From Akkermansia muciniphila (GTDB lineage: Bacteria > Verrucomicrobiota > Verrucomicrobiia > Verrucomicrobiales > Akkermansiaceae): a stretch of DNA of 64,000 bases. A program made the position numbers and the translations under genes. Position 1 is the first letter of the stretch. Each line of letters begins with the position of its first letter. The stretch spans positions 1 to 64,000 of the forward strand of contig CAMCIC010000016.1 in assembly GCA_945874895.1 (NCBI GenBank). Reading direction: 5' to 3'. Below the pieces are notes generated by a model. The model was not told where the DNA came from. It searched no databases and saw only the letters and a program-made list of their open reading frames with translations. Positions 1 through 64,000 of the stretch are shown piece by piece.

Positions 1-136
1 AGCGCCCGCAAGGGCAACCAAACCAACCACCAAAAACAAAGCCGCTATGGTGTCTCAATTATGAGGCAACGATCCCGATCATTCAGGAACCTTTCGGTGT
101 GCTCGATTTATGAGGCAACAGGCGCGCGCCCCTCGC
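1..136. other. window edge, no supported gene
   Basis: This stretch lies downstream of the leftward symporter gene. I see no complete gene. On the minus strand, from about position 48 leftward, one frame would encode a hydrophobic Ala/Leu/Val-rich stretch resembling a signal peptide, but it lacks a good start codon and is cut by the window edge, so no gene is called. Confidence 0.3.
59..119. repeat. short direct repeat pair
   Basis: The 12-base sequence TTATGAGGCAAC occurs at 59-70 and again at 108-119, in the same orientation, 49 bases apart start to start. It lies just past the end of the leftward symporter gene. Function is unknown; it could be a regulatory site of a gene outside the window or chance. 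Confidence 0.4.
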
Positions 137-1768
137 TCATACTGGCGAAGAAGTGGACCTTTCATCTTTTCGCCGGAAGCAAAGGGAGATGCCTGCCGTC
201 ACAATCGTTCCAAACATGATGCGCCAGGGAAATTCGATGATGGGAAACCAATCGGGGTTGTGATACAGAGCGTTTCCTGTGATCATGTGATGCAATTCGT
301 TCGGAAGATTGCTGAGCAGGGCAACTGCGATGAATCCGGCCATCATCGCAATGACATTTCCCAAATCATTGCCTCGATTTTTCGTAAACAAGCCGACCAT
401 AAAGATGCCAAGCAGTGAACCGTAAGTGTATCCGAAGCTTCCCAGTATGATTCCGATAATGCTCAACGATGGGTTAAGGGCCTTGATCAGAGCGGTGAGA
501 AGCCCGATGGTGATGAGAATCAGAGTGAAAGCAAAGGTGCTGAGTTTGATGATGCGCACCCGTTTCGATTCATCTTCTGGTGTCCTGAACCAACGAAAAT
601 GAAAGTCCCTCGAGTAACTGGTGGCGAGGGAATTCAGCGCCGTCCCCAAGGATCCCATGGTCGTGGCAAGAACCCCCGCTACCACCAGACCGCGCAGGCC
701 AGGTGGCATCATGGTGATGACGAAGTGGGGGAAAATTCGCGCGCTATCCGGCACTCCGTTCGCTGACGGGAGATGCGGGTCGATATGGAAATGCGTGTAA
801 AAGACATAGAGGAGAATCCCTATGCTTAAGACGGCAAAGGTTACGGGAATGTCGGCAACACCTGAGAGAATGGTGGCCAGGGCACTTTGGTTTTTATTTT
901 TTGCCGTGAGCATCCGCTGCACCATGTCTTGATCCGTGCCGTGGGTCGCCATGGTGACGAATAGCGATCCGAGAAACGCCGACCAAACCGTGAACTCGGA
1001 AGCCAATACACTTTTGATTTCACCCCAAATGCTGCTCGCAGGGACATCGCCCTTCCATTGCCACAGAGTCAAGTCCCTAGGACCATTCAGCTTGGCTGAA
1101 ACTCCATCCCATCCACCAGGAATATGACCCAATAAAAAGAATAACGAAAACCCGAGCGCAGCGAAGAGAACCAAAATTTGAATCACATCGGTCCAGATCA
1201 CGGCCTTGATGCCACCCACAGAAGTGTAGGCTGCGGTGAGCAGACTGATCAAAACAAGCCCTACCCCAGTGATCCAAAACTGTTGCCAAGGCGACATGAC
1301 ACGCTCGGGATTCCAATGATTCCATATCACGACCAATAGCAAAGTAGGAACCCATAAGCGAGTTCCACTGGCAAGGGATCGGGTGAACAAAAACACCATG
1401 CTTGCGAAGCGTCTGGTTTGCGGCCCGAAGCGTGATTCGAGAAATTCATAAATGCTGACGACGTTGTTTTTATAGTAAGCGGGGATGAATACCGTGCTCA
1501 CCACGACACGAGCCAGCAGATACCCGACCATCAATTGGGCGTAAGTGTAGTTGTGATTCTTAAAGCCCTCACCCGGTGTGCCAAAAAATGTCCCAGCGCT
1601 GATTTCTGAAGCGAGAATGGATGCCAGCACTGCCCACCAAGGGATCGAGCGGCCCCCCAGTGAAAATTCCGATACATTGCCGCTCTGTCGACTGAAATGA
1701 ATTCCGATTCCGATGATCACGGCGAAATACAATCCAAGGATGATCAAGTCCCATACATATGCTTGCAT
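137..1768 (-). CDS. sodium:solute symporter (SSS family)
   Basis: An integral inner-membrane protein of the sodium/solute symporter family, which couples Na+ entry to uptake of a sugar, organic acid or similar solute. The protein is about 543 residues with roughly 13 hydrophobic segments. Near the N-terminus is a conserved SSS segment (FSLGGRSIPWWAVLAS followed by a small-residue-rich helix), and the central part holds a TAAYTSVGGIKAVIWTD block typical of the family. The substrate cannot be told from sequence. The ATG at 1768 is chosen; an in-frame TTG at 1816 would add 16 residues and overlap the end of the upstream PBP gene at 1794. The gene lies immediately downstream of the PBP on the same strand, so the two may be cotranscribed, but no functional link is evident. 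Confidence 0.85.
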   Translation of the reverse strand: MQAYVWDLIILGLYFAVIIGIGIHFSRQSGNVSEFSLGGRSIPWWAVLASILASEISAGTFFGTPGEGFKNHNYTYAQLMVGYLLARVVVSTVFIPAYYKNNVVSIYEFLESRFGPQTRRFASMVFLFTRSLASGTRLWVPTLLLVVIWNHWNPERVMSPWQQFWITGVGLVLISLLTAAYTSVGGIKAVIWTDVIQILVLFAALGFSLFFLLGHIPGGWDGVSAKLNGPRDLTLWQWKGDVPASSIWGEIKSVLASEFTVWSAFLGSLFVTMATHGTDQDMVQRMLTAKNKNQSALATILSGVADIPVTFAVLSIGILLYVFYTHFHIDPHLPSANGVPDSARIFPHFVITMMPPGLRGLVVAGVLATTMGSLGTALNSLATSYSRDFHFRWFRTPEDESKRVRIIKLSTFAFTLILITIGLLTALIKALNPSLSIIGIILGSFGYTYGSLLGIFMVGLFTKNRGNDLGNVIAMMAGFIAVALLSNLPNELHHMITGNALYHNPDWFPIIEFPWRIMFGTIVTAGISLCFRRKDERSTSSPV

Positions 1769-1793
1769 GAGAAGGATCTTTGCCAGAACCTCA

Positions 1794-3572
1794 TCAATTG
1801 TCGAGACGGTTGACAATTTCCGAAAGGAATTGTTTCAGCCTTTGTTCCTGAGCGATGACCTGCGGTTGATCAAAGCCAACCCAGATGGCCGTGGATCCCT
1901 TGCGTCCCAGTCGCAGCATCCAAGCCTCGCGCTCGGAACCGGTGGCTCCCGTGAAAATTTCCGAACCGCTGGTTTGAGTTAACACTTCGAGCGCGGAGCG
2001 TGCTGCATTCGGATGTAATGCGGAAAAATATATTGGTTCGTTTTTTACGATGGTTTCTTTCTCTGAGTTCCGAATCTCGCGGATGAGAAACGGCATCGGC
2101 CTTTGACCTTTGTTCGCCAGTGTGGCGAGACCGATGGCCATTTCCATCGGCGTAGCGGATGCGGCACCGCGGTAGAGATCCTCGTTCTGGGCAAAGGGCC
2201 CGCTGAGACCACAGCGTCTTGCGATGCGTTCCACTCCTTCCGGACCGATGGGGCTGCCTGTGCGAACCGGACTTCCAGGATAGACGGGGCGACCTCTCTG
2301 AGCGGCTGCGGCAGCGACGTATGGCTCGAATGCCGTGCCTAGGTCCCGTCGAGCCGCATGGCTGCGATCGAACGCGGAATCTTCATATTTTCTTCCGCCG
2401 ATTTGCGCGAGAATCGCCCCTGTTTTCGTCTCTAAGGTCACAGCCGTCATCTGCAGATACTCTGGATTGCCGTTTCCCTGATGGTTGGCAAGAGTCGGTG
2501 CGCGATAGGACTTGTCTTTCTCGAGTGAAGTCAGGGCATTCTGCAATTCGTTTTCGAGCCTGTGCTGCCAGCTCATGTCGAGTGTGGTGTAAATGTGCAG
2601 ACCGCCCATCTGAATTTCCTCGGCGGACACTCGCTTGTTGGCCTCTTTGATGACTGCCTGAATGGCATAGGATTTTTCCGTGATCGCTTTTTCCGGTTGG
2701 ATGATGTGGATGGGCTCGGCGACGATGCGTTGACGATCTTCCTCAGTGATGAATTTCATCGCAATCATGCGTTGTAGGACCTGATCCCTTTGCTCGAGCG
2801 CAGCGTCCCGATCCCGCCATGGCGAAAAAATATGCGGTCCGCGTATGATGCCCATCAGCATTGCGCACTCGGAATCGCTTAAGTCTCGGACATTATTGCC
2901 GAAATAATTCTGAGCTGCATCCTGCACACCAAAGTGGCCTGCGCCGACCCCGAAATAAATTCGATTCAGATACCCCGCCATGATCTGTTGCTTGCTGTAG
3001 TGTTGTTCCACGCGCAGCGTGAGTGCAATTTCCAGAAATTTGCGATGCAACGATTTTGCTCGGATTTCGTAGGTGTTACGAGCGAGTTGCATGGAAAGCG
3101 TCGATGCTCCCTGGGTGAATTTTCGATCCTTGATGTTGCGTAGGGTCGCACGTGCTAGGCCGCGCACATGAACTCCTGAGTGGGAAAAAAACTCGGCATC
3201 TTCCCGCGCTTGCAGTGCCTTGACCATGAAGGGCGGAAGATCCTCGAAACGAATGAGGTCGATGTTGGAGCCGATCACGGCATCGATTTCTTTGTCGAAA
3301 CGATCGTAAACATGATTGCGCTGGGGCAGGCGACCTACCTGCTCGATGTCATAAGTCGACGACAGTGACAGGTAGTAAAGGCAAAACAGAAGCAGAGCGA
3401 GCAGGCTGAACGAACTGGTCCAGACGATGAATCGGATCAGTGGGTGGTAGCGCGCGGGGATCCCTCTCAACCAGCGCGCGGGAGGTTCCTGCGGCCGCCA
3501 CGACATGCCTGAATGGTAACGGCGAATCATGACGGTGTAAAGGTGGATCGCAGTTTCGAAGAAGCTTGTCAT
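1794..3572 (-). CDS. class A penicillin-binding protein with degenerate transpeptidase half
   Basis: A bitopic peptidoglycan glycosyltransferase of 592 residues. A cytoplasmic N-terminus is followed by one membrane segment (about 45-70) and a GT51 domain with its motifs intact: EDAEFFSHSG at 124-133 (catalytic Glu124), GASTLSMQLARN near 155-166, RKFLEIALTLRVE near 177-189, and QQIMAGYLNRIYFG near 195-208. It should polymerise lipid II. The C-terminal half aligns with a penicillin-binding transpeptidase domain, but the catalytic SxxK position reads T-A-F-E (413-416), no SxN motif is recognisable, and the KTG(T) region reads GATGSE. Cross-linking activity is therefore unlikely. At 592 residues it is shorter than typical class A PBPs (about 700-850). 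The ATG at 3572 gives a sensible N-terminus. It is divergent from nadC, with 58 bp between the starts. Confidence 0.88.
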   Translation of the reverse strand: MTSFFETAIHLYTVMIRRYHSGMSWRPQEPPARWLRGIPARYHPLIRFIVWTSSFSLLALLLFCLYYLSLSSTYDIEQVGRLPQRNHVYDRFDKEIDAVIGSNIDLIRFEDLPPFMVKALQAREDAEFFSHSGVHVRGLARATLRNIKDRKFTQGASTLSMQLARNTYEIRAKSLHRKFLEIALTLRVEQHYSKQQIMAGYLNRIYFGVGAGHFGVQDAAQNYFGNNVRDLSDSECAMLMGIIRGPHIFSPWRDRDAALEQRDQVLQRMIAMKFITEEDRQRIVAEPIHIIQPEKAITEKSYAIQAVIKEANKRVSAEEIQMGGLHIYTTLDMSWQHRLENELQNALTSLEKDKSYRAPTLANHQGNGNPEYLQMTAVTLETKTGAILAQIGGRKYEDSAFDRSHAARRDLGTAFEPYVAAAAAQRGRPVYPGSPVRTGSPIGPEGVERIARRCGLSGPFAQNEDLYRGAASATPMEMAIGLATLANKGQRPMPFLIREIRNSEKETIVKNEPIYFSALHPNAARSALEVLTQTSGSEIFTGATGSEREAWMLRLGRKGSTAIWVGFDQPQVIAQEQRLKQFLSEIVNRLDN

Positions 3573-3630
3573 TTCCCGATCAACGGAAATGCCACTTGAT
3601 ATTCTATTGATTTTCCTTTAGTCCCTTCAC

Positions 3631-4482
3631 GTGCCAAATAGTCTACATGCATGGTTGATTGATCGAGCTTTGTCCGAGGATATCGGGGCAGGTGATTTGA
3701 CAGCGCAGTATTTCGTTCCAGTCGATCGGCAAGCGACAGCCCTCGTAGTGGCGAGGCAAGAGGGGGTCATCGCGGGCGTAGAATTGGCAAGAGAGGTCTT
3801 CCAAACTGTCGATTCATCGCTGGATGTGGCGGTGATGATCGAAGATGGCGCACGGGTGACAACTGGTGCCATCGTGATGAAAATCTCAGGCTCAGCGCGA
3901 GGCATTCTTGCCGCCGAGCGAACTGCATTGAATTTTATGCAGCACTTGAGCGGCATTGCCTCTCAGACCTACGAATATGTGAAGGCTGTCGAGGGCACGA
4001 AAGCAAGAATTCTCGATACCAGAAAAACGACACCAGGTTGGAGGTTGTTGGAGAAAGCGGCGGTGGTCAGTGGAGGAGGAACGAATCATCGCATGGGTCT
4101 CTACGATCGGGTCATGGTGAAGGACAATCACCTTGTCAGCGAAGGCGCAATGCAAACTCTGCAGGATGCCATGAGGCAGTTATCGGTCGATCATCCTGAA
4201 GTAGAGGTGGAGGTGGAAGCGGATCATTTGGATCAGGTCGAGGCATTTCTCGGTATGGAGGAAGTGGATTGCATTCTCTTAGACAACATGACTCTCGAAG
4301 AGATGAAGAAAGCGGTCCAGCTACGGGGCGTTCGTATTCGACCTACTTTGGAAGCCAGTGGGGGAGTGACTTTATCTACGGTGCGGGCGATTGCAGAAAC
4401 AGGAGTGGATTTTATCTCCGTGGGTGCCTTGACCCATTCCGTCAAAGCCATGGATCTTGCTCTAGATTTTGTGGGCGCATGA
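3631..4482 (+). CDS. nadC: nicotinate-nucleotide pyrophosphorylase (quinolinate phosphoribosyltransferase)
   Basis: A cytoplasmic enzyme of de novo NAD synthesis that converts quinolinate and PRPP to nicotinate mononucleotide, CO2 and PPi. The 283-residue length is usual. The diagnostic block ILDTRKTTPGWR followed by AVVSGGGTNHRMGLYDRVMVKDNH carries the quinolinate/PRPP-binding Arg, Lys and His residues. The C-terminal part has the expected beta/alpha barrel segments (VEVEVE..DHLDQV, ILLDNM, LEASGGVT, ISVGALTHS). The start is GTG at 3631; no in-frame ATG lies close by, and the GTG frame begins exactly at the conserved N-terminal helix. The stop overlaps the birA start (ATGA), implying translational coupling. 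Neither nadA nor nadB is in this window. Confidence 0.96.
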   Translation: MPNSLHAWLIDRALSEDIGAGDLTAQYFVPVDRQATALVVARQEGVIAGVELAREVFQTVDSSLDVAVMIEDGARVTTGAIVMKISGSARGILAAERTALNFMQHLSGIASQTYEYVKAVEGTKARILDTRKTTPGWRLLEKAAVVSGGGTNHRMGLYDRVMVKDNHLVSEGAMQTLQDAMRQLSVDHPEVEVEVEADHLDQVEAFLGMEEVDCILLDNMTLEEMKKAVQLRGVRIRPTLEASGGVTLSTVRAIAETGVDFISVGALTHSVKAMDLALDFVGA

Positions 4483-5213
4483 GGAGTTTTACGACGTCGT
4501 CCGGGTTTGTCATTCGCTGGTATGATTGCGTGGGATCCACCAACGATGAGGCTCGCACTTGGTCGGAGTTAGGTGCTCCCGATGGTTCGGTGGTTTGCGC
4601 TGATCAACAAACCGCGGGTCGTGGCCGACGCGGAGCCGCGTGGATCAGTCCGGTAGGGGAAGCGTTGGCATTTTCGCAAATCTTGCGCCCCACTATGGCT
4701 CGTGCTTTGTGGCCGCGATTGGCGCTGGTGGCGGGATTGGCGGTGGCAAAAACCCTCGAGGCGCATGGGATCGCGGCGGAAGTCAAGTGGCCTAACGATG
4801 TCTGGGTGAAGGAGAAAAAAATCGCTGGAATCCTTGTGGAATCAACGGGTGATGCCGTGATCGTGGGTGTGGGCTTGAATGTGAATCCCGTGGATTTTCC
4901 GCAGGACATCGCCGCTATCGCTACATCCATGCGAATCGAAACGGGGCGTGAGTATAATCGTGAGGAGTTGTTGATCGCATTGAGCCGCAGCATCATGTTG
5001 CACTCACAGCGCATTGAAGCGGATTTTACAGATATTCTCAGGGATCTTCGCGAGCGCTGCGCTCTAACAGGAAAACGCGTCTCTCTGACTTTGGGTCATG
5101 AAACACATATGGCTCGCGTCATGGGGATCAGTGACCATGGAGAGTTGTTGATCGAGCGTCATGGGCATGTGGAAGCCATTTGGCAGGCGGATCAGATTCG
5201 AGTAGTGCATTGA
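4479..5213 (+). CDS. birA: biotin--[acetyl-CoA-carboxylase] ligase, monofunctional
   Basis: Biotin protein ligase activates biotin with ATP and transfers it to the lysine of biotin carboxyl carrier protein. This 244-residue protein has the catalytic and SH3-like C-terminal domains but no N-terminal winged helix, so it should not act as the biotin-operon repressor (class I, BirA-type without DNA binding). Visible motifs are STNDEA near the N-terminus, the biotinyl-AMP loop GRGRRGAAW, KWPNDVWV, and KIAGILVES. The start ATG at 4479 overlaps the nadC stop by four bases and gives the standard N-terminus. Its 3' end is convergent with the photolyase gene, 4 bp apart, with no room for a terminator. 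Confidence 0.95.
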   Translation: MRSFTTSSGFVIRWYDCVGSTNDEARTWSELGAPDGSVVCADQQTAGRGRRGAAWISPVGEALAFSQILRPTMARALWPRLALVAGLAVAKTLEAHGIAAEVKWPNDVWVKEKKIAGILVESTGDAVIVGVGLNVNPVDFPQDIAAIATSMRIETGREYNREELLIALSRSIMLHSQRIEADFTDILRDLRERCALTGKRVSLTLGHETHMARVMGISDHGELLIERHGHVEAIWQADQIRVVH

Positions 5214-5217
5214 TCCC

Positions 5218-6636
5218 TCAGCGCTGCTGATTCTTGTGCTTCTGGAATATCTCGAGGGTGCGCAGTCGCTCGGTATTGTGGTCGACGATGGGAAGCGGAT
5301 AGTCGGGTGCAATGGGATGTCCCTTTTCGGGAGCAGCCTGAAAGAGTTTTGCGGGGACATGGACCAATTCCGGCACCCATCGTTTGATGTAAGTTCCCTG
5401 TGGATCGAATCGCTGGGTTTGCGACCATGGATTTTGGATGCGAAAATAGGGTGCGGCATCAGCTCCCGTGCCTGCAGACCATTGCCAACCGCCGTTGTTC
5501 GATGCGATTTCGCCATCGATCAAATGTTGCATGAACCAACTTTCCCCTAGTCTCCAGTCGTAGTGCAGGTCTTTCGTGAGAAACATCGCCACGATCATCC
5601 GCACGCGGTTGTGCATGTGACCGGTCGCCAAGAGCTCTCGCATTCCTGCGTCCACGATGGGAAATCCCGTGCATCCCTCTTGCCAAGCATGGAGCTTCTC
5701 ATCTGGCTCATCCCAAGGCAATCCACGCCAAGATGCGGAGAATTCCTGTTCGAGAACTTCTGGGAAAAAATGCAGGATGGCGAAATAAAACTCCCGCCAC
5801 GCCAACTCTTTCAGATAGGTGTGATGATTGGATCTTGCCGCGGGAGGAGCATCAAGCATGGCTTGTTGCGTGATTTCGTATATGGTTCGCAAGGAAAGGA
5901 GCCCGAAGCGTAGGTCTTGGCTGATGCGAGTGGTGCCATCGATGGCAGGTAGATCGCGTTTCTCAGCATAGCTCGCGATGCGTTGTTCGAGCGCTGTGCG
6001 GAATCGTTCACGAGCGGCTTTTTCTCCGCCAGGTAGCAGCTGGGCTGAACACGCATCAAGTCCCCATGTTGCCAGCGAGGGCATCGGTTCCGATGTCGGC
6101 AGCGGGGGAGTGTGCAATCGAAGAATTTTTGCAACGGGCTTTTCTTTGGGTTGTGCCAGCCAGTTCTTGGAGTAGGGATTATACACCCTGTAGGGTTGCT
6201 GACCGCCCGTCAAGATTTGCTCGGGACTGTGCAGGCTGACGTCGTGCATAGCGTGTACTTTTACGCCCAGTTCGTCGCATAGACGATGCACATCTTTTTC
6301 TACGGACTTTCCGAAGGGATCGGGATCTTGCTGGAAGTAGAGTGCGTCGGCCCCGGTTTCGAGTATCAGCTTCCGCAGGGCATCCACGGCACGGCCCTGT
6401 CGAATGACCAACCGACTGCCCAAAGTGTGCAAATTGGCGTCAAGCGATTGCAAACACTCGCAGAGAAATTGCTGGCGGTTGACTCCTGTCCATGAATGTT
6501 TTTTGTTCCAGGAGGAAAGGATGTAACAAGGTAAAACCGCTTCGCATTGCTGGGAAGCGGTTTGCAGAATCTTGTGATCGGAGATCCGCAGATCTCGCCG
6601 ATACCAGTAGATTCCCAATCGGTAGGAATGTGTCAT
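5218..6636 (-). CDS. phrB: deoxyribodipyrimidine photo-lyase
   Basis: A cytoplasmic light-dependent DNA repair flavoprotein that splits cyclobutane pyrimidine dimers. The 472-residue length is typical for a class I CPD photolyase. The N-terminal half is an alpha/beta antenna-chromophore domain beginning YWYRRDLRISDH. The C-terminal half carries the FAD-binding region: LKELAWREFYFAIL, NRVRMIVAMFLTKDLHYDWR, and NNGGWQWSAGTGADAAPYFRI, which include the Trp and Asn positions of the electron-transfer and FAD sites. A cryptochrome cannot be ruled out, but the motifs fit a bacterial photolyase. ATG at 6636. The gene is convergent with birA, and the AP2-like small gene lies upstream on the same strand. 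Confidence 0.95.
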   Translation of the reverse strand: MTHSYRLGIYWYRRDLRISDHKILQTASQQCEAVLPCYILSSWNKKHSWTGVNRQQFLCECLQSLDANLHTLGSRLVIRQGRAVDALRKLILETGADALYFQQDPDPFGKSVEKDVHRLCDELGVKVHAMHDVSLHSPEQILTGGQQPYRVYNPYSKNWLAQPKEKPVAKILRLHTPPLPTSEPMPSLATWGLDACSAQLLPGGEKAARERFRTALEQRIASYAEKRDLPAIDGTTRISQDLRFGLLSLRTIYEITQQAMLDAPPAARSNHHTYLKELAWREFYFAILHFFPEVLEQEFSASWRGLPWDEPDEKLHAWQEGCTGFPIVDAGMRELLATGHMHNRVRMIVAMFLTKDLHYDWRLGESWFMQHLIDGEIASNNGGWQWSAGTGADAAPYFRIQNPWSQTQRFDPQGTYIKRWVPELVHVPAKLFQAAPEKGHPIAPDYPLPIVDHNTERLRTLEIFQKHKNQQR

Positions 6637-6693
6637 CTTGCGCTAACAAAGCCTTGAATGACGGCGACGCAAGAAAAACTTCCGACCCAGTGG

Positions 6694-7029
6694 TTACTTT
6701 TTGCCTTTGGCCGATGCAGCAACTTTAGCGGATTTGGTGGACTTTTCCGCTTTGGTTGCTTTTTTGGGGCCTATGATTTTTTGTCCTTTGTGAATGGTGG
6801 AATCACTGAACGTGCCATCTACCAACTTGGCTTTGCCAAGAACGTCTTTCAATTCGCTGAGAGCTGCTTCCGCTGCTGCGAGAGATTCTTTCGCGCTGCC
6901 ATACTGACGGTCAGAGAAGTATCTCACAAACGATTGGCCCCTGCGGGTGATATACAAGCGCCATCCAAGGAAGGCGGAATTCTCGTAGGTGAAACGAGTT
7001 AGGTTCTTTTTTGAATGGTAATTGCTCAT
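6694..7029 (-). CDS. small AP2-like protein with Lys/Ala-rich tail
   Basis: A protein of about 111 residues that I cannot name with certainty. Residues about 15-65 (AFLGWRLYITRRGQSFVRYF, then a helix rich in Ala) have the layout of a compact AP2/ERF-like DNA-binding fold: three short beta-strands followed by an amphipathic helix. The last about 25 residues are Lys/Ala/Ser-rich (KKATKAEKSTKSAKVAASAK), resembling the basic tails of bacterial histone H1-like proteins. Nucleic-acid binding is an inference from this. The ATG at 7029 is chosen over an in-frame TTG at 7083. It is divergent from rpoA and upstream of the photolyase. Confidence 0.55.
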   Translation of the reverse strand: MSNYHSKKNLTRFTYENSAFLGWRLYITRRGQSFVRYFSDRQYGSAKESLAAAEAALSELKDVLGKAKLVDGTFSDSTIHKGQKIIGPKKATKAEKSTKSAKVAASAKGKK

Positions 7030-7153
7030 GGGATGGGACGATTGTTCCAAAGCAGGCACTACCACAAAATGAGCCCTTATCAATAAGAAAAGCGGATGTT
7101 TCAGGATGCTGTGTCATGCAAAAAGACAGATTTCACATTCGACAAAAATTTAG

Positions 7154-7182
7154 TTGTCAAATCCTCCGAAATCGTCTTAATT
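7154..7182 (+). promoter_or_regulatory. candidate sigma70-type promoter for rpoA-rplQ
   Basis: TTGTCA (7154-7159) and TTAATT (7177-7182) are separated by 17 bp in the 256-bp gap between the divergent AP2-like gene and rpoA. Transcription would begin about 100 bp before the rpoA ATG. The match is moderate and untested. Confidence 0.3.
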
Positions 7183-7285
7183 CGCCGCCCCGCGAGTCCA
7201 TTCATCGCCGTTGGTCCTCTTCATCCGTCGTCATGGCGGTAGTTTGCTCGCGCAGAAGAGGGTAACCCGGTTACGCTACACACCT

Positions 7286-8392
7286 ATGTCAACTGAAACA
7301 GAAGAAGTCAAAAAAGTCACCCAATTGGGTCGATTTGAACTGCCGAATCGTCTTGCCAAAAACGAGGATACCGCCACTGATGTCTATGCACAATTCGTGG
7401 CAGAACCCTTCGAACGCGGCTACGGACACACTCTAGGTAACTCCCTGCGCCGCGTGCTACTCGGCTCTCTGGAGGGAGCTTCCATCACCTCCGTGCGCAT
7501 CGCCGGCGTACAACACGAATTCTCCAGCCTTCCAGGCGTGGTAGAAGATGTGACTGACATCATTCTCAATCTCAAAAAAGTCAAGTTTCTCCATCACGAC
7601 AAAGAGCCACGCGTGCTGAAAATCCATGTGGAACGCGATGGCCTGGTTACAGCAGGTGATATCATCGAAGACACCATGTATGAAGTGGTGAACAAAGACC
7701 AGTTGATCTGCACTCTCGACCGCAAGGTAAAGTTTGATTGCGAGTTCGAAGTCCGCGTTGGTCGTGGCTTTGCTACTGGTGAGGAAAATAAGCGCAAGGA
7801 CCAAGCCATTGGTGTGATCGCGATCGATTCGATTTTCTCGCCCGTGACACGTGTGAAATACGCTGTTGAAAGCGCTCGCGTGGGCGAAAAGACGGACCTC
7901 GACAAACTGCTGCTTGATATCTGGACCGACGGTCGTATCACACCACAAGAGGCCCTGCTCCAAGCTTCCGCTATTCTTCGTCACCACCTCGATGTGTTCG
8001 TGAACTACGACGACAACTTGGTGAACTTTGATGCCGCTCCTGCTGAATCCACTGAGGAGAATGCCGCCCTGAAGAAGCTCTTGAGCATGAGCGTCAACGA
8101 GATCGAACTCTCGGTGCGTGCCGCCAACTGCCTCAACAACGCGAACATCACGACGGTGGGTCAATTGGCCACCAAAACCGAAGCCGAGATGCTCAAATAC
8201 CGCAACTTCGGCAAGAAGTCCCTCAACGAAATCAAGGACAAGCTCGTCGAGCTGGGACTGTCGTTGGGCATGTCCATCGATCCCTCACTCTACTCCGGTC
8301 CCTCCGTTGCCTTCCGCGCCCCTCGTCTGGGTGGCGAAGAGGAGTCGCAAGTGGGTCTGGCCGATCTTATCGCGCAAAACCTTGATGATTAA
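7286..8392 (+). CDS. rpoA: DNA-directed RNA polymerase subunit alpha
   Basis: The alpha subunit that dimerises to nucleate RNA polymerase assembly and, through its C-terminal domain, contacts UP elements and activators. About 368 residues. The N-terminal domain shows EPFERGYGHTLGNSLRRVLLGSLEGA, the classic assembly motif, and the C-terminal domain shows ELSVRAANCLNNANITTVGQLATKTEAEMLKYRNFGKKSLNEIKDKL in normal form. The extra C-terminal tail (about 40 residues after the alpha-CTD) makes it longer than the E. coli protein (329). The ATG at 7286 is chosen, since the open frame upstream lacks conserved sequence. It lies 42 bp before rplQ, the usual gene order, but rpsM, rpsK and rpsD are not upstream here. 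Confidence 0.97.
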   Translation: MSTETEEVKKVTQLGRFELPNRLAKNEDTATDVYAQFVAEPFERGYGHTLGNSLRRVLLGSLEGASITSVRIAGVQHEFSSLPGVVEDVTDIILNLKKVKFLHHDKEPRVLKIHVERDGLVTAGDIIEDTMYEVVNKDQLICTLDRKVKFDCEFEVRVGRGFATGEENKRKDQAIGVIAIDSIFSPVTRVKYAVESARVGEKTDLDKLLLDIWTDGRITPQEALLQASAILRHHLDVFVNYDDNLVNFDAAPAESTEENAALKKLLSMSVNEIELSVRAANCLNNANITTVGQLATKTEAEMLKYRNFGKKSLNEIKDKLVELGLSLGMSIDPSLYSGPSVAFRAPRLGGEEESQVGLADLIAQNLDD

Positions 8393-8434
8393 TCCAACCG
8401 TTTCCTTACCATTTAACTAGAAAGACTATTTCCG

Positions 8435-8845
8435 ATGAGACATCGTAGCAGCAAATCCAAACTCAAGCGCACCGCCGCGCATCGCCGTTCCTTGCTCGCC
8501 AATCTGGCATGCAGCCTGATCGAGCATGGACGTATCAAAACCACCTTGGGTAAAGCCAAGGCGCTCCGCCCTGTTGCGGAAAAGATGGTCACTCTCGGCA
8601 AGAGCGGTGATCTTCATGCCCGTCGTCAAGCGATCGCCTTCTTGCGTCAGAAAGAAGTGGTGCAGAAATTGTTTGCCGAAGTGGCACCCGCTGCCGCCAG
8701 TCGTGCCGGTGGCTACTGCCGTATCACGAAATTGGGCGCACGCATGACCGATGCCGCACCCATGGCTTACATTGAGTTCTGCGACACACCCGTGAAAAAA
8801 GAGGAAGTCGCTGCCGTTGCGGAAGAGGCAAAAGCCGAAGTGTAA
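8435..8845 (+). CDS. rplQ: 50S ribosomal protein L17
   Basis: Large-subunit ribosomal protein lying near the exit of the peptide tunnel. The 136-residue protein begins [20 protein letters not shown], the conserved L17 N-terminus, and continues with [33 protein letters not shown] and the C-terminal [22 protein letters not shown] block. A Glu/Ala-rich tail ([16 protein letters not shown]) extends past the core. It is cotranscribed with rpoA and followed by a strong terminator. Confidence 0.97.
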
Positions 8846-8870
8846 TACTCACCGACTTCACTATTTCGAA

Positions 8871-8902
8871 AAGACCGGCTGCACGCAGTCGGTCTTTTTT
8901 TT
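8871..8902 (+). terminator. rho-independent terminator after rplQ
   Basis: An 11-bp stem (AAGACCGGCTG / CAGTCGGTCTT, one G-U pair) with a CACG loop is followed directly by eight Ts. It ends the rpoA-rplQ unit, 25 bp after the rplQ stop. Confidence 0.9.
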
Positions 8903-9055
8903 GTTATGTAGCGAATTTGTGGAACATGCAGTGTTTCGCATGGAGCATTCATTTCTCTTGGCAAGCGCAGGGATTTTTACCGTGGGTGATCGGGAAAATA
9001 CGCAAGATGCTAGCTGAGTGCTTGACCAGCATCGCATCCATGTTTTGACTGCGGC

Positions 9056-10810
9056 ATGGCGAGTGCGAAAAGCGAGGGGTTCGTGTGGTTGTGGCATTAT
9101 CTTTCCCGGCACAAGAAGGTGTTTCTTCCTTCCTTGTTGGCGCTGTTTTTCACTGCGGGTTTGTCATTGGTTTTTCCGTGGTTTTTGAAAGATCTCATCG
9201 GTGATCCCAGTGATGCACTACGGCGCGGTGTGGAGCCTGCGGAAGTGGTGCGGAAGGTGGATGCTGATGTGCTAGTGATGCTAGGAGCCCTAGCCTTGCA
9301 GGCCTTCATCGGCTACTGGCGTGTCCAAGGATTCATCCGTTCCGGTGAAGCGGCATTGAACGACATGCGCAAGGATTTGTTCGATCACCTTACGTTACTC
9401 CCCATTTCATTTTTCCAAGAACAACGCACGGGCGCTCTGAGCAATCGCATTTCTGCCGATCTTGCGGTGGTTCGTGAAACTCTTATCACTACTGTGCCCC
9501 AAGCGGCTAGGCAGACCGTCATCCTGATCGGCGGTCTGGCAGCGGTGTTTTATTCATCATGGAAACTTTCTCTCATGATGCTGTCTTGCATTCCCTTCGT
9601 GGTTTTAGCGGTGGCATTGATCGGTAGACGTGTCAAGGCCCACTCGAAAGCATCGCAGGACGCGCTGTCGGAATCGAGCACGATCGTTGAAGAGGTATGC
9701 CAGGCGATTGCCGATGTGAAATCCTACGGCAACGAGAGCTACGAGTGTCATCGATACGGCAAGAGCCTGAAGCACTATTATGAGGTGACGGTCCGCGGCG
9801 CACGAACTCGGGGTTTGTTTTTGTCGTTCATCATATTCGTGATGTTCGGAACGATTGCTGGCGTCGTGTGGTTGGGGGCACGCATGCTGTCCCATGGCGA
9901 AATCACGCAGTTGCAATTCACCTCGTTCATCCTTTTTAGCATCTTTGTGGGGGCGTCGTTGGGCGCTTTTCCCGAGATCATGGCTCAGATTTCCGCGATG
10001 AATGGAGCGAGTGAGCGTTTGCGTGAAGTATTGGCCCAGACTCCCGAGCGACAGGGGGGTGGCATCCTGAAAGACTTCCGCGGTGAAGTTTCCATGAGTG
10101 GTGTGGTGTTCCGCTATCCTTCACGGCCCGAGCAAGAGGTATTGCGTGGTGTGACATTTGCGGTCAAACCTGGTCAACGCGTGGCCCTTGTCGGATCTTC
10201 CGGTGGTGGCAAAAGCACGATTTTTTCTCTTTTGTTAGGCTTCTATGAAGCGGAAGCGGGCGGTATTCGATTTGATGGTGAGGATATCCAGAAACTCGAC
10301 ATTGCCAAGCTGCGCAAGCAACTGGCAGTCGTGCCGCAGGAAGTAATGCTTTTTGGTGGAACGATTGCCGAAAATATCGCCTATGGCAAACCGGGCGCGA
10401 ACCAAGCAGAGATCGAGTCTGCCGCTCGTGTGGCCAATGCTCACGAGTTCATCATCGGAATGCCAGAGGGATACGAAACCACTGTGGGGCCGCGTGGCGT
10501 CAAGCTGTCCGGAGGTCAAAGACAGCGCATTGCGATCGCCCGTGCCGTGCTCGCCGATCCTCGTGTGTTGTTGCTGGACGAAGCCACCAGCGCACTGGAT
10601 GCGGAGAGTGAGCGCCTTGTGAATGAAGCTCTTGAGCGATTGCTGCATGGGCGTACTTCCCTAGTGATCGCGCACCGTTTGTCCACCGTTAGAAATGCGG
10701 ACCTCATCCTCGTGGTGCAAAACGGTAGCATCGTCGAAAGCGGTACACATGATGAACTGATGAGCTTGGCGGGAACCTATCGCATCCTCGTAGAAACCCA
10801 GCTTGTCTGA
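9056..10810 (+). CDS. ABC exporter, MsbA-like (fused permease-ATPase)
   Basis: A half-transporter of 584 residues that would dimerise in the inner membrane and export a lipid or other hydrophobic substrate. Residues about 1-310 hold six predicted membrane helices with the type IV exporter segment FFQEQRTGALSNRISADL. The C-terminal ATPase has Walker A GSSGGGKST, the Q-loop (VVPQEVMLFGGTIAENIAYG), signature LSGGQRQRIAIARA, Walker B VLLLDEATSALD and switch histidine IAHRLSTV. Walker A has Gly where Ala or Cys is more common, which is tolerated in the family. The substrate is not determinable; lipid A export is one option. The stop is followed within about 70 bp by the pyruvate dehydrogenase genes on the same strand, with no terminator between. 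Confidence 0.9.
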   Translation: MASAKSEGFVWLWHYLSRHKKVFLPSLLALFFTAGLSLVFPWFLKDLIGDPSDALRRGVEPAEVVRKVDADVLVMLGALALQAFIGYWRVQGFIRSGEAALNDMRKDLFDHLTLLPISFFQEQRTGALSNRISADLAVVRETLITTVPQAARQTVILIGGLAAVFYSSWKLSLMMLSCIPFVVLAVALIGRRVKAHSKASQDALSESSTIVEEVCQAIADVKSYGNESYECHRYGKSLKHYYEVTVRGARTRGLFLSFIIFVMFGTIAGVVWLGARMLSHGEITQLQFTSFILFSIFVGASLGAFPEIMAQISAMNGASERLREVLAQTPERQGGGILKDFRGEVSMSGVVFRYPSRPEQEVLRGVTFAVKPGQRVALVGSSGGGKSTIFSLLLGFYEAEAGGIRFDGEDIQKLDIAKLRKQLAVVPQEVMLFGGTIAENIAYGKPGANQAEIESAARVANAHEFIIGMPEGYETTVGPRGVKLSGGQRQRIAIARAVLADPRVLLLDEATSALDAESERLVNEALERLLHGRTSLVIAHRLSTVRNADLILVVQNGSIVESGTHDELMSLAGTYRILVETQLV

Positions 10811-10881
10811 CCTTGTCGCCCGCATTTTCACGAGAGAAAATTTCCTTTCCCGAGAGACCATATCAAGCCTATCTTCCTCTT

Positions 10882-11895
10882 GTGATCCATCACTCGAATC
10901 AAGACAGCCAGCGGAGCGGTGCGGATTATTATCGCGCGATGTATCTGGCTATGATTCAGGCACGCCTCTTGGAGAACAAGTTGTCCAGTCTGTACAAAGC
11001 GGGCAAGATTGTAGGAGGTGTTTATTTGGGCAAGGGACAGGAAGCGGTCAGCGCCGCTCTTGGTTCTGCTTTGATCCCCGGACGAGATATCTTTGCGCCT
11101 CTGATTCGCGATCAGGCGGGCCGTACTGCCTTTGGGGAGCCATTCATCGACTGCGCGCGCGCCTATCTCGGCTCGGCGCTGGGGCCGATGAAGGGACGCG
11201 ATGGCAACATTCACCGCGGTCGTCCGCAGGAAGGAATGCTGGCCATGATCAGTCACCTCGGCTCGGCGGTAGCGGTTGTAGCGGGTTGTTTGTTGGCCAA
11301 ACGTTTGCAGGGAAAGTTGCCGGGAGCGGTCGGTGCGACTTGTGTGGGAGATGGAGCCACCTCGACTGGTGCATTTCACGAAGGCCTCAACATGGCAGCG
11401 GTCGAGAAATTGCCTTTGGTGGTCATTGTGGCCAATAATCAGTTTGCTTACTCCACGCCGAACAACCGGCAGTTTGCCTGTGAAGATTTGGTGGATCGAG
11501 CAAGGGGATACGGCATCGCGGGATACAGTGTCGACGGCACCGATTTTCTGGCTTGTGCGACTGTCATCGGGAATGCCGTCGCGCGTGCGCGCTCGGGCGA
11601 AGGTCCGCAGCTGGTCGTGGCGAAGTTGTTGCGCTTGACGGGGCATGGCGAGCACGATGATGGCTCTTACGTTCCGGATGCCGTCAAGGCGGGAGCCTAC
11701 GGTCGCGATTGCATCGATGTCGCCGAGAAACAATTGCTGGAATCCAAAATCATTACGGCAGAAGAAATTGCCGAGATCCGTGAGGCAGTTGCGGTGGATG
11801 TGCAAGCGGCCGTAGCCCAAGCTCAACAAGAACCGACACCGGATCCTTTCCAAGAGGATTGGCGCGCATTCAGCAGTGATTTCTCCCAGCCCTAA
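10882..11895 (+). CDS. pdhA: pyruvate dehydrogenase E1 component, alpha subunit
   Basis: The thiamine-diphosphate subunit of a two-component E1 that decarboxylates pyruvate (or a related 2-oxo acid) and reductively acylates E2. The ThDP motif GDGATSTGAFHEGLNMAAVEKLPLVVIVANN is complete, and YLGKGQEAVSAALGSAL, RDGNIHRG and LLRLTGHGEHDD fit the E1alpha family. The starting point is uncertain: GTG at 10882 (337 residues) is used here, a TTG at 10813 would add 23 residues, and the first ATG at 10939 is probably too late. A branched-chain 2-oxoacid dehydrogenase cannot be excluded by eye. First gene of a three-gene operon. Confidence 0.9.
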   Translation: MIHHSNQDSQRSGADYYRAMYLAMIQARLLENKLSSLYKAGKIVGGVYLGKGQEAVSAALGSALIPGRDIFAPLIRDQAGRTAFGEPFIDCARAYLGSALGPMKGRDGNIHRGRPQEGMLAMISHLGSAVAVVAGCLLAKRLQGKLPGAVGATCVGDGATSTGAFHEGLNMAAVEKLPLVVIVANNQFAYSTPNNRQFACEDLVDRARGYGIAGYSVDGTDFLACATVIGNAVARARSGEGPQLVVAKLLRLTGHGEHDDGSYVPDAVKAGAYGRDCIDVAEKQLLESKIITAEEIAEIREAVAVDVQAAVAQAQQEPTPDPFQEDWRAFSSDFSQP

Positions 11896-11906
11896 CATTG
11901 ATACGC

Positions 11907-12875
11907 ATGAGTGTTACTTACATCGACGCCATTCGCGAAGCGCAGGAAACACTGCTGCGAGATGATCCGCGCGTATTTCTTTACGGTCAGGACATCGCTG
12001 CTTTCGGTGGAGCTTTTAAGGCGACAAAAGGTTTGGTGGAACAATTTCCCGATCGTGTCCTCGATGCGCCTATTAGCGAAGACGCCATGGCGGGGCTCGC
12101 CATTGGGGCTGCGTTGCAAGGGATGCGACCCATCATCGAAATGCAGTTCGCGGATTTCTCATCGATCGCGTTCAATCAGATCGTCAATCACGCCGCCACG
12201 CATTTTTATCGCACGGGCATGCCCGTGCCCATCACTGTGCGATTGCCTTCTGGTGGCACGGCCGGTTCCGGTCCATTTCACAGCCAAAGTATGGAGGCGA
12301 TCTACGCTCACTATCCCGGTGTAGTAGTGGTCACTCCTGCTACTGTTGCAGATGCGTATGCGATGCTCATCGAATCGGTCAAACTCGATGACCCCGTGAT
12401 CTATTGTGAGCACAAGTTTCTCTACCGCTGGCTCAAGGCGAAGTCTTTGCAGGGAGATGGGCTACCCATCGGTCGTGCCCGTATCACCCGCACTGGGCGT
12501 CATGCCACGGTGGTGACCTACAGCGCCATGGTGCATGAGGCCGTCCGTGCTGCGGAGCGCTTGCAACATGAGTCAGGCTGGGAGATCGAAGTGGTCGACC
12601 TCCGCAGTGTGAAACCTCTCGACATCGATACCGTGTTGGCTAGTGTAGCTCGCACGGGTCGAATTTTGGCTCTCGGTGAAGCGTTTCCCTGGGGCGGTGT
12701 AACCGCGGAGGTTGTGTCGCGAGTGGTGGCCGATGGTTTCCACTTGTTAGAGGCGCCGCCGATGCGATTGAACGCGCGCGACACTCCCGTTCCCTATCAT
12801 CCCAAGTTATGGGCGGCCCATCGTCCGACACCGGAGTCGATCTGTGACTCCTTGCGAAAACTTTTATCCTACTAA
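11907..12875 (+). CDS. pdhB: pyruvate dehydrogenase E1 component, beta subunit
   Basis: Partner of the E1alpha subunit; together they form the alpha2beta2 E1 heterotetramer. The 322-residue protein shows FLYGQDIAAFGGAFKATKGL, DAPISEDAMAGLAIGAALQGMRPIIEMQFADF, HYPGVVVVTPATVADAYAML and the C-terminal EVVDLRSVKPLDIDTVLASVARTGRILALGEAF, all standard for E1beta. The ATG at 11907 sits 11 bp after the E1alpha stop; no strong Shine-Dalgarno is visible. It is followed after 6 bp by the E2 gene, so the three are clearly one operon. Confidence 0.94.
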   Translation: MSVTYIDAIREAQETLLRDDPRVFLYGQDIAAFGGAFKATKGLVEQFPDRVLDAPISEDAMAGLAIGAALQGMRPIIEMQFADFSSIAFNQIVNHAATHFYRTGMPVPITVRLPSGGTAGSGPFHSQSMEAIYAHYPGVVVVTPATVADAYAMLIESVKLDDPVIYCEHKFLYRWLKAKSLQGDGLPIGRARITRTGRHATVVTYSAMVHEAVRAAERLQHESGWEIEVVDLRSVKPLDIDTVLASVARTGRILALGEAFPWGGVTAEVVSRVVADGFHLLEAPPMRLNARDTPVPYHPKLWAAHRPTPESICDSLRKLLSY

Positions 12876-12881
12876 CATTTT

Positions 12882-14126
12882 ATGCCTCGAGTTGCGATAG
12901 TCATGCCCCAGTTGGGCGAGTCCATAGCCGAAGCCACGGTAGTGCGCATGCTGGTTTCTGTGGGCAGTCCTGTCACGATTGACCAGGAGGTCATCGAAGT
13001 GGAAACCAACAAGGCGACGATGGGTGTTACAGCTCTTTGTTCCGGGATTTTGGAGGAATTGCGCGTTGAGGAAGGCGTCAGTTATGCCGTGGGAACCATT
13101 CTTGGGATCCTAGAAGTATCGGATGAGGAAGTGGCTCGCACGGGAGTGGACACTCTCGAAGTGATGGAGCGCAAGCGCCAGGAATCGCAGAGCGCCAATC
13201 CGCAGGGGAAGGGTGAACAGAACCTGCACTTTGCGGTGGACGGCGACGGCTACGAGGAATCGACACCACCAGAAATTGTTCCCAGTGTGAGAGGCTTGTC
13301 TGTTCCCACCGGAACTATGGGTGCGCATTACATTTCTCCCCGCATGCGAGCCCGTATGGATGAGATGGGACTTCGCGAGGCAGACTTGTCCGCCATCGTC
13401 GGAAGTGGAACTGGCGGACGAGTTACGGTCGATGACCTTGAAAAATTCCTCGATTACATTCAAACGTGGCCCAGTAGCCAGGCATCACCGATGCGTTTGG
13501 CCGTGGCCGATGCGATGCGTCGGAGCTGGACGCGTCCTCTTGCCACCGTAGGCACTTCGGTGGGCTTGGATCGTTTGCTTTCGCATCGACGCAACCAAGA
13601 GAAAAAAGCAGGCCCCACGTTGTATTTGCTGCGCGCCTTTGCATTGGCCCTCAAAGAGCAACCTGAGGTGGCAGGATTTTTGATTGGATCGAAAGTCGTG
13701 CATCCACGGTCATTCGATATCGGTGTTGCCGTCGCCGTCGATGATGGCGTTCTGGTTCCCGTGATTCGGCAGGTGGACCAGAAATCTCTCGTCGATCTGG
13801 TGCAGGAATACGATGATTTGGTGGATCGTGCTCGTCGTCGTCGTCTGACGGAGGGCGATACGAAAGGCGGAATTGCTACGGTGACCAACTTCGGCACTTT
13901 CGGCCTAACATGGGGCACGCCGATTCCCTTGCCGAACGAGACATTGATCCTCGGCATCGGGGCTGGTGTGAAAAAACCAGTCTGGAGTGAAACCTTGAGC
14001 GCCTTTGTGCCAGCTACGGAAGCAGATCTTGAGATGACTTTCGATCACCGCGTGGTGGATGGTGGGGGGGCTGGCGTATTGCTGCGTCGCATTGTGGCTT
14101 TGCTGCAGGAACCAGAATCCCTTTGA
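12882..14126 (+). CDS. pdhC: dihydrolipoamide acyltransferase (E2) of pyruvate dehydrogenase
   Basis: The core acyltransferase of the complex, transferring the acetyl group from lipoamide to CoA. It is 414 residues. An N-terminal lipoyl domain has its acceptor Lys44 in VETNKATMG. An acidic linker follows, then a peripheral subunit-binding domain (about 148-188, ISPRMRARMDEMGL .. GTGGRVTVDDLEKFL), and a CAT domain ending FDHRVVDGGGAGVLLRRI with catalytic His near 389 and Asp near 393. Only one lipoyl domain is present. No E3 (lpd) gene follows, so E3 must come from elsewhere in the genome. Upstream of the next gene there are about 80 bp with no clear terminator. Confidence 0.94.
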   Translation: MPRVAIVMPQLGESIAEATVVRMLVSVGSPVTIDQEVIEVETNKATMGVTALCSGILEELRVEEGVSYAVGTILGILEVSDEEVARTGVDTLEVMERKRQESQSANPQGKGEQNLHFAVDGDGYEESTPPEIVPSVRGLSVPTGTMGAHYISPRMRARMDEMGLREADLSAIVGSGTGGRVTVDDLEKFLDYIQTWPSSQASPMRLAVADAMRRSWTRPLATVGTSVGLDRLLSHRRNQEKKAGPTLYLLRAFALALKEQPEVAGFLIGSKVVHPRSFDIGVAVAVDDGVLVPVIRQVDQKSLVDLVQEYDDLVDRARRRRLTEGDTKGGIATVTNFGTFGLTWGTPIPLPNETLILGIGAGVKKPVWSETLSAFVPATEADLEMTFDHRVVDGGGAGVLLRRIVALLQEPESL

Positions 14127-14208
14127 TCCGCAGAGAGTTTTGCTGCGGGCCTTAAGGAGTGCAAAACCTCTTTCATTCCGCCGTTTCCGTGATAGCTTTC
14201 GTGCGAAT

Positions 14209-17061
14209 ATGTTTCGTTTCCTAGGAATTTCTGTTTTTCTTACCCTGTCGCTATTGAGTCAGGAAGTAAGATTCAATAAAGACATTCGTCCTATTTTTAC
14301 GAAGCATTGCACCTCTTGTCATGGTGGAGTCAAGGAAGCAGGAAACATTTCCCTGATCTATCGGGAGCGTGCGCTGGGAGAGGGGAAGTCAGGCGCGCGC
14401 GCGATCGTTCCTGGCAAACCTGAGGAATCGGAACTGATGCGTCGCATCGTATCCAAAGATCCAGACGAGGTGATGCCAAAGCCCAAGCACGGTCCCCCCC
14501 TTGCAGAACGCGATGTTTCTTTGATTCGGCAATGGATTCAGGATGGCGCAGCTTGGGAGGAACTTTGGTCTTTTCTGCCGCCGCGTGAGGAAGTGCCGCC
14601 TCCCATCAAAAATCAGCAATGGCCGCAAATGCCTCTGGATGCATGGGTGCTTGCGAGTCTCGAAGCGAAACAGCTTGCACCATCTGCCGAAGCTACCAAA
14701 GCCGAGTGGTTGCGTCGGGTTTCACTGGACCTCATCGGATTGCCTCCAACCATGGAAGAGTGGGCGGCGTTTCGTGACGATTCTTCTCCCCAAGCTCACG
14801 AGGCTGTCGTGGATCGATTGTTAGCGTCACCTCACTTCGGCGAGCGATGGGCGGTGATGTGGTTGGATCTCGCTCGGTATTCCGATACTATGGGATTTGA
14901 AAAAGATCCAGGCCGCACCATCTGGCCCTACCGTGACTGGTTGATCCGCGCCTTCAATAGCGATATGCCCTTTGACCAGTTCACGACGAAACAATTGGCA
15001 GGCGATCTCATGCCCAATCCCGCTCCTGATGATTTGGTCGCCACGGCATTTCATCGGAATACGATGAATAATACCGAAGGAGGCACTGATGATGAAGAGT
15101 ATCGGATCGCCGCCGTCATCGATCGGATCAATACGACTTGGACCACGTGGCAGGCTACCACTTTCGGATGTGTGCAGTGCCATTCGCATCCGTATGATCC
15201 CTATCCTCACAAGGGCTACTATCGGTTCATGGCATTTTTTGATAACACCGAGGATGGCGACACGAACGATGATTTCCCCAGCACCAAAGTGGCGAACGAC
15301 CCTGCGCTGCAGAGCGATGTGACGCGCCTCGAAAAAGAACGCGATGCCATGCGTCAGCTCATCAACGAGGAAGCCCTAGCTGTGGCTCGTGGCATCAAGG
15401 ATTATCAAATCGGGAAAGCATCGTCTGCCAAGGCTTCTGCTGCCACCGGTGGAATCGCTCAAAAAGAAGATGGATTGTTCCATTCATCGGGAACCAATCC
15501 TACCAACTCCTCCTACACCCTGACGTTTCCAGCGCAATCATTCGCTGCCATCCGTCTCGACATTTTGCCTCTGTCCGATGATCCCAAACAGTGGTCGGGA
15601 CTAGCTGCGGTGTGCGGCGATTTTCATGTTTGGTTGATCCATCCTGACGCGCGTCGTGAAAGAATCAAACTGAAAGAGGTAATCGCAGATGGGATCTGCG
15701 GCCCGTTTGATCCTAATGAAGCCATACGTCAGGGTGGTCCGGGCTTTGGGGATTATCCTGCGCAACGTTCACCGCGCTGGTGCGTTTTTGTTCCCGAGCA
15801 ACCCGTGCTTGCGCCGGAAGGTTCCCAATTGGAAGTCAGTTTGTTCCATGCCATTTCCTGCAATGCCGACAACCAGCCATCGATTTTGAAAAAATTCCGT
15901 TTGTCTTTTTCGACCAACTCTTCGCTTCAACAGTTTGTCAACAGTCCCGAACGCGCGCAGCGCTGGGCGCAACATGGACAACTGATGTCCCGCTACCAAT
16001 CCATCCCCGGATCCATGGTTCCCGTCATGAAGGAGCGCAATCAAGCCAATCAACGGGATACGCGCGTCTTCATCCGCGGCAATCGTTCGACGCGCGACGA
16101 ATCGGCTCAACCCGGCATTCCGGAAATCCTTTTTCCTCCACAAAAATCGGATCGTCTCTCGCGCATCGATATGGCCCAGTGGTTGATGAGCGAACGCAAT
16201 CCTCTCACCGCGCGCGTGTTGGCCAACCGTCTGTGGGCAGATCTTTTCGGCATCGGTATCGTGGAAACCCAAGAAGATTTTGGCACCTCGGGCACTCCGC
16301 CCACCCATCCGCAATTGCTTGATCACTTGGCCTTGCGATTGCAAAAACATCACCGCTGGCACATCAAGCCTTTCCTCAAAGAGTTGGTTTTGTCCTCAAC
16401 CTATCGTCAACAGTCGAAGACTACATCCGAGTTGTTAGAAAAAGACCCTCGTAACCAGTGGCTATCACGCGGCCCGCGCCAGCGCTTGACTGCGGAAATG
16501 GTACGTGACCAATCATTGCTGGTATCTGGACTGTTGTCTCGTAAACAGTTCGGCCCTCCAGTGTTTCCGCCTCAGCCCGAAGGCATCTGGAAATCAGTCT
16601 ACAATGGTGCCAAGTGGACCACCTCATCAGGCGAAGATCGCTATCGTCGCGGTGTGTATACCTACAGCAAACGCACCAGCGGTTATCCCGCTTTTCTCAC
16701 CTTTGATGCGCCCAGTCGTGATGTTTGCTCCCCACGTCGTCTGGGCTCCAACACCCCCCTCCAAGCTTTGGTTACCCTCAACGATCCTGCTTTCATGGAA
16801 ATGGCTCAGGCCTTTGCCAAGCGCATGACAGCATCGGGCACCGCTTTGCCTGCCCAACTGATGCAGGGATACGAGTGGTTGACCCTGCAACAAGCGCCTC
16901 AGTCCGTGATCGATGCCTTGTTGCGACTGCACTCGGATGCCACTGCAGAGTTCGCGCGTCAACCTGCCGAGATGCAGAAAATCGCTCCCACTCCCGCCGA
17001 GGCTGCATTCGTGCTCGTGGCCAATACCATGCTCAATCTCGATAGCGCAATCAATCGTTAA
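14209..17061 (+). CDS. planctomycete-type cytochrome protein (DUF1549/DUF1553)
   Basis: A large exported protein of about 950 residues of the PSCyt1-DUF1549-DUF1553 architecture, abundant in Planctomycetota and Verrucomicrobiota. A short signal peptide (about 1-17) precedes VRFNKDIRPIFTKHCTSCHG, a CxxCH haem site at Cys34-His38, then PGKPEESELMRRI. DUF1549 follows (WLRRVSLDLIGLPPT, FGERWAVMWLDLARYSDT, QCHSHPYDPY with a second CxxCH), then a beta-rich middle region, and DUF1553 (NPLTARVLANRLWADLFGIGIV, TPLQALVTLNDPAFMEMAQ). The biochemical role is not established; association with catabolism of complex sugars is proposed for the family. The ATG at 14209 gives the signal peptide. It is followed after 19 bp by its DUF1501 partner. 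Confidence 0.92.
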   Translation: MFRFLGISVFLTLSLLSQEVRFNKDIRPIFTKHCTSCHGGVKEAGNISLIYRERALGEGKSGARAIVPGKPEESELMRRIVSKDPDEVMPKPKHGPPLAERDVSLIRQWIQDGAAWEELWSFLPPREEVPPPIKNQQWPQMPLDAWVLASLEAKQLAPSAEATKAEWLRRVSLDLIGLPPTMEEWAAFRDDSSPQAHEAVVDRLLASPHFGERWAVMWLDLARYSDTMGFEKDPGRTIWPYRDWLIRAFNSDMPFDQFTTKQLAGDLMPNPAPDDLVATAFHRNTMNNTEGGTDDEEYRIAAVIDRINTTWTTWQATTFGCVQCHSHPYDPYPHKGYYRFMAFFDNTEDGDTNDDFPSTKVANDPALQSDVTRLEKERDAMRQLINEEALAVARGIKDYQIGKASSAKASAATGGIAQKEDGLFHSSGTNPTNSSYTLTFPAQSFAAIRLDILPLSDDPKQWSGLAAVCGDFHVWLIHPDARRERIKLKEVIADGICGPFDPNEAIRQGGPGFGDYPAQRSPRWCVFVPEQPVLAPEGSQLEVSLFHAISCNADNQPSILKKFRLSFSTNSSLQQFVNSPERAQRWAQHGQLMSRYQSIPGSMVPVMKERNQANQRDTRVFIRGNRSTRDESAQPGIPEILFPPQKSDRLSRIDMAQWLMSERNPLTARVLANRLWADLFGIGIVETQEDFGTSGTPPTHPQLLDHLALRLQKHHRWHIKPFLKELVLSSTYRQQSKTTSELLEKDPRNQWLSRGPRQRLTAEMVRDQSLLVSGLLSRKQFGPPVFPPQPEGIWKSVYNGAKWTTSSGEDRYRRGVYTYSKRTSGYPAFLTFDAPSRDVCSPRRLGSNTPLQALVTLNDPAFMEMAQAFAKRMTASGTALPAQLMQGYEWLTLQQAPQSVIDALLRLHSDATAEFARQPAEMQKIAPTPAEAAFVLVANTMLNLDSAINR

Positions 17062-17080
17062 TTACGAACCATCCATTTTT

Positions 17081-18547
17081 ATGATTCAACATTTACAACT
17101 GGAGCATTTGACGCGTCGCCATTTCCTCAGTCAATGCTCGGTGGGTCTCGGTGGGCTGTGGTTGGCATCACAAGGTCTATCTTGGGGTGCTTCGTCCACA
17201 ATAACAAAAGACCCAGCCCAGCCATTGTTGCCGGATCTTTCGCACTTCGCACCCAAAGCCAAACGGGTGATTTTCATGCACATGGCTGGATCGCCCAGTC
17301 AGTTGGAATTGTTCGATTACAAACCCGAGTTGGAAAAACTCGATGGCAAGGAGTGTCCGCAGGAGTTTCTCGCCGGCAAGCAGTTTGCCTTCATTCAGGG
17401 AGTGCCACGCATGCTGGGTTCGCGATTTCCTTTTCATCAAGCAGGCCAAAGCGGGCAATGGATTTCGGATCGTTTGCCGCATTTGGAGACGGTCATCGAT
17501 GAGCTATGCATCGTGAAATCGATGCATACGGATCAATTCAATCACGCTCCCGCCCAATTGCTCGTTCATACCGGATCGCCTCAGCTGGGTTGGCCCTCCG
17601 CAGGTTCATGGGCCACCTATGGTCTCGGTTCCGAGAACCAGAATCTGCCCGGTTTCATTGTGATGACCTCTGGGGGCGTGAATCCCGATGCTGGTAAATC
17701 GGTATGGGGCTCCGGTTTCCTTCCTTCTGTCTATCAAGGCGTGCAGTGCCGATCCCAAGGTGAGCCAGTCCTTTTCCTGAAAAACCCTGAGGGAGTGTCC
17801 CAGTCTCTCCGCCGCCGCACGCTCGATGCCCTTTCGGATATCAACGCGCAGATCGCTCGGGAGGTAGGTGATCCTGAGACAGTGACTCGCATTGCCCAAT
17901 ACGAGATGGCATATCGAATGCAAATCCATGCGTCGGATGCCTTCGATATCATGCAGGAGTCTGATTCCGTTCATAAGGCATACAATACCAAGCCGGGACA
18001 TGAGTCTTTTGCCAACAATTGTCTTCTCGCGCGTCGATTGGCCGAACGTGGTGTGCGTTTCATCCAACTTTTTGACTGGGGTTGGGACTCCCATGGCACT
18101 GGTCCACAAACCGATTTGCGACAAGGTTTTACGGAGAAGTGCAAGGAAATCGACCAGCCAATCGCAGCACTGATCAAGGACTTGAAGCAGCGCGGGCTCT
18201 TGGAGGAGACACTCGTCATTTGGTCGGGAGAATTCGGTCGTACGCCGATGCGGGAAAACCGAGGCGGTGTGGAAATGCGTCACGTCGGCAGGGATCACAA
18301 TCCTGGCGCTTACACGCTGTGGATGGCGGGCGGGGGCGTCAAACCTGGCTATAGTCACGGAGAAACCGACCCGATCGGATATGAGGCGATGGTTGACAAA
18401 GTATCGGCCCATGATTTCCATGCCACGATGCTGCATTTGTTAGGCTTCGATCATGAGAAATTCACCTACCCTCATCAAGGTGCGATGCAGCGTTTGAGTA
18501 ACATCACCAAGGGCGGCACCAAAGTCATCAAACAACTTCTGGCTTGA
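17081..18547 (+). CDS. Tat-exported DUF1501 protein
   Basis: Second gene of the conserved pair with the DUF1549/1553 cytochrome. It has 488 residues. The N-terminus carries a twin-arginine signal (TRRHFLSQCSVGLGGLWLA). The body shows family hallmarks: AKRVIFMHMAGSPSQLELFDYKP, IVKSMHTDQFNHAPAQLL, GSWATYGLGSENQNLPGFIVM, RFIQLFDWGWDSHG and VIWSGEFGRTP. DUF1501 proteins belong to the alkaline phosphatase/sulfatase-like fold; whether they have hydrolase activity is unknown. The ATG at 17081 gives the best Tat signal. A paralogue with the same neighbour occurs at 25179-26636 on the opposite strand. Confidence 0.92.
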   Translation: MIQHLQLEHLTRRHFLSQCSVGLGGLWLASQGLSWGASSTITKDPAQPLLPDLSHFAPKAKRVIFMHMAGSPSQLELFDYKPELEKLDGKECPQEFLAGKQFAFIQGVPRMLGSRFPFHQAGQSGQWISDRLPHLETVIDELCIVKSMHTDQFNHAPAQLLVHTGSPQLGWPSAGSWATYGLGSENQNLPGFIVMTSGGVNPDAGKSVWGSGFLPSVYQGVQCRSQGEPVLFLKNPEGVSQSLRRRTLDALSDINAQIAREVGDPETVTRIAQYEMAYRMQIHASDAFDIMQESDSVHKAYNTKPGHESFANNCLLARRLAERGVRFIQLFDWGWDSHGTGPQTDLRQGFTEKCKEIDQPIAALIKDLKQRGLLEETLVIWSGEFGRTPMRENRGGVEMRHVGRDHNPGAYTLWMAGGGVKPGYSHGETDPIGYEAMVDKVSAHDFHATMLHLLGFDHEKFTYPHQGAMQRLSNITKGGTKVIKQLLA

Positions 18548-18610
18548 GTCTGATTGGAAGGTTTCAGGTGATTCTGATGCACCTTGCCCACCGGATGCCT
18601 GTGAGTGTCC

Positions 18611-18632
18611 TGAGTGAAGTCATCTTCACTCA
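18611..18632. other. hairpin downstream of DUF1501 gene
   Basis: A perfect 9-bp inverted repeat, TGAGTGAAG-TCAT-CTTCACTCA, 63 bp after the DUF1501 stop. No T-run follows, so a rho-independent terminator is doubtful. It may be a stability hairpin or a protein-binding site. Confidence 0.45.
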
Positions 18633-18699
18633 TCGCTGTTGATCTTGTATGGTTGCTATCATCAAACATCGTTTTTTTTGACATGTTTTGTTTTTTGGG

Positions 18700-18728
18700 T
18701 TTGACAATTTTCTATCCAATTGTTAGAG
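18700..18728 (+). promoter_or_regulatory. candidate sigma70 promoter
   Basis: TTGACA (18700-18705), a perfect -35 consensus, and TAGAGT (18723-18728) are spaced by exactly 17 bp in an AT-rich patch of the 265-bp gap before the small membrane protein gene. The predicted start near 18735 would leave a leader of about 78 bases. Confidence 0.55.
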
Positions 18729-18812
18729 TTTTCGTCAGTCAAAACACTTTTTTCAAGCTTCTTTGCAAGTTACATGGATGTGTAGGGCTTTTCCGAAAAG
18801 ATAGTTATTTCC

Positions 18813-19208
18813 ATGCATCAATACCGCAGCAAAAGCCCCATCATTTGGATACGTCTTGCCTCGTTTTTCTTCTGTTTGCTGCTTTTATCGGCCGTTGGTT
18901 TGGTGATCTTCGCGTTCTACGCCGTATTACACAGTTCGCAGGAAATAATGCTCCGTCTGCTTTATGCGATCGGATTGTTATTCTGTTGTTGGATTCTTTA
19001 CCTTTACTGCGGCTTGATGTGCAAATGTCCTTTGTGCCGGAGCACACCGATGCTACCCAAAGCTTGCGCTAAGCATAGGTTTGCGCGCAAGTTTTTGGGC
19101 ATTTATCGTTTGCGTGTGGCGGCCACCGTTCTTCTGCGCAATCGCTACCGTTGTCCGTATTGCGGCGAATCCACTCACTGCAGTGTGAGGCCAAATCCCA
19201 AGCGGTGA
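18813..19208 (+). CDS. small membrane protein with zinc-ribbon-like cysteines
   Basis: A 131-residue protein I cannot assign to a named family. Two hydrophobic segments (about 9-36 and 45-67) form a membrane hairpin near the N-terminus. After it come CPLC and CPYCGESTHC, about 48 residues apart, a spacing and style that suggest a zinc-ribbon. Between the cysteine pairs is a basic stretch (KHRFARKFLGIYRLRVAATVLLRNRYR). The ATG at 18813 fits the first membrane segment. A promoter-like sequence lies upstream. It is convergent with ligA, with 7 bp between stops. It could be a membrane-bound nucleic-acid-binding or redox protein; nothing in context decides. Confidence 0.7.
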   Translation: MHQYRSKSPIIWIRLASFFFCLLLLSAVGLVIFAFYAVLHSSQEIMLRLLYAIGLLFCCWILYLYCGLMCKCPLCRSTPMLPKACAKHRFARKFLGIYRLRVAATVLLRNRYRCPYCGESTHCSVRPNPKR

Positions 19209-19215
19209 TTTTTTC

Positions 19216-21534
19216 TTATGACGGTGAGGATCCGTTCTCGATCCAGAGGATCAGATCGGCTTCAGTGAGAATTTTCACTCCCAGCTGTTCGGCTTTTTCC
19301 CGTTTGGAACCGCCGCCTTCTCCACAGACAAGATAGCTGGTTTGAGCTGATATCGATCCGCTCACTTTTCCGCCCTTTTGTTCGATCCTTTGTTTGATTT
19401 CCTCGCGCGGAGCGCTGAGTGTTCCAGTGATCACAAAGCTTTTACCTGCGAGTGGCTGCAGTGAGAGATCTACTTCAGAGGGCTTGGGTCGGTAGTTGTC
19501 GGACTTGGGATCAAGTCCGTATTTTTTCAATGATACGAGCAAACTTTTGCCAGCGGTGGAGGAAAAGAAGTCGATGATGTTTTGTGCCGCAACGGATGCG
19601 ACGTCGCCCGATATGGCGTATGGAATCAAGTCAGGATTTTTCTTTTTCGCATCGCTGCGGTTATCGTGTAATAAAATCGTTAGGATGTCAGAGTTCGCGA
19701 GTGCTGGAAAATTCTCATGCAGACGAGAAAGTTCTTTTGCCGCGCTTTCGCCAATTTGTCGGATTCCCATGGCGTAGAGCCATTTGTTCAAAGGCTTGTT
19801 TCGAGCGGATTGTAGACCGTCGATGATCTTCATCGCATTTTTTTCGCCGAATCGACGCGGCTCATCTGCTGTTCCGAGGTTGAGTGGGGCGAGGGAATCA
19901 AGGGTGAGTTCGAACAAATCCAACGGCGAGCGACACAAGTCATCACGCACCAATGCTTCGGCCACCGATTCTCCTAGCGAGGGGATGTCGAGAGCTTTGC
20001 GGGATGCGAAGTGTGTGATGCGAGTCACTGCTTGTGCGGGACATTGGAAATTTGTGCAACGCCAAGCAACGAAACCTTCCTCCTGGGAAATGGGACCTGC
20101 ACAGGAGGGGCAGATGCCACCTGCATGATCGAAAAGAGAAAATGGCTTGGAGCCTTCCGCTTGGTGCAGCACTTTCACGACGGCAGGAATGATTTCACCA
20201 GCTTTTTCAATCAAAACGGACGAACCCAGACGAATGTCTTTTTTGCTGATCTCTTCTTGATTGTGCAAGGTGGCGCGCGAAACCGTGGTGCCGGATACCA
20301 ATACCGGTGCGAGTTCTGCGACAGGAGTTAATACGCCCGTGCGGCCGACTTGAATCGTAATTGCAAGCACACGTGTTTCCTTTTGCTCCGGTAAAAATTT
20401 ATAGGCCGCGGCCCAGCGCGGTGCGCGTGAGGTGAATCCTAAGCGTTCGCGATCCGCGCGATCGAGGAGCTTGATCACCGCGCCATCAGTGGCGTAGTCG
20501 AGATCGTGGCGACTGCGATTCAGTTGTATCACAGCAGCCAGCAGTTCCTCCAGATTGTGGGCGTGAATCAGCGGTTGATTGCGAGGAATATGAAGATCAT
20601 CCAGTAGAGAGTGAAATGCCGCATCGGTTTCCAGTTCTGGACCATCATAGGCGCCCAGGCCATGTGCCAGAAACGCCAGCGGTCGCTGTGCCACAATCTT
20701 TGGATCGAGTTGCTTCAAAGTGCCAGCCGTGGCATTGCGTGGATTGGCAAATGTAGGAAGGCCTGCTTCATCGCGTTCGATGTTCATCGCAGCGAATGCA
20801 GCATTGGGCATGAAAATTTCGCCACGCACTTCCAGTACATCAGGAACAGTTTTTCCTCGCAGCACTTGGGGGATCAGCTTGATGGTGCGAACATTCTGCG
20901 TCACATCGTCCCCCGTTGTTCCATCGCCGCGAGTGGCGGCGTAGTCGAGTTTGCCCTTGCGGTAGACGAGCGTGACAGCGACTCCATCGATCTTCGGTTC
21001 GATCGTCACAGGCACATCAGTACGCGACAGGTTTTTTTGAAGTCGACGGTAAAACTCTACCAATTCGTGCTCGGGGCGATTGTAGGAGAATGAGGATTCC
21101 TGATGATTTTTGAACGCGAGATGGATTTTGTCGCGCAAGCTCACTGGAGCTGTGGAAATGATGAGATCACTATTCACGGCAGCAGGGGATTCCGCAGTCA
21201 GGCGTTCGAGATAGCTGGCGATTTGCCCAAGGATTTCCTCGGACCATTCGAACACATCGTCGATGCTCAGCATGGGCATGAGGTGAGCAACTTGTTGAAA
21301 GGAATCGAGTGGTTTTCCTCCGACGCGCAGGGTGGGAGACTCAGGATCATGGAATTGCGGATGATTGGCCTCGAGTTCTTCCAATTCCCGATAGAGCTTG
21401 TCATATTCCGCATCGGAAATCTCCGGTTGGGCCTTTTCGTAGTAGAGCTCGTTATGGTGCCTCAGTTGACGACGGAGATCCAGAATGCGTTGCTGCGGAT
21501 CATTGTTGGCTTGGTAGGAAAAAAGGTCGTCCAT
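19216..21534 (-). CDS. ligA: NAD-dependent DNA ligase
   Basis: Seals nicks in DNA during replication and repair using NAD+. At 772 residues it is about 100 longer than typical LigA. Visible domains: Ia (LRHHNELYYEKAQPEISDAEYDKLYREL), adenylation domain with catalytic Lys in EPKIDGVAVTLVYRKG, an OB-fold region (VGRTGVLTPVAELAPV), a four-cysteine zinc finger (CPSC .. CTNFQCPAQ), helix-hairpin-helix repeats, and a C-terminal BRCT domain (LAGKSFVITGTL). Part of the extra length is an insertion of about 55 residues between MLSIDD and the catalytic lysine. The ATG at 21534 is chosen; an in-frame GTG at 21576 would add 14 residues. Confidence 0.95.
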   Translation of the reverse strand: MDDLFSYQANNDPQQRILDLRRQLRHHNELYYEKAQPEISDAEYDKLYRELEELEANHPQFHDPESPTLRVGGKPLDSFQQVAHLMPMLSIDDVFEWSEEILGQIASYLERLTAESPAAVNSDLIISTAPVSLRDKIHLAFKNHQESSFSYNRPEHELVEFYRRLQKNLSRTDVPVTIEPKIDGVAVTLVYRKGKLDYAATRGDGTTGDDVTQNVRTIKLIPQVLRGKTVPDVLEVRGEIFMPNAAFAAMNIERDEAGLPTFANPRNATAGTLKQLDPKIVAQRPLAFLAHGLGAYDGPELETDAAFHSLLDDLHIPRNQPLIHAHNLEELLAAVIQLNRSRHDLDYATDGAVIKLLDRADRERLGFTSRAPRWAAAYKFLPEQKETRVLAITIQVGRTGVLTPVAELAPVLVSGTTVSRATLHNQEEISKKDIRLGSSVLIEKAGEIIPAVVKVLHQAEGSKPFSLFDHAGGICPSCAGPISQEEGFVAWRCTNFQCPAQAVTRITHFASRKALDIPSLGESVAEALVRDDLCRSPLDLFELTLDSLAPLNLGTADEPRRFGEKNAMKIIDGLQSARNKPLNKWLYAMGIRQIGESAAKELSRLHENFPALANSDILTILLHDNRSDAKKKNPDLIPYAISGDVASVAAQNIIDFFSSTAGKSLLVSLKKYGLDPKSDNYRPKPSEVDLSLQPLAGKSFVITGTLSAPREEIKQRIEQKGGKVSGSISAQTSYLVCGEGGGSKREKAEQLGVKILTEADLILWIENGSSPS

Positions 21535-21613
21535 ATCGAAAGTGAAGGCATTCTGGAGAAAAAGAGCCTCACTCACAATCTCAATTTCTGGGAAGTCTCA
21601 TTCGAGGAAGGAA

Positions 21614-23047
21614 TCACTTGCTTTTTCCCGCATCCGCGGAATCCGTGAAAAGTTCGGGGTAGTGTTGGCGAATCATCTGTTGTTCTTCGGCAGGGAGTTG
21701 GCGCAGCAGCACGGGCTGATCTTGGGGGCGGAGACCTTTCTGATTGATGCGGTTCATGAGGCTCCAATTGCGCGCAAATTTGCCCGCTTCAGTCTCTCGT
21801 GGTTCAGCGGCAGGCAGATCGTATCGCGTGAAGTCGATGACTTTTTCAGTATGGGGATTGTTGTCAACGCGTAGCAGCGCAAGGCGAAAATCTCGATTCA
21901 TGAACCAGCGGATTTCCTTGTTTTCCTCGGAGGCACGGATGCCACAGCCGCGATGTTGAAATCGGTAGTCGATGCGTTTGTTGTCGGGAAATTCTTTGCG
22001 CCATAGTTCTCCGAATTCTCCCTGCGTGATCAGATTTGTCTCTGGCCAGCGTTGGCGGATTTCCTTCAGCCACAAGGCCAGCCCGTCCATACCATTTCTC
22101 CCACCGTAGCCGTAGATTTTTCGAGCTTCGACCAGACCCATTTCCCATCCACAGGTGACCCAGGCAAAACCATTTCGTCGGAAGCCGTCATCATAGTGAC
22201 ACGCTGTGGTCGCGAGCATCGCCTTGCAGCCGCGCTCCGTGCCCATGTCGAGCAAGGTTTCGATAGGCCCTACCCCCTGTCGACTTCGCCAACGCTCTCC
22301 CTCAACCAAGCGTGATCCGGGGATGCGGGCACAGAGGAAATCGACCGTCCAACCATCGAGATTCACGCAGTCAATGAAGTCTGACTTTTCCCGCGCTGGC
22401 TTGCAAAAATGCTCGCGTGATGGGTAGTAAGGATAGTTGATCGAGCCCTCGCCGTCTCCGTTGTCGACCGCGTATTGGCTCCAGATGGTTCCTTGGCAAA
22501 CGTGAATGCCCTCGACCTCGGCGAGGTAGCGTAGATTTTCCGCCGATAGGAATCCTGCCACTATGCTCTTGGGGCGATAGTTGTTACCCACCATGGTTGT
22601 CACTCGCTTCAGTCCTTCGTGGAGATCTTTGTTCACCTGATCGCGGGTATTGTGCATATTTGAAAAATACGCTCCAGGAATAAAAGTGATCTCATCGCCC
22701 AGTTCTTTCTGATACGTAGCAATCTGCTTGCGCAGTTCGCGATACGATGGTCTTTCATCGTGCAGCGCACGCCAACTGAAGGCCCAGGTGATTCGGCCGC
22801 CGGGCCAGGATCGAGAGATGGCGTCGCGGAAAATCCGCGCCTCCGCGGTTGTGTGGATTTCTGACTCGTCTCTGCCGAGGTTCATCGTGCGTGTGACTTC
22901 GATCTGATTGACTCGCACGATTGTGTTCAAGGTGAGAAAGCGATGCCCCCGGAGTTGTGGTGTTTCTTGGGCGGGTAGGAGCCAGACGCTGAGAAGCAAG
23001 GGAAGCCATAGCATGAGGCGATGAGAGAGAGGCTGCGTGAATGTCAT
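21614..23047 (-). CDS. secreted protein, DUF3863-like
   Basis: A secreted protein of 477 residues, with a signal peptide (LMLWLPLLLSVWLLPAQE) ending near residue 27. The remainder resembles the DUF3863 family known from Bacteroidota and Verrucomicrobiota: WPGGRITWAFSWRALHDERPSYRELR, YLAEVEGIHVCQGTIWSQYAVDNGDGEGS, GWTVDFLCARIPGS and THGG-free central repeats. The layout (barrel-like alternating segments with conserved His, Trp, Asp and Glu) suggests a carbohydrate-active enzyme, possibly deacetylase-like, but I see no diagnostic catalytic motif, so function is open. The family name is from memory. ATG at 23047 fits the signal peptide. It lies 79 bp upstream of ligA on the same strand and is divergent from lnt, with 125 bp between the starts. 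Confidence 0.65.
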   Translation of the reverse strand: MTFTQPLSHRLMLWLPLLLSVWLLPAQETPQLRGHRFLTLNTIVRVNQIEVTRTMNLGRDESEIHTTAEARIFRDAISRSWPGGRITWAFSWRALHDERPSYRELRKQIATYQKELGDEITFIPGAYFSNMHNTRDQVNKDLHEGLKRVTTMVGNNYRPKSIVAGFLSAENLRYLAEVEGIHVCQGTIWSQYAVDNGDGEGSINYPYYPSREHFCKPAREKSDFIDCVNLDGWTVDFLCARIPGSRLVEGERWRSRQGVGPIETLLDMGTERGCKAMLATTACHYDDGFRRNGFAWVTCGWEMGLVEARKIYGYGGRNGMDGLALWLKEIRQRWPETNLITQGEFGELWRKEFPDNKRIDYRFQHRGCGIRASEENKEIRWFMNRDFRLALLRVDNNPHTEKVIDFTRYDLPAAEPRETEAGKFARNWSLMNRINQKGLRPQDQPVLLRQLPAEEQQMIRQHYPELFTDSADAGKSK

Positions 23048-23172
23048 GGATTCGATAGCGATCATGCACCATCTCATTGCTTCCTATGGGAATCAAGTCA
23101 TCATGCTTACGGGTTTTTCCCTTCATCTTCTGATCTTGATGATTTCGATCGAAATCGATACCTTGTTCGCAC

Positions 23173-24936
23173 ATGGATCGATCAAAACTACTGGGAAAAC
23201 GTCTGGGACGCTGGTTTACGGTGGCTTTGAGCGGCATGGCCTTGAGTTGGGCCTATCCTGGTCGGGACTGGGGTATGCTCGCATGGTTCCTTTTGATTCC
23301 GCTGATGGCCGTTCTTTGGACAGCAGCGGACGGATCGAAGAAGCTTCGTGGTTTTGGATATGGCTACCTGTTTGGTGTTGCATTCTTTCTCTGCAATCTT
23401 TCGTGGCTATCCACCGTGAGTGGTTTGGGTGTAGTGATTCTTGGAGGATATCTGGCACTTTATCCAGCGCTGTGGGGAATGGTTCTCAGTCGATGGATGA
23501 ATCCTTGGGGGCGGGATGGCCGTACTCGCCAAGGTCGTGTAGTGTTTCGCTCTCTTGGTTATGCCTTTGCTCACGGATCGCTTTGGGCAGGTCTGGAATG
23601 CTTGCGCGGTTGGGTTTTCACCGGCTTTGGCTGGAACGGTCTTGGCGTTGCCATGCACAACCAACCTGTACTATCTCAGTGCGCGGATCTTTTCGGCGTA
23701 GCCGGGCTTTCTGGTTGGATGGTTTTTTCCCAGTCGATGTTGCTGCAAGTAGCTGCACGTGCGATTAAGGAGGCAAAACAAGCACGACTGCGTGCGCATC
23801 CAGATTTCGTGATCGCTGCTCTGCTTTCGGCGTGTCTATGGATTTATGGATACGCTCGATTGTCATCGGAAAAAAACAAGGAGTTCCTGCCATTGCGCGT
23901 CTGTCTCGTGCAGTTGAATGTGCCGCAGGTAGCGGCCCGGCAATTGTGGACGCCGGAGGAAATCCATCTCGGCTACGAGGAAGAGGTGGAAAAAGCCATG
24001 CAGGCTGTAGATCAGCGCAATCGAGAGGCATTGGATAAAGCGACACAGACTCGTTCAGAAGCTGATGTTTTTTACCCTGATTGGTTGGTGTTGCCTGAAG
24101 TCGCACTGACGGGACGTCTCATGAGTGCGGCCACGGGTGAGCATGCGATGTGGCGAGAAAATGAAATGACAATTGATTCGTTTCGCCAGCATGGGGAGTT
24201 TGACATTCTTCTCGGCATGGGAGAATTGGAAGCTCTAGTCGATGGGGATTTACTGAGCATTGCGGAGAGTCCGAAAGCATGGAACTCTCTGGTTGTGTTG
24301 CCGCGATCATCTCCATTGCAGCGATTTCAAAAGCGTCACCTCGTGATGTTCGGCGAATACATTCCCCTGATGGAGCAAATGCCTTGGCTCAAGCGAATCT
24401 ATGAACAGCAGGCCGGCATGACATTTGATGGTGCCTTTGATGCTGGCACCTCGGTGGAGCCGATTCCCTTGAAGGTGCGCGGGCAACAGATTTCGATCAT
24501 TCCATCGATCTGCTTTGAAGACACTGTGCCGCGTGAAGCGGGGTTGTTTGTGCGCAACGAATCTCAAGTGATTGTCAATGTCACCAATGACGGATGGTTC
24601 GCCCAGAGCGCGGCTGCTGCCCAGCATTTTGCCAATGCCAAATTCCGCGCCATCGAACTGCGCCGCCCCATGATCCGCTGTGCGAACACGGGCGTAAGTG
24701 GGGTGATTTCCACGACAGGTCATGCCCAGACACTAACCGATCCAAATGGCAGCCATTTCACCCGCGGCCATCTTCTGGCGACCGCAAAAATCCCTATCAA
24801 TCCCACCGCCACGCTCTATCAGAAATGCGGTGATGGGCCGGTGTATCTCGCGGCTTTGCTATCCTTGATTGTATGGGGAGTTGTGAACGGACGGTCCCCA
24901 TCCATGCGCACACCAGAAGAGAAGGTCGCGCACTAA
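23173..24936 (+). CDS. lnt: apolipoprotein N-acyltransferase
   Basis: An inner-membrane enzyme that N-acylates the diacylglyceryl-cysteine of lipoproteins, the last step of lipoprotein maturation in Gram-negative bacteria. The 587-residue protein has an N-terminal set of membrane helices (about 1-230) followed by a periplasmic nitrilase-like domain and a last helix near the C-terminus. The catalytic triad is visible: Glu309 (LPEVALTGR), Lys387 (QKRHLVMFGEYIP) and Cys447 (SICFEDTVPREA), with NVTNDGWFAQSAAAAQHFANAKFRAIELRRPMIRCANTGVSG in the family-standard position. Its presence implies an outer membrane with triacylated lipoproteins. The ATG at 23173 is used. Confidence 0.95.
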   Translation: MDRSKLLGKRLGRWFTVALSGMALSWAYPGRDWGMLAWFLLIPLMAVLWTAADGSKKLRGFGYGYLFGVAFFLCNLSWLSTVSGLGVVILGGYLALYPALWGMVLSRWMNPWGRDGRTRQGRVVFRSLGYAFAHGSLWAGLECLRGWVFTGFGWNGLGVAMHNQPVLSQCADLFGVAGLSGWMVFSQSMLLQVAARAIKEAKQARLRAHPDFVIAALLSACLWIYGYARLSSEKNKEFLPLRVCLVQLNVPQVAARQLWTPEEIHLGYEEEVEKAMQAVDQRNREALDKATQTRSEADVFYPDWLVLPEVALTGRLMSAATGEHAMWRENEMTIDSFRQHGEFDILLGMGELEALVDGDLLSIAESPKAWNSLVVLPRSSPLQRFQKRHLVMFGEYIPLMEQMPWLKRIYEQQAGMTFDGAFDAGTSVEPIPLKVRGQQISIIPSICFEDTVPREAGLFVRNESQVIVNVTNDGWFAQSAAAAQHFANAKFRAIELRRPMIRCANTGVSGVISTTGHAQTLTDPNGSHFTRGHLLATAKIPINPTATLYQKCGDGPVYLAALLSLIVWGVVNGRSPSMRTPEEKVAH

Positions 24937-25178
24937 GGAAAAAAGTACCGCTGTGCCGTTCAAGGAGCAAAGAGCCTCGTTCCTGTAAGCTCTCCAAATG
25001 TGGGGTCTAGCGCCCGAATCTGTCTTCCTAGAAAGGCGTGACATCATCGAGCGGTTCGCGCCCCGGATCTAACGCATCGGATCGGGCTTGCAAACCTTTC
25101 GCGAACGCACACAGCAGTTTTGAAAACTACGTCAGGACGGAGCAACCCGCAAGTTGATATCGAAAAAAAGATTTTTTG

Positions 25179-26636
25179 TCAGATCAGGATCGACTTGACC
25201 GGCCGCGATTTCTCTACGCCGGTGAGTTTTGCATCGAGTCCCTGGAACTTGTGGGTGAAGCGTTCGTGATCGATGCCAAGACGATTCAACATGGTGGCGT
25301 GGAGATCGAAGATGCTCACGGGATCGCGTACGATGTTGTAGCAGAAGTCATCGGTCTCGCCGACAGTCATGCCGGGCTTGATCCCGCCTCCCGCGAGAAA
25401 GATGGTGAAGCACCGTGGATGGTGATCACGCCCATAGTTGTCTTGCGTGAGGGCCCCCTGGGAGTAGATGGTGCGGCCAAACTCGCCACCCCAGACGATC
25501 AAGGTGTCGTCGAGCAAGCCCCGTTGCTTGAGATCCTTGATTAGTGCCGCGGTAGGTTGATCGGTGTCGTGGCACTGCCCACGGATGGCCTTGGGGAGTT
25601 GACCATGCTGGTCCCAGCCCATGTGGAAAAGCTGAACAAAGCGCACATCGCGTTCCGCCAGCCGGCGGGCTAACAAACAGTTCGCGGCATAGCTGCCCGG
25701 GCGCTTCACATCGGGTCCATACATGTCAAGGATGTGCTGCGGTTCTTTCGAGAAATCGGTGAGTTCCGGCACACTGGTTTGCATGCGGAATGCCATTTCG
25801 TATTGGGCGATGCGAGCCTCGATGTCAGGATCTCCGACCACGCCGTAGCGCTGTTGGTTGAGAGTATTGAGGTCGTCAAGGGTGGCACGACGCGTGGCGG
25901 CGGACATGCCTTCCGGATTTGAAAGGTAGAGCACCGGATCACCTGAATTCCGAAATTTTACACCTTGGTGTTGTGCTGGCAAAAAACCGCTGCCCCAGAG
26001 TCGATCGTAGAGCGGTTGATCGTCTTTGCGCCCACTGCCAAAGGATGTCATCACCACAAAGGCGGGCAGGTCTTTGTTTTCACTGCCGAGGCCATAACTG
26101 AGCCATGAGCCCATACTAGGGTAGCCTGCAATTTGTCGACCCGTTTGGAAAAAGGTAATGGCGGGATCGTGGTTGATCGCCTGTGTGTGCATGGATTTGA
26201 TAAAGCACAATTCATCAGCGATGCCTGAGATGTGAGGCATCAATTCGCTGATCGTGGCGCGACTTTCCCCGTGCTCTGCGAACTTGAAAATGCTGGGCGC
26301 GACAGGGAAGTTTTTCTGCTTGGACGTCATGCCGGTGAGGCGTTGCCCTTGTCGGATCGAATCCGGTAGATCCTTGCCGAACATCTTCGCCATCTGCGGC
26401 TTGGGATCGAACAAATCCATCTGCGAAGGCGCGCCAGATTGAAACAGATAGATCACACGCTTCGCTTTGATCGGCAAGTGTGGGAAGCCGTTGATGATGC
26501 CGGGAGCGGTGGCGGCTTGCAACAGATTCGGCGAGACCAGCGAGTTCAAGGCGGTGAGACCTAGGATCGACGATGTGCTGGTGAGGAAGGTGCGGCGGTT
26601 GATGGCATCCTGTGCTTGCAAAAGAAAGGGATTCAT
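25179..26636 (-). CDS. Tat-exported DUF1501 protein (second copy)
   Basis: Paralogue of the protein at 17081-18547, with 485 residues. The N-terminus carries a Tat signal (NRRTFLTSTSSILGLTALNSL), then AKRVIYLFQSGAPSQMDLFDPKP, FIKSMHTQAINHDPAITF, GSWLSYGLGSENKDLPAFVVM, RFVQLFHMGWDQHG, VWGGEFGRTIYSQG and GRDHHPRCFTIFLAGGG. It is the second gene of its pair, 18 bp after its DUF1549/1553 partner. Compared with the first copy it has QAINHDPA in place of QFNHAPA, so the two belong to different subtypes. The 242-bp gap downstream to lnt (convergent) holds no clear terminator. Confidence 0.92.
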   Translation of the reverse strand: MNPFLLQAQDAINRRTFLTSTSSILGLTALNSLVSPNLLQAATAPGIINGFPHLPIKAKRVIYLFQSGAPSQMDLFDPKPQMAKMFGKDLPDSIRQGQRLTGMTSKQKNFPVAPSIFKFAEHGESRATISELMPHISGIADELCFIKSMHTQAINHDPAITFFQTGRQIAGYPSMGSWLSYGLGSENKDLPAFVVMTSFGSGRKDDQPLYDRLWGSGFLPAQHQGVKFRNSGDPVLYLSNPEGMSAATRRATLDDLNTLNQQRYGVVGDPDIEARIAQYEMAFRMQTSVPELTDFSKEPQHILDMYGPDVKRPGSYAANCLLARRLAERDVRFVQLFHMGWDQHGQLPKAIRGQCHDTDQPTAALIKDLKQRGLLDDTLIVWGGEFGRTIYSQGALTQDNYGRDHHPRCFTIFLAGGGIKPGMTVGETDDFCYNIVRDPVSIFDLHATMLNRLGIDHERFTHKFQGLDAKLTGVEKSRPVKSILI

Positions 26637-26654
26637 GGCGGTCAGGGGAAAAAG

Positions 26655-29195
26655 TTAGTCACGCATGATGACTTCATCGAGATTGAGAATGACATTGGCG
26701 CAAACGGTGTAGGCGGCGAGCTCGATGGGGTCGAGCGCCGCTACGGGGGCATCTCCTGCATCAATCAGCTTAGCGGCTTCCTGTGGGGCACTACGATAAG
26801 TCGCGAGATGGCGCGCGAAGCTTTTTTCGAGCAGCGCCAACTCTTCGGCACTCGGCTCACGCAAGGTAGCTTGTTGAAAGGCCCAGGCGAGACGCTGTGA
26901 GGCATCAGTTCCCCCCTCCTTCATCATGCGCTCTGCGAGCACCCGTGCGGCCTCGACATAGGTGACTTCGTTCAGCAGCGCCAGCGCCTGCAATGGGGTA
27001 TTCGTATTCGATCGTTTGACGGTGCAGATTTCCCTTGTAGGTGAATCAAAGAGCAGCATCGATGGTGGTGCCGCAGTGCGTTTGCGGATGGTGTAGAGAG
27101 TACGACGGTAAAGGCCTCCTTTGGGGTCGTGTTGGTAGTTGCGCAGGTCGCCATAGACGCTGGTCTCGTCCCAAACACCTTTGGGCATGTAAGGTCGCAC
27201 GCTAGGGCCGCCGACTTTTCGATCGAGTAGTCCGCTGATGGTCAGGGCCTGATCGCGCATGGATTCAGCGGGCAGTCGCAACCGCGGAGCACGGGCGAGC
27301 CAGCGGTTGTAGGGATCCTGCTCCAGCAGTGCAGGGGATAGTCCCTTCATGTTGGATGACTGGCGGTAAGTCGCACTCATGACCATGCGTTTCTGCATGG
27401 CCTTCATGTCCCATCCGCATTTCACAAATTCTGTGGCCAGCCAGTCGAGCAGTTCAGGGTGGCTGGGTGGCTCGGACTGCATACCGAAATTTTCACTGGT
27501 CTTGACAATTCCATTGCCGAAAAAGCGCTCCCATTGGCGATTGACCCAAACCCGAGCCGTGAGGGGGTTTTGCGGCGATACGATCCACTTCGCAAGAGTC
27601 AATCGGTTGCGGGGAGCGTTGGCGGGGAGTGGCGGCAGTGCGGCGGGTGTGTTCGCAAAGACCTCTTCTCCCTTGTCCGTGTATTGTCCACGATGCAACA
27701 CATACGCAGGACGAGGTTTGGGAAGTTCTTCCATCACCATGGTCACGGGAGTCGACTGATCGAGCAGTGCCAGTTGTTTTTGCCATTCTCCGAGTTCCCT
27801 TTGTTTTTGCTTGCCAGGATGATCGATGTTTTCGCGGAAATATTTGCTCAATTGCTCAGATTGTCCCTTGCTGCGTTTTTTGGCATCAATGGCGATGATT
27901 TTTTTGATATCGGCAGGGGTGGCTGAGTGAATGTTAGCGTTTTTCTCCCAATCGCTCTGGGCTTGGGAGATGCTTTTGCTTTCTTTTGCCAATTCAGCCG
28001 TAAGTTTGGCAATTCTGGTTTCGAGTTCTTTTGACTGTTTCAGTTGTTCCGGCGTGCCGACACGGATGACTGGATCGAAGTTGCCACCGGATCGGTTCTT
28101 GGGACCGATCGCGACGCCCGTCTCGTTGATGTTATTGAAGAAGGCGAACATTTGATAGAATTCCTTCTGAGAAACAGGGTCATACTTGTGATCATGGCAG
28201 CGTGCGCAGCCTAGAGTCAGTCCGAGCCATGTGGCTCCCGTGGTATCGACGCGGTCGATGACATTTTCCACATGCCACTCCTCGGGAATCAAGCCACCTT
28301 CGCCGTTGAGTCGGTGGTTGCGATGAAAGCCCGTCGCAACGAGTTGCGGATTGGTGGGTTGCGGCAACATGTCGCCAGCGAGTTGTTCTATGGTGAATTG
28401 GTCAAATGGCTTGTTTTCCTGAAAAGCCCGGATCACCCAGTCGCGCCATGGCCACATCATGCGCGAGCTGTCGCTCTGGAAGCCATGACTATCGGCATAG
28501 CGTGCGTAATCCAGCCAAGCGCTCGCCATGTGTTCTCCATAAGCGGGCGAGGCCAGCAATCGGTCAACTAATGCTTCATAGGCGTCTTTTTGGATGGTCG
28601 AAGAACCATCGGCATTGCGGCATGCTTTGACGAATGCCTGCACCTCTGAGGCACTGGGGGGGACTCCTGTGAGGTCTAGAGTGACACGGCGAATCAGTGT
28701 GGTAGGGGTGGCTGGAGCGGATAAATTCGCCCCGTGTTGTTCGAGTTTTTGCAGCACGAAAGCATCGATGCTGTTGCCGAATGCTGCCGCCTTGCTTTTG
28801 ACAGCGGGAACGGCAGGGCGTTGGGGCGCGACGAAGGCCCAGTGATTCTCATAGACTGCGCCTTCCGCAATCCAGCGCTTGAGCAGATCTTTCTGCGCAT
28901 CGGTGAGTGTTTTGTGAGCTTTGGGCGGGGGCATGACTTCGTCCTCGTCCTTGCTGTCAATGCGTGCGACGAGGTCGCTTTCCTCCGGTTTTCCGGGGAC
29001 GATGGCTTTGGACGCAATCGCGTCCGCTCTCACATCCAGACGCAAGTCCTCCTCCCGATTTTTCTCGTCGGGTCCATGACAGTAGTAGCAATTTTCCGAT
29101 AGGATGGGACGGATGTCACGGTTGAAGCTAATGCTCTCGGCCGCCGATAGAAACGGAGCAGAACACAGAGCGAAGTAAGCAGTGGAGAATCGCAT
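26655..29195 (-). CDS. planctomycete-type cytochrome protein (DUF1549/DUF1553, second copy)
   Basis: An exported protein of 846 residues. Signal peptide about 1-18, then ISFNRDIRPILSENCYYCHG with a CxxCH haem site, EEDLRLDVRADAIASKAIVPGKPEESDLVARI, DUF1549 (RVTLDLTGVPPSASEV, SAWLDYARYADSHGFQSDSSR, GCARCHDHKYDPVSQ with a second CxxCH), a charged helical region (residues about 385-470), and DUF1553 (NPLTARVWVNRQWERFFGNGIVKTSENFG, TPLQALALLNEVTYVEAARVLAERM). It is shorter than the first copy mainly in the middle region. It is transcribed with the DUF1501 gene downstream. Confidence 0.92.
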   Translation of the reverse strand: MRFSTAYFALCSAPFLSAAESISFNRDIRPILSENCYYCHGPDEKNREEDLRLDVRADAIASKAIVPGKPEESDLVARIDSKDEDEVMPPPKAHKTLTDAQKDLLKRWIAEGAVYENHWAFVAPQRPAVPAVKSKAAAFGNSIDAFVLQKLEQHGANLSAPATPTTLIRRVTLDLTGVPPSASEVQAFVKACRNADGSSTIQKDAYEALVDRLLASPAYGEHMASAWLDYARYADSHGFQSDSSRMMWPWRDWVIRAFQENKPFDQFTIEQLAGDMLPQPTNPQLVATGFHRNHRLNGEGGLIPEEWHVENVIDRVDTTGATWLGLTLGCARCHDHKYDPVSQKEFYQMFAFFNNINETGVAIGPKNRSGGNFDPVIRVGTPEQLKQSKELETRIAKLTAELAKESKSISQAQSDWEKNANIHSATPADIKKIIAIDAKKRSKGQSEQLSKYFRENIDHPGKQKQRELGEWQKQLALLDQSTPVTMVMEELPKPRPAYVLHRGQYTDKGEEVFANTPAALPPLPANAPRNRLTLAKWIVSPQNPLTARVWVNRQWERFFGNGIVKTSENFGMQSEPPSHPELLDWLATEFVKCGWDMKAMQKRMVMSATYRQSSNMKGLSPALLEQDPYNRWLARAPRLRLPAESMRDQALTISGLLDRKVGGPSVRPYMPKGVWDETSVYGDLRNYQHDPKGGLYRRTLYTIRKRTAAPPSMLLFDSPTREICTVKRSNTNTPLQALALLNEVTYVEAARVLAERMMKEGGTDASQRLAWAFQQATLREPSAEELALLEKSFARHLATYRSAPQEAAKLIDAGDAPVAALDPIELAAYTVCANVILNLDEVIMRD

Positions 29196-29253
29196 AGACC
29201 CATCTTACTACGTATCAATATCCCGTCAACTTACCGCTACGAGCATGCTCCTA

Positions 29254-29292
29254 GCAAAAAAATCACCGCGCCCCAGTTCAGGGCGCGGTGAT
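29254..29292 (-). terminator. rho-independent terminator after fusA
   Basis: On the minus strand a perfect 12-bp stem (ATCACCGCGCCC / GGGCGCGGTGAT, at 29262-29273 and 29281-29292) with a 7-base loop is followed by a run of Ts (As at 29255-29261 on the plus strand). It lies 45 bp after the fusA stop and before the second cytochrome pair. Confidence 0.9.
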
Positions 29293-29336
29293 GAGAAAAG
29301 GAGGAAGGCAAGAAGCGGAATGAAGTCCGCTCTCGG

Positions 29337-31427
29337 TTACTTGCGCAGCGCTTCTTCGCGGGCCTTGGCCTTGGCGATCACGTCGTCGGAGACGTTGCGT
29401 GGGGTCGCGAAGTAGTGGCTGAACTCCATGGAGAACTGACCACGACCGGAGGTCATGGTGCGCAGGTCACCGATGTAGCCGAACATAGCGCTGAGCGGAG
29501 CCTCGGCCTTGATGCGGACACCTGTCGGGCCGCTCTCCTGGCTCTTGATCATGCCACGGCGACGGTTGAGGTCACCGATGACGTCACCCACGTGGTTCTC
29601 GGGTGTGAATACGTCGATTTTCATGATGGGCTCGAGAATTTGTGGGCCGGCCTTGAGCATCGATTGACGATAGGCGGCTTTCGCAGCAATTTCGAACGCG
29701 AGTGCGGAGGAGTCCACGGCGTGAAAGCCACCATCGGTGAGTGTGACTTTGAAGTCGAGGCAAGGGTAACCAGCCAGAGGGCCTTTGTGGATCGAGGTCT
29801 TGAAGCCTTTTTCCACGGCGGGAATGTATTCCTTAGGAACGTTACCACCGACCACGGAGGATTCGAACACGAAACCAGCACCTGGCTCGAGGGGTTCGAT
29901 CTTGTAAGCGATTTTCGCGAACTGACCGGAACCACCCGATTGTTTCTTGTGGGTGTATTCGTCCTCGATGGGCTTGGTGATGGTTTCGCGGTAAGCAACC
30001 TGTGGCGCACCTACGACCACTTCCACTTTGTGCGTGCGCTTCAAAATGTCGATCTTGATGTCGAGGTGAAGCTCGCCCATGCCCTTGAGAATCATCTCGT
30101 TGGTCTCCTCATCGGTTTCCACACGGAAGGAAGGATCTTCCTGCACCATTTTGCCGATCGCGTTCGCGAGTTTTTCGGCATTGGCTTTGTCCTTGGCGGC
30201 CACTGCGATGGAGATCACGGGGTCAGGGAATACCATCGGCTCAAGAGTGGCAGGATTTTTCTCATCGCAAAGGGTGTGACCCGTTTGCACGTTTTTCATT
30301 CCCACGATGGCAACGATGTCACCGGCCTGAGCGGAATCGACTTCCGTGCGGTCGTTGGCGTGCATTTCCACCATGCGGCTGACGCGCTCGGTTTTGCCCG
30401 TGAAGGAGTTGAGGATCGTGTCACCTTTTTTGATGACACCAGAGTAAATGCGGGTGAAGGTCAGGGCGCCGAACTTGTCGTCCATGATCTTGAATGCCAG
30501 ACCACGGAATGGACCGTTTGGATCGACATTGCAAACCTTGCCGGTCTCGTTGCCGTGCTCGTCCACTTCGGGCTGAGGCTTGACTTCGGTGGGGCAGGGC
30601 AGGTAGTCCACCACGGCGTCGAGCACCAACTGCAGTCCTTTGTTTTTGAAGGAGGAACCGCAATAGGTCGGGAAGAAGCTCATGTTGATGGTCCCTTTGC
30701 GGATGCAGGATTTGATTTCCTCGATGGTGGGCTCTTGGCCTTCCAAGAAACGCTCCATGATCTCGTCGTCCTGTTCTACGGCGGTCTCGATCAGTTCGGC
30801 ACGGAATTGCTCGACTTTTTCGACCATGTCGGCAGGAACGTCTTCGATCTTGAAGTTTTCTGGCTGTCCGGACTCGTCCCAGATGTGTGCTTTGCGGGAA
30901 AGCAGGTCAACGACGCCTACGAAGGCGCTTTCTGTGCCAATGGGAAGCACCATTACGATGGGCTTGGCACCCAGAATGCGCTTTACTTGATCCACGACGC
31001 GATAGAAATCAGCGCCGATCCGGTCGAGCTTATTGACGTAAATCAAACGGGAAACTTCCGACTCGTTGGCGTAGCGCCAGTTGGTTTCGGATTGGGGCTC
31101 CACACCGCCGGAACCGCAGAATACGCCGATGCCACCGTCGAGCACTTTCAAGGAGCGATACACCTCGATGGTGAAGTCCACGTGTCCAGGAGTATCGATG
31201 ATGTTAAATTGATGGCCTTTCCAGAAGCAGGAAGTAGCAGCGGACTGAATCGTGATCCCGCGCTCGGCTTCTTGTTCCATGAAGTCCATGGTCGATTCAC
31301 CGTCGTGCACTTCGCCGAGTTTGTGAATTTTGCCTGTCAGTTTGAGAATCCGTTCGGAGGTGGTCGTCTTACCAGCGTCCACGTGGGCAAAAATGCCGAT
31401 GTTGCGATATTTGGAGAGGTCCTTCAT
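29337..31427 (-). CDS. fusA: translation elongation factor G
   Basis: GTPase that drives ribosomal translocation and, with RRF, ribosome recycling. 696 residues. The GTPase motifs are standard: [12 protein letters not shown] (P-loop), RGITIQSA (G2), DTPGHVDF (G3) and NKLD (G4). Later domains show [22 protein letters not shown] and the C-terminal domain with [14 protein letters not shown] and [10 protein letters not shown]. The ATG at 31427 gives the usual N-terminus [11 protein letters not shown]; an upstream in-frame start at 31496 adds 23 poorly conserved residues. The gene is alone rather than in a str operon. Divergent from sodA. Confidence 0.97.
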
Positions 31428-31600
31428 GAAGATATGGGTCAGTGTTTCGAGTTGCTTGCCGGGCGGCGGGCGCATGATAGAGCCTATTTTGGGCAAATGA
31501 TCAACAGAAATACGTCATGTGAGTGGAAATTTTCTGTTTCAGACTTGCATCCGATCCATTCTGCGCGAAGCTTCTGCCGCACAACTTCCGTTCTATCACT

Positions 31601-32233
31601 ATGGCACAATCGACATTACCCGCACTCGGCTACGACTACAACGCACTGGAACCCCACATCGATGCCCGCACGATGGAAATTCATCACAGCAAGCATCATC
31701 AAGCTTACATCACCAACCTCAACAACGCCGTCGCTGGTAAGGCAGGTGTGGAGGAGAAGTCGGCCCTGGAACTGATCGTCGATCTGGCTGCCGTGCCGGA
31801 AGACATTCGCACGGCCGTGCGCAACAACGCGGGTGGTCATGTGAACCACAGTCATTTTTGGGAAATCATTGCCCCCGGCGGTGCCAAGGCTCCCTCGGGT
31901 GACCTCGCTGCTGCCATCGACGCGGCTTTCGGTTCTTTCGATGCGTTCAAGGAAGCCTTCGCCAAGGCCGGCGCTACCCGATTCGGTTCCGGTTGGGCAT
32001 GGTTGGTGGTGAAAGCCGACGGCTCGCTCGCCGTGACCTCGACTCCGAACCAAGACAATCCTCTGATGGGCTCGGCAGCGGGTTGCTGCGGCAATAAGCC
32101 CATCCTCGGCTTGGATGTCTGGGAGCATGCCTACTATCTCAACTACCAGAACCGTCGTCCTGATTACATCGCCGCCTTCTGGGCCGTGGTGAACTGGGAC
32201 AAGGTAGCTGCCCTTTTTGCGGCGGCGAAGTAA
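31601..32233 (+). CDS. sodA: superoxide dismutase (Mn/Fe type)
   Basis: Cytoplasmic dismutase converting superoxide to oxygen and hydrogen peroxide. 210 residues. Metal ligands are visible: His in [12 protein letters not shown], His in [12 protein letters not shown], and Asp and His in [23 protein letters not shown] is normal for the family. The features lean to manganese, but the metal cannot be fixed from sequence alone. The ATG at 31601 gives the standard N-terminus; earlier in-frame starts are not conserved. It is followed by a strong terminator before folP. Confidence 0.95.
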
Positions 32234-32256
32234 TCCGCTTTCCTTATCAAGTTTCT

Positions 32257-32289
32257 CCTCCTGTGGCTGGCTCCACAGGAGGCTTTTTA
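32257..32289 (+). terminator. rho-independent terminator after sodA
   Basis: A perfect 10-bp stem (CCTCCTGTGG / CCACAGGAGG, 32257-32266 and 32273-32282) with loop CTGGCT is followed by CTTTTTAT. It lies 23 bp after the sodA stop and 10 bp before the folP start. Confidence 0.9.
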
Positions 32290-32298
32290 TTTCATAGG

Positions 32299-33153
32299 AT
32301 GGAATTGCGCTTTCAGAATCGTGCCATCGAGTTTCCTCGTCGCCCGTTGGTGATGGGAATCGTGAATGTGAATGATGACTCCTTCTGCGATGATGGCAGT
32401 TTGGAAAAATCCGATTTGTTTGCGATGATACGTCGTCAGATCGGGCAAGGTGCGGATGTGATCGATATCGGCGCGGAGAGTGCTCGCACGAATCGGGTCG
32501 CCGTAGCTGTGGACGAGGAGATCCGGCGATTTCGTCTGGTGATGGAGTGCTGGGAGGAAATCTGGAGCGAGTCTCATCCCGTGGATGACAAACAAGTATG
32601 GCCGCCCGTGCTGTCCGCGAATACCTGGCGCACGCCCGTGATTGATGCGGTGCTGAGAATGGGGGCGGAGTGGATCAATGATATGAGCGGCCTGCCCGAT
32701 GCGACCCATGCCCAGCTCTGTGCGGATGCAGGGGCGGCGCTATTGATCATGCATAGCGTGGGAGAGCCAAAGATTCCCCATTTTGACCAACAGTGGGACG
32801 ATGTCATGGCGAGCATGATTCTTTTTTTTCAAGCGAAAATCGACATGGCAGTGTCGGCAGGTCTTTCTCCAGAGCAAATTCTGCTCGATCCAGGCATCGA
32901 CTTCGCTAAGCAGAAAAACGACAACCTCACGGTCTATCGGAACTTGGAACGCTTGACCACGTTTGGCAGGCCCTTGTTAGTGCCGGTATCGAGAAAGACC
33001 GTGATCGCGGATGTCTTAGGAATTGCGGATCCTCGTGAGCGTGATGCCGCTACTGTCGCTTGTCTGACTTGGTGCGCTCAACGAGGAGGCGATATCTTTC
33101 GCGTTCACAATGTGGAGGCGGCTTCACAGGTGCTGCGTTGTCTCGACGGTTGA
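32299..33153 (+). CDS. folP: dihydropteroate synthase, divergent
   Basis: Enzyme of folate synthesis joining p-aminobenzoate to a pterin diphosphate. The 284-residue barrel shows MGIVNVNDDSF (usual MGILNVTPDSF), VIDIGAESARTN, a strand VLSANTWRTPVIDAVLRMGAEWINDMSG, LDPGIDFAKQKNDNL, VSRKTVIADVLG and DIFRVHNV. Retained are the pterin-site Asn (IND), Asp (DPG), Lys (SRK) and Arg/His (RVH). In the second strand the usual Asp of S-x-D-T is Asn (S-A-N-T). It is still most likely the folate enzyme, as no second candidate is in view. ATG at 32299. It directly follows the sodA terminator and is convergent with the ArsR gene (2 bp). Confidence 0.88.
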   Translation: MELRFQNRAIEFPRRPLVMGIVNVNDDSFCDDGSLEKSDLFAMIRRQIGQGADVIDIGAESARTNRVAVAVDEEIRRFRLVMECWEEIWSESHPVDDKQVWPPVLSANTWRTPVIDAVLRMGAEWINDMSGLPDATHAQLCADAGAALLIMHSVGEPKIPHFDQQWDDVMASMILFFQAKIDMAVSAGLSPEQILLDPGIDFAKQKNDNLTVYRNLERLTTFGRPLLVPVSRKTVIADVLGIADPRERDAATVACLTWCAQRGGDIFRVHNVEAASQVLRCLDG

Positions 33154-33155
33154 GC

Positions 33156-33518
33156 TCAAAGCCCGCTCAGTGCTTGACTCTGGTTCGCGAGCTCTCGCTT
33201 CAGTCTCGAGCACATCAGGTCACAGAGTTTGTAGACCACGGGGTCATCGATGCGGTAAAACGTGCTAGGACCATCCTTGCGCATGGCGATCATACCAGTT
33301 TCACGCAACACCGCAAGGTGCTTGGAAACATTGGCTTGGCTGGAAGCAGTGCGATCCACCAATTGCCCTACGCTTCTCTCTCCTTGCATTAAGAGATTGA
33401 GCAAACGCAAGCGCATGGGCTCGGACAGAGCGCGGAATTGCATCGCAATCATCTCCAAGGCCAAGGGCGGCAATTCGGTCTTTTCTGATGTTTTTTTAAC
33501 CGATGATCTTTTTTTCAT
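33156..33518 (-). CDS. ArsR-family repressor, presumed persulfide/sulfide sensor
   Basis: A small winged-helix DNA-binding protein of 120 residues. Residues about 22-85 form the ArsR fold (FRALSEPMRLRLLNLLMQGERSVGQLVDRTASSQANVSKHLAVLRETGMI). The N-terminus is Lys-rich. Two cysteines, C99 and C103, lie in the last helix (KLCDLMC). The metal-site motif ELCVCDL of ArsR/SmtB in helix 3 is absent. Members next to sulfide-oxidation genes (BigR, SqrR, YgaV) sense reactive sulfur by disulfide or polysulfide formation, and that role is the natural inference here. The ATG at 33518 is used. It is divergent from the sulfur genes, with an operator-like repeat between. Confidence 0.85.
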   Translation of the reverse strand: MKKRSSVKKTSEKTELPPLALEMIAMQFRALSEPMRLRLLNLLMQGERSVGQLVDRTASSQANVSKHLAVLRETGMIAMRKDGPSTFYRIDDPVVYKLCDLMCSRLKRELANQSQALSGL

Positions 33519-33524
33519 TTTAAT

Positions 33525-33552
33525 TTGATTTATCGTTATGTGGCGATATATT
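33525..33552 (+). promoter_or_regulatory. promoter with overlapping inverted-repeat operator
   Basis: TTGATT (33525-33530) and TATATT (33547-33552), 16 bp apart, form a good sigma70-type promoter for the rhodanese operon. Between them lies an imperfect inverted repeat TATCG-N8-CGATA (33531-33548) that extends to 9-bp arms with two mismatches. A repressor bound here would block RNA polymerase. It also lies 7 bp upstream of the ArsR ATG on the other strand, so autorepression is likely. Confidence 0.55.
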
Positions 33553-33594
33553 AATCCTGTCCACGAGGAAAAACAAGGGCCAAAATCAATAAAT

Positions 33595-34158
33595 ATGAAT
33601 GCGATGTCTGAAACAATCAGTGCCAAAGAACTATGGGGACTCATGCAGCAGGGATGTTGCCTGGTCGATGTGCGTGAACCGGTGGAGCATGCGGAGGAGC
33701 ATGTGGTTGGCGCTACGCTCATTCCACTGGCTCAATTGGAACGGCGGATGGGCGAGATTGATACGACCAGACCCGTGGTGGTGATGTGTCGCAGTGGCAA
33801 ACGTGGGGGAGAGGCTTTGAAGCAACTACGTGCTGCGGGCATGAGCCATACGCGCAATCTGGAAGGTGGCATTCTCGCTTGGAAAGAGGCGGGCTTGCCA
33901 GTTGAGAAACAGCGGAGCCGCTGCCTGCCGCTGATGCAACAAGTGCAGATCACCATTGGAATCGGCGTGCTGACAGGGGCGATCCTCTCACTCATCGTCG
34001 ATCCCCGCTGGGTGTATCTCTGCGCGTTTTTCGGTGCTGGTCTGATGATGGCGGGTTCCACCGGTTGGTGCGGCTTGGCCATTCTGATGTCGAAAATGCC
34101 ATGGAACCGTGTGAATGATCAGCGCTGTGCCAGCGGAAATTGCTCCACCGAGCTCTAA
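33595..34158 (+). CDS. rhodanese-DUF2892 membrane protein
   Basis: A membrane-tethered sulfurtransferase of 187 residues. The N-terminal rhodanese domain (about 8-105) has the active-site Cys65 in VVMCRSGKRGG. After it come two membrane segments (about 117-135 and 140-165) of DUF2892, as in E. coli YgaP and similar sulfide-detoxification proteins. It would accept or pass sulfane sulfur at the inner face of the membrane. The ATG at 33595 is chosen; a second ATG three codons later is possible. First gene of a three-gene operon, 12 bp before the next. The C-terminal tail has three further cysteines (C159, C178, C183). Confidence 0.9.
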   Translation: MNAMSETISAKELWGLMQQGCCLVDVREPVEHAEEHVVGATLIPLAQLERRMGEIDTTRPVVVMCRSGKRGGEALKQLRAAGMSHTRNLEGGILAWKEAGLPVEKQRSRCLPLMQQVQITIGIGVLTGAILSLIVDPRWVYLCAFFGAGLMMAGSTGWCGLAILMSKMPWNRVNDQRCASGNCSTEL

Positions 34159-34170
34159 CAAACCAATCCT

Positions 34171-35601
34171 ATGTTTTTACGACAAATTCCTGATGAATCG
34201 CTGGCGCAATACGCTTACCTGATCGGCTGTCAGCGCACGGGCGAGGCCGTGGTGATCGATCCGGAGCGCGACGTAGACCGCTACCTCGCCGTGGCGGCGG
34301 AAAATGGATTCCGGCTCACGGCCGTGGTGGAAACGCACATCCATGCTGATTATCTGAGTGGTGCTCGCGAACTCGTGGAACGCCATGGAGCGTGGGCTTA
34401 TCTCTCGGCTGAGGGCGGGCCGGATTGGCAATTCGAGTGGGCCAAGGGCAAAAATCGTGTGACTTTCTTGCGCGATGGCGATGCCTTCAAAGTGGGCAAC
34501 ATCGAACTCAAAGCGATGCTTTCAGCGGGTCACACTCCGGAACACTTGAGCTATCTCGTCACGGACCTGGGCGGTGGGGCGAACGAACCCATGGCGCTGT
34601 TGAGTGGGGATTTCATCTTCGTGGGAGATGTGGGACGTCCGGATTTGTTAGAAAGTGCTGCAGGGCAGGCGGGAGTGATGGAGCCGAGCGCTCGGCAGTT
34701 GTATCACAGTCTGCGCGCCACAGCTTTATTTCCCGAGCATGTGCAGATTCTCCCCGCTCACGGCGCGGGCAGTGCCTGTGGTAAGGAACTGGGAGCCGTG
34801 CCTTTTAGCGTTCTCGGTTATGAACGTAGATTCAATCGTGCCTTGCGCGAGGCGATGGCAGGAAACGAAGAGGTTTTTGTGCAGGACATTCTCTCCGGTC
34901 AACCCGAGCCTCCACTATATTTCGCTCGCATGAAGCGCGACAACAAGCTGGGACCCGCTTTGCTGCCCGCAGGCAAACTGCCTGTGCCAAAGCGTCTTTT
35001 GTTAGAGGATGCCGTGGCCATGGCGAAGGATGGAGCATATGCCTGGCTTGACCTTCGCTCTGACAGATCGGCCTTCATGCAGCGCCATATCAGCGGTTCT
35101 CTTTTTTCACCCCTCGCAGGAGGGAAATTGCCACTGGTGGCCGGATCCTATCTCACGGAAGAGCAAAAGATCGTCTTATTGGTTTCCTCGGGTGATGAGG
35201 TGGAAGAGGGGGTGCGACAGTTGATTCGCATTGGTCTCGACCATGTGATCGGCTGGATTCCTGTAGCAGAGTTGTTAGAGGTGAGTGACGTGCTGAGTTC
35301 TCAGCGCACGATCATGACACCGGATCTCGCTACGGCACTAGCGGAGAATGCAGGAGCAAGGGTATTGGATGTGCGTGGAGCGGCGGAATACGGAGCATCG
35401 CATGTGAAGGGTGCAAAGAACATTGCCTACACTCGCTTGTCGGCACGCATCGACGAAGTGCCTGAAGGTTCACCACTGTATGTGCACTGCGGCAGCGGCC
35501 TGCGCGCTGCATTTGCCTGCTCGTTTTTGGCGAGCCGTGGATATGAGGTGGTCTATGTGAACGGAGCATTTGCGGAAATTCCTGCCAGCATCCGCTCATG
35601 A
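34171..35601 (+). CDS. persulfide dioxygenase-rhodanese fusion (CstB-like)
   Basis: A fusion enzyme of 476 residues. Residues 1-240 are a metallo-beta-lactamase-fold persulfide dioxygenase with THIHADYLSG (His56, His58, Asp60), SAGHTPEHLSY (His121) and SGDFIFVGDVGRPDLL (Asp147 region). Two rhodanese-like domains follow. The first (about 262-365) lacks the catalytic cysteine (LLVSSGDEVEEG). The second has Cys440 in YVHCGSGLRAA. This is the domain plan of Staphylococcus CstB, which oxidises low-molecular-weight persulfides to thiosulfate. Its stop overlaps the TauE start by four bases. Activity is inferred from architecture. Confidence 0.92.
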   Translation: MFLRQIPDESLAQYAYLIGCQRTGEAVVIDPERDVDRYLAVAAENGFRLTAVVETHIHADYLSGARELVERHGAWAYLSAEGGPDWQFEWAKGKNRVTFLRDGDAFKVGNIELKAMLSAGHTPEHLSYLVTDLGGGANEPMALLSGDFIFVGDVGRPDLLESAAGQAGVMEPSARQLYHSLRATALFPEHVQILPAHGAGSACGKELGAVPFSVLGYERRFNRALREAMAGNEEVFVQDILSGQPEPPLYFARMKRDNKLGPALLPAGKLPVPKRLLLEDAVAMAKDGAYAWLDLRSDRSAFMQRHISGSLFSPLAGGKLPLVAGSYLTEEQKIVLLVSSGDEVEEGVRQLIRIGLDHVIGWIPVAELLEVSDVLSSQRTIMTPDLATALAENAGARVLDVRGAAEYGASHVKGAKNIAYTRLSARIDEVPEGSPLYVHCGSGLRAAFACSFLASRGYEVVYVNGAFAEIPASIRS

Positions 35602-36341
35602 GCCCGCTGGCCTTCATCGGTGCCGCGTTAATCGGTCTGTCGCTCGGTCTTACCGGAGCGGGTGGCAGCATCATCACACTGCCGGTGTTGGTCTATCTCG
35701 CTGGGGTGGAGCCTCGCGAGGCGGTGGGTCTGAGTCTATTCATTGTGGGCACGGCGGCGCTGGTCGGAGCCATCACGCGTTGGCGTTCCGGTGAGGTGCA
35801 TGGCAAAGCGATACTCATGTTTTCGTTATCGGGCATGGTGGGCGCTGCCATCGGATCCCGCCTGACGCAAGCGGTGCCCCCGCATGTGTTGATGATTTGC
35901 TTCGCCGCATTGATGTTGATCGTGGCGGTCAACATGCTACTCGGTCGCGCGCGCAAGGATCTTTCGGAAGCGGAATGCAGACCTCTGCGCTGTCTGGGTG
36001 CCGGATGGACCGTGGGTGTGCTCACCGGCTTCATCGGGGTGGGTGGGGGATTTCTGTTAGTGCCTGCCCTGGTGAAATTCGCCCGACTTCCTTTAGGCAT
36101 GGCAACGGGAACTTCATTGGCAGTCATCGCGTTCAACTCCTATGCGGGATTTTTGAGCCACTTTGGCGAAGCTTCAGCGCGCTGGCCGCTGGCGCTCACC
36201 TTCGCGAGTCTAGCGGCAATCGGTGTGGTGGCTGGAACTTGTTTTGCGAAGCGAATGCCCGCTGCCGTATTGCGGCGTGGTTTCGCTGTGCTGGTGCTGC
36301 TGACCGGATTCTTTATCCTGTGGCAAAACGGGTCGCGTTGA
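35598..36341 (+). CDS. TauE/SafE-family sulfite/sulfur-anion exporter
   Basis: An inner-membrane protein of 247 residues with about eight hydrophobic segments. It has the two family repeats: N-terminal LGLTGAGGSIITLPVLVYLAGVEPREAVGLSLFIVG and C-terminal VGVLTGFIGVGGGFLLVPALVKFARLPLGMATGTSLAVIAFNS. TauE/SafE proteins export sulfite, sulfoacetate or related anions. As the last gene of the persulfide operon, overlapping its neighbour (ATGA), it probably exports the sulfite or thiosulfate produced. The same triad of rhodanese, dioxygenase and TauE is known in the cst operons. Confidence 0.92.
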   Translation: MSPLAFIGAALIGLSLGLTGAGGSIITLPVLVYLAGVEPREAVGLSLFIVGTAALVGAITRWRSGEVHGKAILMFSLSGMVGAAIGSRLTQAVPPHVLMICFAALMLIVAVNMLLGRARKDLSEAECRPLRCLGAGWTVGVLTGFIGVGGGFLLVPALVKFARLPLGMATGTSLAVIAFNSYAGFLSHFGEASARWPLALTFASLAAIGVVAGTCFAKRMPAAVLRRGFAVLVLLTGFFILWQNGSR

Positions 36342-36657
36342 AGCGGGGGGATGAGAACGATGAGCGCCTGCACCATTACCAGAGGGGGCGCTCCAAGATT
36401 CTTTTACCATGACTTGGTATGTTCAGAAAACCTTGTCTGATCAGGAATCTTTTTCTGCGTTGAATGCCCCAGCAAGACTTGAGCGGTGGTCTTGATCTTG
36501 GCGCTTGTGGCGGTTTTTTTCCAACGATTACCCCACTTTTCGTGTGTTGGATCGTAATGGCACGTATCAGGCTTGATGCTCGTTGTGCCCCCACCCAGAT
36601 TCTCTCAAGCCATCAGACTCTGACGAGGGAGAACTTGGGTGAGGTTCTTGTCCTCCA
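36342..36657. other. 316-bp intergenic region
   Basis: No gene is supported here. One weak hairpin (GAGCGCC / GGCGCTC at 36362-36368 and 36387-36393) lies just after the TauE stop and is followed by CAAGATTCTTTT, so it could be a poor terminator for the sulfur operon. Short open frames on both strands (36464-36661 plus, 36376-36594 minus) overlap each other and have no family features. Confidence 0.5.
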
Positions 36658-36876
36658 TTAGTTTTTAATGGGAAGTCCCTTTGAATCCTTGAAGGCACCA
36701 CAGGCAATCATGATAAAATCAATGAGGGCCCATATGCCAAATCCACCAAAGGTGAGCAGCATCAAAATCCCTGTTCCTACTTTACCAACAAAAAAACGAT
36801 GCACTCCCAAGAAGCCAAGGAAGAAGCATAGTAGTAATGTGGCGACGAACCCTTTTTCACTTTTTTCCATATTCAT
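36658..36876 (-). CDS. TM2-domain small membrane protein
   Basis: A 72-residue protein with a charged N-terminus, then two membrane helices joined by a short loop (about 10-27 and 33-60). The TM2 signature is LLCFFLGFLGVHRFFVGKVGTGILMLLTFGGFGIWALIDFIMI, with the conserved GxHRFY-like patch (GVHRFFVGK) and the Trp-Asp pair (WALID). Function of bacterial TM2 proteins is unknown. The ATG at 36876 is used; a second ATG two codons later is equally possible. Confidence 0.88.
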   Translation of the reverse strand: MNMEKSEKGFVATLLLCFFLGFLGVHRFFVGKVGTGILMLLTFGGFGIWALIDFIMIACGAFKDSKGLPIKN

Positions 36877-37013
36877 ATTTCTATCTCTTTTTTGTTATTT
36901 GTTTACTATATGTGTCAAAAAAATGGCCGGATTGATTTGCTAGGTTAGTCAGTGATGGGTAACAAATTGATCTTTGTTCGTGGGGTGATAGCCCTGAGTT
37001 GTACCGCTTAGAA

Positions 37014-38609
37014 TCAGAAGGCCATGACCAGCACACGCAGGATGCCAGGTGTTTGGCGAAGGGTTTCCAGGAGCGACGCGGGCGGCTCAGTGTCGACCTC
37101 GATCACTGTGACGGCACGGGAACGATCCGCCGTGCGGGAGAGGGCCATATTGGCGATGTTCACGGAAGCGGCGCCGAGCAGGGTGCCGACCGTGCCCACC
37201 ATACCAGGGCGGTCGTCATTTTCTACGAACAGGAACTGACCGGAGACGTTGGTTTCGACGTTGTGACCGGCGATGTGGACGATGCGCGGTTGGGTGCCGA
37301 GGAAGGTGCCTGCGACCACGATTTCATCGCTGCCTTTGATGACATCGACCTCGATCAATTCGGTGTAGGGTGTATCGATGGCGACGGAGGATTTTTGTAC
37401 GACCAGACCGAAAGCCTTTGCGACAGCGGGGGAGTTGATAAGGTTGACCTGGGCTTCGTTGCGAGCGGAGGAGAGGTATCCTGTCAATACGGCGCGGGTG
37501 ATGAGTTCCGTATCCATTTCCGCCACCGGACCGGCGAATGAAACGCGGATCGCATCGGCCTGTCCCGGACCAATCTTTGCGGCCAATTTACCGAGAGCGC
37601 TGGCGAGGTCCATGTATTTGCCAACTTCGGCGATGGTTTTGGCATCGAGATTGGGCATGTTCACGGCGTTGCGAATTTCGCCGGTGACCAAGAAGTCGCG
37701 AACTTGATGTGCCACTTCGATGCCCACATTTTCCTGCGCTTCTGCCGTGGAGGCACCGAGGTGCGGAGTAAAAACGGTTTTTTTCGCGGAGAAGAGCGGG
37801 AAGTCGGCGGGTGGGGGCTCGACCTCATAGACATCGAGTGCGATTCCTGCCAGATGCCCGGAGTCCAGCGATGCCTTTGCGGCTGCTTCATCGACGAGAC
37901 CACCTCGTGCGCAGTTGATGACCAAAGCGCCTCTGTTCATCAGGGCGAGGCGCTCGCCATTGATGATGTGCTTGGTTTCATCGTTGAGAGGGATGTGTAA
38001 GGTCACCACATCAGCGCCGGTGAGAGCCTGTTCCACGGTTTCGGCGAGTTCTACCTTGAGAGCTTGGGCACGGGCGGCGGTAAAAAAGGGATCGTAGGCC
38101 ACGACCTGCATGCCGAAGGCTTGGGCGCGCTTGGCGAACTCCGTGCCGATGCGGCCCATGCCGAGAATGGCAAGGCGTTTGCCATGGATTTCGCAGCCTT
38201 CGAAAGACTTGCGATCCCATTTGCCGGCGATCATCGATGCATGAGCCTGTGGGATGTTTCGTGCCAGTGAGAGCATCAGAGTGAAAGCATGCTCAGCAGT
38301 GGAAATGGTATTGCCACTGGGGGTGTTCATGACTACCACACCGTGGTCCGTGGCGGATTGGCGATCGATGTTATCAACCCCGACACCGGCGCGGCCGATG
38401 GCTTTCAGGTTTTTCGCTGCAGCAAAGACCTCCGCGGTGACCTTTGTTTGTGATCGCACTACGAGGCCGTGATACTCTCCGATGATCTTGAGCAACTCCT
38501 CAGGCTTGAGACCGGTGTTGACATCAACTTGGATTTCGGGAGCGGAAGCGAGAGCTTCAACACCTTTTTCGGAAATGGGATCGGAAACGAGAACGCGGAA
38601 GGTTGCCAT
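37014..38609 (-). CDS. serA: D-3-phosphoglycerate dehydrogenase (long form)
   Basis: First enzyme of serine synthesis, oxidising 3-phosphoglycerate with NAD+. 531 residues, the type I long form. The substrate and NAD-binding domains show RSQTKVTAEV, GRAGVGVDNID, the Rossmann motif ILGMGRIGTEFAKRA, INCARGGLVDEAA and HLGASTAEAQ (catalytic His). Then follows an allosteric substrate-binding (ASB) domain (about 320-450) and a C-terminal ACT domain (LFVENDDRPGMVGTVGTLLG), which in this form provides serine or other feedback regulation. The ATG at 38609 begins the standard N-terminus. The AI-2E permease gene lies 73 bp upstream on the same strand. Confidence 0.96.
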   Translation of the reverse strand: MATFRVLVSDPISEKGVEALASAPEIQVDVNTGLKPEELLKIIGEYHGLVVRSQTKVTAEVFAAAKNLKAIGRAGVGVDNIDRQSATDHGVVVMNTPSGNTISTAEHAFTLMLSLARNIPQAHASMIAGKWDRKSFEGCEIHGKRLAILGMGRIGTEFAKRAQAFGMQVVAYDPFFTAARAQALKVELAETVEQALTGADVVTLHIPLNDETKHIINGERLALMNRGALVINCARGGLVDEAAAKASLDSGHLAGIALDVYEVEPPPADFPLFSAKKTVFTPHLGASTAEAQENVGIEVAHQVRDFLVTGEIRNAVNMPNLDAKTIAEVGKYMDLASALGKLAAKIGPGQADAIRVSFAGPVAEMDTELITRAVLTGYLSSARNEAQVNLINSPAVAKAFGLVVQKSSVAIDTPYTELIEVDVIKGSDEIVVAGTFLGTQPRIVHIAGHNVETNVSGQFLFVENDDRPGMVGTVGTLLGAASVNIANMALSRTADRSRAVTVIEVDTEPPASLLETLRQTPGILRVLVMAF

Positions 38610-38682
38610 GGCGCGCGTAAGCTAATGGCTAAGCGCTTGGCTGTCCAGTGGCAAAACAGAATCATGTCGCATTTGCGTGCGA

Positions 38683-40002
38683 TCAGGACGTCAGAGGGGT
38701 TTCAGCAACTTCAGGGGCGGCGTTTCTCATCGAATCTGCTTCCATGATCTTTCTTTCCCAGATGTAACGACGGAACAAGACCTTGATCGCGGCGGTCAAT
38801 GGGACAGCGAGCAAGGCTCCCACAAAACCTCCTAGGATCACCGTCCAGAATACCATGGAAAAGATCACGGTCATCGGATGAAGCCCTACGGATTCTCCGA
38901 CAATTTTCGGAGCTGTGACCAGCGAATTGATTTGTTGCACCACGATGAAGATGATGACGACTCCAATCGTGTAGGACATGGGATCCAAGTTCCAGATGGC
39001 ACCGCCTTTGGCGTGAAACCAACCGATCAGGCAGGCAGGGATGAGGCATAGGATATTACCGACGTATGGGATCACACCGAGCAGTGCCATGAAAACGCCG
39101 ATGAGGAATCCGTAGGGTAGCCCAAAAAAGGTCAGAGCGATGCCCACCAAAATGCCATCAATGAATGCCACCAGAACCTGTCCGCGGAAGAAAGAGATCA
39201 GATAGCCGTTGATTTCTTGCAGTGTATCCACCAGTTCGCTTTTGAAGCGTGAGGCCTTCAGTGGCACGTATTCATGCCAATGCTTTTGAATTCCAGCGGA
39301 GTCTTTTAGAAAGAAGAATAGATAGATGGGAACCATCACAAGACCTAACAAAAAGCCCATCACGCTCGCGATCTTGGAGGTGCCTGCGGTGGTCCATTCC
39401 CAGATGCGACCCTTATAGTTGTAGAGCATACGACCCGCCCGGGTTTCCCAGAAGAAGGTCAGATGATCGTTCGTCTTTTGTTTCGGCGCGGGTTCGATCA
39501 CCAGACCTGAGTCGTCCACCTCCGTCAGCAACCAGCCCACGATTTTGCCGTGTTGTTCGATCTGCTGTTGCCGTAAAAACGTAGCGATCTGTCGAACGAG
39601 TGTTTCATTCTCATCGGGGCTGCTTTGATGGGGGGCGTTCGCATCCTTCGGATTGACGGCAGAGGAGTTGAACTTTTGCGTAACCATGGCACGCGCCTGA
39701 TTCACGCCGGGAAGGATTGCCAATGTTAAGAGCAATCCCCCCAGAAGCAAGCTGATGTAAACCGCGATTACGGCTTTCAATCGGGACATGTTCCATCGTT
39801 CCAGTCGCCGCACCACGGGATCCAGCAGGTAAGCGACGATGCCAGCAACGATTACCGGAATCAATACTGGTTGGAGGAAACCAAAGAGTTGACCCACCAA
39901 CCAGATGAGCCCCACGAGCAGTAAGCCCAGAATCAGAATGGAGACACCCGTGGCAGCGTTCCACAGAGTGCGGATTTGAAATGACGTTGGAAAATTTCTC
40001 AT
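38683..40002 (-). CDS. AI-2E family transporter (PerM/YhhT-like)
   Basis: A membrane protein of 439 residues with about eight hydrophobic segments. The family features include PVLIPVIVAGIVAYLLDPVVRRLERWNMSR, FLLGLVMVPIYLFFFLKD, GQVLVAFIDGILVGIALTFFGLPYGFLIGVFMALLGVIPYVGN, and LHPMTVIFSMVFWTVILGGFVGALLAVPLTAAIKVL. A stretch of about 100 residues between helices 2 and 3 is polar and may be periplasmic. AI-2E proteins are a varied group; autoinducer export, Na+/H+ exchange and other transport have been shown for single members, so the substrate is unknown. A second ATG at 40023 would add seven residues. It is divergent from ispF. Confidence 0.88.
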   Translation of the reverse strand: MRNFPTSFQIRTLWNAATGVSILILGLLLVGLIWLVGQLFGFLQPVLIPVIVAGIVAYLLDPVVRRLERWNMSRLKAVIAVYISLLLGGLLLTLAILPGVNQARAMVTQKFNSSAVNPKDANAPHQSSPDENETLVRQIATFLRQQQIEQHGKIVGWLLTEVDDSGLVIEPAPKQKTNDHLTFFWETRAGRMLYNYKGRIWEWTTAGTSKIASVMGFLLGLVMVPIYLFFFLKDSAGIQKHWHEYVPLKASRFKSELVDTLQEINGYLISFFRGQVLVAFIDGILVGIALTFFGLPYGFLIGVFMALLGVIPYVGNILCLIPACLIGWFHAKGGAIWNLDPMSYTIGVVIIFIVVQQINSLVTAPKIVGESVGLHPMTVIFSMVFWTVILGGFVGALLAVPLTAAIKVLFRRYIWERKIMEADSMRNAAPEVAETPLTS

Positions 40003-40119
40003 GAACGACGACCTTCTATGCATAAATTTCGCCGCTGCCCATGAGAAAAAGCATCTGAATTTCGAATCGTGGGCTTTGCAGTTGCCCTAGGCTCATGATT
40101 CGGTGTAGGGTGTCCGTGC

Positions 40120-40596
40120 ATGATGGGAATTGGTTACGATGTGCATCGCTTTGTGGAAGGTCGCCCATTGATTTTGGGTGGTGTGGAGATTCCACACACT
40201 CATGGATTGGACGGTCACTCGGATGCTGACGTTCTCTCGCATGCAGTGGCTGATGCTGTATTGGGGGCCTTGGGTGAACCAGACATTGGCCATTTCTTTC
40301 CTCCCGGAGATCCTGCCTGTAAGGACATTTGTTCGCTGCGAATCTTAGAAAAATGCCGTCAGCGCGCGGACGAACTGGGCTTCGAGCTGGTGAATGTGGA
40401 TTCGACCTTGATTGCCGAGGCTCCTAAGGTCCTGCCGCATCGCGATGCCATGAAAGCCGCCATCGGCGGGGCGCTGGGTTTGCCGCCGGCTCGAGTAGGC
40501 ATCAAGGCAACGACCAATGAAAGCATGGGATTCGTCGGCCGACGCGAAGGAATCGCAGCGATGGCAGTGGCTCTGGTGCGTGAGAAGCACACATGA
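40120..40596 (+). CDS. ispF: 2-C-methyl-D-erythritol 2,4-cyclodiphosphate synthase
   Basis: Fifth enzyme of the MEP isoprenoid pathway, forming the cyclic diphosphate and releasing CMP. 158 residues, the usual length. The N-terminus IGYDVHRF carries metal-binding Asp and His, then DGHSDADVLSHAVADAVLGAL with a further His, IGHFFPPGD, and TTNESMGFVGRREGIAAMAVALV. ATG at 40120 or the next codon at 40123; the start is 28 bp after a run with no clear Shine-Dalgarno. Alone here; ispD is not adjacent. Upstream of ftsH on the same strand, 129 bp away. Confidence 0.96.
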   Translation: MMGIGYDVHRFVEGRPLILGGVEIPHTHGLDGHSDADVLSHAVADAVLGALGEPDIGHFFPPGDPACKDICSLRILEKCRQRADELGFELVNVDSTLIAEAPKVLPHRDAMKAAIGGALGLPPARVGIKATTNESMGFVGRREGIAAMAVALVREKHT

Positions 40597-40725
40597 CTCG
40601 CAAGCTGCTTCCCTCAAAAAATTGCAAAAAACATTTTCCTTTTCTCACTCCTCGCGTAGGATACGTGGCAGATTGTCACAACGGGAAATGTCACCCGCAA
40701 TGGCATCATGTTTTCCTTTTGTATC

Positions 40726-43077
40726 ATGTCTGACACATCGCCCCAACCCCAAGAGCCTCGCGAACCGAACCGCAACAATCCCGAATCAACCGGCGTGAAC
40801 TGGCGTCTGTTCGGCTTGCTCGGCGTCGCGCTACTCGTTTTGAGCATAGCGTATTTCAATACCGATTCCTTCGGTGGAAAAACCAAGCAACTCAGTTACA
40901 ATGAATTTCGCAACGCCTATGATCAAGGTTTGGTAGTGACGGATGACACTCGCCGACCCTTTGAAGTCGTCACACGCGACAGCCTTTACATTGCCAGCGT
41001 TAATGGCTGGTTGAAGCCATCGCCTGCCCGCGATACCAATGTTCCAAAGCAGCGCAGCACATTCCAGGTTCCCATCGATATTGTTTTGAACCAAGGGATT
41101 CTCAATCGCGTGTTGGGCAGTGACATCAAGATCACCCGCATGGATGCCTTGCCTCCACTTCCCGATGCTGGCGAGATCCTCACTCTGCAATCCTTTCGCA
41201 AAGCGCTAGCCGCCGGTGAGGTGCAAGTCAACGACATGCGTGAACCGCTGCGCGTGATCATCGCGAAGGACAATTCCGCTGTGCTGGAAGGGGTGCGCGA
41301 GTGGTATCCTCTCGTGCCTGCATCCACTCCCGTCGATCCCAAACAATTCAGTCGTTTCGAGGTTAAGGTGGATACCTTGATGCAAAAGGAAGAGCTATCC
41401 GAGTTGCTCGCCGCTGGGGCCAAGCGCACGAGTGTCAGCAACACTTTTGCCAATATGATGATCAGCCTTCTGCCCATCTTCCTGATCGTGGCGGTATTGA
41501 TTTTCTTTTTCCGTCAGCAAATGAAATCAGCAGGACGCGGCGCCATGAACTTCGGACGCAGCAAGGCCCGCCTGCTCACCATGGACAAGAACAAAGTCAC
41601 CTTCAAGGATGTGGCGGGCATTCAGGAGGCCAAGGAGGAATTGCAGGAAATCGTCGAATTCCTGCGTGATCCGCGGAAGTTTCAGAAACTCGGCGGCAGC
41701 ATCCCGAAAGGCGTGTTGATGGTTGGCGCTCCAGGCACCGGAAAAACCCTGCTGGCGCGCGCCATTGCCGGAGAAGCGGATGTGCCTTTCTTCTCGATTT
41801 CTGGCTCTGACTTCGTCGAAATGTTTGTTGGCGTGGGGGCCAGTCGCGTTCGCGACATGTTCGAACAAGGCAAGAAAAACGCACCCTGTTTGATTTTTAT
41901 CGATGAGATTGATGCCGTGGGTCGTCATCGCGGCCAAGGCATGGGAGGCGGAAATGACGAACGCGAGCAAACCCTCAACCAGATGCTGGTGGAGATGGAT
42001 GGCTTTGATACTCAAGAAGGAGTGATCATCATCGCCGCTACCAACCGTCCTGATGTGCTCGATCCCGCCTTACTGCGCCCTGGTCGATTCGATCGCCAAG
42101 TCACGGTCTCGCTGCCCGATGTCAACGGTCGCGAGGAAATCTTGCGCGTTCATGCCAAAAAAATCAAATTGCAAGCTGGCGTAGATTTGTCCCGCATTGC
42201 AAAAGGAACGCCCGGTTTTTCGGGGGCTGAGCTGGCCAACCTCATCAACGAGGCGGCTCTTCTCGCGGCACGCCGCAACCGCACTGCCGTGACGAGCGAT
42301 GAACTCGAAGAAGCCCGCGATAAGGTGCGCTGGGGGCGGGAACGCCGCAGTCTAGCCATGAGCGATAAGGAAAAAGTCGGCACCGCTTGGCATGAGGCGG
42401 GGCATGCTTATTTGAACGTTGTGCTGAAGCACTGTCACCCTTTGCACAAGGTGACCATCATTCCACGAGGTCCCTATCTCGGCGCCACGATGTATTTGCC
42501 TGACGGTGATAAATACTCGACGCAGAAAAAGGAAGCCCTAGACAGTTTGGTGATGACCATGGGCGGTCGCATCGCTGAGGAATTTCATAGCCAGGACATT
42601 TCCAACGGAGCCGCCGGAGACATCAGGCAAGCCACCCACCTCGCGCGTCAAATGGTTTGTGAGTGGGGTATGAGTGATCAGTTGGGCATGATCGGATACA
42701 GCGAGACGGAGGGCAGCTCTTTCCTAGGAAGAGAATTCGGCAAGAGTCGTGATTATTCGGAAGCCACTGCGCAAGCCATCGATGCGGAAATCAAGAAACT
42801 CATCGATGATGCCTATGCGAAAGCGGAACAATTGCTACGAGAAGGTCGCGACAAGGTGGAATTGATTGCGATGGCTCTTCTTGAGTTTGAAACTCTGGAT
42901 GCCAGTCACGTCCGGGATTTGGTGGAGTTTGGTGAAATGAAAGATCCGCCACCAGCTCCCAAACCACCCCCGATTCCTGATGAGCTTGCCAAAAAAGACG
43001 CGGCAAAGTCCGCTGCCAAAGAGGAAACACCGGACGACGGGGCCATCCCTGGTGAAGTCGTAGGTGCTCCCGCTTGA
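40726..43077 (+). CDS. ftsH: ATP-dependent zinc metalloprotease FtsH with enlarged periplasmic domain
   Basis: Membrane-anchored AAA+ protease degrading misassembled membrane and regulatory proteins. The protein has 783 residues. A first membrane segment (about 26-42) is followed by an unusually long periplasmic region of about 190 residues, then a second membrane segment (about 240-262). The AAA domain shows [18 protein letters not shown] (Walker A), [11 protein letters not shown] (Walker B), an SRH region ([18 protein letters not shown]) and the pore motif FVG. The protease domain has HEAGH. A Pro/Ala-rich C-terminal tail extends past the core. Within the periplasmic region two segments look like tandem copies of one unit (see findings). 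An upstream ATG at 40708 would add six residues. Confidence 0.95.
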
Positions 43078-43108
43078 GTTTCAGGGTGGGAGATTCCCCG
43101 CGGATCCA

Positions 43109-43618
43109 TCAGGGCTGATCGGCCTGTGATGAATCATCCGTGGCGATTCTCATCATGCGTTGAGGAATGACAAAACGCAGGATGCCGGAACGGCTCGGCG
43201 GCTTTAGGTCGAGCAATGTCAAGGATCCCTTGGGGATATCGATGGCTCCACCTTCGCCATTGGTAACCCAAGCAATGAGAGAGGAAAAGTCCGGTTCGTG
43301 ACCAACCAAGCAGACTCGATCGAACTCAACGAAGGACGACAATTCGCGCAGTGCGATGTCCGGATGCATGCCGATTCCCAGCCACGACTGAACGACAGGA
43401 CCAGGCAGTTGTGCTGCACGGCTAAAGGCTTCAGCCGTTTGTTTGGCGCGCAATAGGGGACTGGTGATGATGATTTCCGGCAATACATTTGTCGCACGGA
43501 GGAAATGACCCGCGCGGCGCGCCTGCTCATATCCTTTGGCCACCAGAGCGCGCTCGGAATCGCCACCGGGATGACCGTGCGGTTCCGCTTTGCCATGACG
43601 TAGCAGTAAGACTTCCAT
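43109..43618 (-). CDS. sixA: phosphohistidine phosphatase SixA-like
   Basis: A cytoplasmic phosphatase of the histidine phosphatase superfamily, 169 residues. It begins MEVLLLRHGKAEP with the catalytic RHG, continues with DSERALVAKGYEQARRAGHFL and SPLLRAKQTAEAF, and has a late GHEPDFSSLIAWV segment with the second catalytic His. Its E. coli relative removes phosphate from histidine phosphotransfer proteins. Here no two-component genes are nearby, so the target is open. It is 9 bp downstream of fabG on the same strand and may be cotranscribed with it. Confidence 0.88.
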   Translation of the reverse strand: MEVLLLRHGKAEPHGHPGGDSERALVAKGYEQARRAGHFLRATNVLPEIIITSPLLRAKQTAEAFSRAAQLPGPVVQSWLGIGMHPDIALRELSSFVEFDRVCLVGHEPDFSSLIAWVTNGEGGAIDIPKGSLTLLDLKPPSRSGILRFVIPQRMMRIATDDSSQADQP

Positions 43619-43627
43619 GGCGAGGGA

Positions 43628-44374
43628 TCACATGGTCATGCCACCGTCCACGGCCAATACCTGACCGGTGATGTAACGTGCCTCGCTGCTGGCGAGAAAC
43701 AATACGGCGTGCGCGATATCGCTGGGATCGCCGAAAGAAGCCAAGGGGATCTTTGCCATCACTTCCTCGCGCACTTTTTCTGGGAGTTCTCCCGTCATGT
43801 CGGTGGTGATGAATCCTGGGGCTACCGCGTTGCAGGTGACAGCGCGTCCTGATAATTCGCGGGCCACGGCTTTTGTGAAACCGATCAGTCCCGCTTTGCT
43901 TGCGGAGTAGTTGGCTTGGCCGGCATTGCCGATCAGACCAATCACGGATGCTATGTTGATGATTCGCGGGTCTTCCGCCTTCATCAGCGTGCGCATGAAG
44001 GCTTTGACCGTGTTGAAGGCGCCTTTGAGATTCGTATCGAGCACGGTATCCCAATCCTCTTCCTTCATGCGCATGAGCAATCCATCACGCGTCACGCCGG
44101 CATTATTGACGAGAATGTTCATGCTGCCGAAGTCTGCCACAACCTGTTTGCCCAATTCCTGAACTGCTTCGTGATCGGCGACATCGACAGCATATGCCTT
44201 AGCGCAGCCCGGGAATCGGTTGTTCAATTCATCCGCCACGGCACCACAACTGGAAGCACTGCGACTGACGACAGCGACCTTGGCTCCTTGTTCTGCAAAA
44301 GCGGTGGCGATGGATTGGCCAATACCACGACCTCCGCCCGTGACGACTGCAACTTTTCCTTCAAACGATGGCAT
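43628..44374 (-). CDS. fabG: 3-oxoacyl-[acyl-carrier-protein] reductase
   Basis: NADPH-dependent reductase of fatty-acid elongation. The 248-residue short-chain dehydrogenase has the Rossmann motif VTGGGRGIGQSIATAFAEQGA, the stabilising NNAG (LVNNAGVTRDGLLMRMKEEDW), the catalytic Ser in IINIASVIGLIGNAGQ and YxxxK in NYSASKAGLIGFTKAVARELSGR, and the C-terminal ITGQVLAVDGGMTM. These match FabG rather than a generic SDR. The ATG at 44374 gives the usual N-terminus; an in-frame ATG at 44401 would add nine residues. No other fab genes are adjacent. Confidence 0.94.
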   Translation of the reverse strand: MPSFEGKVAVVTGGGRGIGQSIATAFAEQGAKVAVVSRSASSCGAVADELNNRFPGCAKAYAVDVADHEAVQELGKQVVADFGSMNILVNNAGVTRDGLLMRMKEEDWDTVLDTNLKGAFNTVKAFMRTLMKAEDPRIINIASVIGLIGNAGQANYSASKAGLIGFTKAVARELSGRAVTCNAVAPGFITTDMTGELPEKVREEVMAKIPLASFGDPSDIAHAVLFLASSEARYITGQVLAVDGGMTM

Positions 44375-44450
44375 GGGCGGATGTTGCCCTACTTTTGCCA
44401 TTCACGTCAAAACATTCCTTTTGTGATCTATGGGGACCTTTTTGTGGGCT

Positions 44451-45905
44451 TTATGGTTGGTGAAAAACGATAGGTAAGGAAATCTGTCCGTATCGGTTTA
44501 CGGCTGTGAGAGCGATTGCATCCATTCGGGGGATCGTAGTGCCACCGCTTTCCGTAGGGCAGATGCGGAGGGTTTGCCACTGTGATCCGAGTCGACCCTG
44601 TATAGCGATTTTATGGGTGGAGTGATCGCCGGTTTGCCACTGTATGACGATGGTGTCTTTTTTTCGTTCGGCTGTGACGCTGGGCGCCATGGGAACAGAG
44701 CGGTTGAGCCAGTTCATGGGAGGAACCAGTGCGGGAGATGGGTAGATTTTTTTTAGATGTTCTTGGATGTTATCGCGATTTTTCATGATGGCACTGACGC
44801 TCCAGTGCAAATGTCCTGGGTGGTCTTTTGTGGCGCGACTCAGTTGGAGTTGTGCGATGATGTCTTCGGCCTTGCGGCCCGGATCCTCGCTACTGCCGAT
44901 GCGCGATGTGGCGATGCCCGGCCACACGGGACGATGACCTTGTTGGCGCCACCATTCGAGCAGAAGCTTGTAGCTTTGTGGTCCTTCCATGCGCCAGTAG
45001 AGTTGGGGGGCGAGGTAATCGCACCAACCCTGACTGAGCCATTTTTTCGCATCGCAAGCGAGGTCTTCGTAGGCGTTGAGGCTGGCCGTGGTTCCGGCGG
45101 GAACTCCAGGTTGCCAGATGCCGAAGGGGCTGATGCCCACCCTTACCCATGGTTTGACAGCTTTTACCTTTTGGTAGAGGTCGCACATGAAGGAATCCAC
45201 GATGTCTCTTCTTTGCTGGTTGCTAAGTCCATCAGCGAAGCGCTCGCCCTTGTTCGGGTAGGGATAAAAGTAATCATCGAGATGAATGCCATCCACATCA
45301 TAGCGTTGCAACACATCGATGATTGCGGATAATGCGCGCTGGCGAGATGCTCCAAGAGCGGGATCGCACCAGATCATGTTGTGATAGTGTTTGGTCAACT
45401 GTGGCGCACTGCGTGTGATATGATCGCTGGAGGGAATGGCAGAGGAGTGGGAAAGTGCGCGAAAGGGATTGAACCAAGCGTGCAGCTCGATGCCGCGCAG
45501 TCGTGCCTCGCGGATGGCAAATGCCAGCGGATCATAGCCCGGTGACTTTCCCATCGATCCTGTCAACCAGGGCGACCACGGCTCGAGGGGGGAGGAATAA
45601 ACGGCATCGCACTGTGGACGTATCTGAAAGATCAGGGCGTTGAGATGAAGCGATTGCATCCGATCCAGAATGGCCCGCATCTCGGATTGCTGCTGCTCTG
45701 CTGTGAGTTTGCTCGAACTGGGCCAGTCGATGTTGTAGATGACAGCCGCCCATGTGCCGCGGAATTCACGAGTCAGTTCCGGAATTTTTTCACGCGTGGG
45801 TAGCAGTGGTTGGGCATGAAGCGCATGAGCACCGAGGACTGCCCAAAGCCATTTCCACCCACGGCATTTCTTGCCCATCGAAAAAATGCCTGGGAGCGGG
45901 ATCAT
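44451..45905 (-). CDS. GHL10/DUF187 glycoside-hydrolase-like protein (DigH-like)
   Basis: A secreted protein of 484 residues. A signal peptide (about 15-31, KWLWAVLGAHALHA) precedes a barrel with the GHL10 hallmarks: EFRGTWAAVIYNIDWPSS, LNALIFQIRPQCDAVYSS, LRGIELHAWFNPFRA, the acidic motif DVDGIHLDDYFYPYP, and WCDYLAPQLYWRM. The E. coli relative DigH (YngK) cuts denuded peptidoglycan glycan strands, so a periplasmic cell-wall role is likely. The C-terminal about 90 residues are beta-rich (possible fibronectin-like domain). The next genes upstream are other probable wall or peptide hydrolases. Confidence 0.85.
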   Translation of the reverse strand: MIPLPGIFSMGKKCRGWKWLWAVLGAHALHAQPLLPTREKIPELTREFRGTWAAVIYNIDWPSSSKLTAEQQQSEMRAILDRMQSLHLNALIFQIRPQCDAVYSSPLEPWSPWLTGSMGKSPGYDPLAFAIREARLRGIELHAWFNPFRALSHSSAIPSSDHITRSAPQLTKHYHNMIWCDPALGASRQRALSAIIDVLQRYDVDGIHLDDYFYPYPNKGERFADGLSNQQRRDIVDSFMCDLYQKVKAVKPWVRVGISPFGIWQPGVPAGTTASLNAYEDLACDAKKWLSQGWCDYLAPQLYWRMEGPQSYKLLLEWWRQQGHRPVWPGIATSRIGSSEDPGRKAEDIIAQLQLSRATKDHPGHLHWSVSAIMKNRDNIQEHLKKIYPSPALVPPMNWLNRSVPMAPSVTAERKKDTIVIQWQTGDHSTHKIAIQGRLGSQWQTLRICPTESGGTTIPRMDAIALTAVNRYGQISLPIVFHQP

Positions 45906-45920
45906 GCGATAGAGGAGCGA

Positions 45921-47021
45921 TCAGCCGTTCAGTTTTTGCAAGGCCTTAGGCAGAAAGATGCCATCCTTGCGGATCAGTTTGCCATCGAAGTAAATCTCTC
46001 CGCCGCCCGTGTCCTTGCGCTGGATGCAGACCATGTCCCAGTGCACCTGTGAGCGGTTGCCATTGTCTGCTTCCTCGTATGCCTGTCCCGGTGTAAAATG
46101 AAAAGATCCAGCGATTTTTTCATCAAAGAGAATGTCTCGCATGGCATGACGGATGTGCGGGTGAAAGCCCAAGGCGAATTCACCAATGTAACGTGCTCCC
46201 GGATCCGAATCCAGAATGTGATTGAGCTGTTTGGTTTTTTCTCCCGCTTCCGCCTTGATGATTTTGCCTTTCTCGAAGGTCAGTCGAATCGCATCAAAGG
46301 GAATTCCCTGATAGATGGTGGGGGCGTTGTAGGAGATGACCCCTTCCACCGAATCCTTCACGGGCGCGGTAAAAACCTCACCGTCGGGAATGTTGGCGGA
46401 ACCACCGCAGGGGATTGCTTGAATGTCTTTGATGGAAAATCGAAGATCCGTGCCAGGGCCTTTGATGTGAACAGCATCTGTCTGATCCATCAACTTTTTC
46501 AATGCATTCATCGCGGGGCGCAAGGCTTTGTAATCAAGCAAACAGGCGCGGAAGTAAAAGTCCTCGAAAGCTTCCGTGCTCATGCCTGCTTGCTGAGCCA
46601 TCGATGCCGTAGGCCATCGCAACACACACCACTTGGTTTTTTTGACACGGTGATCGATCACTGGCCGGGTTTTGCCCATGGCGAGTTTCATACGCGCCGC
46701 GGGCACGTCGCTATTTTCCGCGATGTTGTGGGAGCCACGCACCGCGATGTATGCGTCCATGTCCTTCATTTCATGCAATAGATGCTTAGCGATCAGCCCA
46801 TACTGGTCCTCAGTGGCTCCGATCATCATCTCACGGGATAGGCGGCTCGCATGAAGGCGGATCAATGGGATGGCACCCACGGAGCGAGCTTCTCTAATGA
46901 GCGCAATTCCGATGCTTTCCGGAGCATCATAAAGATCGAGGAGCACCTTTTCTCCTTTTTTCAAGGAAGTGGAGTAACGAACCAGTTGTCGAGCGAGTTG
47001 GTCAATGCGGGTATCGTGCAT
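45921..47021 (-). CDS. aminopeptidase, M29 family
   Basis: A 366-residue cytoplasmic metallopeptidase of the AmpS/AmpT (thermophilic aminopeptidase) family that removes N-terminal residues from peptides. Ligand residues are visible: Glu in [11 protein letters not shown], Glu in [12 protein letters not shown], the segment [27 protein letters not shown] with two His and an Asp, and a conserved Tyr. No signal peptide is seen. The ATG at 47021 is used. The gene lies between the GHL10 and GH25-like genes, all on the minus strand with short gaps (15 bp and 64 bp), and may help recycle wall peptides, which is inference. Confidence 0.92.
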
Positions 47022-47085
47022 GACCTGAACTTTGACTCATTCCGCTGAAAGGTCAAAGCGATACTTCACACAGGGTAGCAAAGTA

Positions 47086-47937
47086 TCAGCGCAATGGGAT
47101 GCCATGACGAGTCCAGAGCATCTGAAGTTCGGCGGGGCTGCCGCGGAAGATGTTGCGTTCGACAGGACGATCGAGGTTACCGAAGTAGGGGCTGAACCCG
47201 CGGTATACCTTGGGAAGTGAGCGCCGGTTTGTCCATTCCACGCCACCGTATTGCCAAATCGACCAGTTGCGCCAGACATTGTATTGATGGGTGAGCCCCG
47301 TGGGTGTCTCGGGAGCGGGGAATGCCTTGCATGCTCCGGTATTGTGCGAATACAGAGCCGCCCAGTAGGGACTACGACGCAGGCGGTTTTTCACAGATTC
47401 AGGGGTGTTGTGCAGGGTGACCCGCAGGTGTTCGCTATTTTCGAGGTAAATCACGCAGTCGACACCAGTGCTTTGTTTGACGCGGTCAAGAAACTGGATC
47501 ATTTGCGATGTGGTCGAGTTGGCGTCAAAGTCCGCGCACAAAAGCAGGTGGCTTTGCGCCCAATCGCGACTTTGTGCCAGAGCTTGAGCACGTGCCACCA
47601 TTTGATCTGCCTGACGGATCATGCTCACCGATTGCGTGGTTCTGTAGTAAACGCCCACCATCATCCGCTGGTGATCCGCAGAGCGCAGGAAATCGGCACA
47701 TTTCTCATCGAGCTCGCCGCCTTTTCCCACGCGGGCGATGAGGGCTACCGCACCGTTGTCACGCAGAGCGGATACGTCGTGTTCGCTGTATCCTCTGCCA
47801 CCTCGTTGTTTCTCTTTTGGGTCGTAGGCGGAAACGTTGACGATCTCTGTTCTGCCCCCAGTCGCTGCGCCTCCAGTGCTGCATTGGCTGAGCATGAGTG
47901 CAAAAAACGCGGTGAAGATCAGGCGATAGAAAATCAT
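47086..47937 (-). CDS. GH25-like lipoprotein
   Basis: A predicted lipoprotein of 283 residues. The signal peptide ends in a lipobox (MLSQC, Cys19). The rest looks like a GH25 (lysozyme-type) barrel: NVSAYDPKEK early, ALIARVGKGGELDEKCADFLRSA, MVGVYYRTTQS, LLLCADFDANS on the usual catalytic strand, YWAALYSHN, and the late WRNWSIWQYGGVEW typical of the family. On the catalytic strand, GH25 enzymes usually carry D-x-E; here it reads D-F-D, so activity is uncertain. The C-terminal region VERNIFRGSPAELQMLW is family-like. A short-arm hairpin overlaps the stop. Confidence 0.72.
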   Translation of the reverse strand: MIFYRLIFTAFFALMLSQCSTGGAATGGRTEIVNVSAYDPKEKQRGGRGYSEHDVSALRDNGAVALIARVGKGGELDEKCADFLRSADHQRMMVGVYYRTTQSVSMIRQADQMVARAQALAQSRDWAQSHLLLCADFDANSTTSQMIQFLDRVKQSTGVDCVIYLENSEHLRVTLHNTPESVKNRLRRSPYWAALYSHNTGACKAFPAPETPTGLTHQYNVWRNWSIWQYGGVEWTNRRSLPKVYRGFSPYFGNLDRPVERNIFRGSPAELQMLWTRHGIPLR

Positions 47938-47997
47938 GAGAAGATCGCAACAGAAAAGTCCGGTGGGTGCAAGCGTGATCCTGGTATCGCTGGCGTA

Positions 47998-48345
47998 TCA
48001 GTAGAGCGGCACGGACGCGTCGATTTCCCGCGACCATTGGTCGATGCCACCTTGCAGCGAATAAACTCGTGCACAGCCTTGGCGACGCAGCCATCGCGTC
48101 AGATGAAGCGAGCGAACCCCATGATGGCAATAGATGACCAGTGGGTCGTTGACACTCTGCAGCAACAAGGGACCCGCTTCGGGAAATTGGGACAGTGCCC
48201 AATGTCGCGCAGGGTCGATGCGATTGAAATGCCACTCATCGGCTTCCCGGCAGTCGATCAGAGAGATCATTGCCTTTTCTGTGAGGAGCATGGCCAGTTG
48301 CGCGGGCGTGATCTCCTCGGCATCTTCGGGGTCGGGCAGCATCAT
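47998..48345 (-). CDS. single-domain rhodanese
   Basis: A small sulfurtransferase-like protein of 115 residues with the active-site Cys73 in VIYCHHGVRSLHL, a preceding LIDCREADEWHFNRI block (substrate loop side) and GGIDQWSREID at the end. It has no signal peptide and lies in a run of cell-wall genes, overlapping the L,D-transpeptidase by four bases. A role in sulfur transfer is possible, but the target is unknown. It differs from the rhodanese in the sulfur operon, which is membrane-bound. Confidence 0.9.
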   Translation of the reverse strand: MMLPDPEDAEEITPAQLAMLLTEKAMISLIDCREADEWHFNRIDPARHWALSQFPEAGPLLLQSVNDPLVIYCHHGVRSLHLTRWLRRQGCARVYSLQGGIDQWSREIDASVPLY

Positions 48346-48950
48346 TCGACAATCACAGGTGTGCCGATCCGGGCGTGTTCGAAAAACCTCTCTGCGATGG
48401 CATCGGGCATGCGGATGCAGCCGTGCGATGCGGCATAGCCAGGTAAATATCCCGTGTGCATGCCGATTCCTCCATTAAAACGAAGGAAGTTTTTCATGGG
48501 GGCGGGGTAATAAATGCAACCGGAGGGAACTTTATCCACGCGAATGTCTACATTGTCATTGACCATCGCCCCGGTGGCTTTGTCTTTGAAAACACCATAG
48601 ACGCTGGAGTGGTGGTCTTTGTCTTTTTCTGATACCTTGTATTTTCCGGGAGGTGTATTTGTTCCTTCCTTTCCTGTCGAGATGCGCGACACACCCACCA
48701 GCTTCCCACTCTTGTAGAAAAAAGCTTTTTGCTGAGATCGGCTGATGCGAATCATGGGGTCGCCTTCGACTCCATCACCGTCCCAGTAGGAGACATCGTC
48801 AGGAATCGCCGGTGCAGGGCCGCTACCGTGGGAGGAATACTGCAAAGGCCCCAAGCCCGCGAGATAGTTGCCTCGTGGATTGGCTGGCTGGTTTTGGTAG
48901 CAAGAATTCAGCAAAACACAGAGAAAGGCTGGAAAAAAAAGACGATGCAT
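48342..48950 (-). CDS. L,D-transpeptidase, lipoprotein
   Basis: A 202-residue protein with a lipoprotein-type signal (LCVLLNSC, Cys17) followed by a YkuD domain. The catalytic signature MHTGYLPGYAASHGCIRMPD has the His and Cys of H-x(n)-SHGC-R. It would form 3-3 cross-links in peptidoglycan or attach proteins to it. The strand IRISRSQQKAFFYKSGKLVGVSRISTGKEGTNTPPGKYKV is the usual substrate-binding face. The ATG at 48950 is used; an upstream in-frame start at 48998 adds 16 residues with no signal-like features. It overlaps the following rhodanese gene (4 bp) and is divergent from the unknown gene at 49123, with 172 bp between the starts. Confidence 0.92.
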   Translation of the reverse strand: MHRLFFPAFLCVLLNSCYQNQPANPRGNYLAGLGPLQYSSHGSGPAPAIPDDVSYWDGDGVEGDPMIRISRSQQKAFFYKSGKLVGVSRISTGKEGTNTPPGKYKVSEKDKDHHSSVYGVFKDKATGAMVNDNVDIRVDKVPSGCIYYPAPMKNFLRFNGGIGMHTGYLPGYAASHGCIRMPDAIAERFFEHARIGTPVIVE

Positions 48951-49122
48951 GATGAATGAGAACGCCGATGTTGTAAAACAGGCGGCAGACACGGTCAAGC
49001 GGGCAATTCCATTCCTTGCGAGACGCGAGGCCAGAGCACAACGCGATGAGGCGGCTTATTTCACCGAGATTTCACGTTCACTTCGCAATCGCTTCATACT
49101 CCTGCGGCAATGTCGTGCCGTT

Positions 49123-50766
49123 ATGAAAATCAAAACATGCATCGGCTGCGCCTGTCTTATGGCGCTGCCCCCAGTTGTGGCACAGGAGTTGCCTTCCGTT
49201 ATCCCTGGCAGTGTGACTCTCCCGTATGAAATTCTGCGTGGTCTAGAAATGAATCACGCTGCCCCCAAAGCAAAGGTGGAGTTCCCGGGCATTGTCACCT
49301 GCGCGAAGTATCAGGTCGATGTTTCCACATCACCCACCACGATCCTTGCATCGATGACGGTACAGCATTTTACGGATTCTCTGTCGAGCGTTCCCTTGCT
49401 ACCGGAAAACCTCTCCCTGACTGAGGTATTGCCTGCTGACGCAGCACTTTGGGTCAAGGATGGGATGCTGCAATGGATCAGTCAGGAGAAAGGCAAGCAG
49501 GAGATCCGTTTTCGTCTGAGTCCTTCCCATCCCGATCAGTTGGTCACTCTGCCCTGCGTCAGTGCGAGTCTGTCATTTACCGGATTAGCGCCGGGCCAGA
49601 TTGTGGTTTGTGAGATCGATGACACTACGCATACGCTCTCTCCGTCCGCATCGGTGGGCATTCCCGCACGCGGAGCGAAAATTTCGTGGCAAGTCGCATC
49701 GCCCTCGGCGCAAGAGGTCTTACCTCCTAGCTTGTGGCACTGGCGTCACGAGGTGGTGGCTGTGGAAAACGATGGCGCGCTGGCGATGACTTGTTTTGCA
49801 CATGCGGAGACGCAGGAGGGAGATACCCGCGAGGCTCACTTGCTCCTTCCTTCCGGTGTCAGTCATATCGTCGCCAAAAGTGAACAATTGGAATCTCAGC
49901 AGGTGCATCGTGAGGCCGATGGTTCACAAAGATTGTCTTTGCGTTGGAAAGGGGATCGGCAGCTCCACCGCACTGTTGTCTTAGAATACCAGAAGCGTGT
50001 CAGTTCTCTGCAATCGCCATGGTTGCTCGAGGCTCCTCGTGGGCAAGCGGAAAAGCCCGACATGGCCCAGTTCCACCTGGCGGATCAAGCTCTGCGGAAA
50101 TTTTCCGCGCCTGGTATGAAGGGACCATTCACCGCGCAGAGTCTATCGCAGTCCATGAGTCAACCACTGCAAGGACGCGCGTATTTTCTGATCGATGCGC
50201 CTGAGGGACCAGTGGCACTGGAGCAATCCATTATGCCTGTGGCCAGCACCGCGGACGCGATGATCACCAAGGCATGTTGGGAGAGTCGAATGGAGTTGGA
50301 CGGTTCCTCTCTGACTACCGGACAACTTGACGTGCAGTATCGGAACGGTGCTCGCTTGCCACTGCGCTTGCCGGAAAAGGCCGTGCTTCTGAGCTGTTCG
50401 GCTGATGACCGAGATGCGGTTTCCCTCATGCCAGCAGCAGGCGTGTTGGAAATCATGCTGCCCACTCATGGGCAGGTTATGGGGTCCGCCAAGCTAGTCA
50501 TTTCCTACACCGAGCGCCGTGAAAAGTTTGCCCCGCTCGACGGCCAGTTCAATCTGCAGCTTCCTGGCACTCCTTATTTCATCCATGCCTTGCAATGGCA
50601 TCTCTCCCTGCCGGTCGATTACACTGCCGAGGTTGCTGGGAATCTTACTCGTTCCGCTAAGACAACTACTGCTGCGAATCTGATTCTGTTAGAAAAAAAC
50701 CTTTGTCGCAATGAAACTCCTGAGGCGGGGATATTTTACAACCGCAAGAATCATTTGAACCACTGA
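49123..50766 (+). CDS. secreted protein of unknown function, beta-rich
   Basis: I do not recognise this gene. The ATG at 49123 gives a 547-residue protein with a signal peptide (CIGCACLMALPPVVAQE, cut near residue 21). The mature part is almost entirely alternating polar/hydrophobic residues, suggesting beta-sandwich domains, with LEMNHAAPKAKVEFPG near the start and YTERREKFAPLDGQFNLQLPGTPYFIH late. No catalytic motif is visible, and there is no C-terminal membrane segment. It ends 17 bp before the CreD-like gene, so the two form an operon. An upstream ATG at 48949 in the same frame overlaps the L,D-transpeptidase start and was not used. Confidence 0.8.
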   Translation: MKIKTCIGCACLMALPPVVAQELPSVIPGSVTLPYEILRGLEMNHAAPKAKVEFPGIVTCAKYQVDVSTSPTTILASMTVQHFTDSLSSVPLLPENLSLTEVLPADAALWVKDGMLQWISQEKGKQEIRFRLSPSHPDQLVTLPCVSASLSFTGLAPGQIVVCEIDDTTHTLSPSASVGIPARGAKISWQVASPSAQEVLPPSLWHWRHEVVAVENDGALAMTCFAHAETQEGDTREAHLLLPSGVSHIVAKSEQLESQQVHREADGSQRLSLRWKGDRQLHRTVVLEYQKRVSSLQSPWLLEAPRGQAEKPDMAQFHLADQALRKFSAPGMKGPFTAQSLSQSMSQPLQGRAYFLIDAPEGPVALEQSIMPVASTADAMITKACWESRMELDGSSLTTGQLDVQYRNGARLPLRLPEKAVLLSCSADDRDAVSLMPAAGVLEIMLPTHGQVMGSAKLVISYTERREKFAPLDGQFNLQLPGTPYFIHALQWHLSLPVDYTAEVAGNLTRSAKTTTAANLILLEKNLCRNETPEAGIFYNRKNHLNH

Positions 50767-50783
50767 CCCTCTTTTTTCCCATC

Positions 50784-51989
50784 ATGAAAATTTTACAAAT
50801 CGTCGCCATTGCTTGCATTCTTCTCGTTACTACCCTCGCCTGGTTCATTCTCGGTGCTGCCATTCAGTCCCGTGCACAGGATACAGGCCATGCCATGCGT
50901 AGCGAGGTTCTTCAGGTCTGGGGGCCTCAGTTGCAACAGTCGCATCCTCACGCCTTCTATCGTTCACCGAATGTGCCGAACGGAAAGGCTATGATCCAGT
51001 CAGAAAAAAGCCGGGTCAGAGCATTGATCAACTATGCGCCGAAAAAACGGGGGCTGACGCGGCATCGCACGTATGATGTGGACTTCCAGGGTGTTTACTC
51101 GTTTCGCAATCCCACGCGCATTCCGCAAACCTTGTTTGTGATGTTTCCCTTGCCCGAGACCCAGGGCCTGCGCGGCGTGCAGATCATGCTGGATGGAAAG
51201 GAGACCGATGTCCGGCGCAGCGGTGACGGATCGTTGGAAATGGCGGTGGAGGTGGCCGCATCGTCCGCGGTCGAGCTTACGGTGGTCTATCAGACCAATG
51301 GCACGGATGCTTGGCTCTATCGGTTTCCCCACCCCGAACGTGTGCGTGACTTTGAATTGTTCATGAAAACAAATTTTCCAGAATACGGATTTCCCGCTGG
51401 TTGCGGATCGGCCACCCGACGCGATGAGGTGGCTTGCGAATTCATCTGGGCTTATCAACCGGACGTGCTATCCGCGCCAGACATTGGCATGGAAATGCCC
51501 CGATTGCTCAACCCCGCGCCCGTGGCTTCACGCATCTCGTTTTTTGCTCCGGTATCGCTGTTGTTTTTTGTGACGGTGTTGGTTTTGTTAGGTAGTTTAA
51601 GAGGCATAGCATTGCATCCGATGCATATCTGCTTTGTGGCCGCTGGCTTCTTTTCCTTTCACCTCCTCTTCGCTTATCTGACGGATGTGATTCCTTTGTA
51701 TGTGGCATTTGCTCTGTCCGCGCTGGTATCGGTGTTGCTGGTGAGTGGTTACTTGCGGGCTGTCGGCGGACAAACATTGTTCCGCATTGCGCTGCCTGCG
51801 CAGATTGGCTACATGGTGCTCTTCAGTGTTTCGTTTTTCTTTGATGGAATGACGGGGCTCACCATCGCCATCGGCTCGGTCATCACCCTTGCTCTGCTGA
51901 TGAAAGTGACAGCTACCACGTCCTGGAAAGCGGTGTTTGCGGACAAACGACAGCCGAAGCAGCCACCCGTGTTGCCCAAAGCGGATTGA
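50784..51989 (+). CDS. CreD-like inner-membrane protein
   Basis: A membrane protein of 401 residues. One N-terminal membrane segment (about 5-27) is followed by a soluble, probably periplasmic domain (about 30-245) and five or six C-terminal membrane helices. The C-terminal block LLGSLRGIALHPMHICFVAAGFFSFHLLFAYLTDVIPLYVAFALSALVSVLLVSGYLR strongly resembles the CreD family of membrane proteins regulated by CreBC in E. coli and linked with envelope stress. The N-terminal domain (YDVDFQGVYSFRNPTRIPQTLFVMFPLPETQGLRGVQIMLDGKE) also fits that family. Function of CreD is not known in detail. It is the second gene of a pair with the unknown secreted protein. Confidence 0.8.
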   Translation: MKILQIVAIACILLVTTLAWFILGAAIQSRAQDTGHAMRSEVLQVWGPQLQQSHPHAFYRSPNVPNGKAMIQSEKSRVRALINYAPKKRGLTRHRTYDVDFQGVYSFRNPTRIPQTLFVMFPLPETQGLRGVQIMLDGKETDVRRSGDGSLEMAVEVAASSAVELTVVYQTNGTDAWLYRFPHPERVRDFELFMKTNFPEYGFPAGCGSATRRDEVACEFIWAYQPDVLSAPDIGMEMPRLLNPAPVASRISFFAPVSLLFFVTVLVLLGSLRGIALHPMHICFVAAGFFSFHLLFAYLTDVIPLYVAFALSALVSVLLVSGYLRAVGGQTLFRIALPAQIGYMVLFSVSFFFDGMTGLTIAIGSVITLALLMKVTATTSWKAVFADKRQPKQPPVLPKAD

Positions 51990-52057
51990 GACGGCGAGAG
52001 GTTTTTCGCATTCCTCGCTTGAATTTTTTCCAGAGCCCTCTCACTCTGTGTCTGCAC

Positions 52058-52131
52058 GTGCCCGTAGCTCAGCTGGATAGAGCTCCCGCCTTCTAAGCGG
52101 ATTGTCGCAGGTTCGAATCCTGCCGGGCACG
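52058..52131 (+). tRNA. tRNA-Arg (anticodon TCT)
   Basis: A complete cloverleaf of 74 bases. The acceptor stem GTGCCCG/CGGGCAC pairs fully, the D-arm is GCTC..GAGC, the T-arm is GCAGG TTCGAAT CCTGC, and the anticodon loop CTTCTAA places TCT at 52092-52094. The terminal pair of the anticodon stem (C27-A43) is a mismatch. CCA is not encoded. It lies in the gap between the CreD-like gene and tmk. Confidence 0.96.
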
Positions 52132-52148
52132 CTTCGCTTTTTTGGATC

Positions 52149-52760
52149 ATGGCTCAGGAATCTGCATCTCAGGGGTTGTTCATCGTTCTGGAAGGAATCG
52201 ATGGCACAGGGAAATCCAGTCATGCCAAACGACTTGCCAGTTATTTTTCCTCGTTAGGACGCGAGGTGGTGCTGAGCCGTGAGCCGACCGATGGACCATG
52301 GGGAAAAAAATTGCGCGATTCGGCCTCGACTGGTCGGCTCGAACCCACCCTAGAATTGGACTATTTCTTGCGTGACCGTCGCGAGCATGTGCAGCAATTG
52401 ATCCTTCCCGCTCTTGCCGATGGCAAGGTGGTGATTCTCGATCGATACTATTTTTCCACCATGGCGTATCAGGGAGCACGTGGCTTCGATCCACAGGAAA
52501 TCCGCCGTCGCAATGAGGAATTCGCTCCCATACCGGACTGGCTTTTTATCCTCGATGTAGAGATCGATACGGCCTTGCAGAGAATCGGCCATCGCGGCGA
52601 TACCGCGAATCATTTCGAACGGCGGGACGCTTTGCAGCGCTGTCGCGAAATTTTCTTGAGCCTACGGGATGAGCCTTTCGCTCGGGTCATTTCCGCTGAG
52701 GGAAGCATGGATGACATCGCCCACCGCATTGTGGATTTCCTCGAAGAGCCGAAAGGATGA
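52149..52760 (+). CDS. tmk: thymidylate kinase
   Basis: Phosphorylates dTMP to dTDP, needed for DNA synthesis. 203 residues. The P-loop GIDGTGKSS is in FIVLEGIDGTGKSSHAKRL, DRYYFSTMAYQGA holds the DR(Y/H) motif, and REPTDGPWGKKLR is the substrate region. The LID segment (QRIGHRGDTANHFERR) has several Arg. The ATG at 52149 starts 17 bp after the tRNA. The next gene begins 24 bp after its stop. Confidence 0.95.
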   Translation: MAQESASQGLFIVLEGIDGTGKSSHAKRLASYFSSLGREVVLSREPTDGPWGKKLRDSASTGRLEPTLELDYFLRDRREHVQQLILPALADGKVVILDRYYFSTMAYQGARGFDPQEIRRRNEEFAPIPDWLFILDVEIDTALQRIGHRGDTANHFERRDALQRCREIFLSLRDEPFARVISAEGSMDDIAHRIVDFLEEPKG

Positions 52761-52784
52761 CACAACTTTGCGCGTATCTGTGCA

Positions 52785-53798
52785 ATGATGAAAAAATTCG
52801 TTTTGTCTCTGTGGTGTTTGGGGCTCTTTGCGCAGGCCGAGGAGACACGTGAAAAGGCGATCTCTGAGATCACTGCTGCGGCTACAGCCTTTCTTTCTTC
52901 TCTCTCGCCCGAGCTGAAGGGGAAGGCGGAATTCAGCTTCGCCGATCAGGAGCGCGAGAATTGGAAGTTCACACCGCAGTCGCGCAAGGGGGTCTCCCTT
53001 GAGATGCTCGATGCTTCCCAGCAGGCCTTGGCAAAAAAACTTCTCGCTACCGTTCTCAGCGAGCAGGGCATGCTCAAGGCAAACACGATTGAAGATCTGG
53101 AAAAACTTTTGGGTGAGATGGAAAACAATCCGGTGCGGCGCAATCACAAGGCGTATTTCACCTCCATCTTTGGCAAGCCCGATGTCAAGGCCACCTGGGG
53201 CTATCGTTACGAGGGACATCACCTTGCGGTCAATGTGACCATCATCGATGGCGCCCATCTCATCGCCACACCTACCTTCATGGGGGCTAGTCCTGCCAAG
53301 GTGGCGGAGGGCCGACTGAAAGGAACTCACATCCTTGCGAAAGAAGAAGAGTTGGCGCGCGCGCTGGCCGTATCTGTGCAGCAATCAGGCAAAGCGGTGG
53401 TTTATACCGACAAGCCCCCGGGCGAAATTCTCACAGGAGAAAAACGAGTGGCAGAGCAGTTGTCCCCCGTTGGTGTCACAGCAGAGGCTTTCACGGAGGA
53501 ACAGAAAAAATTGCTGCATGCTCTGATTGCTGAATTTGCCAACCGTCATCGCCCTGCCATCGCGGACAAGGAGATCAAAACTTTGCAGGGTCTGGCGCCA
53601 AAGGACATTCGTTTCGGGTGGGCGGGTTCCATGGAAGAGGGCAAGGCATATTATTTCCGTGTTCAAACTCCGGGCATTCTCATTGAGGCGGCGAATAGTC
53701 AGAACAATGCCAACCACATCCATACCGTGTGGCGCGATCACAAGGATGATTTCGGTCGAGATTCCCTCGGCGATCATTACAAACATGACGCGCATTGA
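52785..53798 (+). CDS. exported DUF3500-like protein
   Basis: A secreted protein of 337 residues with a short signal peptide (FVLSLWCLGLFAQAEE). The body fits the DUF3500 family, frequent in Planctomycetota and Verrucomicrobiota: FLSSLSPELKGKAEFSFADQERENWKFTPQSRKGVSLEMLDASQQALAKKLL and the C-terminal WAGSMEEGKAYYFRVQTPGILIEAANSQNNANHIHTVWRDHKDDFGRDSLGDHY. The His/Asp-rich end may bind metal. Function is not established. ATG at 52785 or the next codon. Followed by the DUF6807 gene after 66 bp. Confidence 0.87.
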   Translation: MMKKFVLSLWCLGLFAQAEETREKAISEITAAATAFLSSLSPELKGKAEFSFADQERENWKFTPQSRKGVSLEMLDASQQALAKKLLATVLSEQGMLKANTIEDLEKLLGEMENNPVRRNHKAYFTSIFGKPDVKATWGYRYEGHHLAVNVTIIDGAHLIATPTFMGASPAKVAEGRLKGTHILAKEEELARALAVSVQQSGKAVVYTDKPPGEILTGEKRVAEQLSPVGVTAEAFTEEQKKLLHALIAEFANRHRPAIADKEIKTLQGLAPKDIRFGWAGSMEEGKAYYFRVQTPGILIEAANSQNNANHIHTVWRDHKDDFGRDSLGDHYKHDAH

Positions 53799-53864
53799 GC
53801 TGGATCACTGGGCTCAATTTGTGTTACCCATTTCCTTTGAAGATTTTCACAACCCCGAAATGAC

Positions 53865-54794
53865 ATGCGTAGTATTTTATTCCTAATGTTGGGCGCCGTA
53901 TCGGCATCGGCTCAGTTTTCCATTCAATCTGCCGACGGCACGGTGACCCTACGGAAAAACAACGAGCTGGTGACGCAGTATCGTACGGATTCCAAGGTGC
54001 CCTACCTCTATCCGATTTCCGCTCCCGGCGGATCCAATCTGAGTCGTCATTGGCCGATGGAAAAGGACGCACCGGGAGAGGAGACCGACCATCCTCATCA
54101 CCGCTCATTGTGGCTTTCGCATGGTTCCGTCAATGGATTCGACTTTTGGGCATGGACGGGTGAGAAGGATGCACGCATTGTGCACCAATCCACAGGCACG
54201 GTGAACGCGCAGGGCAATAAGGCTACTTTTTCCGTGTCACTCGCATGGCAGGGTGACAAAAAAACACTATTGGAGGAAGCGCGGCAATACACCGTGGAAG
54301 ACCTCGATGACGCCACGCGTGTGATCGATGTGACATCCACCCTGAAAGCTGTATCGGGCGATGTTTTGTTCGGCGATACCAAGGAGGGCTTTTTTGCTTT
54401 CCGCGTCGACCGCAGCCTACGCCTGAAGGGGCCCACAGCCAAGGGCGGCATCCTCGACAACCACGGTCGCAAAGACGCGGAGTGCTGGGGCAAAAAGTCG
54501 GCCTACGTGACATTTCATGGCCCTGACGATCAGGGGAAACCCGCCGTCATCACGATGATGGATCATCCGAGTAACCTGCGCCACGAGACTTGGTGGCATG
54601 CTCGCGATTACGGTCTGCTGGCCGCAAATCCCTTTGGCATCCATGATTTTGAAGGCAAAAAAGACAAGACACTGGGCAATCACACGCTCAAGGATCAAAA
54701 GTCTCTCACCTTCCGCTATCGTCTGGTGCTTCATCGTGGCGAGGTCGATGAGTCTCAAATCGCAAACTGGTGGAAATCCTTTTCTCAATCCTAA
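53865..54794 (+). CDS. exported DUF6807 (PmoA-family) protein
   Basis: A secreted protein of 309 residues. The signal peptide (ILFLMLGAVSASAQ) ends near 17. The family hallmarks are PYLYPISAPGG, GEETDHPHHRSLWLSHGSVNGFDFW, GDTKEGFFAFRVD, DHPSNLRHETWWHARDYGLLAANPFGIHDF. The domain is annotated as DUF6807 or, misleadingly, 'PmoA'; it is not methane monooxygenase. These proteins usually sit beside sugar oxidoreductases, as here, and are thought to act in carbohydrate degradation. ATG at 53865. Followed after 25 bp by an oxidoreductase gene. Confidence 0.88.
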   Translation: MRSILFLMLGAVSASAQFSIQSADGTVTLRKNNELVTQYRTDSKVPYLYPISAPGGSNLSRHWPMEKDAPGEETDHPHHRSLWLSHGSVNGFDFWAWTGEKDARIVHQSTGTVNAQGNKATFSVSLAWQGDKKTLLEEARQYTVEDLDDATRVIDVTSTLKAVSGDVLFGDTKEGFFAFRVDRSLRLKGPTAKGGILDNHGRKDAECWGKKSAYVTFHGPDDQGKPAVITMMDHPSNLRHETWWHARDYGLLAANPFGIHDFEGKKDKTLGNHTLKDQKSLTFRYRLVLHRGEVDESQIANWWKSFSQS

Positions 54795-54819
54795 TCAAAA
54801 AAAACACTCATTTCCTTTT

Positions 54820-56250
54820 ATGAAAAGACGTCAACTTCTTCAAACCTCGGTCTTTGCTGGCACTTGGTCACTGCTTTCACCGCTCGCCCGCGCTGTCGGA
54901 GCCAACGATGACATCCGCGTCGCTGTGATCGGATTCAACGGCCGAGGCAACGGCCACATTGAGGACCTTCTCAAAACCAAAGGCTGTCGTCTGGTGGCGC
55001 TTTGCGATTGTGATGAATCTGTGCTTGCAAAGGGCAAGGAGCACTTGGCGAAAAAAGGTGTCACAGTTCAGACCTTCACCGATTACCGCAAACTTTGCGA
55101 GTCGAAGGAGATCGATGCGGTCAGCATTGCCACTCCCAACCACACTCACGTATTGATTGCTCTCACAGCGGCAGCTCATGGCAAACACGTCTACGTGGAA
55201 AAACCTGTATCTCACAATGTATGGGAAGGTCGTCAGCTCGCCCTAGGAGCAGAAAAATACAAGGTCATCATTCAGCACGGCTTCCAACGCCGCTCCGAGA
55301 CTTCTTGGGCTGATGCCTTTGCATGGTTGAAGGAAGGTCCCATCGGTGAACTGAAGTTGGCCCGCGGTTTTTGTTACAAACCACGTCCTTCCATTGGCAA
55401 GTCGGACTCGCCTTTGTCGATTCCTTCATCCGTTCATTCCGACCTCTGGTTCGGTCCTCGCGAAGTCGTGCCGTTGATGCGTAAAAAACTCCACTACGAT
55501 TGGCACTGGCAAAGTCCTTATGGCAATGGTGACCTCGGCAATCAGGGACCCCACCAACTTGATGTCTGCCGCTGGGCGCTCGGTGATCCGCATTTGCCGG
55601 AGTCGATTGTTTCGTTGGGGGGACGTGTGGGGTATCAAGACGATGGCGATACGGCAAATACCCAATTGCTCTGGCTGGAACACAAGGGCAAAGCTCCGAT
55701 TCTTTTTGAGGTGCGTGGCTTGCCAAAGTCAGGCATGAACTACGCGGATGGGATGGACAAATACAAAGGTCAGGACATCGGCAATGTGATCGAATACGAT
55801 GGCGGATACTTGGCTGGTGGTCACAATAGCGACTGCAAGGTCTATGATAAAGAAGGCAAGGTGATCAAGGCCTTCAAGGGCAGTGTCACTCACCATAAGA
55901 ACTGGATTGATTCCATCAAGACGTCGAAGATCGATGCCATTCGCGGGGCAGAATGCGGACATTACTCCGCTGCCTTGGCTCACTTGGGCGGTGTATCGCT
56001 GGCATTGGGTCACAAGGTGGCATTCAAGAACTGGTTGGCCTCGAATAAAAACCCTATGCTGGGAGAAGCCGCAGAGCGGATGGCGGCGCACCTTGATGCC
56101 AATCAGGTGGATCTGGACAAGACCCCGCTTTCGATGGGAGCGCCGCTGTCATTTGATCCCAAGACGGAACAGTTCGTGGGCGATCTCGCCGAGCGCGCGA
56201 ACCCTTTGCTGAAGGGAACGTATCGCAAGGAGTTCTCTCTTCCGATCTAA
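54820..56250 (+). CDS. Gfo/Idh/MocA oxidoreductase, Tat-exported
   Basis: An NAD(P)-dependent oxidoreductase of 476 residues acting on a sugar or inositol-like substrate. A Tat-like signal (MKRRQLLQTSVFAGTWSLLSPLARAVGA) implies periplasmic location. The Rossmann domain shows RVAVIGFNGRGNGH and VSIATPNHTHVLIALTAAAHGKHVYVEKPVSH with the conserved Lys of EKP. The C-terminal substrate domain has DWHWQSPYGNGDLGNQGPHQLDVCRWALGDPH, including the candidate catalytic His (HQLD). ATG at 54820. It is the last gene of a run with DUF3500 and DUF6807, and a strong terminator follows. Confidence 0.92.
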   Translation: MKRRQLLQTSVFAGTWSLLSPLARAVGANDDIRVAVIGFNGRGNGHIEDLLKTKGCRLVALCDCDESVLAKGKEHLAKKGVTVQTFTDYRKLCESKEIDAVSIATPNHTHVLIALTAAAHGKHVYVEKPVSHNVWEGRQLALGAEKYKVIIQHGFQRRSETSWADAFAWLKEGPIGELKLARGFCYKPRPSIGKSDSPLSIPSSVHSDLWFGPREVVPLMRKKLHYDWHWQSPYGNGDLGNQGPHQLDVCRWALGDPHLPESIVSLGGRVGYQDDGDTANTQLLWLEHKGKAPILFEVRGLPKSGMNYADGMDKYKGQDIGNVIEYDGGYLAGGHNSDCKVYDKEGKVIKAFKGSVTHHKNWIDSIKTSKIDAIRGAECGHYSAALAHLGGVSLALGHKVAFKNWLASNKNPMLGEAAERMAAHLDANQVDLDKTPLSMGAPLSFDPKTEQFVGDLAERANPLLKGTYRKEFSLPI

Positions 56251-56277
56251 AAATTCCCGCCCGTAATGGCAAAAGTG

Positions 56278-56315
56278 CGGTGTTTTCTCTCACGGGAAAA
56301 CACCGGATTTTTTTT
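56278..56315 (+). terminator. rho-independent terminator after oxidoreductase
   Basis: A perfect 10-bp stem (CGGTGTTTTC / GAAAACACCG, 56278-56287 and 56296-56305) with an 8-base loop is followed by GATTTTTTTT. It lies 27 bp after the oxidoreductase stop. Confidence 0.9.
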
Positions 56316-56402
56316 GCGTCCTTCGTTTTGTCTGAGCGCTGGCATCTGTCTTGGTCAAAGGTCAGTCGTTCGATGCGGGCATGACGGAAAATTTTAGAGA
56401 AT

Positions 56403-56430
56403 TTGACGGATGAGCGTCGTTTGCTATGTT
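56403..56430 (+). promoter_or_regulatory. candidate promoter for the HtrA gene, possibly leaderless
   Basis: TTGACG (56403-56408) and TATGTT (56425-56430) are separated by 16 bp. A start six to seven bases past the -10 falls at 56436-56437, on the ATG at 56437. If true the mRNA has almost no leader. An in-frame upstream start at 56410 lies inside this promoter and was not used. Confidence 0.45.
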
Positions 56431-56436
56431 GGATCT

Positions 56437-57396
56437 ATGAAACTGCGTTTGTTTGGATGTTTCTGTTTGTTGCATCTCGCCCATGCCGAACCTGTGCAGG
56501 ATCTTCAGGATTTGCTAAAGGTGGAGGCGAAGGTGCGGGCCGTGGCGCAAAAGCGCGTTCCCTTTACCGTTGCTCTGATAGCGGCGGACGCGAGTAGCTC
56601 CGGTTCCGGAGTGATCACGTCCAAGGATGGTCTGATTCTTACTGCTGCCCACGTGGTGCAAGGGAACGAAACCATGGATGTGGTTTTTCCCGATGGAAAA
56701 ACTGTCAAAGGCAAGGTGCTGGGTGCCAACTACGGCAAAGACTTGGCCATGGTGCGCATCGAGAATGAGGGCAAGTGGTCGGACGTGCCGCGAGGAGTCT
56801 CCAAGAACCTTGAAGTAGGAGATTGGGTGGTTGCCACCGGTCATGCTGCTGGCTTCGATCCTGCTCGCACGCCACCAGTTCGTTTCGGCCGCGTCGTATC
56901 CAAGGGGCCAGGCAATTTTTTTACGACGGACTGCACCCTGATCGGCGGTGATTCTGGCGGACCGATTTTCGATTTGGAAGGCAACATCATTGGCATCAAT
57001 TCTAACATTGGTCAGGCGCTCAAGGTCAATAATCATGCGGGAGTGGATGGATTTAAGGACGATTGGGATAAGATGTTGCAAGGTGAACAATGGGGCAAAC
57101 TGGTGCTGGATCCGTTAGAAAACGAGGACATGCCAGTGCTGGGTTTGGCCATCGATTGGTCACGCGCAGGTTTGGTGGTGGGTGGCGTCAGTCGCGGTTC
57201 CAAAGCCACCGAGGCTGGCATCCAACCGGGCGACCTCATTGTTTCCTTGGAAGGCCAGCGCATCCGCAATCTGGATGATCTCCGCAACGAATTGTTGCGC
57301 AAGCAGGTGGGCGATCTTGTCAAACTTGAGATCGAGCGCGATGGACGCCCGTTGACAAAGGAAGTGGAACTGGTGCGACGCGGAGATGCACAATAA
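56437..57396 (+). CDS. HtrA/DegP-like serine protease
   Basis: A secreted protease of 319 residues. The signal peptide (about 1-17, ending HLAHA) is followed by a chymotrypsin-fold domain with the complete triad: His72 (LTAAHVV), Asp102 (GKDLAMVRI) and Ser173 (GGDSGGPIF). One PDZ domain (about 225-312; VVGGVSRGSKATEAGIQPGDLIVSLEGQRIRNLDDLR) completes it. The likely role is periplasmic protein quality control. The region between the protease and PDZ domains (VNNHAGVDGFKDDWDKMLQGEQW) carries an insert. The related but altered gene follows after 12 bp. Confidence 0.93.
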   Translation: MKLRLFGCFCLLHLAHAEPVQDLQDLLKVEAKVRAVAQKRVPFTVALIAADASSSGSGVITSKDGLILTAAHVVQGNETMDVVFPDGKTVKGKVLGANYGKDLAMVRIENEGKWSDVPRGVSKNLEVGDWVVATGHAAGFDPARTPPVRFGRVVSKGPGNFFTTDCTLIGGDSGGPIFDLEGNIIGINSNIGQALKVNNHAGVDGFKDDWDKMLQGEQWGKLVLDPLENEDMPVLGLAIDWSRAGLVVGGVSRGSKATEAGIQPGDLIVSLEGQRIRNLDDLRNELLRKQVGDLVKLEIERDGRPLTKEVELVRRGDAQ

Positions 57397-57408
57397 GGGA
57401 AAGGGAGC

Positions 57409-58599
57409 ATGATGATGAAACATGGGATATGGCTAAGTTTGTTGTCTGTTCTGCCACTCATGGCGGAGGAGTTGCCGTTACAAAAAGAGCAAGATCGCGC
57501 CGAGTTGCGTCGGCAGTCAGGCGAAGTCTTTGATGTGGTTTCTCCGATCGCCCAAAAGGTGGGGAAATCCGTCGTTTGGATCTGGGCCGGTGGCAAGCGC
57601 CAGTTGTGCTTGGGTACCGTGGTGGGCGACGGCTCGCAGGTGATCGCCAAATGGAGTGAAATCGCCAAGGCTCAAGGGAAGCCCTTGCAATGCGTCGGAG
57701 CAGGGAATGCAACCATCGATGCCACTCTCGATGGCGTGTTCGAAGACGAGGACATCGCCTTACTCAAATTGAAAAATTCACCCCTCCGCCCAGTCACGTT
57801 TCAAGCCAGTGCCAAACCCGACTTGGGAACTTTTTTGATCGCTCCCGGTCCCGGTGATGTTACTTTGGGCATGGGTGTGGTCAGTGTGATGGAGCGCACG
57901 CTCCGCGAGAGCGATCAGGCTTTTGTGGGCGTCGGCGTGGAAAATCACACGGAAGGCACAGGGGTTGTCATCCGTCAATTGGCGGAGGGCTCGCCGGCAA
58001 AAAATGCGGGACTGAGGGAAGGGGATGTCATTCTCAATCTCGGTGGCAAGATCGTCGGCAGCATGATGGAGTTTCGTTCGCAGCTGACTTCTCTGAAACC
58101 CGGTGATACGGTGAAGCTCTCCTATTCACGCGAAGGGGAAACGAAAAATGTGGAGATTGTGCTCGGCTCCAAACCGATGATGCCACAGTTTCCCCAACGT
58201 CGTCTGGAAGTCATGGAGCGCATGGGGGGAGAGATCAGCCAGGTGCGCGATGGTTTTCCCTCGGTGATCCAGACCGATATGGTGCTGAATCCGGAGGAAT
58301 GCGGTGGTCCCGTGCTCGATTTGCAAGGTCAGGTTGTGGGCATCGTCGCCGCTCGTGCCGGTCGCATTCGCAGCTACGTGATTCCCTCTGAAGCGATCCT
58401 TGCCATGCTGCAACGCAAACCCATCGAAGCCAAGCTTGCGAAGGTGAAGACTCCCGATCCAGGTCCTCAGCTCTCGCGCAATCGAGAGGTAAGACCCCGG
58501 CTCAATCGCCCAGATATGGAGCGCATGCGCGCACGGATGAAGGAAATGCAGCAGTTCATGCGACAGCTCGATGCCGAGCTGGGTGACCTTGATCGATGA
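57409..58599 (+). CDS. catalytically altered HtrA relative with internal PDZ domain
   Basis: A secreted protein of 396 residues. Signal peptide to about 19. A protease-like first half follows (SVVWIWAGGKRQLCLGTVVGDGSQVIAKW; D115 in EDIALLKL). At the His position (in LTNNHVV) is Ser83 (AKWSEI); the Asp is kept. A PDZ domain (about 173-255; EGTGVVIRQLAEGSPAKNAGLREGDVILNLGG) comes next, and after it the last part of the protease fold (FPSVIQTDMVLNPEECGGPVLDLQGQVVGIVAAR), where the nucleophile Ser is Cys298 in E-E-C-G-G-P. So the PDZ sits inside the protease fold and the triad is Ser/Asp/Cys. The C-terminal tail is charged and Met/Arg-rich (about 350-396). Probably a chaperone or regulatory pseudoenzyme, although Cys could still act as nucleophile. 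Confidence 0.85.
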   Translation: MMMKHGIWLSLLSVLPLMAEELPLQKEQDRAELRRQSGEVFDVVSPIAQKVGKSVVWIWAGGKRQLCLGTVVGDGSQVIAKWSEIAKAQGKPLQCVGAGNATIDATLDGVFEDEDIALLKLKNSPLRPVTFQASAKPDLGTFLIAPGPGDVTLGMGVVSVMERTLRESDQAFVGVGVENHTEGTGVVIRQLAEGSPAKNAGLREGDVILNLGGKIVGSMMEFRSQLTSLKPGDTVKLSYSREGETKNVEIVLGSKPMMPQFPQRRLEVMERMGGEISQVRDGFPSVIQTDMVLNPEECGGPVLDLQGQVVGIVAARAGRIRSYVIPSEAILAMLQRKPIEAKLAKVKTPDPGPQLSRNREVRPRLNRPDMERMRARMKEMQQFMRQLDAELGDLDR

Positions 58600-58648
58600 T
58601 CCGCTTCGGGCTTGCGTTCACACTGTCCTTCTGCCAATTTGTCGCCCG

Positions 58649-59674
58649 ATGGCAACTGATCAAAAACATTCTGAGTTGCTGGTAGGCGCTTTTTGCCTCG
58701 TAGGCCTCATGCTCTTGGGCAGCTTGATTCTTCAGTTCGGTAGTTTTGGCGAACGTTTTAACAAATCGTATCGACTGACATTGTTGGTGGATGACGCAGC
58801 TGGCATCATCAAGGGTTCAGAGGTCCGCATGGGCGGTGCCAAAATCGGCCGCGTGGCCCGTCTTCCGGTTTTGACAGAAGATGTCAATGTTCAAATCGAT
58901 TTGTTGATCGAGAGTCGTTTCCGCATTCCGGAAGGATCAACGCTCGGCGTGGCATCAGCCTCGTTGCTGGGTGATAAGATGATCATCGTAACACCTTCTA
59001 CCCAACAAACGGGTCGATTCATTCCTGCCGATACCGTGATCGCCGGATCCGGGCCATCGGGACTTGATGCGATCCAGAGCAATGCCGAAATTCTCAGCCG
59101 CGATGCGCGCAAACTCATGGTGGGTGCGACTACCACGCTGCAAACCGTGGATGCTGCGATTGCGGAGATCCGCACTTCTTCGGAGGAGTTGACCAAGACC
59201 CTCAAAAAAGTCAACGAATCCATTCTCAAGCCGGACAATCTTGCGCTCGTGGATGGAGCGATTCAAAACGTGAACCAGAGCACGGTGGAATGGAAAAAAG
59301 TCAGCGCGGATCTGGCGCCTGCGATGCAAGACGCTCGCAAAGCGATCCAGGCGATGGAAAAGGCGGCGGTGGGCGCGGAGCGCACATTGGGTAAAATCGA
59401 CCAGCGGGTGGATGATTTGGGACCGACTCTGGCCGAGCTTCCCTTGGCCACCAAAGCCATCGCGCAAGCGGCGAACAAGGCAAACGAAACGATGGACCAT
59501 GTGGTTAAAGGACAGGGTTTGTTAGGCACTCTGACTCATGACGATCAGGTATCCGCCGATGCCAAATCTTTCATTCGCAATCTGAAGGAACGTGGGATTC
59601 TCCGCTATCAGGACGGAGAATCCTTGCATCCTGCGGATGATCCGCGCAATCGCTTCCGAGGGAAACGTCGATAA
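58649..59674 (+). CDS. MlaD/MCE-domain protein
   Basis: A 341-residue protein anchored by one N-terminal membrane segment (about 10-30) with an MCE domain (about 35-115; YRLTLLVDDAAGIIKGSEVRMGGAKIGRVARL). The rest is long amphipathic helix (about 150-300), as in MlaD relatives such as PqiB/YebT and Mce proteins that form a tunnel for lipids across the periplasm. No MlaE or MlaF gene is adjacent. The ATG at 58649 is used; an upstream start at 58571 overlaps the preceding gene. The next gene is 15 bp downstream. Confidence 0.88.
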   Translation: MATDQKHSELLVGAFCLVGLMLLGSLILQFGSFGERFNKSYRLTLLVDDAAGIIKGSEVRMGGAKIGRVARLPVLTEDVNVQIDLLIESRFRIPEGSTLGVASASLLGDKMIIVTPSTQQTGRFIPADTVIAGSGPSGLDAIQSNAEILSRDARKLMVGATTTLQTVDAAIAEIRTSSEELTKTLKKVNESILKPDNLALVDGAIQNVNQSTVEWKKVSADLAPAMQDARKAIQAMEKAAVGAERTLGKIDQRVDDLGPTLAELPLATKAIAQAANKANETMDHVVKGQGLLGTLTHDDQVSADAKSFIRNLKERGILRYQDGESLHPADDPRNRFRGKRR

Positions 59675-59689
59675 CTCTGCTGATTCTCC

Positions 59690-60886
59690 ATGCAAAGCCG
59701 CAAGCCCGATTCCAGCGGAAAAAATTCCCATCCTCCTGCGGTTCCTCGGGTGGCATTGCTGATCGAGACCTCGAATGGCTATGCGCGTTCCATTCTCCAC
59801 GGGGTGGAGGATTTCATTCGCAGTCATCATCCTTGGCACATTTTCCTTGCTGAGCGACGCAGGGGGGACGCTCCGCCCAAATGGTTGGACGATTGGGATG
59901 GTGATGGCATCATTGCCCGTATCGAAAACAAAAGCATGGCTCAAGTTTTGGCTCGCCTCCGCGTGCCGGTGATCGATCTCAGTTCCCATCGTTACCTGCC
60001 CGGCTTGCCCGGTGTCATCACGGATGGCAGAGCGATCGCTGAAATGGCTGCCACTCATTTTCTCAACCGCGGGTTCGAGCATTTCGCTTACTGCGGCGTG
60101 CCCCGTTTCCCTTGGTCACGCCAGCGTGGCGACTACTTCGTGAAGATCCTCGAGGAGAAACATCTGAACTGTCATCGGTATCAGAGCTCCAAGAAAGGTG
60201 AGGCCGATAGCGAGGTGGAAACCGATGATATTGCTCGCTGGTTGAAAAGCTTGCCCAAACCGGTAGCGGTTTTCGCCTGCTACGATGCGCGCGGTCGCCA
60301 GATTCTGGATGCCTGCCATCGCGCCGAGTTGTCGGTTCCAGAACAGGTGGCGGTGTTGGGCGTGGACGATGATGAGTTGCTCTGCGAGCTGAGCCCTCAG
60401 CCCTTATCGAGCATCGATCCGAACCCGCGCCGATGCGGTTGGCTGGCCGCGGAAATGCTGGAAATGATGATGGCGGGACAAAGCCCCACGCCATTGATCC
60501 GTGTCGTTAGCCCCGTCGGGATCAGCACGCGTCAGAGCACCGATGTTTTTGCCATGGAAGACGCCAACCTCGTCAAAGCCCTGCGTTTGATTCGTGAACA
60601 CGCCTGCCGCGGCATCACGGTCGATGAAGTTTCCCGCATGGCGGGATTGGCCCGCCGCACGATGGAGTCTCGTTTCAAAAAGATGTTAGGCCGCAGTCCT
60701 CACGAGGAAATTATGCGCATTCAGGTCCAGCGTGCCCAACGGTTGTTGCTGCACAGCAATTTGCCCGTATCCGTGATTGCGGAACGTGCGGGATTCGAGA
60801 CACCGGAATACTTCAGCGTTGCTTTCAAACGAGTCACCGGAATGCCTCCTGTGACCTATCGAAAAAAACGCGGGGAAATGAAGTGA
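59690..60886 (+). CDS. XylR-type AraC-family regulator
   Basis: A transcription regulator of 398 residues. The N-terminal part (about 20-280) is a LacI-like sugar-binding domain (VALLIETSNGYARSILHGVEDFI, VAVLGVDDDELLCELSPQPLSSIDPNPRRCGWLAAEML). The C-terminal part is an AraC helix-turn-helix pair (LIREHACRGITVDEVSRMAGLARRTMESRFKKMLGRSPHEEIMRIQVQRAQRLL, and FETPEYFSVAFKRVTGMPPVTYR). This fusion is that of E. coli XylR, the xylose-responsive activator. Convergent with xylA, so it most likely controls xylose genes. ATG at 59690. Confidence 0.92.
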   Translation: MQSRKPDSSGKNSHPPAVPRVALLIETSNGYARSILHGVEDFIRSHHPWHIFLAERRRGDAPPKWLDDWDGDGIIARIENKSMAQVLARLRVPVIDLSSHRYLPGLPGVITDGRAIAEMAATHFLNRGFEHFAYCGVPRFPWSRQRGDYFVKILEEKHLNCHRYQSSKKGEADSEVETDDIARWLKSLPKPVAVFACYDARGRQILDACHRAELSVPEQVAVLGVDDDELLCELSPQPLSSIDPNPRRCGWLAAEMLEMMMAGQSPTPLIRVVSPVGISTRQSTDVFAMEDANLVKALRLIREHACRGITVDEVSRMAGLARRTMESRFKKMLGRSPHEEIMRIQVQRAQRLLLHSNLPVSVIAERAGFETPEYFSVAFKRVTGMPPVTYRKKRGEMK

Positions 60887-60898
60887 GCCCAGTGGTCC

Positions 60899-60919
60899 GC
60901 CAGGTTCAGCGAACCTGGC
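60899..60919. other. hairpin between convergent xylR-type and xylA genes
   Basis: GCCAGGTTC-AGC-GAACCTGGC is a perfect 9-bp inverted repeat with a 3-base loop in the 49-bp gap between the two convergent stops. No T-run follows on either strand. It may act as a weak bidirectional terminator. Confidence 0.5.
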
Positions 60920-60935
60920 AGACTGTTCGACTCGA

Positions 60936-62243
<1,308 letters not shown>

Positions 62244-62435
62244 GCGCGATGGTTAGCAAGAGACCGATTCCCGTGCAAGCGGATATATTGTCAGCGGGTC
62301 AAGGTCGATGCTCCCCCTGTTTTCACTCGCGGGATCGCCCCCTGTTGCCTGATCCGTCTTCCACATTGATCTTGCGCAACTGTGGCAGCGGCATACTTTT
62401 GGTCAGTGTCCCTTGTGTCATTCGTGTAAGAAAGC

Positions 62436-64000
62436 ATGCCTATGTCAAATCGTATCCACCGCACTGTCCTTTGGCTCTCCATGTTCAGCGCGGGCTTGGC
62501 GGCGGGTGAGTCTATCGGTCCTATTGTGCCGGGGCTGCATCGCAATCATGCGCTCCCTGAGGTCCAGCAGGGAGCCGTATGGATGGCCGAGCTTCGCTGC
62601 GCCGCGTGCCATGCAGGATTGGATGAGAGTGCGATGAAGCCCGCGCCCGACCTGCGCGAAGCGGGCTCGCGTCTGACGCTCGAAGCCCTTCAGCGCCTGA
62701 TCGCTGATCCCGCGGGGTTTCACCCCGGTAGCACCATGCCGCAGATGCTCGCGGGTGAAAGCGAGGCCATGCGCAAGAAGATCAGCCTCGAAATCAGTCA
62801 TTACCTACTCTCGCTGACGCAGTCGGAAGTAGACCTGAAGCCATTGCCCGATGAGGCGCATGATGGATTCGAGCTTTTTCACAGTCTTGGATGCGTGGCT
62901 TGTCATCCACCACGGGATCAAGCTGGCAAGGAAATCGCGCCAGAAGGTTATGTCTCACTGGCCCATGTTGCGGAAAAATATCAACCGCGCGCGCTGGCTG
63001 CCTTTTTGTATGAGCCGCTCAAGATCCGTCCCGGTGGGCGGATGCCGGACATGAACCTGACTCCCCAAGATGCCGAGGTTCTCGCCGCTTACTTGATGGC
63101 AGGCAAAAAAGCCCATGCCGCAGGGAAAGTCAGCCCTCAGCTCGCTGAGCAAGGCGCCAACCATTTCACCACCTACCACTGCGTTGCGTGTCACCAGTTG
63201 GGCGATGACTTTACGGCTCCTTGGCCTGACGCGCCGCCCTCACGTGAGAAGATGAAACTCGATCGGGGCTGTCTCTCGGATGCACCCGTTTCAGCTCCGA
63301 ATTTTTCTCTTCATGAGAAACAGCGACAGGCGATCCGAGCCGCACTCACGCAGCAGAGCGATCCATCTGCGGCGGATCGCATCAAGAGCAAGCTCACGCA
63401 GCTCAACTGCATCGCCTGTCATCAGCGCGATGACTACGGCGGAGTGACTGCCAGTCGCGATGCGTTTTTTCACTCGAAGGAGGAAGCTCTGGGCAATGAG
63501 TCTCGCATTCCGCCACCGCTCACCGGGGTGGGTGGCAAACTGCGGGCTGACTGGATGCGCCGCTTGCTGTATGATCGCGAGCGATCACGTCCCTACATGA
63601 TCACACGCATGCCGCATTACGGCGAGATGGCTTTGGGAGACCTGGTGCTTTGGCTGAGTGAGGTCGATCGCTTGCCTGCCTCCCATCTTCCTGAGGTGGA
63701 TCAAGAGACTCGTAAAAAGTTTACGGAAGGCGGTCTTCAGTTGTTAGGCGATAAAGGACTGAATTGCATTGCTTGTCACAATTACAAAGGCTCCGAATCT
63801 CCGGGCATGAAAGGCATCGATCTGATGAGCAGTTACCAACGCCTCACCCCCGAGTGGTTTTTTGCCTACATGAAAAATCCCGGCACGTACCGGCCTGGCA
63901 TCATCATGCCAAGCTATTGGCCAGAGGGAAAAGCCGTGCAAACCGAAATACTCAACGGCGATACGGAGCAGCAGTTGCAGGCCCTATGGTATACGTTTTC
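62436..64000 (+). CDS. multi-haem c-type cytochrome, 3' end outside window
   Basis: An exported protein, open to the edge of the window. The N-terminus has a short signal peptide (WLSMFSAGLAAG). Five CxxCH haem sites are visible: CAACH (near residue 55), CVACH, CVACH, CIACH and CIACH, spaced at about 75-120 residues, so each may mark a small cytochrome unit. Between them are repeats of a block with Met-rich GRMPDM or TRMPHYGEM and GSTMPQML motifs, giving possible axial Met ligands. The organisation resembles tandem cytochrome c domains in multi-haem proteins from PVC bacteria. The start is ATG at 62436, or the in-frame ATG two codons later. The 192-bp gap before it has no other gene. Confidence 0.88.
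   Translation, partial: MPMSNRIHRTVLWLSMFSAGLAAGESIGPIVPGLHRNHALPEVQQGAVWMAELRCAACHAGLDESAMKPAPDLREAGSRLTLEALQRLIADPAGFHPGSTMPQMLAGESEAMRKKISLEISHYLLSLTQSEVDLKPLPDEAHDGFELFHSLGCVACHPPRDQAGKEIAPEGYVSLAHVAEKYQPRALAAFLYEPLKIRPGGRMPDMNLTPQDAEVLAAYLMAGKKAHAAGKVSPQLAEQGANHFTTYHCVACHQLGDDFTAPWPDAPPSREKMKLDRGCLSDAPVSAPNFSLHEKQRQAIRAALTQQSDPSAADRIKSKLTQLNCIACHQRDDYGGVTASRDAFFHSKEEALGNESRIPPPLTGVGGKLRADWMRRLLYDRERSRPYMITRMPHYGEMALGDLVLWLSEVDRLPASHLPEVDQETRKKFTEGGLQLLGDKGLNCIACHNYKGSESPGMKGIDLMSSYQRLTPEWFFAYMKNPGTYRPGIIMPSYWPEGKAVQTEILNGDTEQQLQALWYTF

Follow-up and report, generated by a model that had tools for sequence, protein, structure and literature searches.

A putative HtrA pseudoprotease with a PDZ domain inside its protease fold, paired with a full-triad HtrA homolog in Verrucomicrobiota

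The window, which is the whole 64,000-nt stretch of Akkermansia muciniphila contig CAMCIC010000016.1 analyzed here, contains two adjacent and related genes for HtrA-type proteins, termed A and B (Table 1). Gene B is an open reading frame of 396 codons for amino acids on the forward strand, running from the ATG at 57409 to a stop codon that ends at 58599. As stated in the original prediction, it directly follows a related protease with a full triad, namely A (His81, Asp111, and Ser182), at a distance of 12 nt. Both proteins are probably exported. At the same-genus loci the pair is followed by an MlaD-like gene (58571-59674 in the window) and a XylR/AraC-like gene (59690-60886); none of these was found outside the same-genus loci in the 14 loci searched, many of which end 1.5 kb past B.

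Table 1. Coordinates of the A-B pair and its features in the window, with partner genes at other loci that apparently lack a PDZ domain
Feature	Coordinates	Strand	Basis
Gene A: HtrA-type protease, full triad, C-terminal PDZ domain, 328 aa; probable start Met10 at 56437	56410..57396	+	
12-nt gap from the stop codon of A to the ATG of B, purine-rich, ribosome-site-like	57397..57408	+	Sequence
Gene B: predicted HtrA-fold pseudoprotease with internal PDZ domain, 396 aa	57409..58599	+	ORF, Pfam, AlphaFold2 model
Probable signal peptide, residues 1-18, cut near LMA/EE	57409..57462	+	Inferred from sequence by eye
Protease fold, N-terminal half, residues 45-163	57541..57897	+	Model and alignments
Ser83 at catalytic His position; Ser in 114/123 rows, His in 0/123	57655..57657	+	Alignment
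Asp115, retained catalytic Asp; 120/123 rows	57751..57753	+	Alignment
Arg163, aligned with Arg of GIVSALGRS in DegQ, loop L3; Arg in 121/123 rows	57895..57897	+	Profile alignment
PDZ domain in place of loop L3, residues 169-255	57913..58173	+	Pfam, alignment, DSSP of model
Protease fold, C-terminal half, residues 281-335	58249..58413	+	Pfam, model, VIA-align
Cys298 at catalytic Ser position; Cys in 47/123 rows	58300..58302	+	Alignment
Family motif Arg316-x-x-Arg319; 112/123 and 122/123 rows	58354..58365	+	Alignment
C-terminal helix, residues 367-395, coiled-coil-like by eye	58507..58593	+	DSSP of model
Partner A apparently without PDZ domain, locus L106	3211-3957	-	
Partner A apparently without PDZ domain, locus L107	1757-2536	+	
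Partner A apparently without PDZ domain, locus L096	1796-3604	+	

In B, Pfam recognizes a PDZ_2 domain at residues 173-250 (E 7.6e-18) and divides Trypsin_2 into two stretches, the better of which (residues 260-312, profile positions 87-144) comes after the PDZ domain. In comparison with PDB sequences, residues 98-162 of DegQ match residues 101-161 of B and residues 170-204 match residues 281-315, each match being weak alone. These two matched segments are separated by 119 residues in B but by only seven in DegQ, and the PDZ domain of B is therefore inserted between the strand that ends in GVVSV..R163 and the strand VIQTD, where other HtrAs have loop L3. No B-specific model was present among the Pfam and NCBIfam matches of B. 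The score of B with TIGR02037 of NCBIfam (98.5 bits) lies below the cutoff of 416.2, which says little about B because the active partner A misses the same cutoff with 155.9 bits; the NCBIfam scores for SpoIVB (TIGR02860, 17.5 bits against a cutoff of 305.25) and for MamO (21.7 bits against 800) also stay below.

An AlphaFold2 model of residues 19-396, computed with a 66-row family alignment, has a mean pLDDT of 91.9 and a pTM of 0.81. With VIA-align, the DegS protease domain (3lgu, DegS-deltaPDZ) could be superposed over 185 of its 191 residues, within residues 13-325 of the model, with a Z of 21.9 and an rmsd of 3.6; the program also aligned 179 residues of the MamO protease domain (5hma) with a Z of 20.7 and an rmsd of 2.7. 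All of the 50 PDB rows shown by Foldseek for the B model were HtrA-type proteins. From the DegS superposition it follows that, in the model, both halves of B belong to one trypsin-like protease domain with the PDZ domain looped out. It had been claimed that the PDZ domain lies between two halves of the fold, and this agrees with the Pfam match and the model; a model in which residues 45-165 do not pack with 285-335 had been named as a refutation, and this outcome did not occur. Measured against the definition of HtrA (S1C), B has the two-barrel trypsin-like protease domain; it lacks the His-Asp-Ser triad, for which Ser83-Asp115-Cys298 stands, and its PDZ domain is placed between the halves instead of C-terminal to the protease domain.

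The alignments also bear out what had been read at the active site: KWSEI of B, with Ser83, corresponds to AAHVV of the upstream protein with its catalytic His, Asp115 is kept in a DIALL motif, and Cys298 takes the position of the catalytic Ser within EECGGP. Conservation was counted in 123 pair-linked B rows, from which L101 and two rows with B before A were left out and in which L115 appears as two half rows; the counts for A and the tree distances over 123 rows, given below, rest on the same selection. Position 83 is occupied by Ser in 114 rows, Thr in three, Ala and Glu in two each, and Val and a gap in one each, and by His in none. The nucleophile position is far more variable, with Cys in 47 rows, Val in 21, Ala in 20, Met in 17, Ile in eight, Thr in six, Ser in two, and Leu and a gap in one each; the two rows with Ser at this position (L028 and L142) carry a second Ser, and no His, at position 83. 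Conservation of Cys298, which had been set beforehand as a test, thus did not hold. Seven fused proteins (L068, L092, L093, L103, L139, L140, and L141) carry Ala, Glu, Thr, or Val in place of Ser83 together with Cys at the nucleophile position, and they make up seven of the eight rows with a non-Ser residue at position 83. Lys81 of B and Gly174 of its PDZ domain, the latter of which we take to be part of the carboxylate-binding loop, are each kept in 119 rows. In the partner A, His, Asp, and Ser are all kept in 123 of 123 rows, and the triad was found in 101 of 101 sequences of an earlier A set that included a few HtrAs outside the pairs.

The alignment thus gives good support to a B that would be catalytically dead and have a non-catalytic role, and thiol catalysis by B appears unlikely because Cys298 is variable and His is found at position 83 in none of the 123 rows. 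A decaying pseudogene was rejected on the dN/dS of B, which ranges from 0.055 to 0.101 in five same-genus comparisons; that of A ranges from 0.031 to 0.088, B being somewhat above A in each comparison, and six of the ten dS values underlying these ratios exceed 1 and are saturated. To judge from these values, B is under purifying selection.

The distribution searches were confined to Verrucomicrobiota. The P0001 search gave a match in 30 of 38 relatives and in at least 47 of 383 genomes of the phylum (E up to 1e-12, with the best four candidates per genome scored), and a family profile matched in at least 207 of 288 sampled genomes of the order (E up to 1e-30) and at least 89 of 384 genomes of the class (E up to 1e-40), with the best five to seven candidates scored in both cases; all these genome counts are lower bounds. 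Most order-level matches from the family of the window were listed with two matches per genome, and the genome of the window itself has two A-B pairs, on contigs C16 and C4. The B of the second pair (L002 486-2493; C4:142935-144942) has Val at the Ser position.

Association with A was assessed in Verrucomicrobiota loci that had been gathered without using A as query; only hits whose domain score exceeded 80 bits were accepted as B, no B row came from loci with other HtrAs or with a PDZ domain alone, and duplicates or a fragment (L003, L006, L009-L014, L122, and L123) were set aside. L115, whose single B falls into two domain hits, counts once here. Among the 125 B called, 124 adjoin or are fused with an HtrA homolog: 103 are separate genes after A, 18 form A-B single ORFs, two precede A, and one is a B-A fusion, so that 121 directly follow A. 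The only B without A is at L101, whose locus has about 2.5 kb upstream, and at L083 the B that precedes an A lies close to where the fetched locus ends, so that its own A may be located beyond. In 95 of the 99 separate pairs having a Met in the B frame, the Met nearest to the A stop codon is found at -20 to +60 nt, a choice that biases toward small A-B gaps. The 19 single-ORF pairs, one of them reversed, carry at least 10 genus labels. In the reversed fusion (L104 1454-3010, minus strand, 519 aa), the PDZ pseudoprotease comes first and is followed by the active protease without PDZ. The PDZ domain of B is the only one in the pair where A has none, as at L104 and L106 according to Pfam and at L096 and L107 according to the profile ends. 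A was not found at 1e-12 in the 14 tested B-less genomes of genus g3, for which at least 20 such genomes were listed, and a search of seven other B-less genomes with A gave no match or matches no better than 9.8e-26, which is the level of ordinary DegP-like proteins there (6.4e-25 in the genome of the window). Two alternatives had been offered for B at the outset, a pseudoprotease partner of the active HtrA and a protein with new thiol chemistry; the former is well supported by the 124 paired B out of 125 and the triad in 123 of 123 partner rows, and the latter is not supported, given the variable Cys and the missing His.

The tree distances of A and B are correlated with an r of 0.89 over 123 rows, and 0 of 1000 permutations were as high, none exceeding 0.07, but the permutations ignore the relatedness of the rows, and mirrored trees partly reflect common descent. 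When each row was assigned to either of the two pairs in the window's genome, A and B agreed in 119 of 123 cases, the four exceptions being fused proteins. In 30 two-pair genomes, plain correlations were 0.82-0.91 for every A/B combination, those across pairs being likewise high at 0.82-0.89. Partial correlations in the same genomes were 0.58 for A1-B1 and 0.57 for A2-B2, compared with 0.41 for A1-B2, 0.25 for A2-B1, 0.15 for B1-B2, and -0.06 for A1-A2. These values favor co-evolution within the A-B pair as a likely reading of the sequences, though the signal is not clean. A tree of the protease domain (150 columns) places A in one clade (support 1.0) and B in another (0.997), and a tree of the PDZ domain (83 columns) leaves the origin of the PDZ domain of B undecided; one alignment of fusions with single genes was set aside, its B rows being judged from identities and conserved columns to have been aligned to A. 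The natural A-B fusion L091 (616 aa) gave a pLDDT of 89.5 and a pTM of 0.83 as a single-chain model with 33 paired rows, of which 18 are natural fusions and 15 were read through the stop codon between separate genes. For halves of equal size that do not pack, one would expect a pTM well below this value, and the model suggests, indirectly, that the natural fusion forms one confident unit.

The LD/L3 region of A and its counterparts in other pairs carries a near-invariant motif, GH..G....R....R.GR, unlike the canonical HtrAs compared. The L3 Arg of A appeared to be lost when hhalign was used with four canonical sequences, an alignment in which 12-14 residues separate the matched Gly from the Asp in 119 of 123 rows, and it was kept by MAFFT with 18 canonical sequences and by hhalign with 17. 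The alignments thus disagree on whether A has lost this Arg, a loss that would make it depend on the Arg of B: the notion had support at first and was then contradicted by the larger canonical sets.

HtrA proteases are commonly portrayed as homotrimers whose protomers each sense as well as cut, with L3 as the presumed relay from one protomer to the active-site (LD) loop of its neighbor. Arg163 of B is presumably the counterpart of HtrA1 Arg302, and a dead subunit that keeps this signaling Arg and has a PDZ domain in the same loop suggests, at the level of sequence, a regulatory subunit acting in trans. B is probably a non-catalytic subunit of the active A with a PDZ sensor on board. It would dock on A, in a physical complex that may also form in species with separate genes; its PDZ domain would recognize a peptide, such as a C-terminus exposed when an envelope protein is damaged; and peptide binding would change L3 of B and thereby the activation loops of A. 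A more far-reaching proposal, to which we give slightly less than an even chance, is that of a split HtrA, in which A catalyzes and its dead sister B, with the PDZ domain in L3 beside the signaling Arg, switches A in trans, the two making up an old, widespread, and regulated envelope protease of Verrucomicrobiota. If this is true, B is the only sensor in pairs whose A has no PDZ domain. Evolution seems to have split the work, giving one part to an active protomer and the other to a dead one with the PDZ domain in the signaling loop, and with such a division each half of the PDZ-L3-LD relay would become open to study by itself. No member of this family is known to us from experimental work.

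All of the pairing evidence would fit equally well with B as an inhibitor or a zymogen-like cap that holds A inactive until the PDZ domain of B is occupied. This arrangement is nevertheless rather unlikely, since no inhibitor-like feature came to notice in the sequence of B, and MamO, the analog that has been studied, makes its partner more active (PMC4794232). It is also doubtful, at a still lower probability, that the main function of B is binding of a ligand or metal at the old active site, as in MamO. A new conserved polar set, comprising Lys81 (119 rows), Ser83 (114), Asp115 (120), and Arg319 (122, of 123 each) and in part located beside the old triad in sequence, would speak for such a site; against it, the B positions conserved in more than 80% of 99 rows include no His that stands out.

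B might instead act on its own as a PDZ chaperone or scaffold and merely be co-transcribed with A, which would be compatible with the conserved Gly174, with which B may bind peptides alone, but this role is very improbable in view of the 19 single-ORF fusions in several genera, including the reversed one, and of the joint absence of A and B from the 14 tested genomes. Finally, B could hardly be a cysteine protease or other thiol enzyme acting through Cys298: although the Cys is found in 47 of 123 rows, including nine same-genus sequences (L015-L023), most other rows have Val, Ala, Met, Ile, or Thr, a His at the base position is never found, and human HtrA2 with the corresponding Ser-to-Cys change at the nucleophile, S276C, is described as an inactive protease (PMC6172425).

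The separate parts of B are known from other systems. B shares the protease fold, as seen with DegS-deltaPDZ, and a PDZ domain of the same kind with DegP/DegQ/DegS (HtrA, MEROPS S1C) but differs from them in having no triad and in the internal instead of C-terminal position of the PDZ domain. Deg5 and Deg8 of Arabidopsis form a joint complex. As in some of the A-B pairs, an HtrA without a PDZ domain stands beside one with it, but both keep the triad (PMC3640471). SpoIVB (S55) is a PDZ-protease of clan PA, for which insertion of the PDZ domain into the protease core is mentioned by its authors; however, it is an active enzyme, and its PDZ domain apparently precedes the protease domain in sequence, with segments swapped between both (PMC12502668). 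An HtrA-like protein of V. cholerae O395 with an atypical triad was also considered and rejected, its PDZ domain being modeled by its authors as following the protease domain (PMC3575494). Of the 7,852 microbial PDZ proteins covered by one survey, 7% remained unclassified (PMC6411480). In a literature search, with subscription papers mostly outside its scope, no paper was found on a dead HtrA with the PDZ domain inside the fold or on a conserved or fused pair of this kind; in the literature searched, this combination is thus without a match.

A close likeness is to MamE/MamO of magnetotactic bacteria, which also consist of an active HtrA and a homologous pseudoprotease, and B shares with the MamO type a degenerate triad and an active HtrA partner. 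MamO is needed for MamE-dependent proteolysis and its own triad is not; contact between MamO and MamE had not been detected by the authors, and PDZ is nowhere mentioned in the main text (PMC4794232). MamO differs in its TauE-like transporter domain and metal binding (PMC4794232), whereas Pfam gave no match to such a domain in B at E up to 1 and the C-terminus of B is a single helix in the model; furthermore, in the pairs described here the PDZ domain lies inside the fold, and the two proteins are sometimes fused. MamO is an earlier example of an HtrA being activated by a partner without catalysis, and B would be comparable to it in a different architecture.
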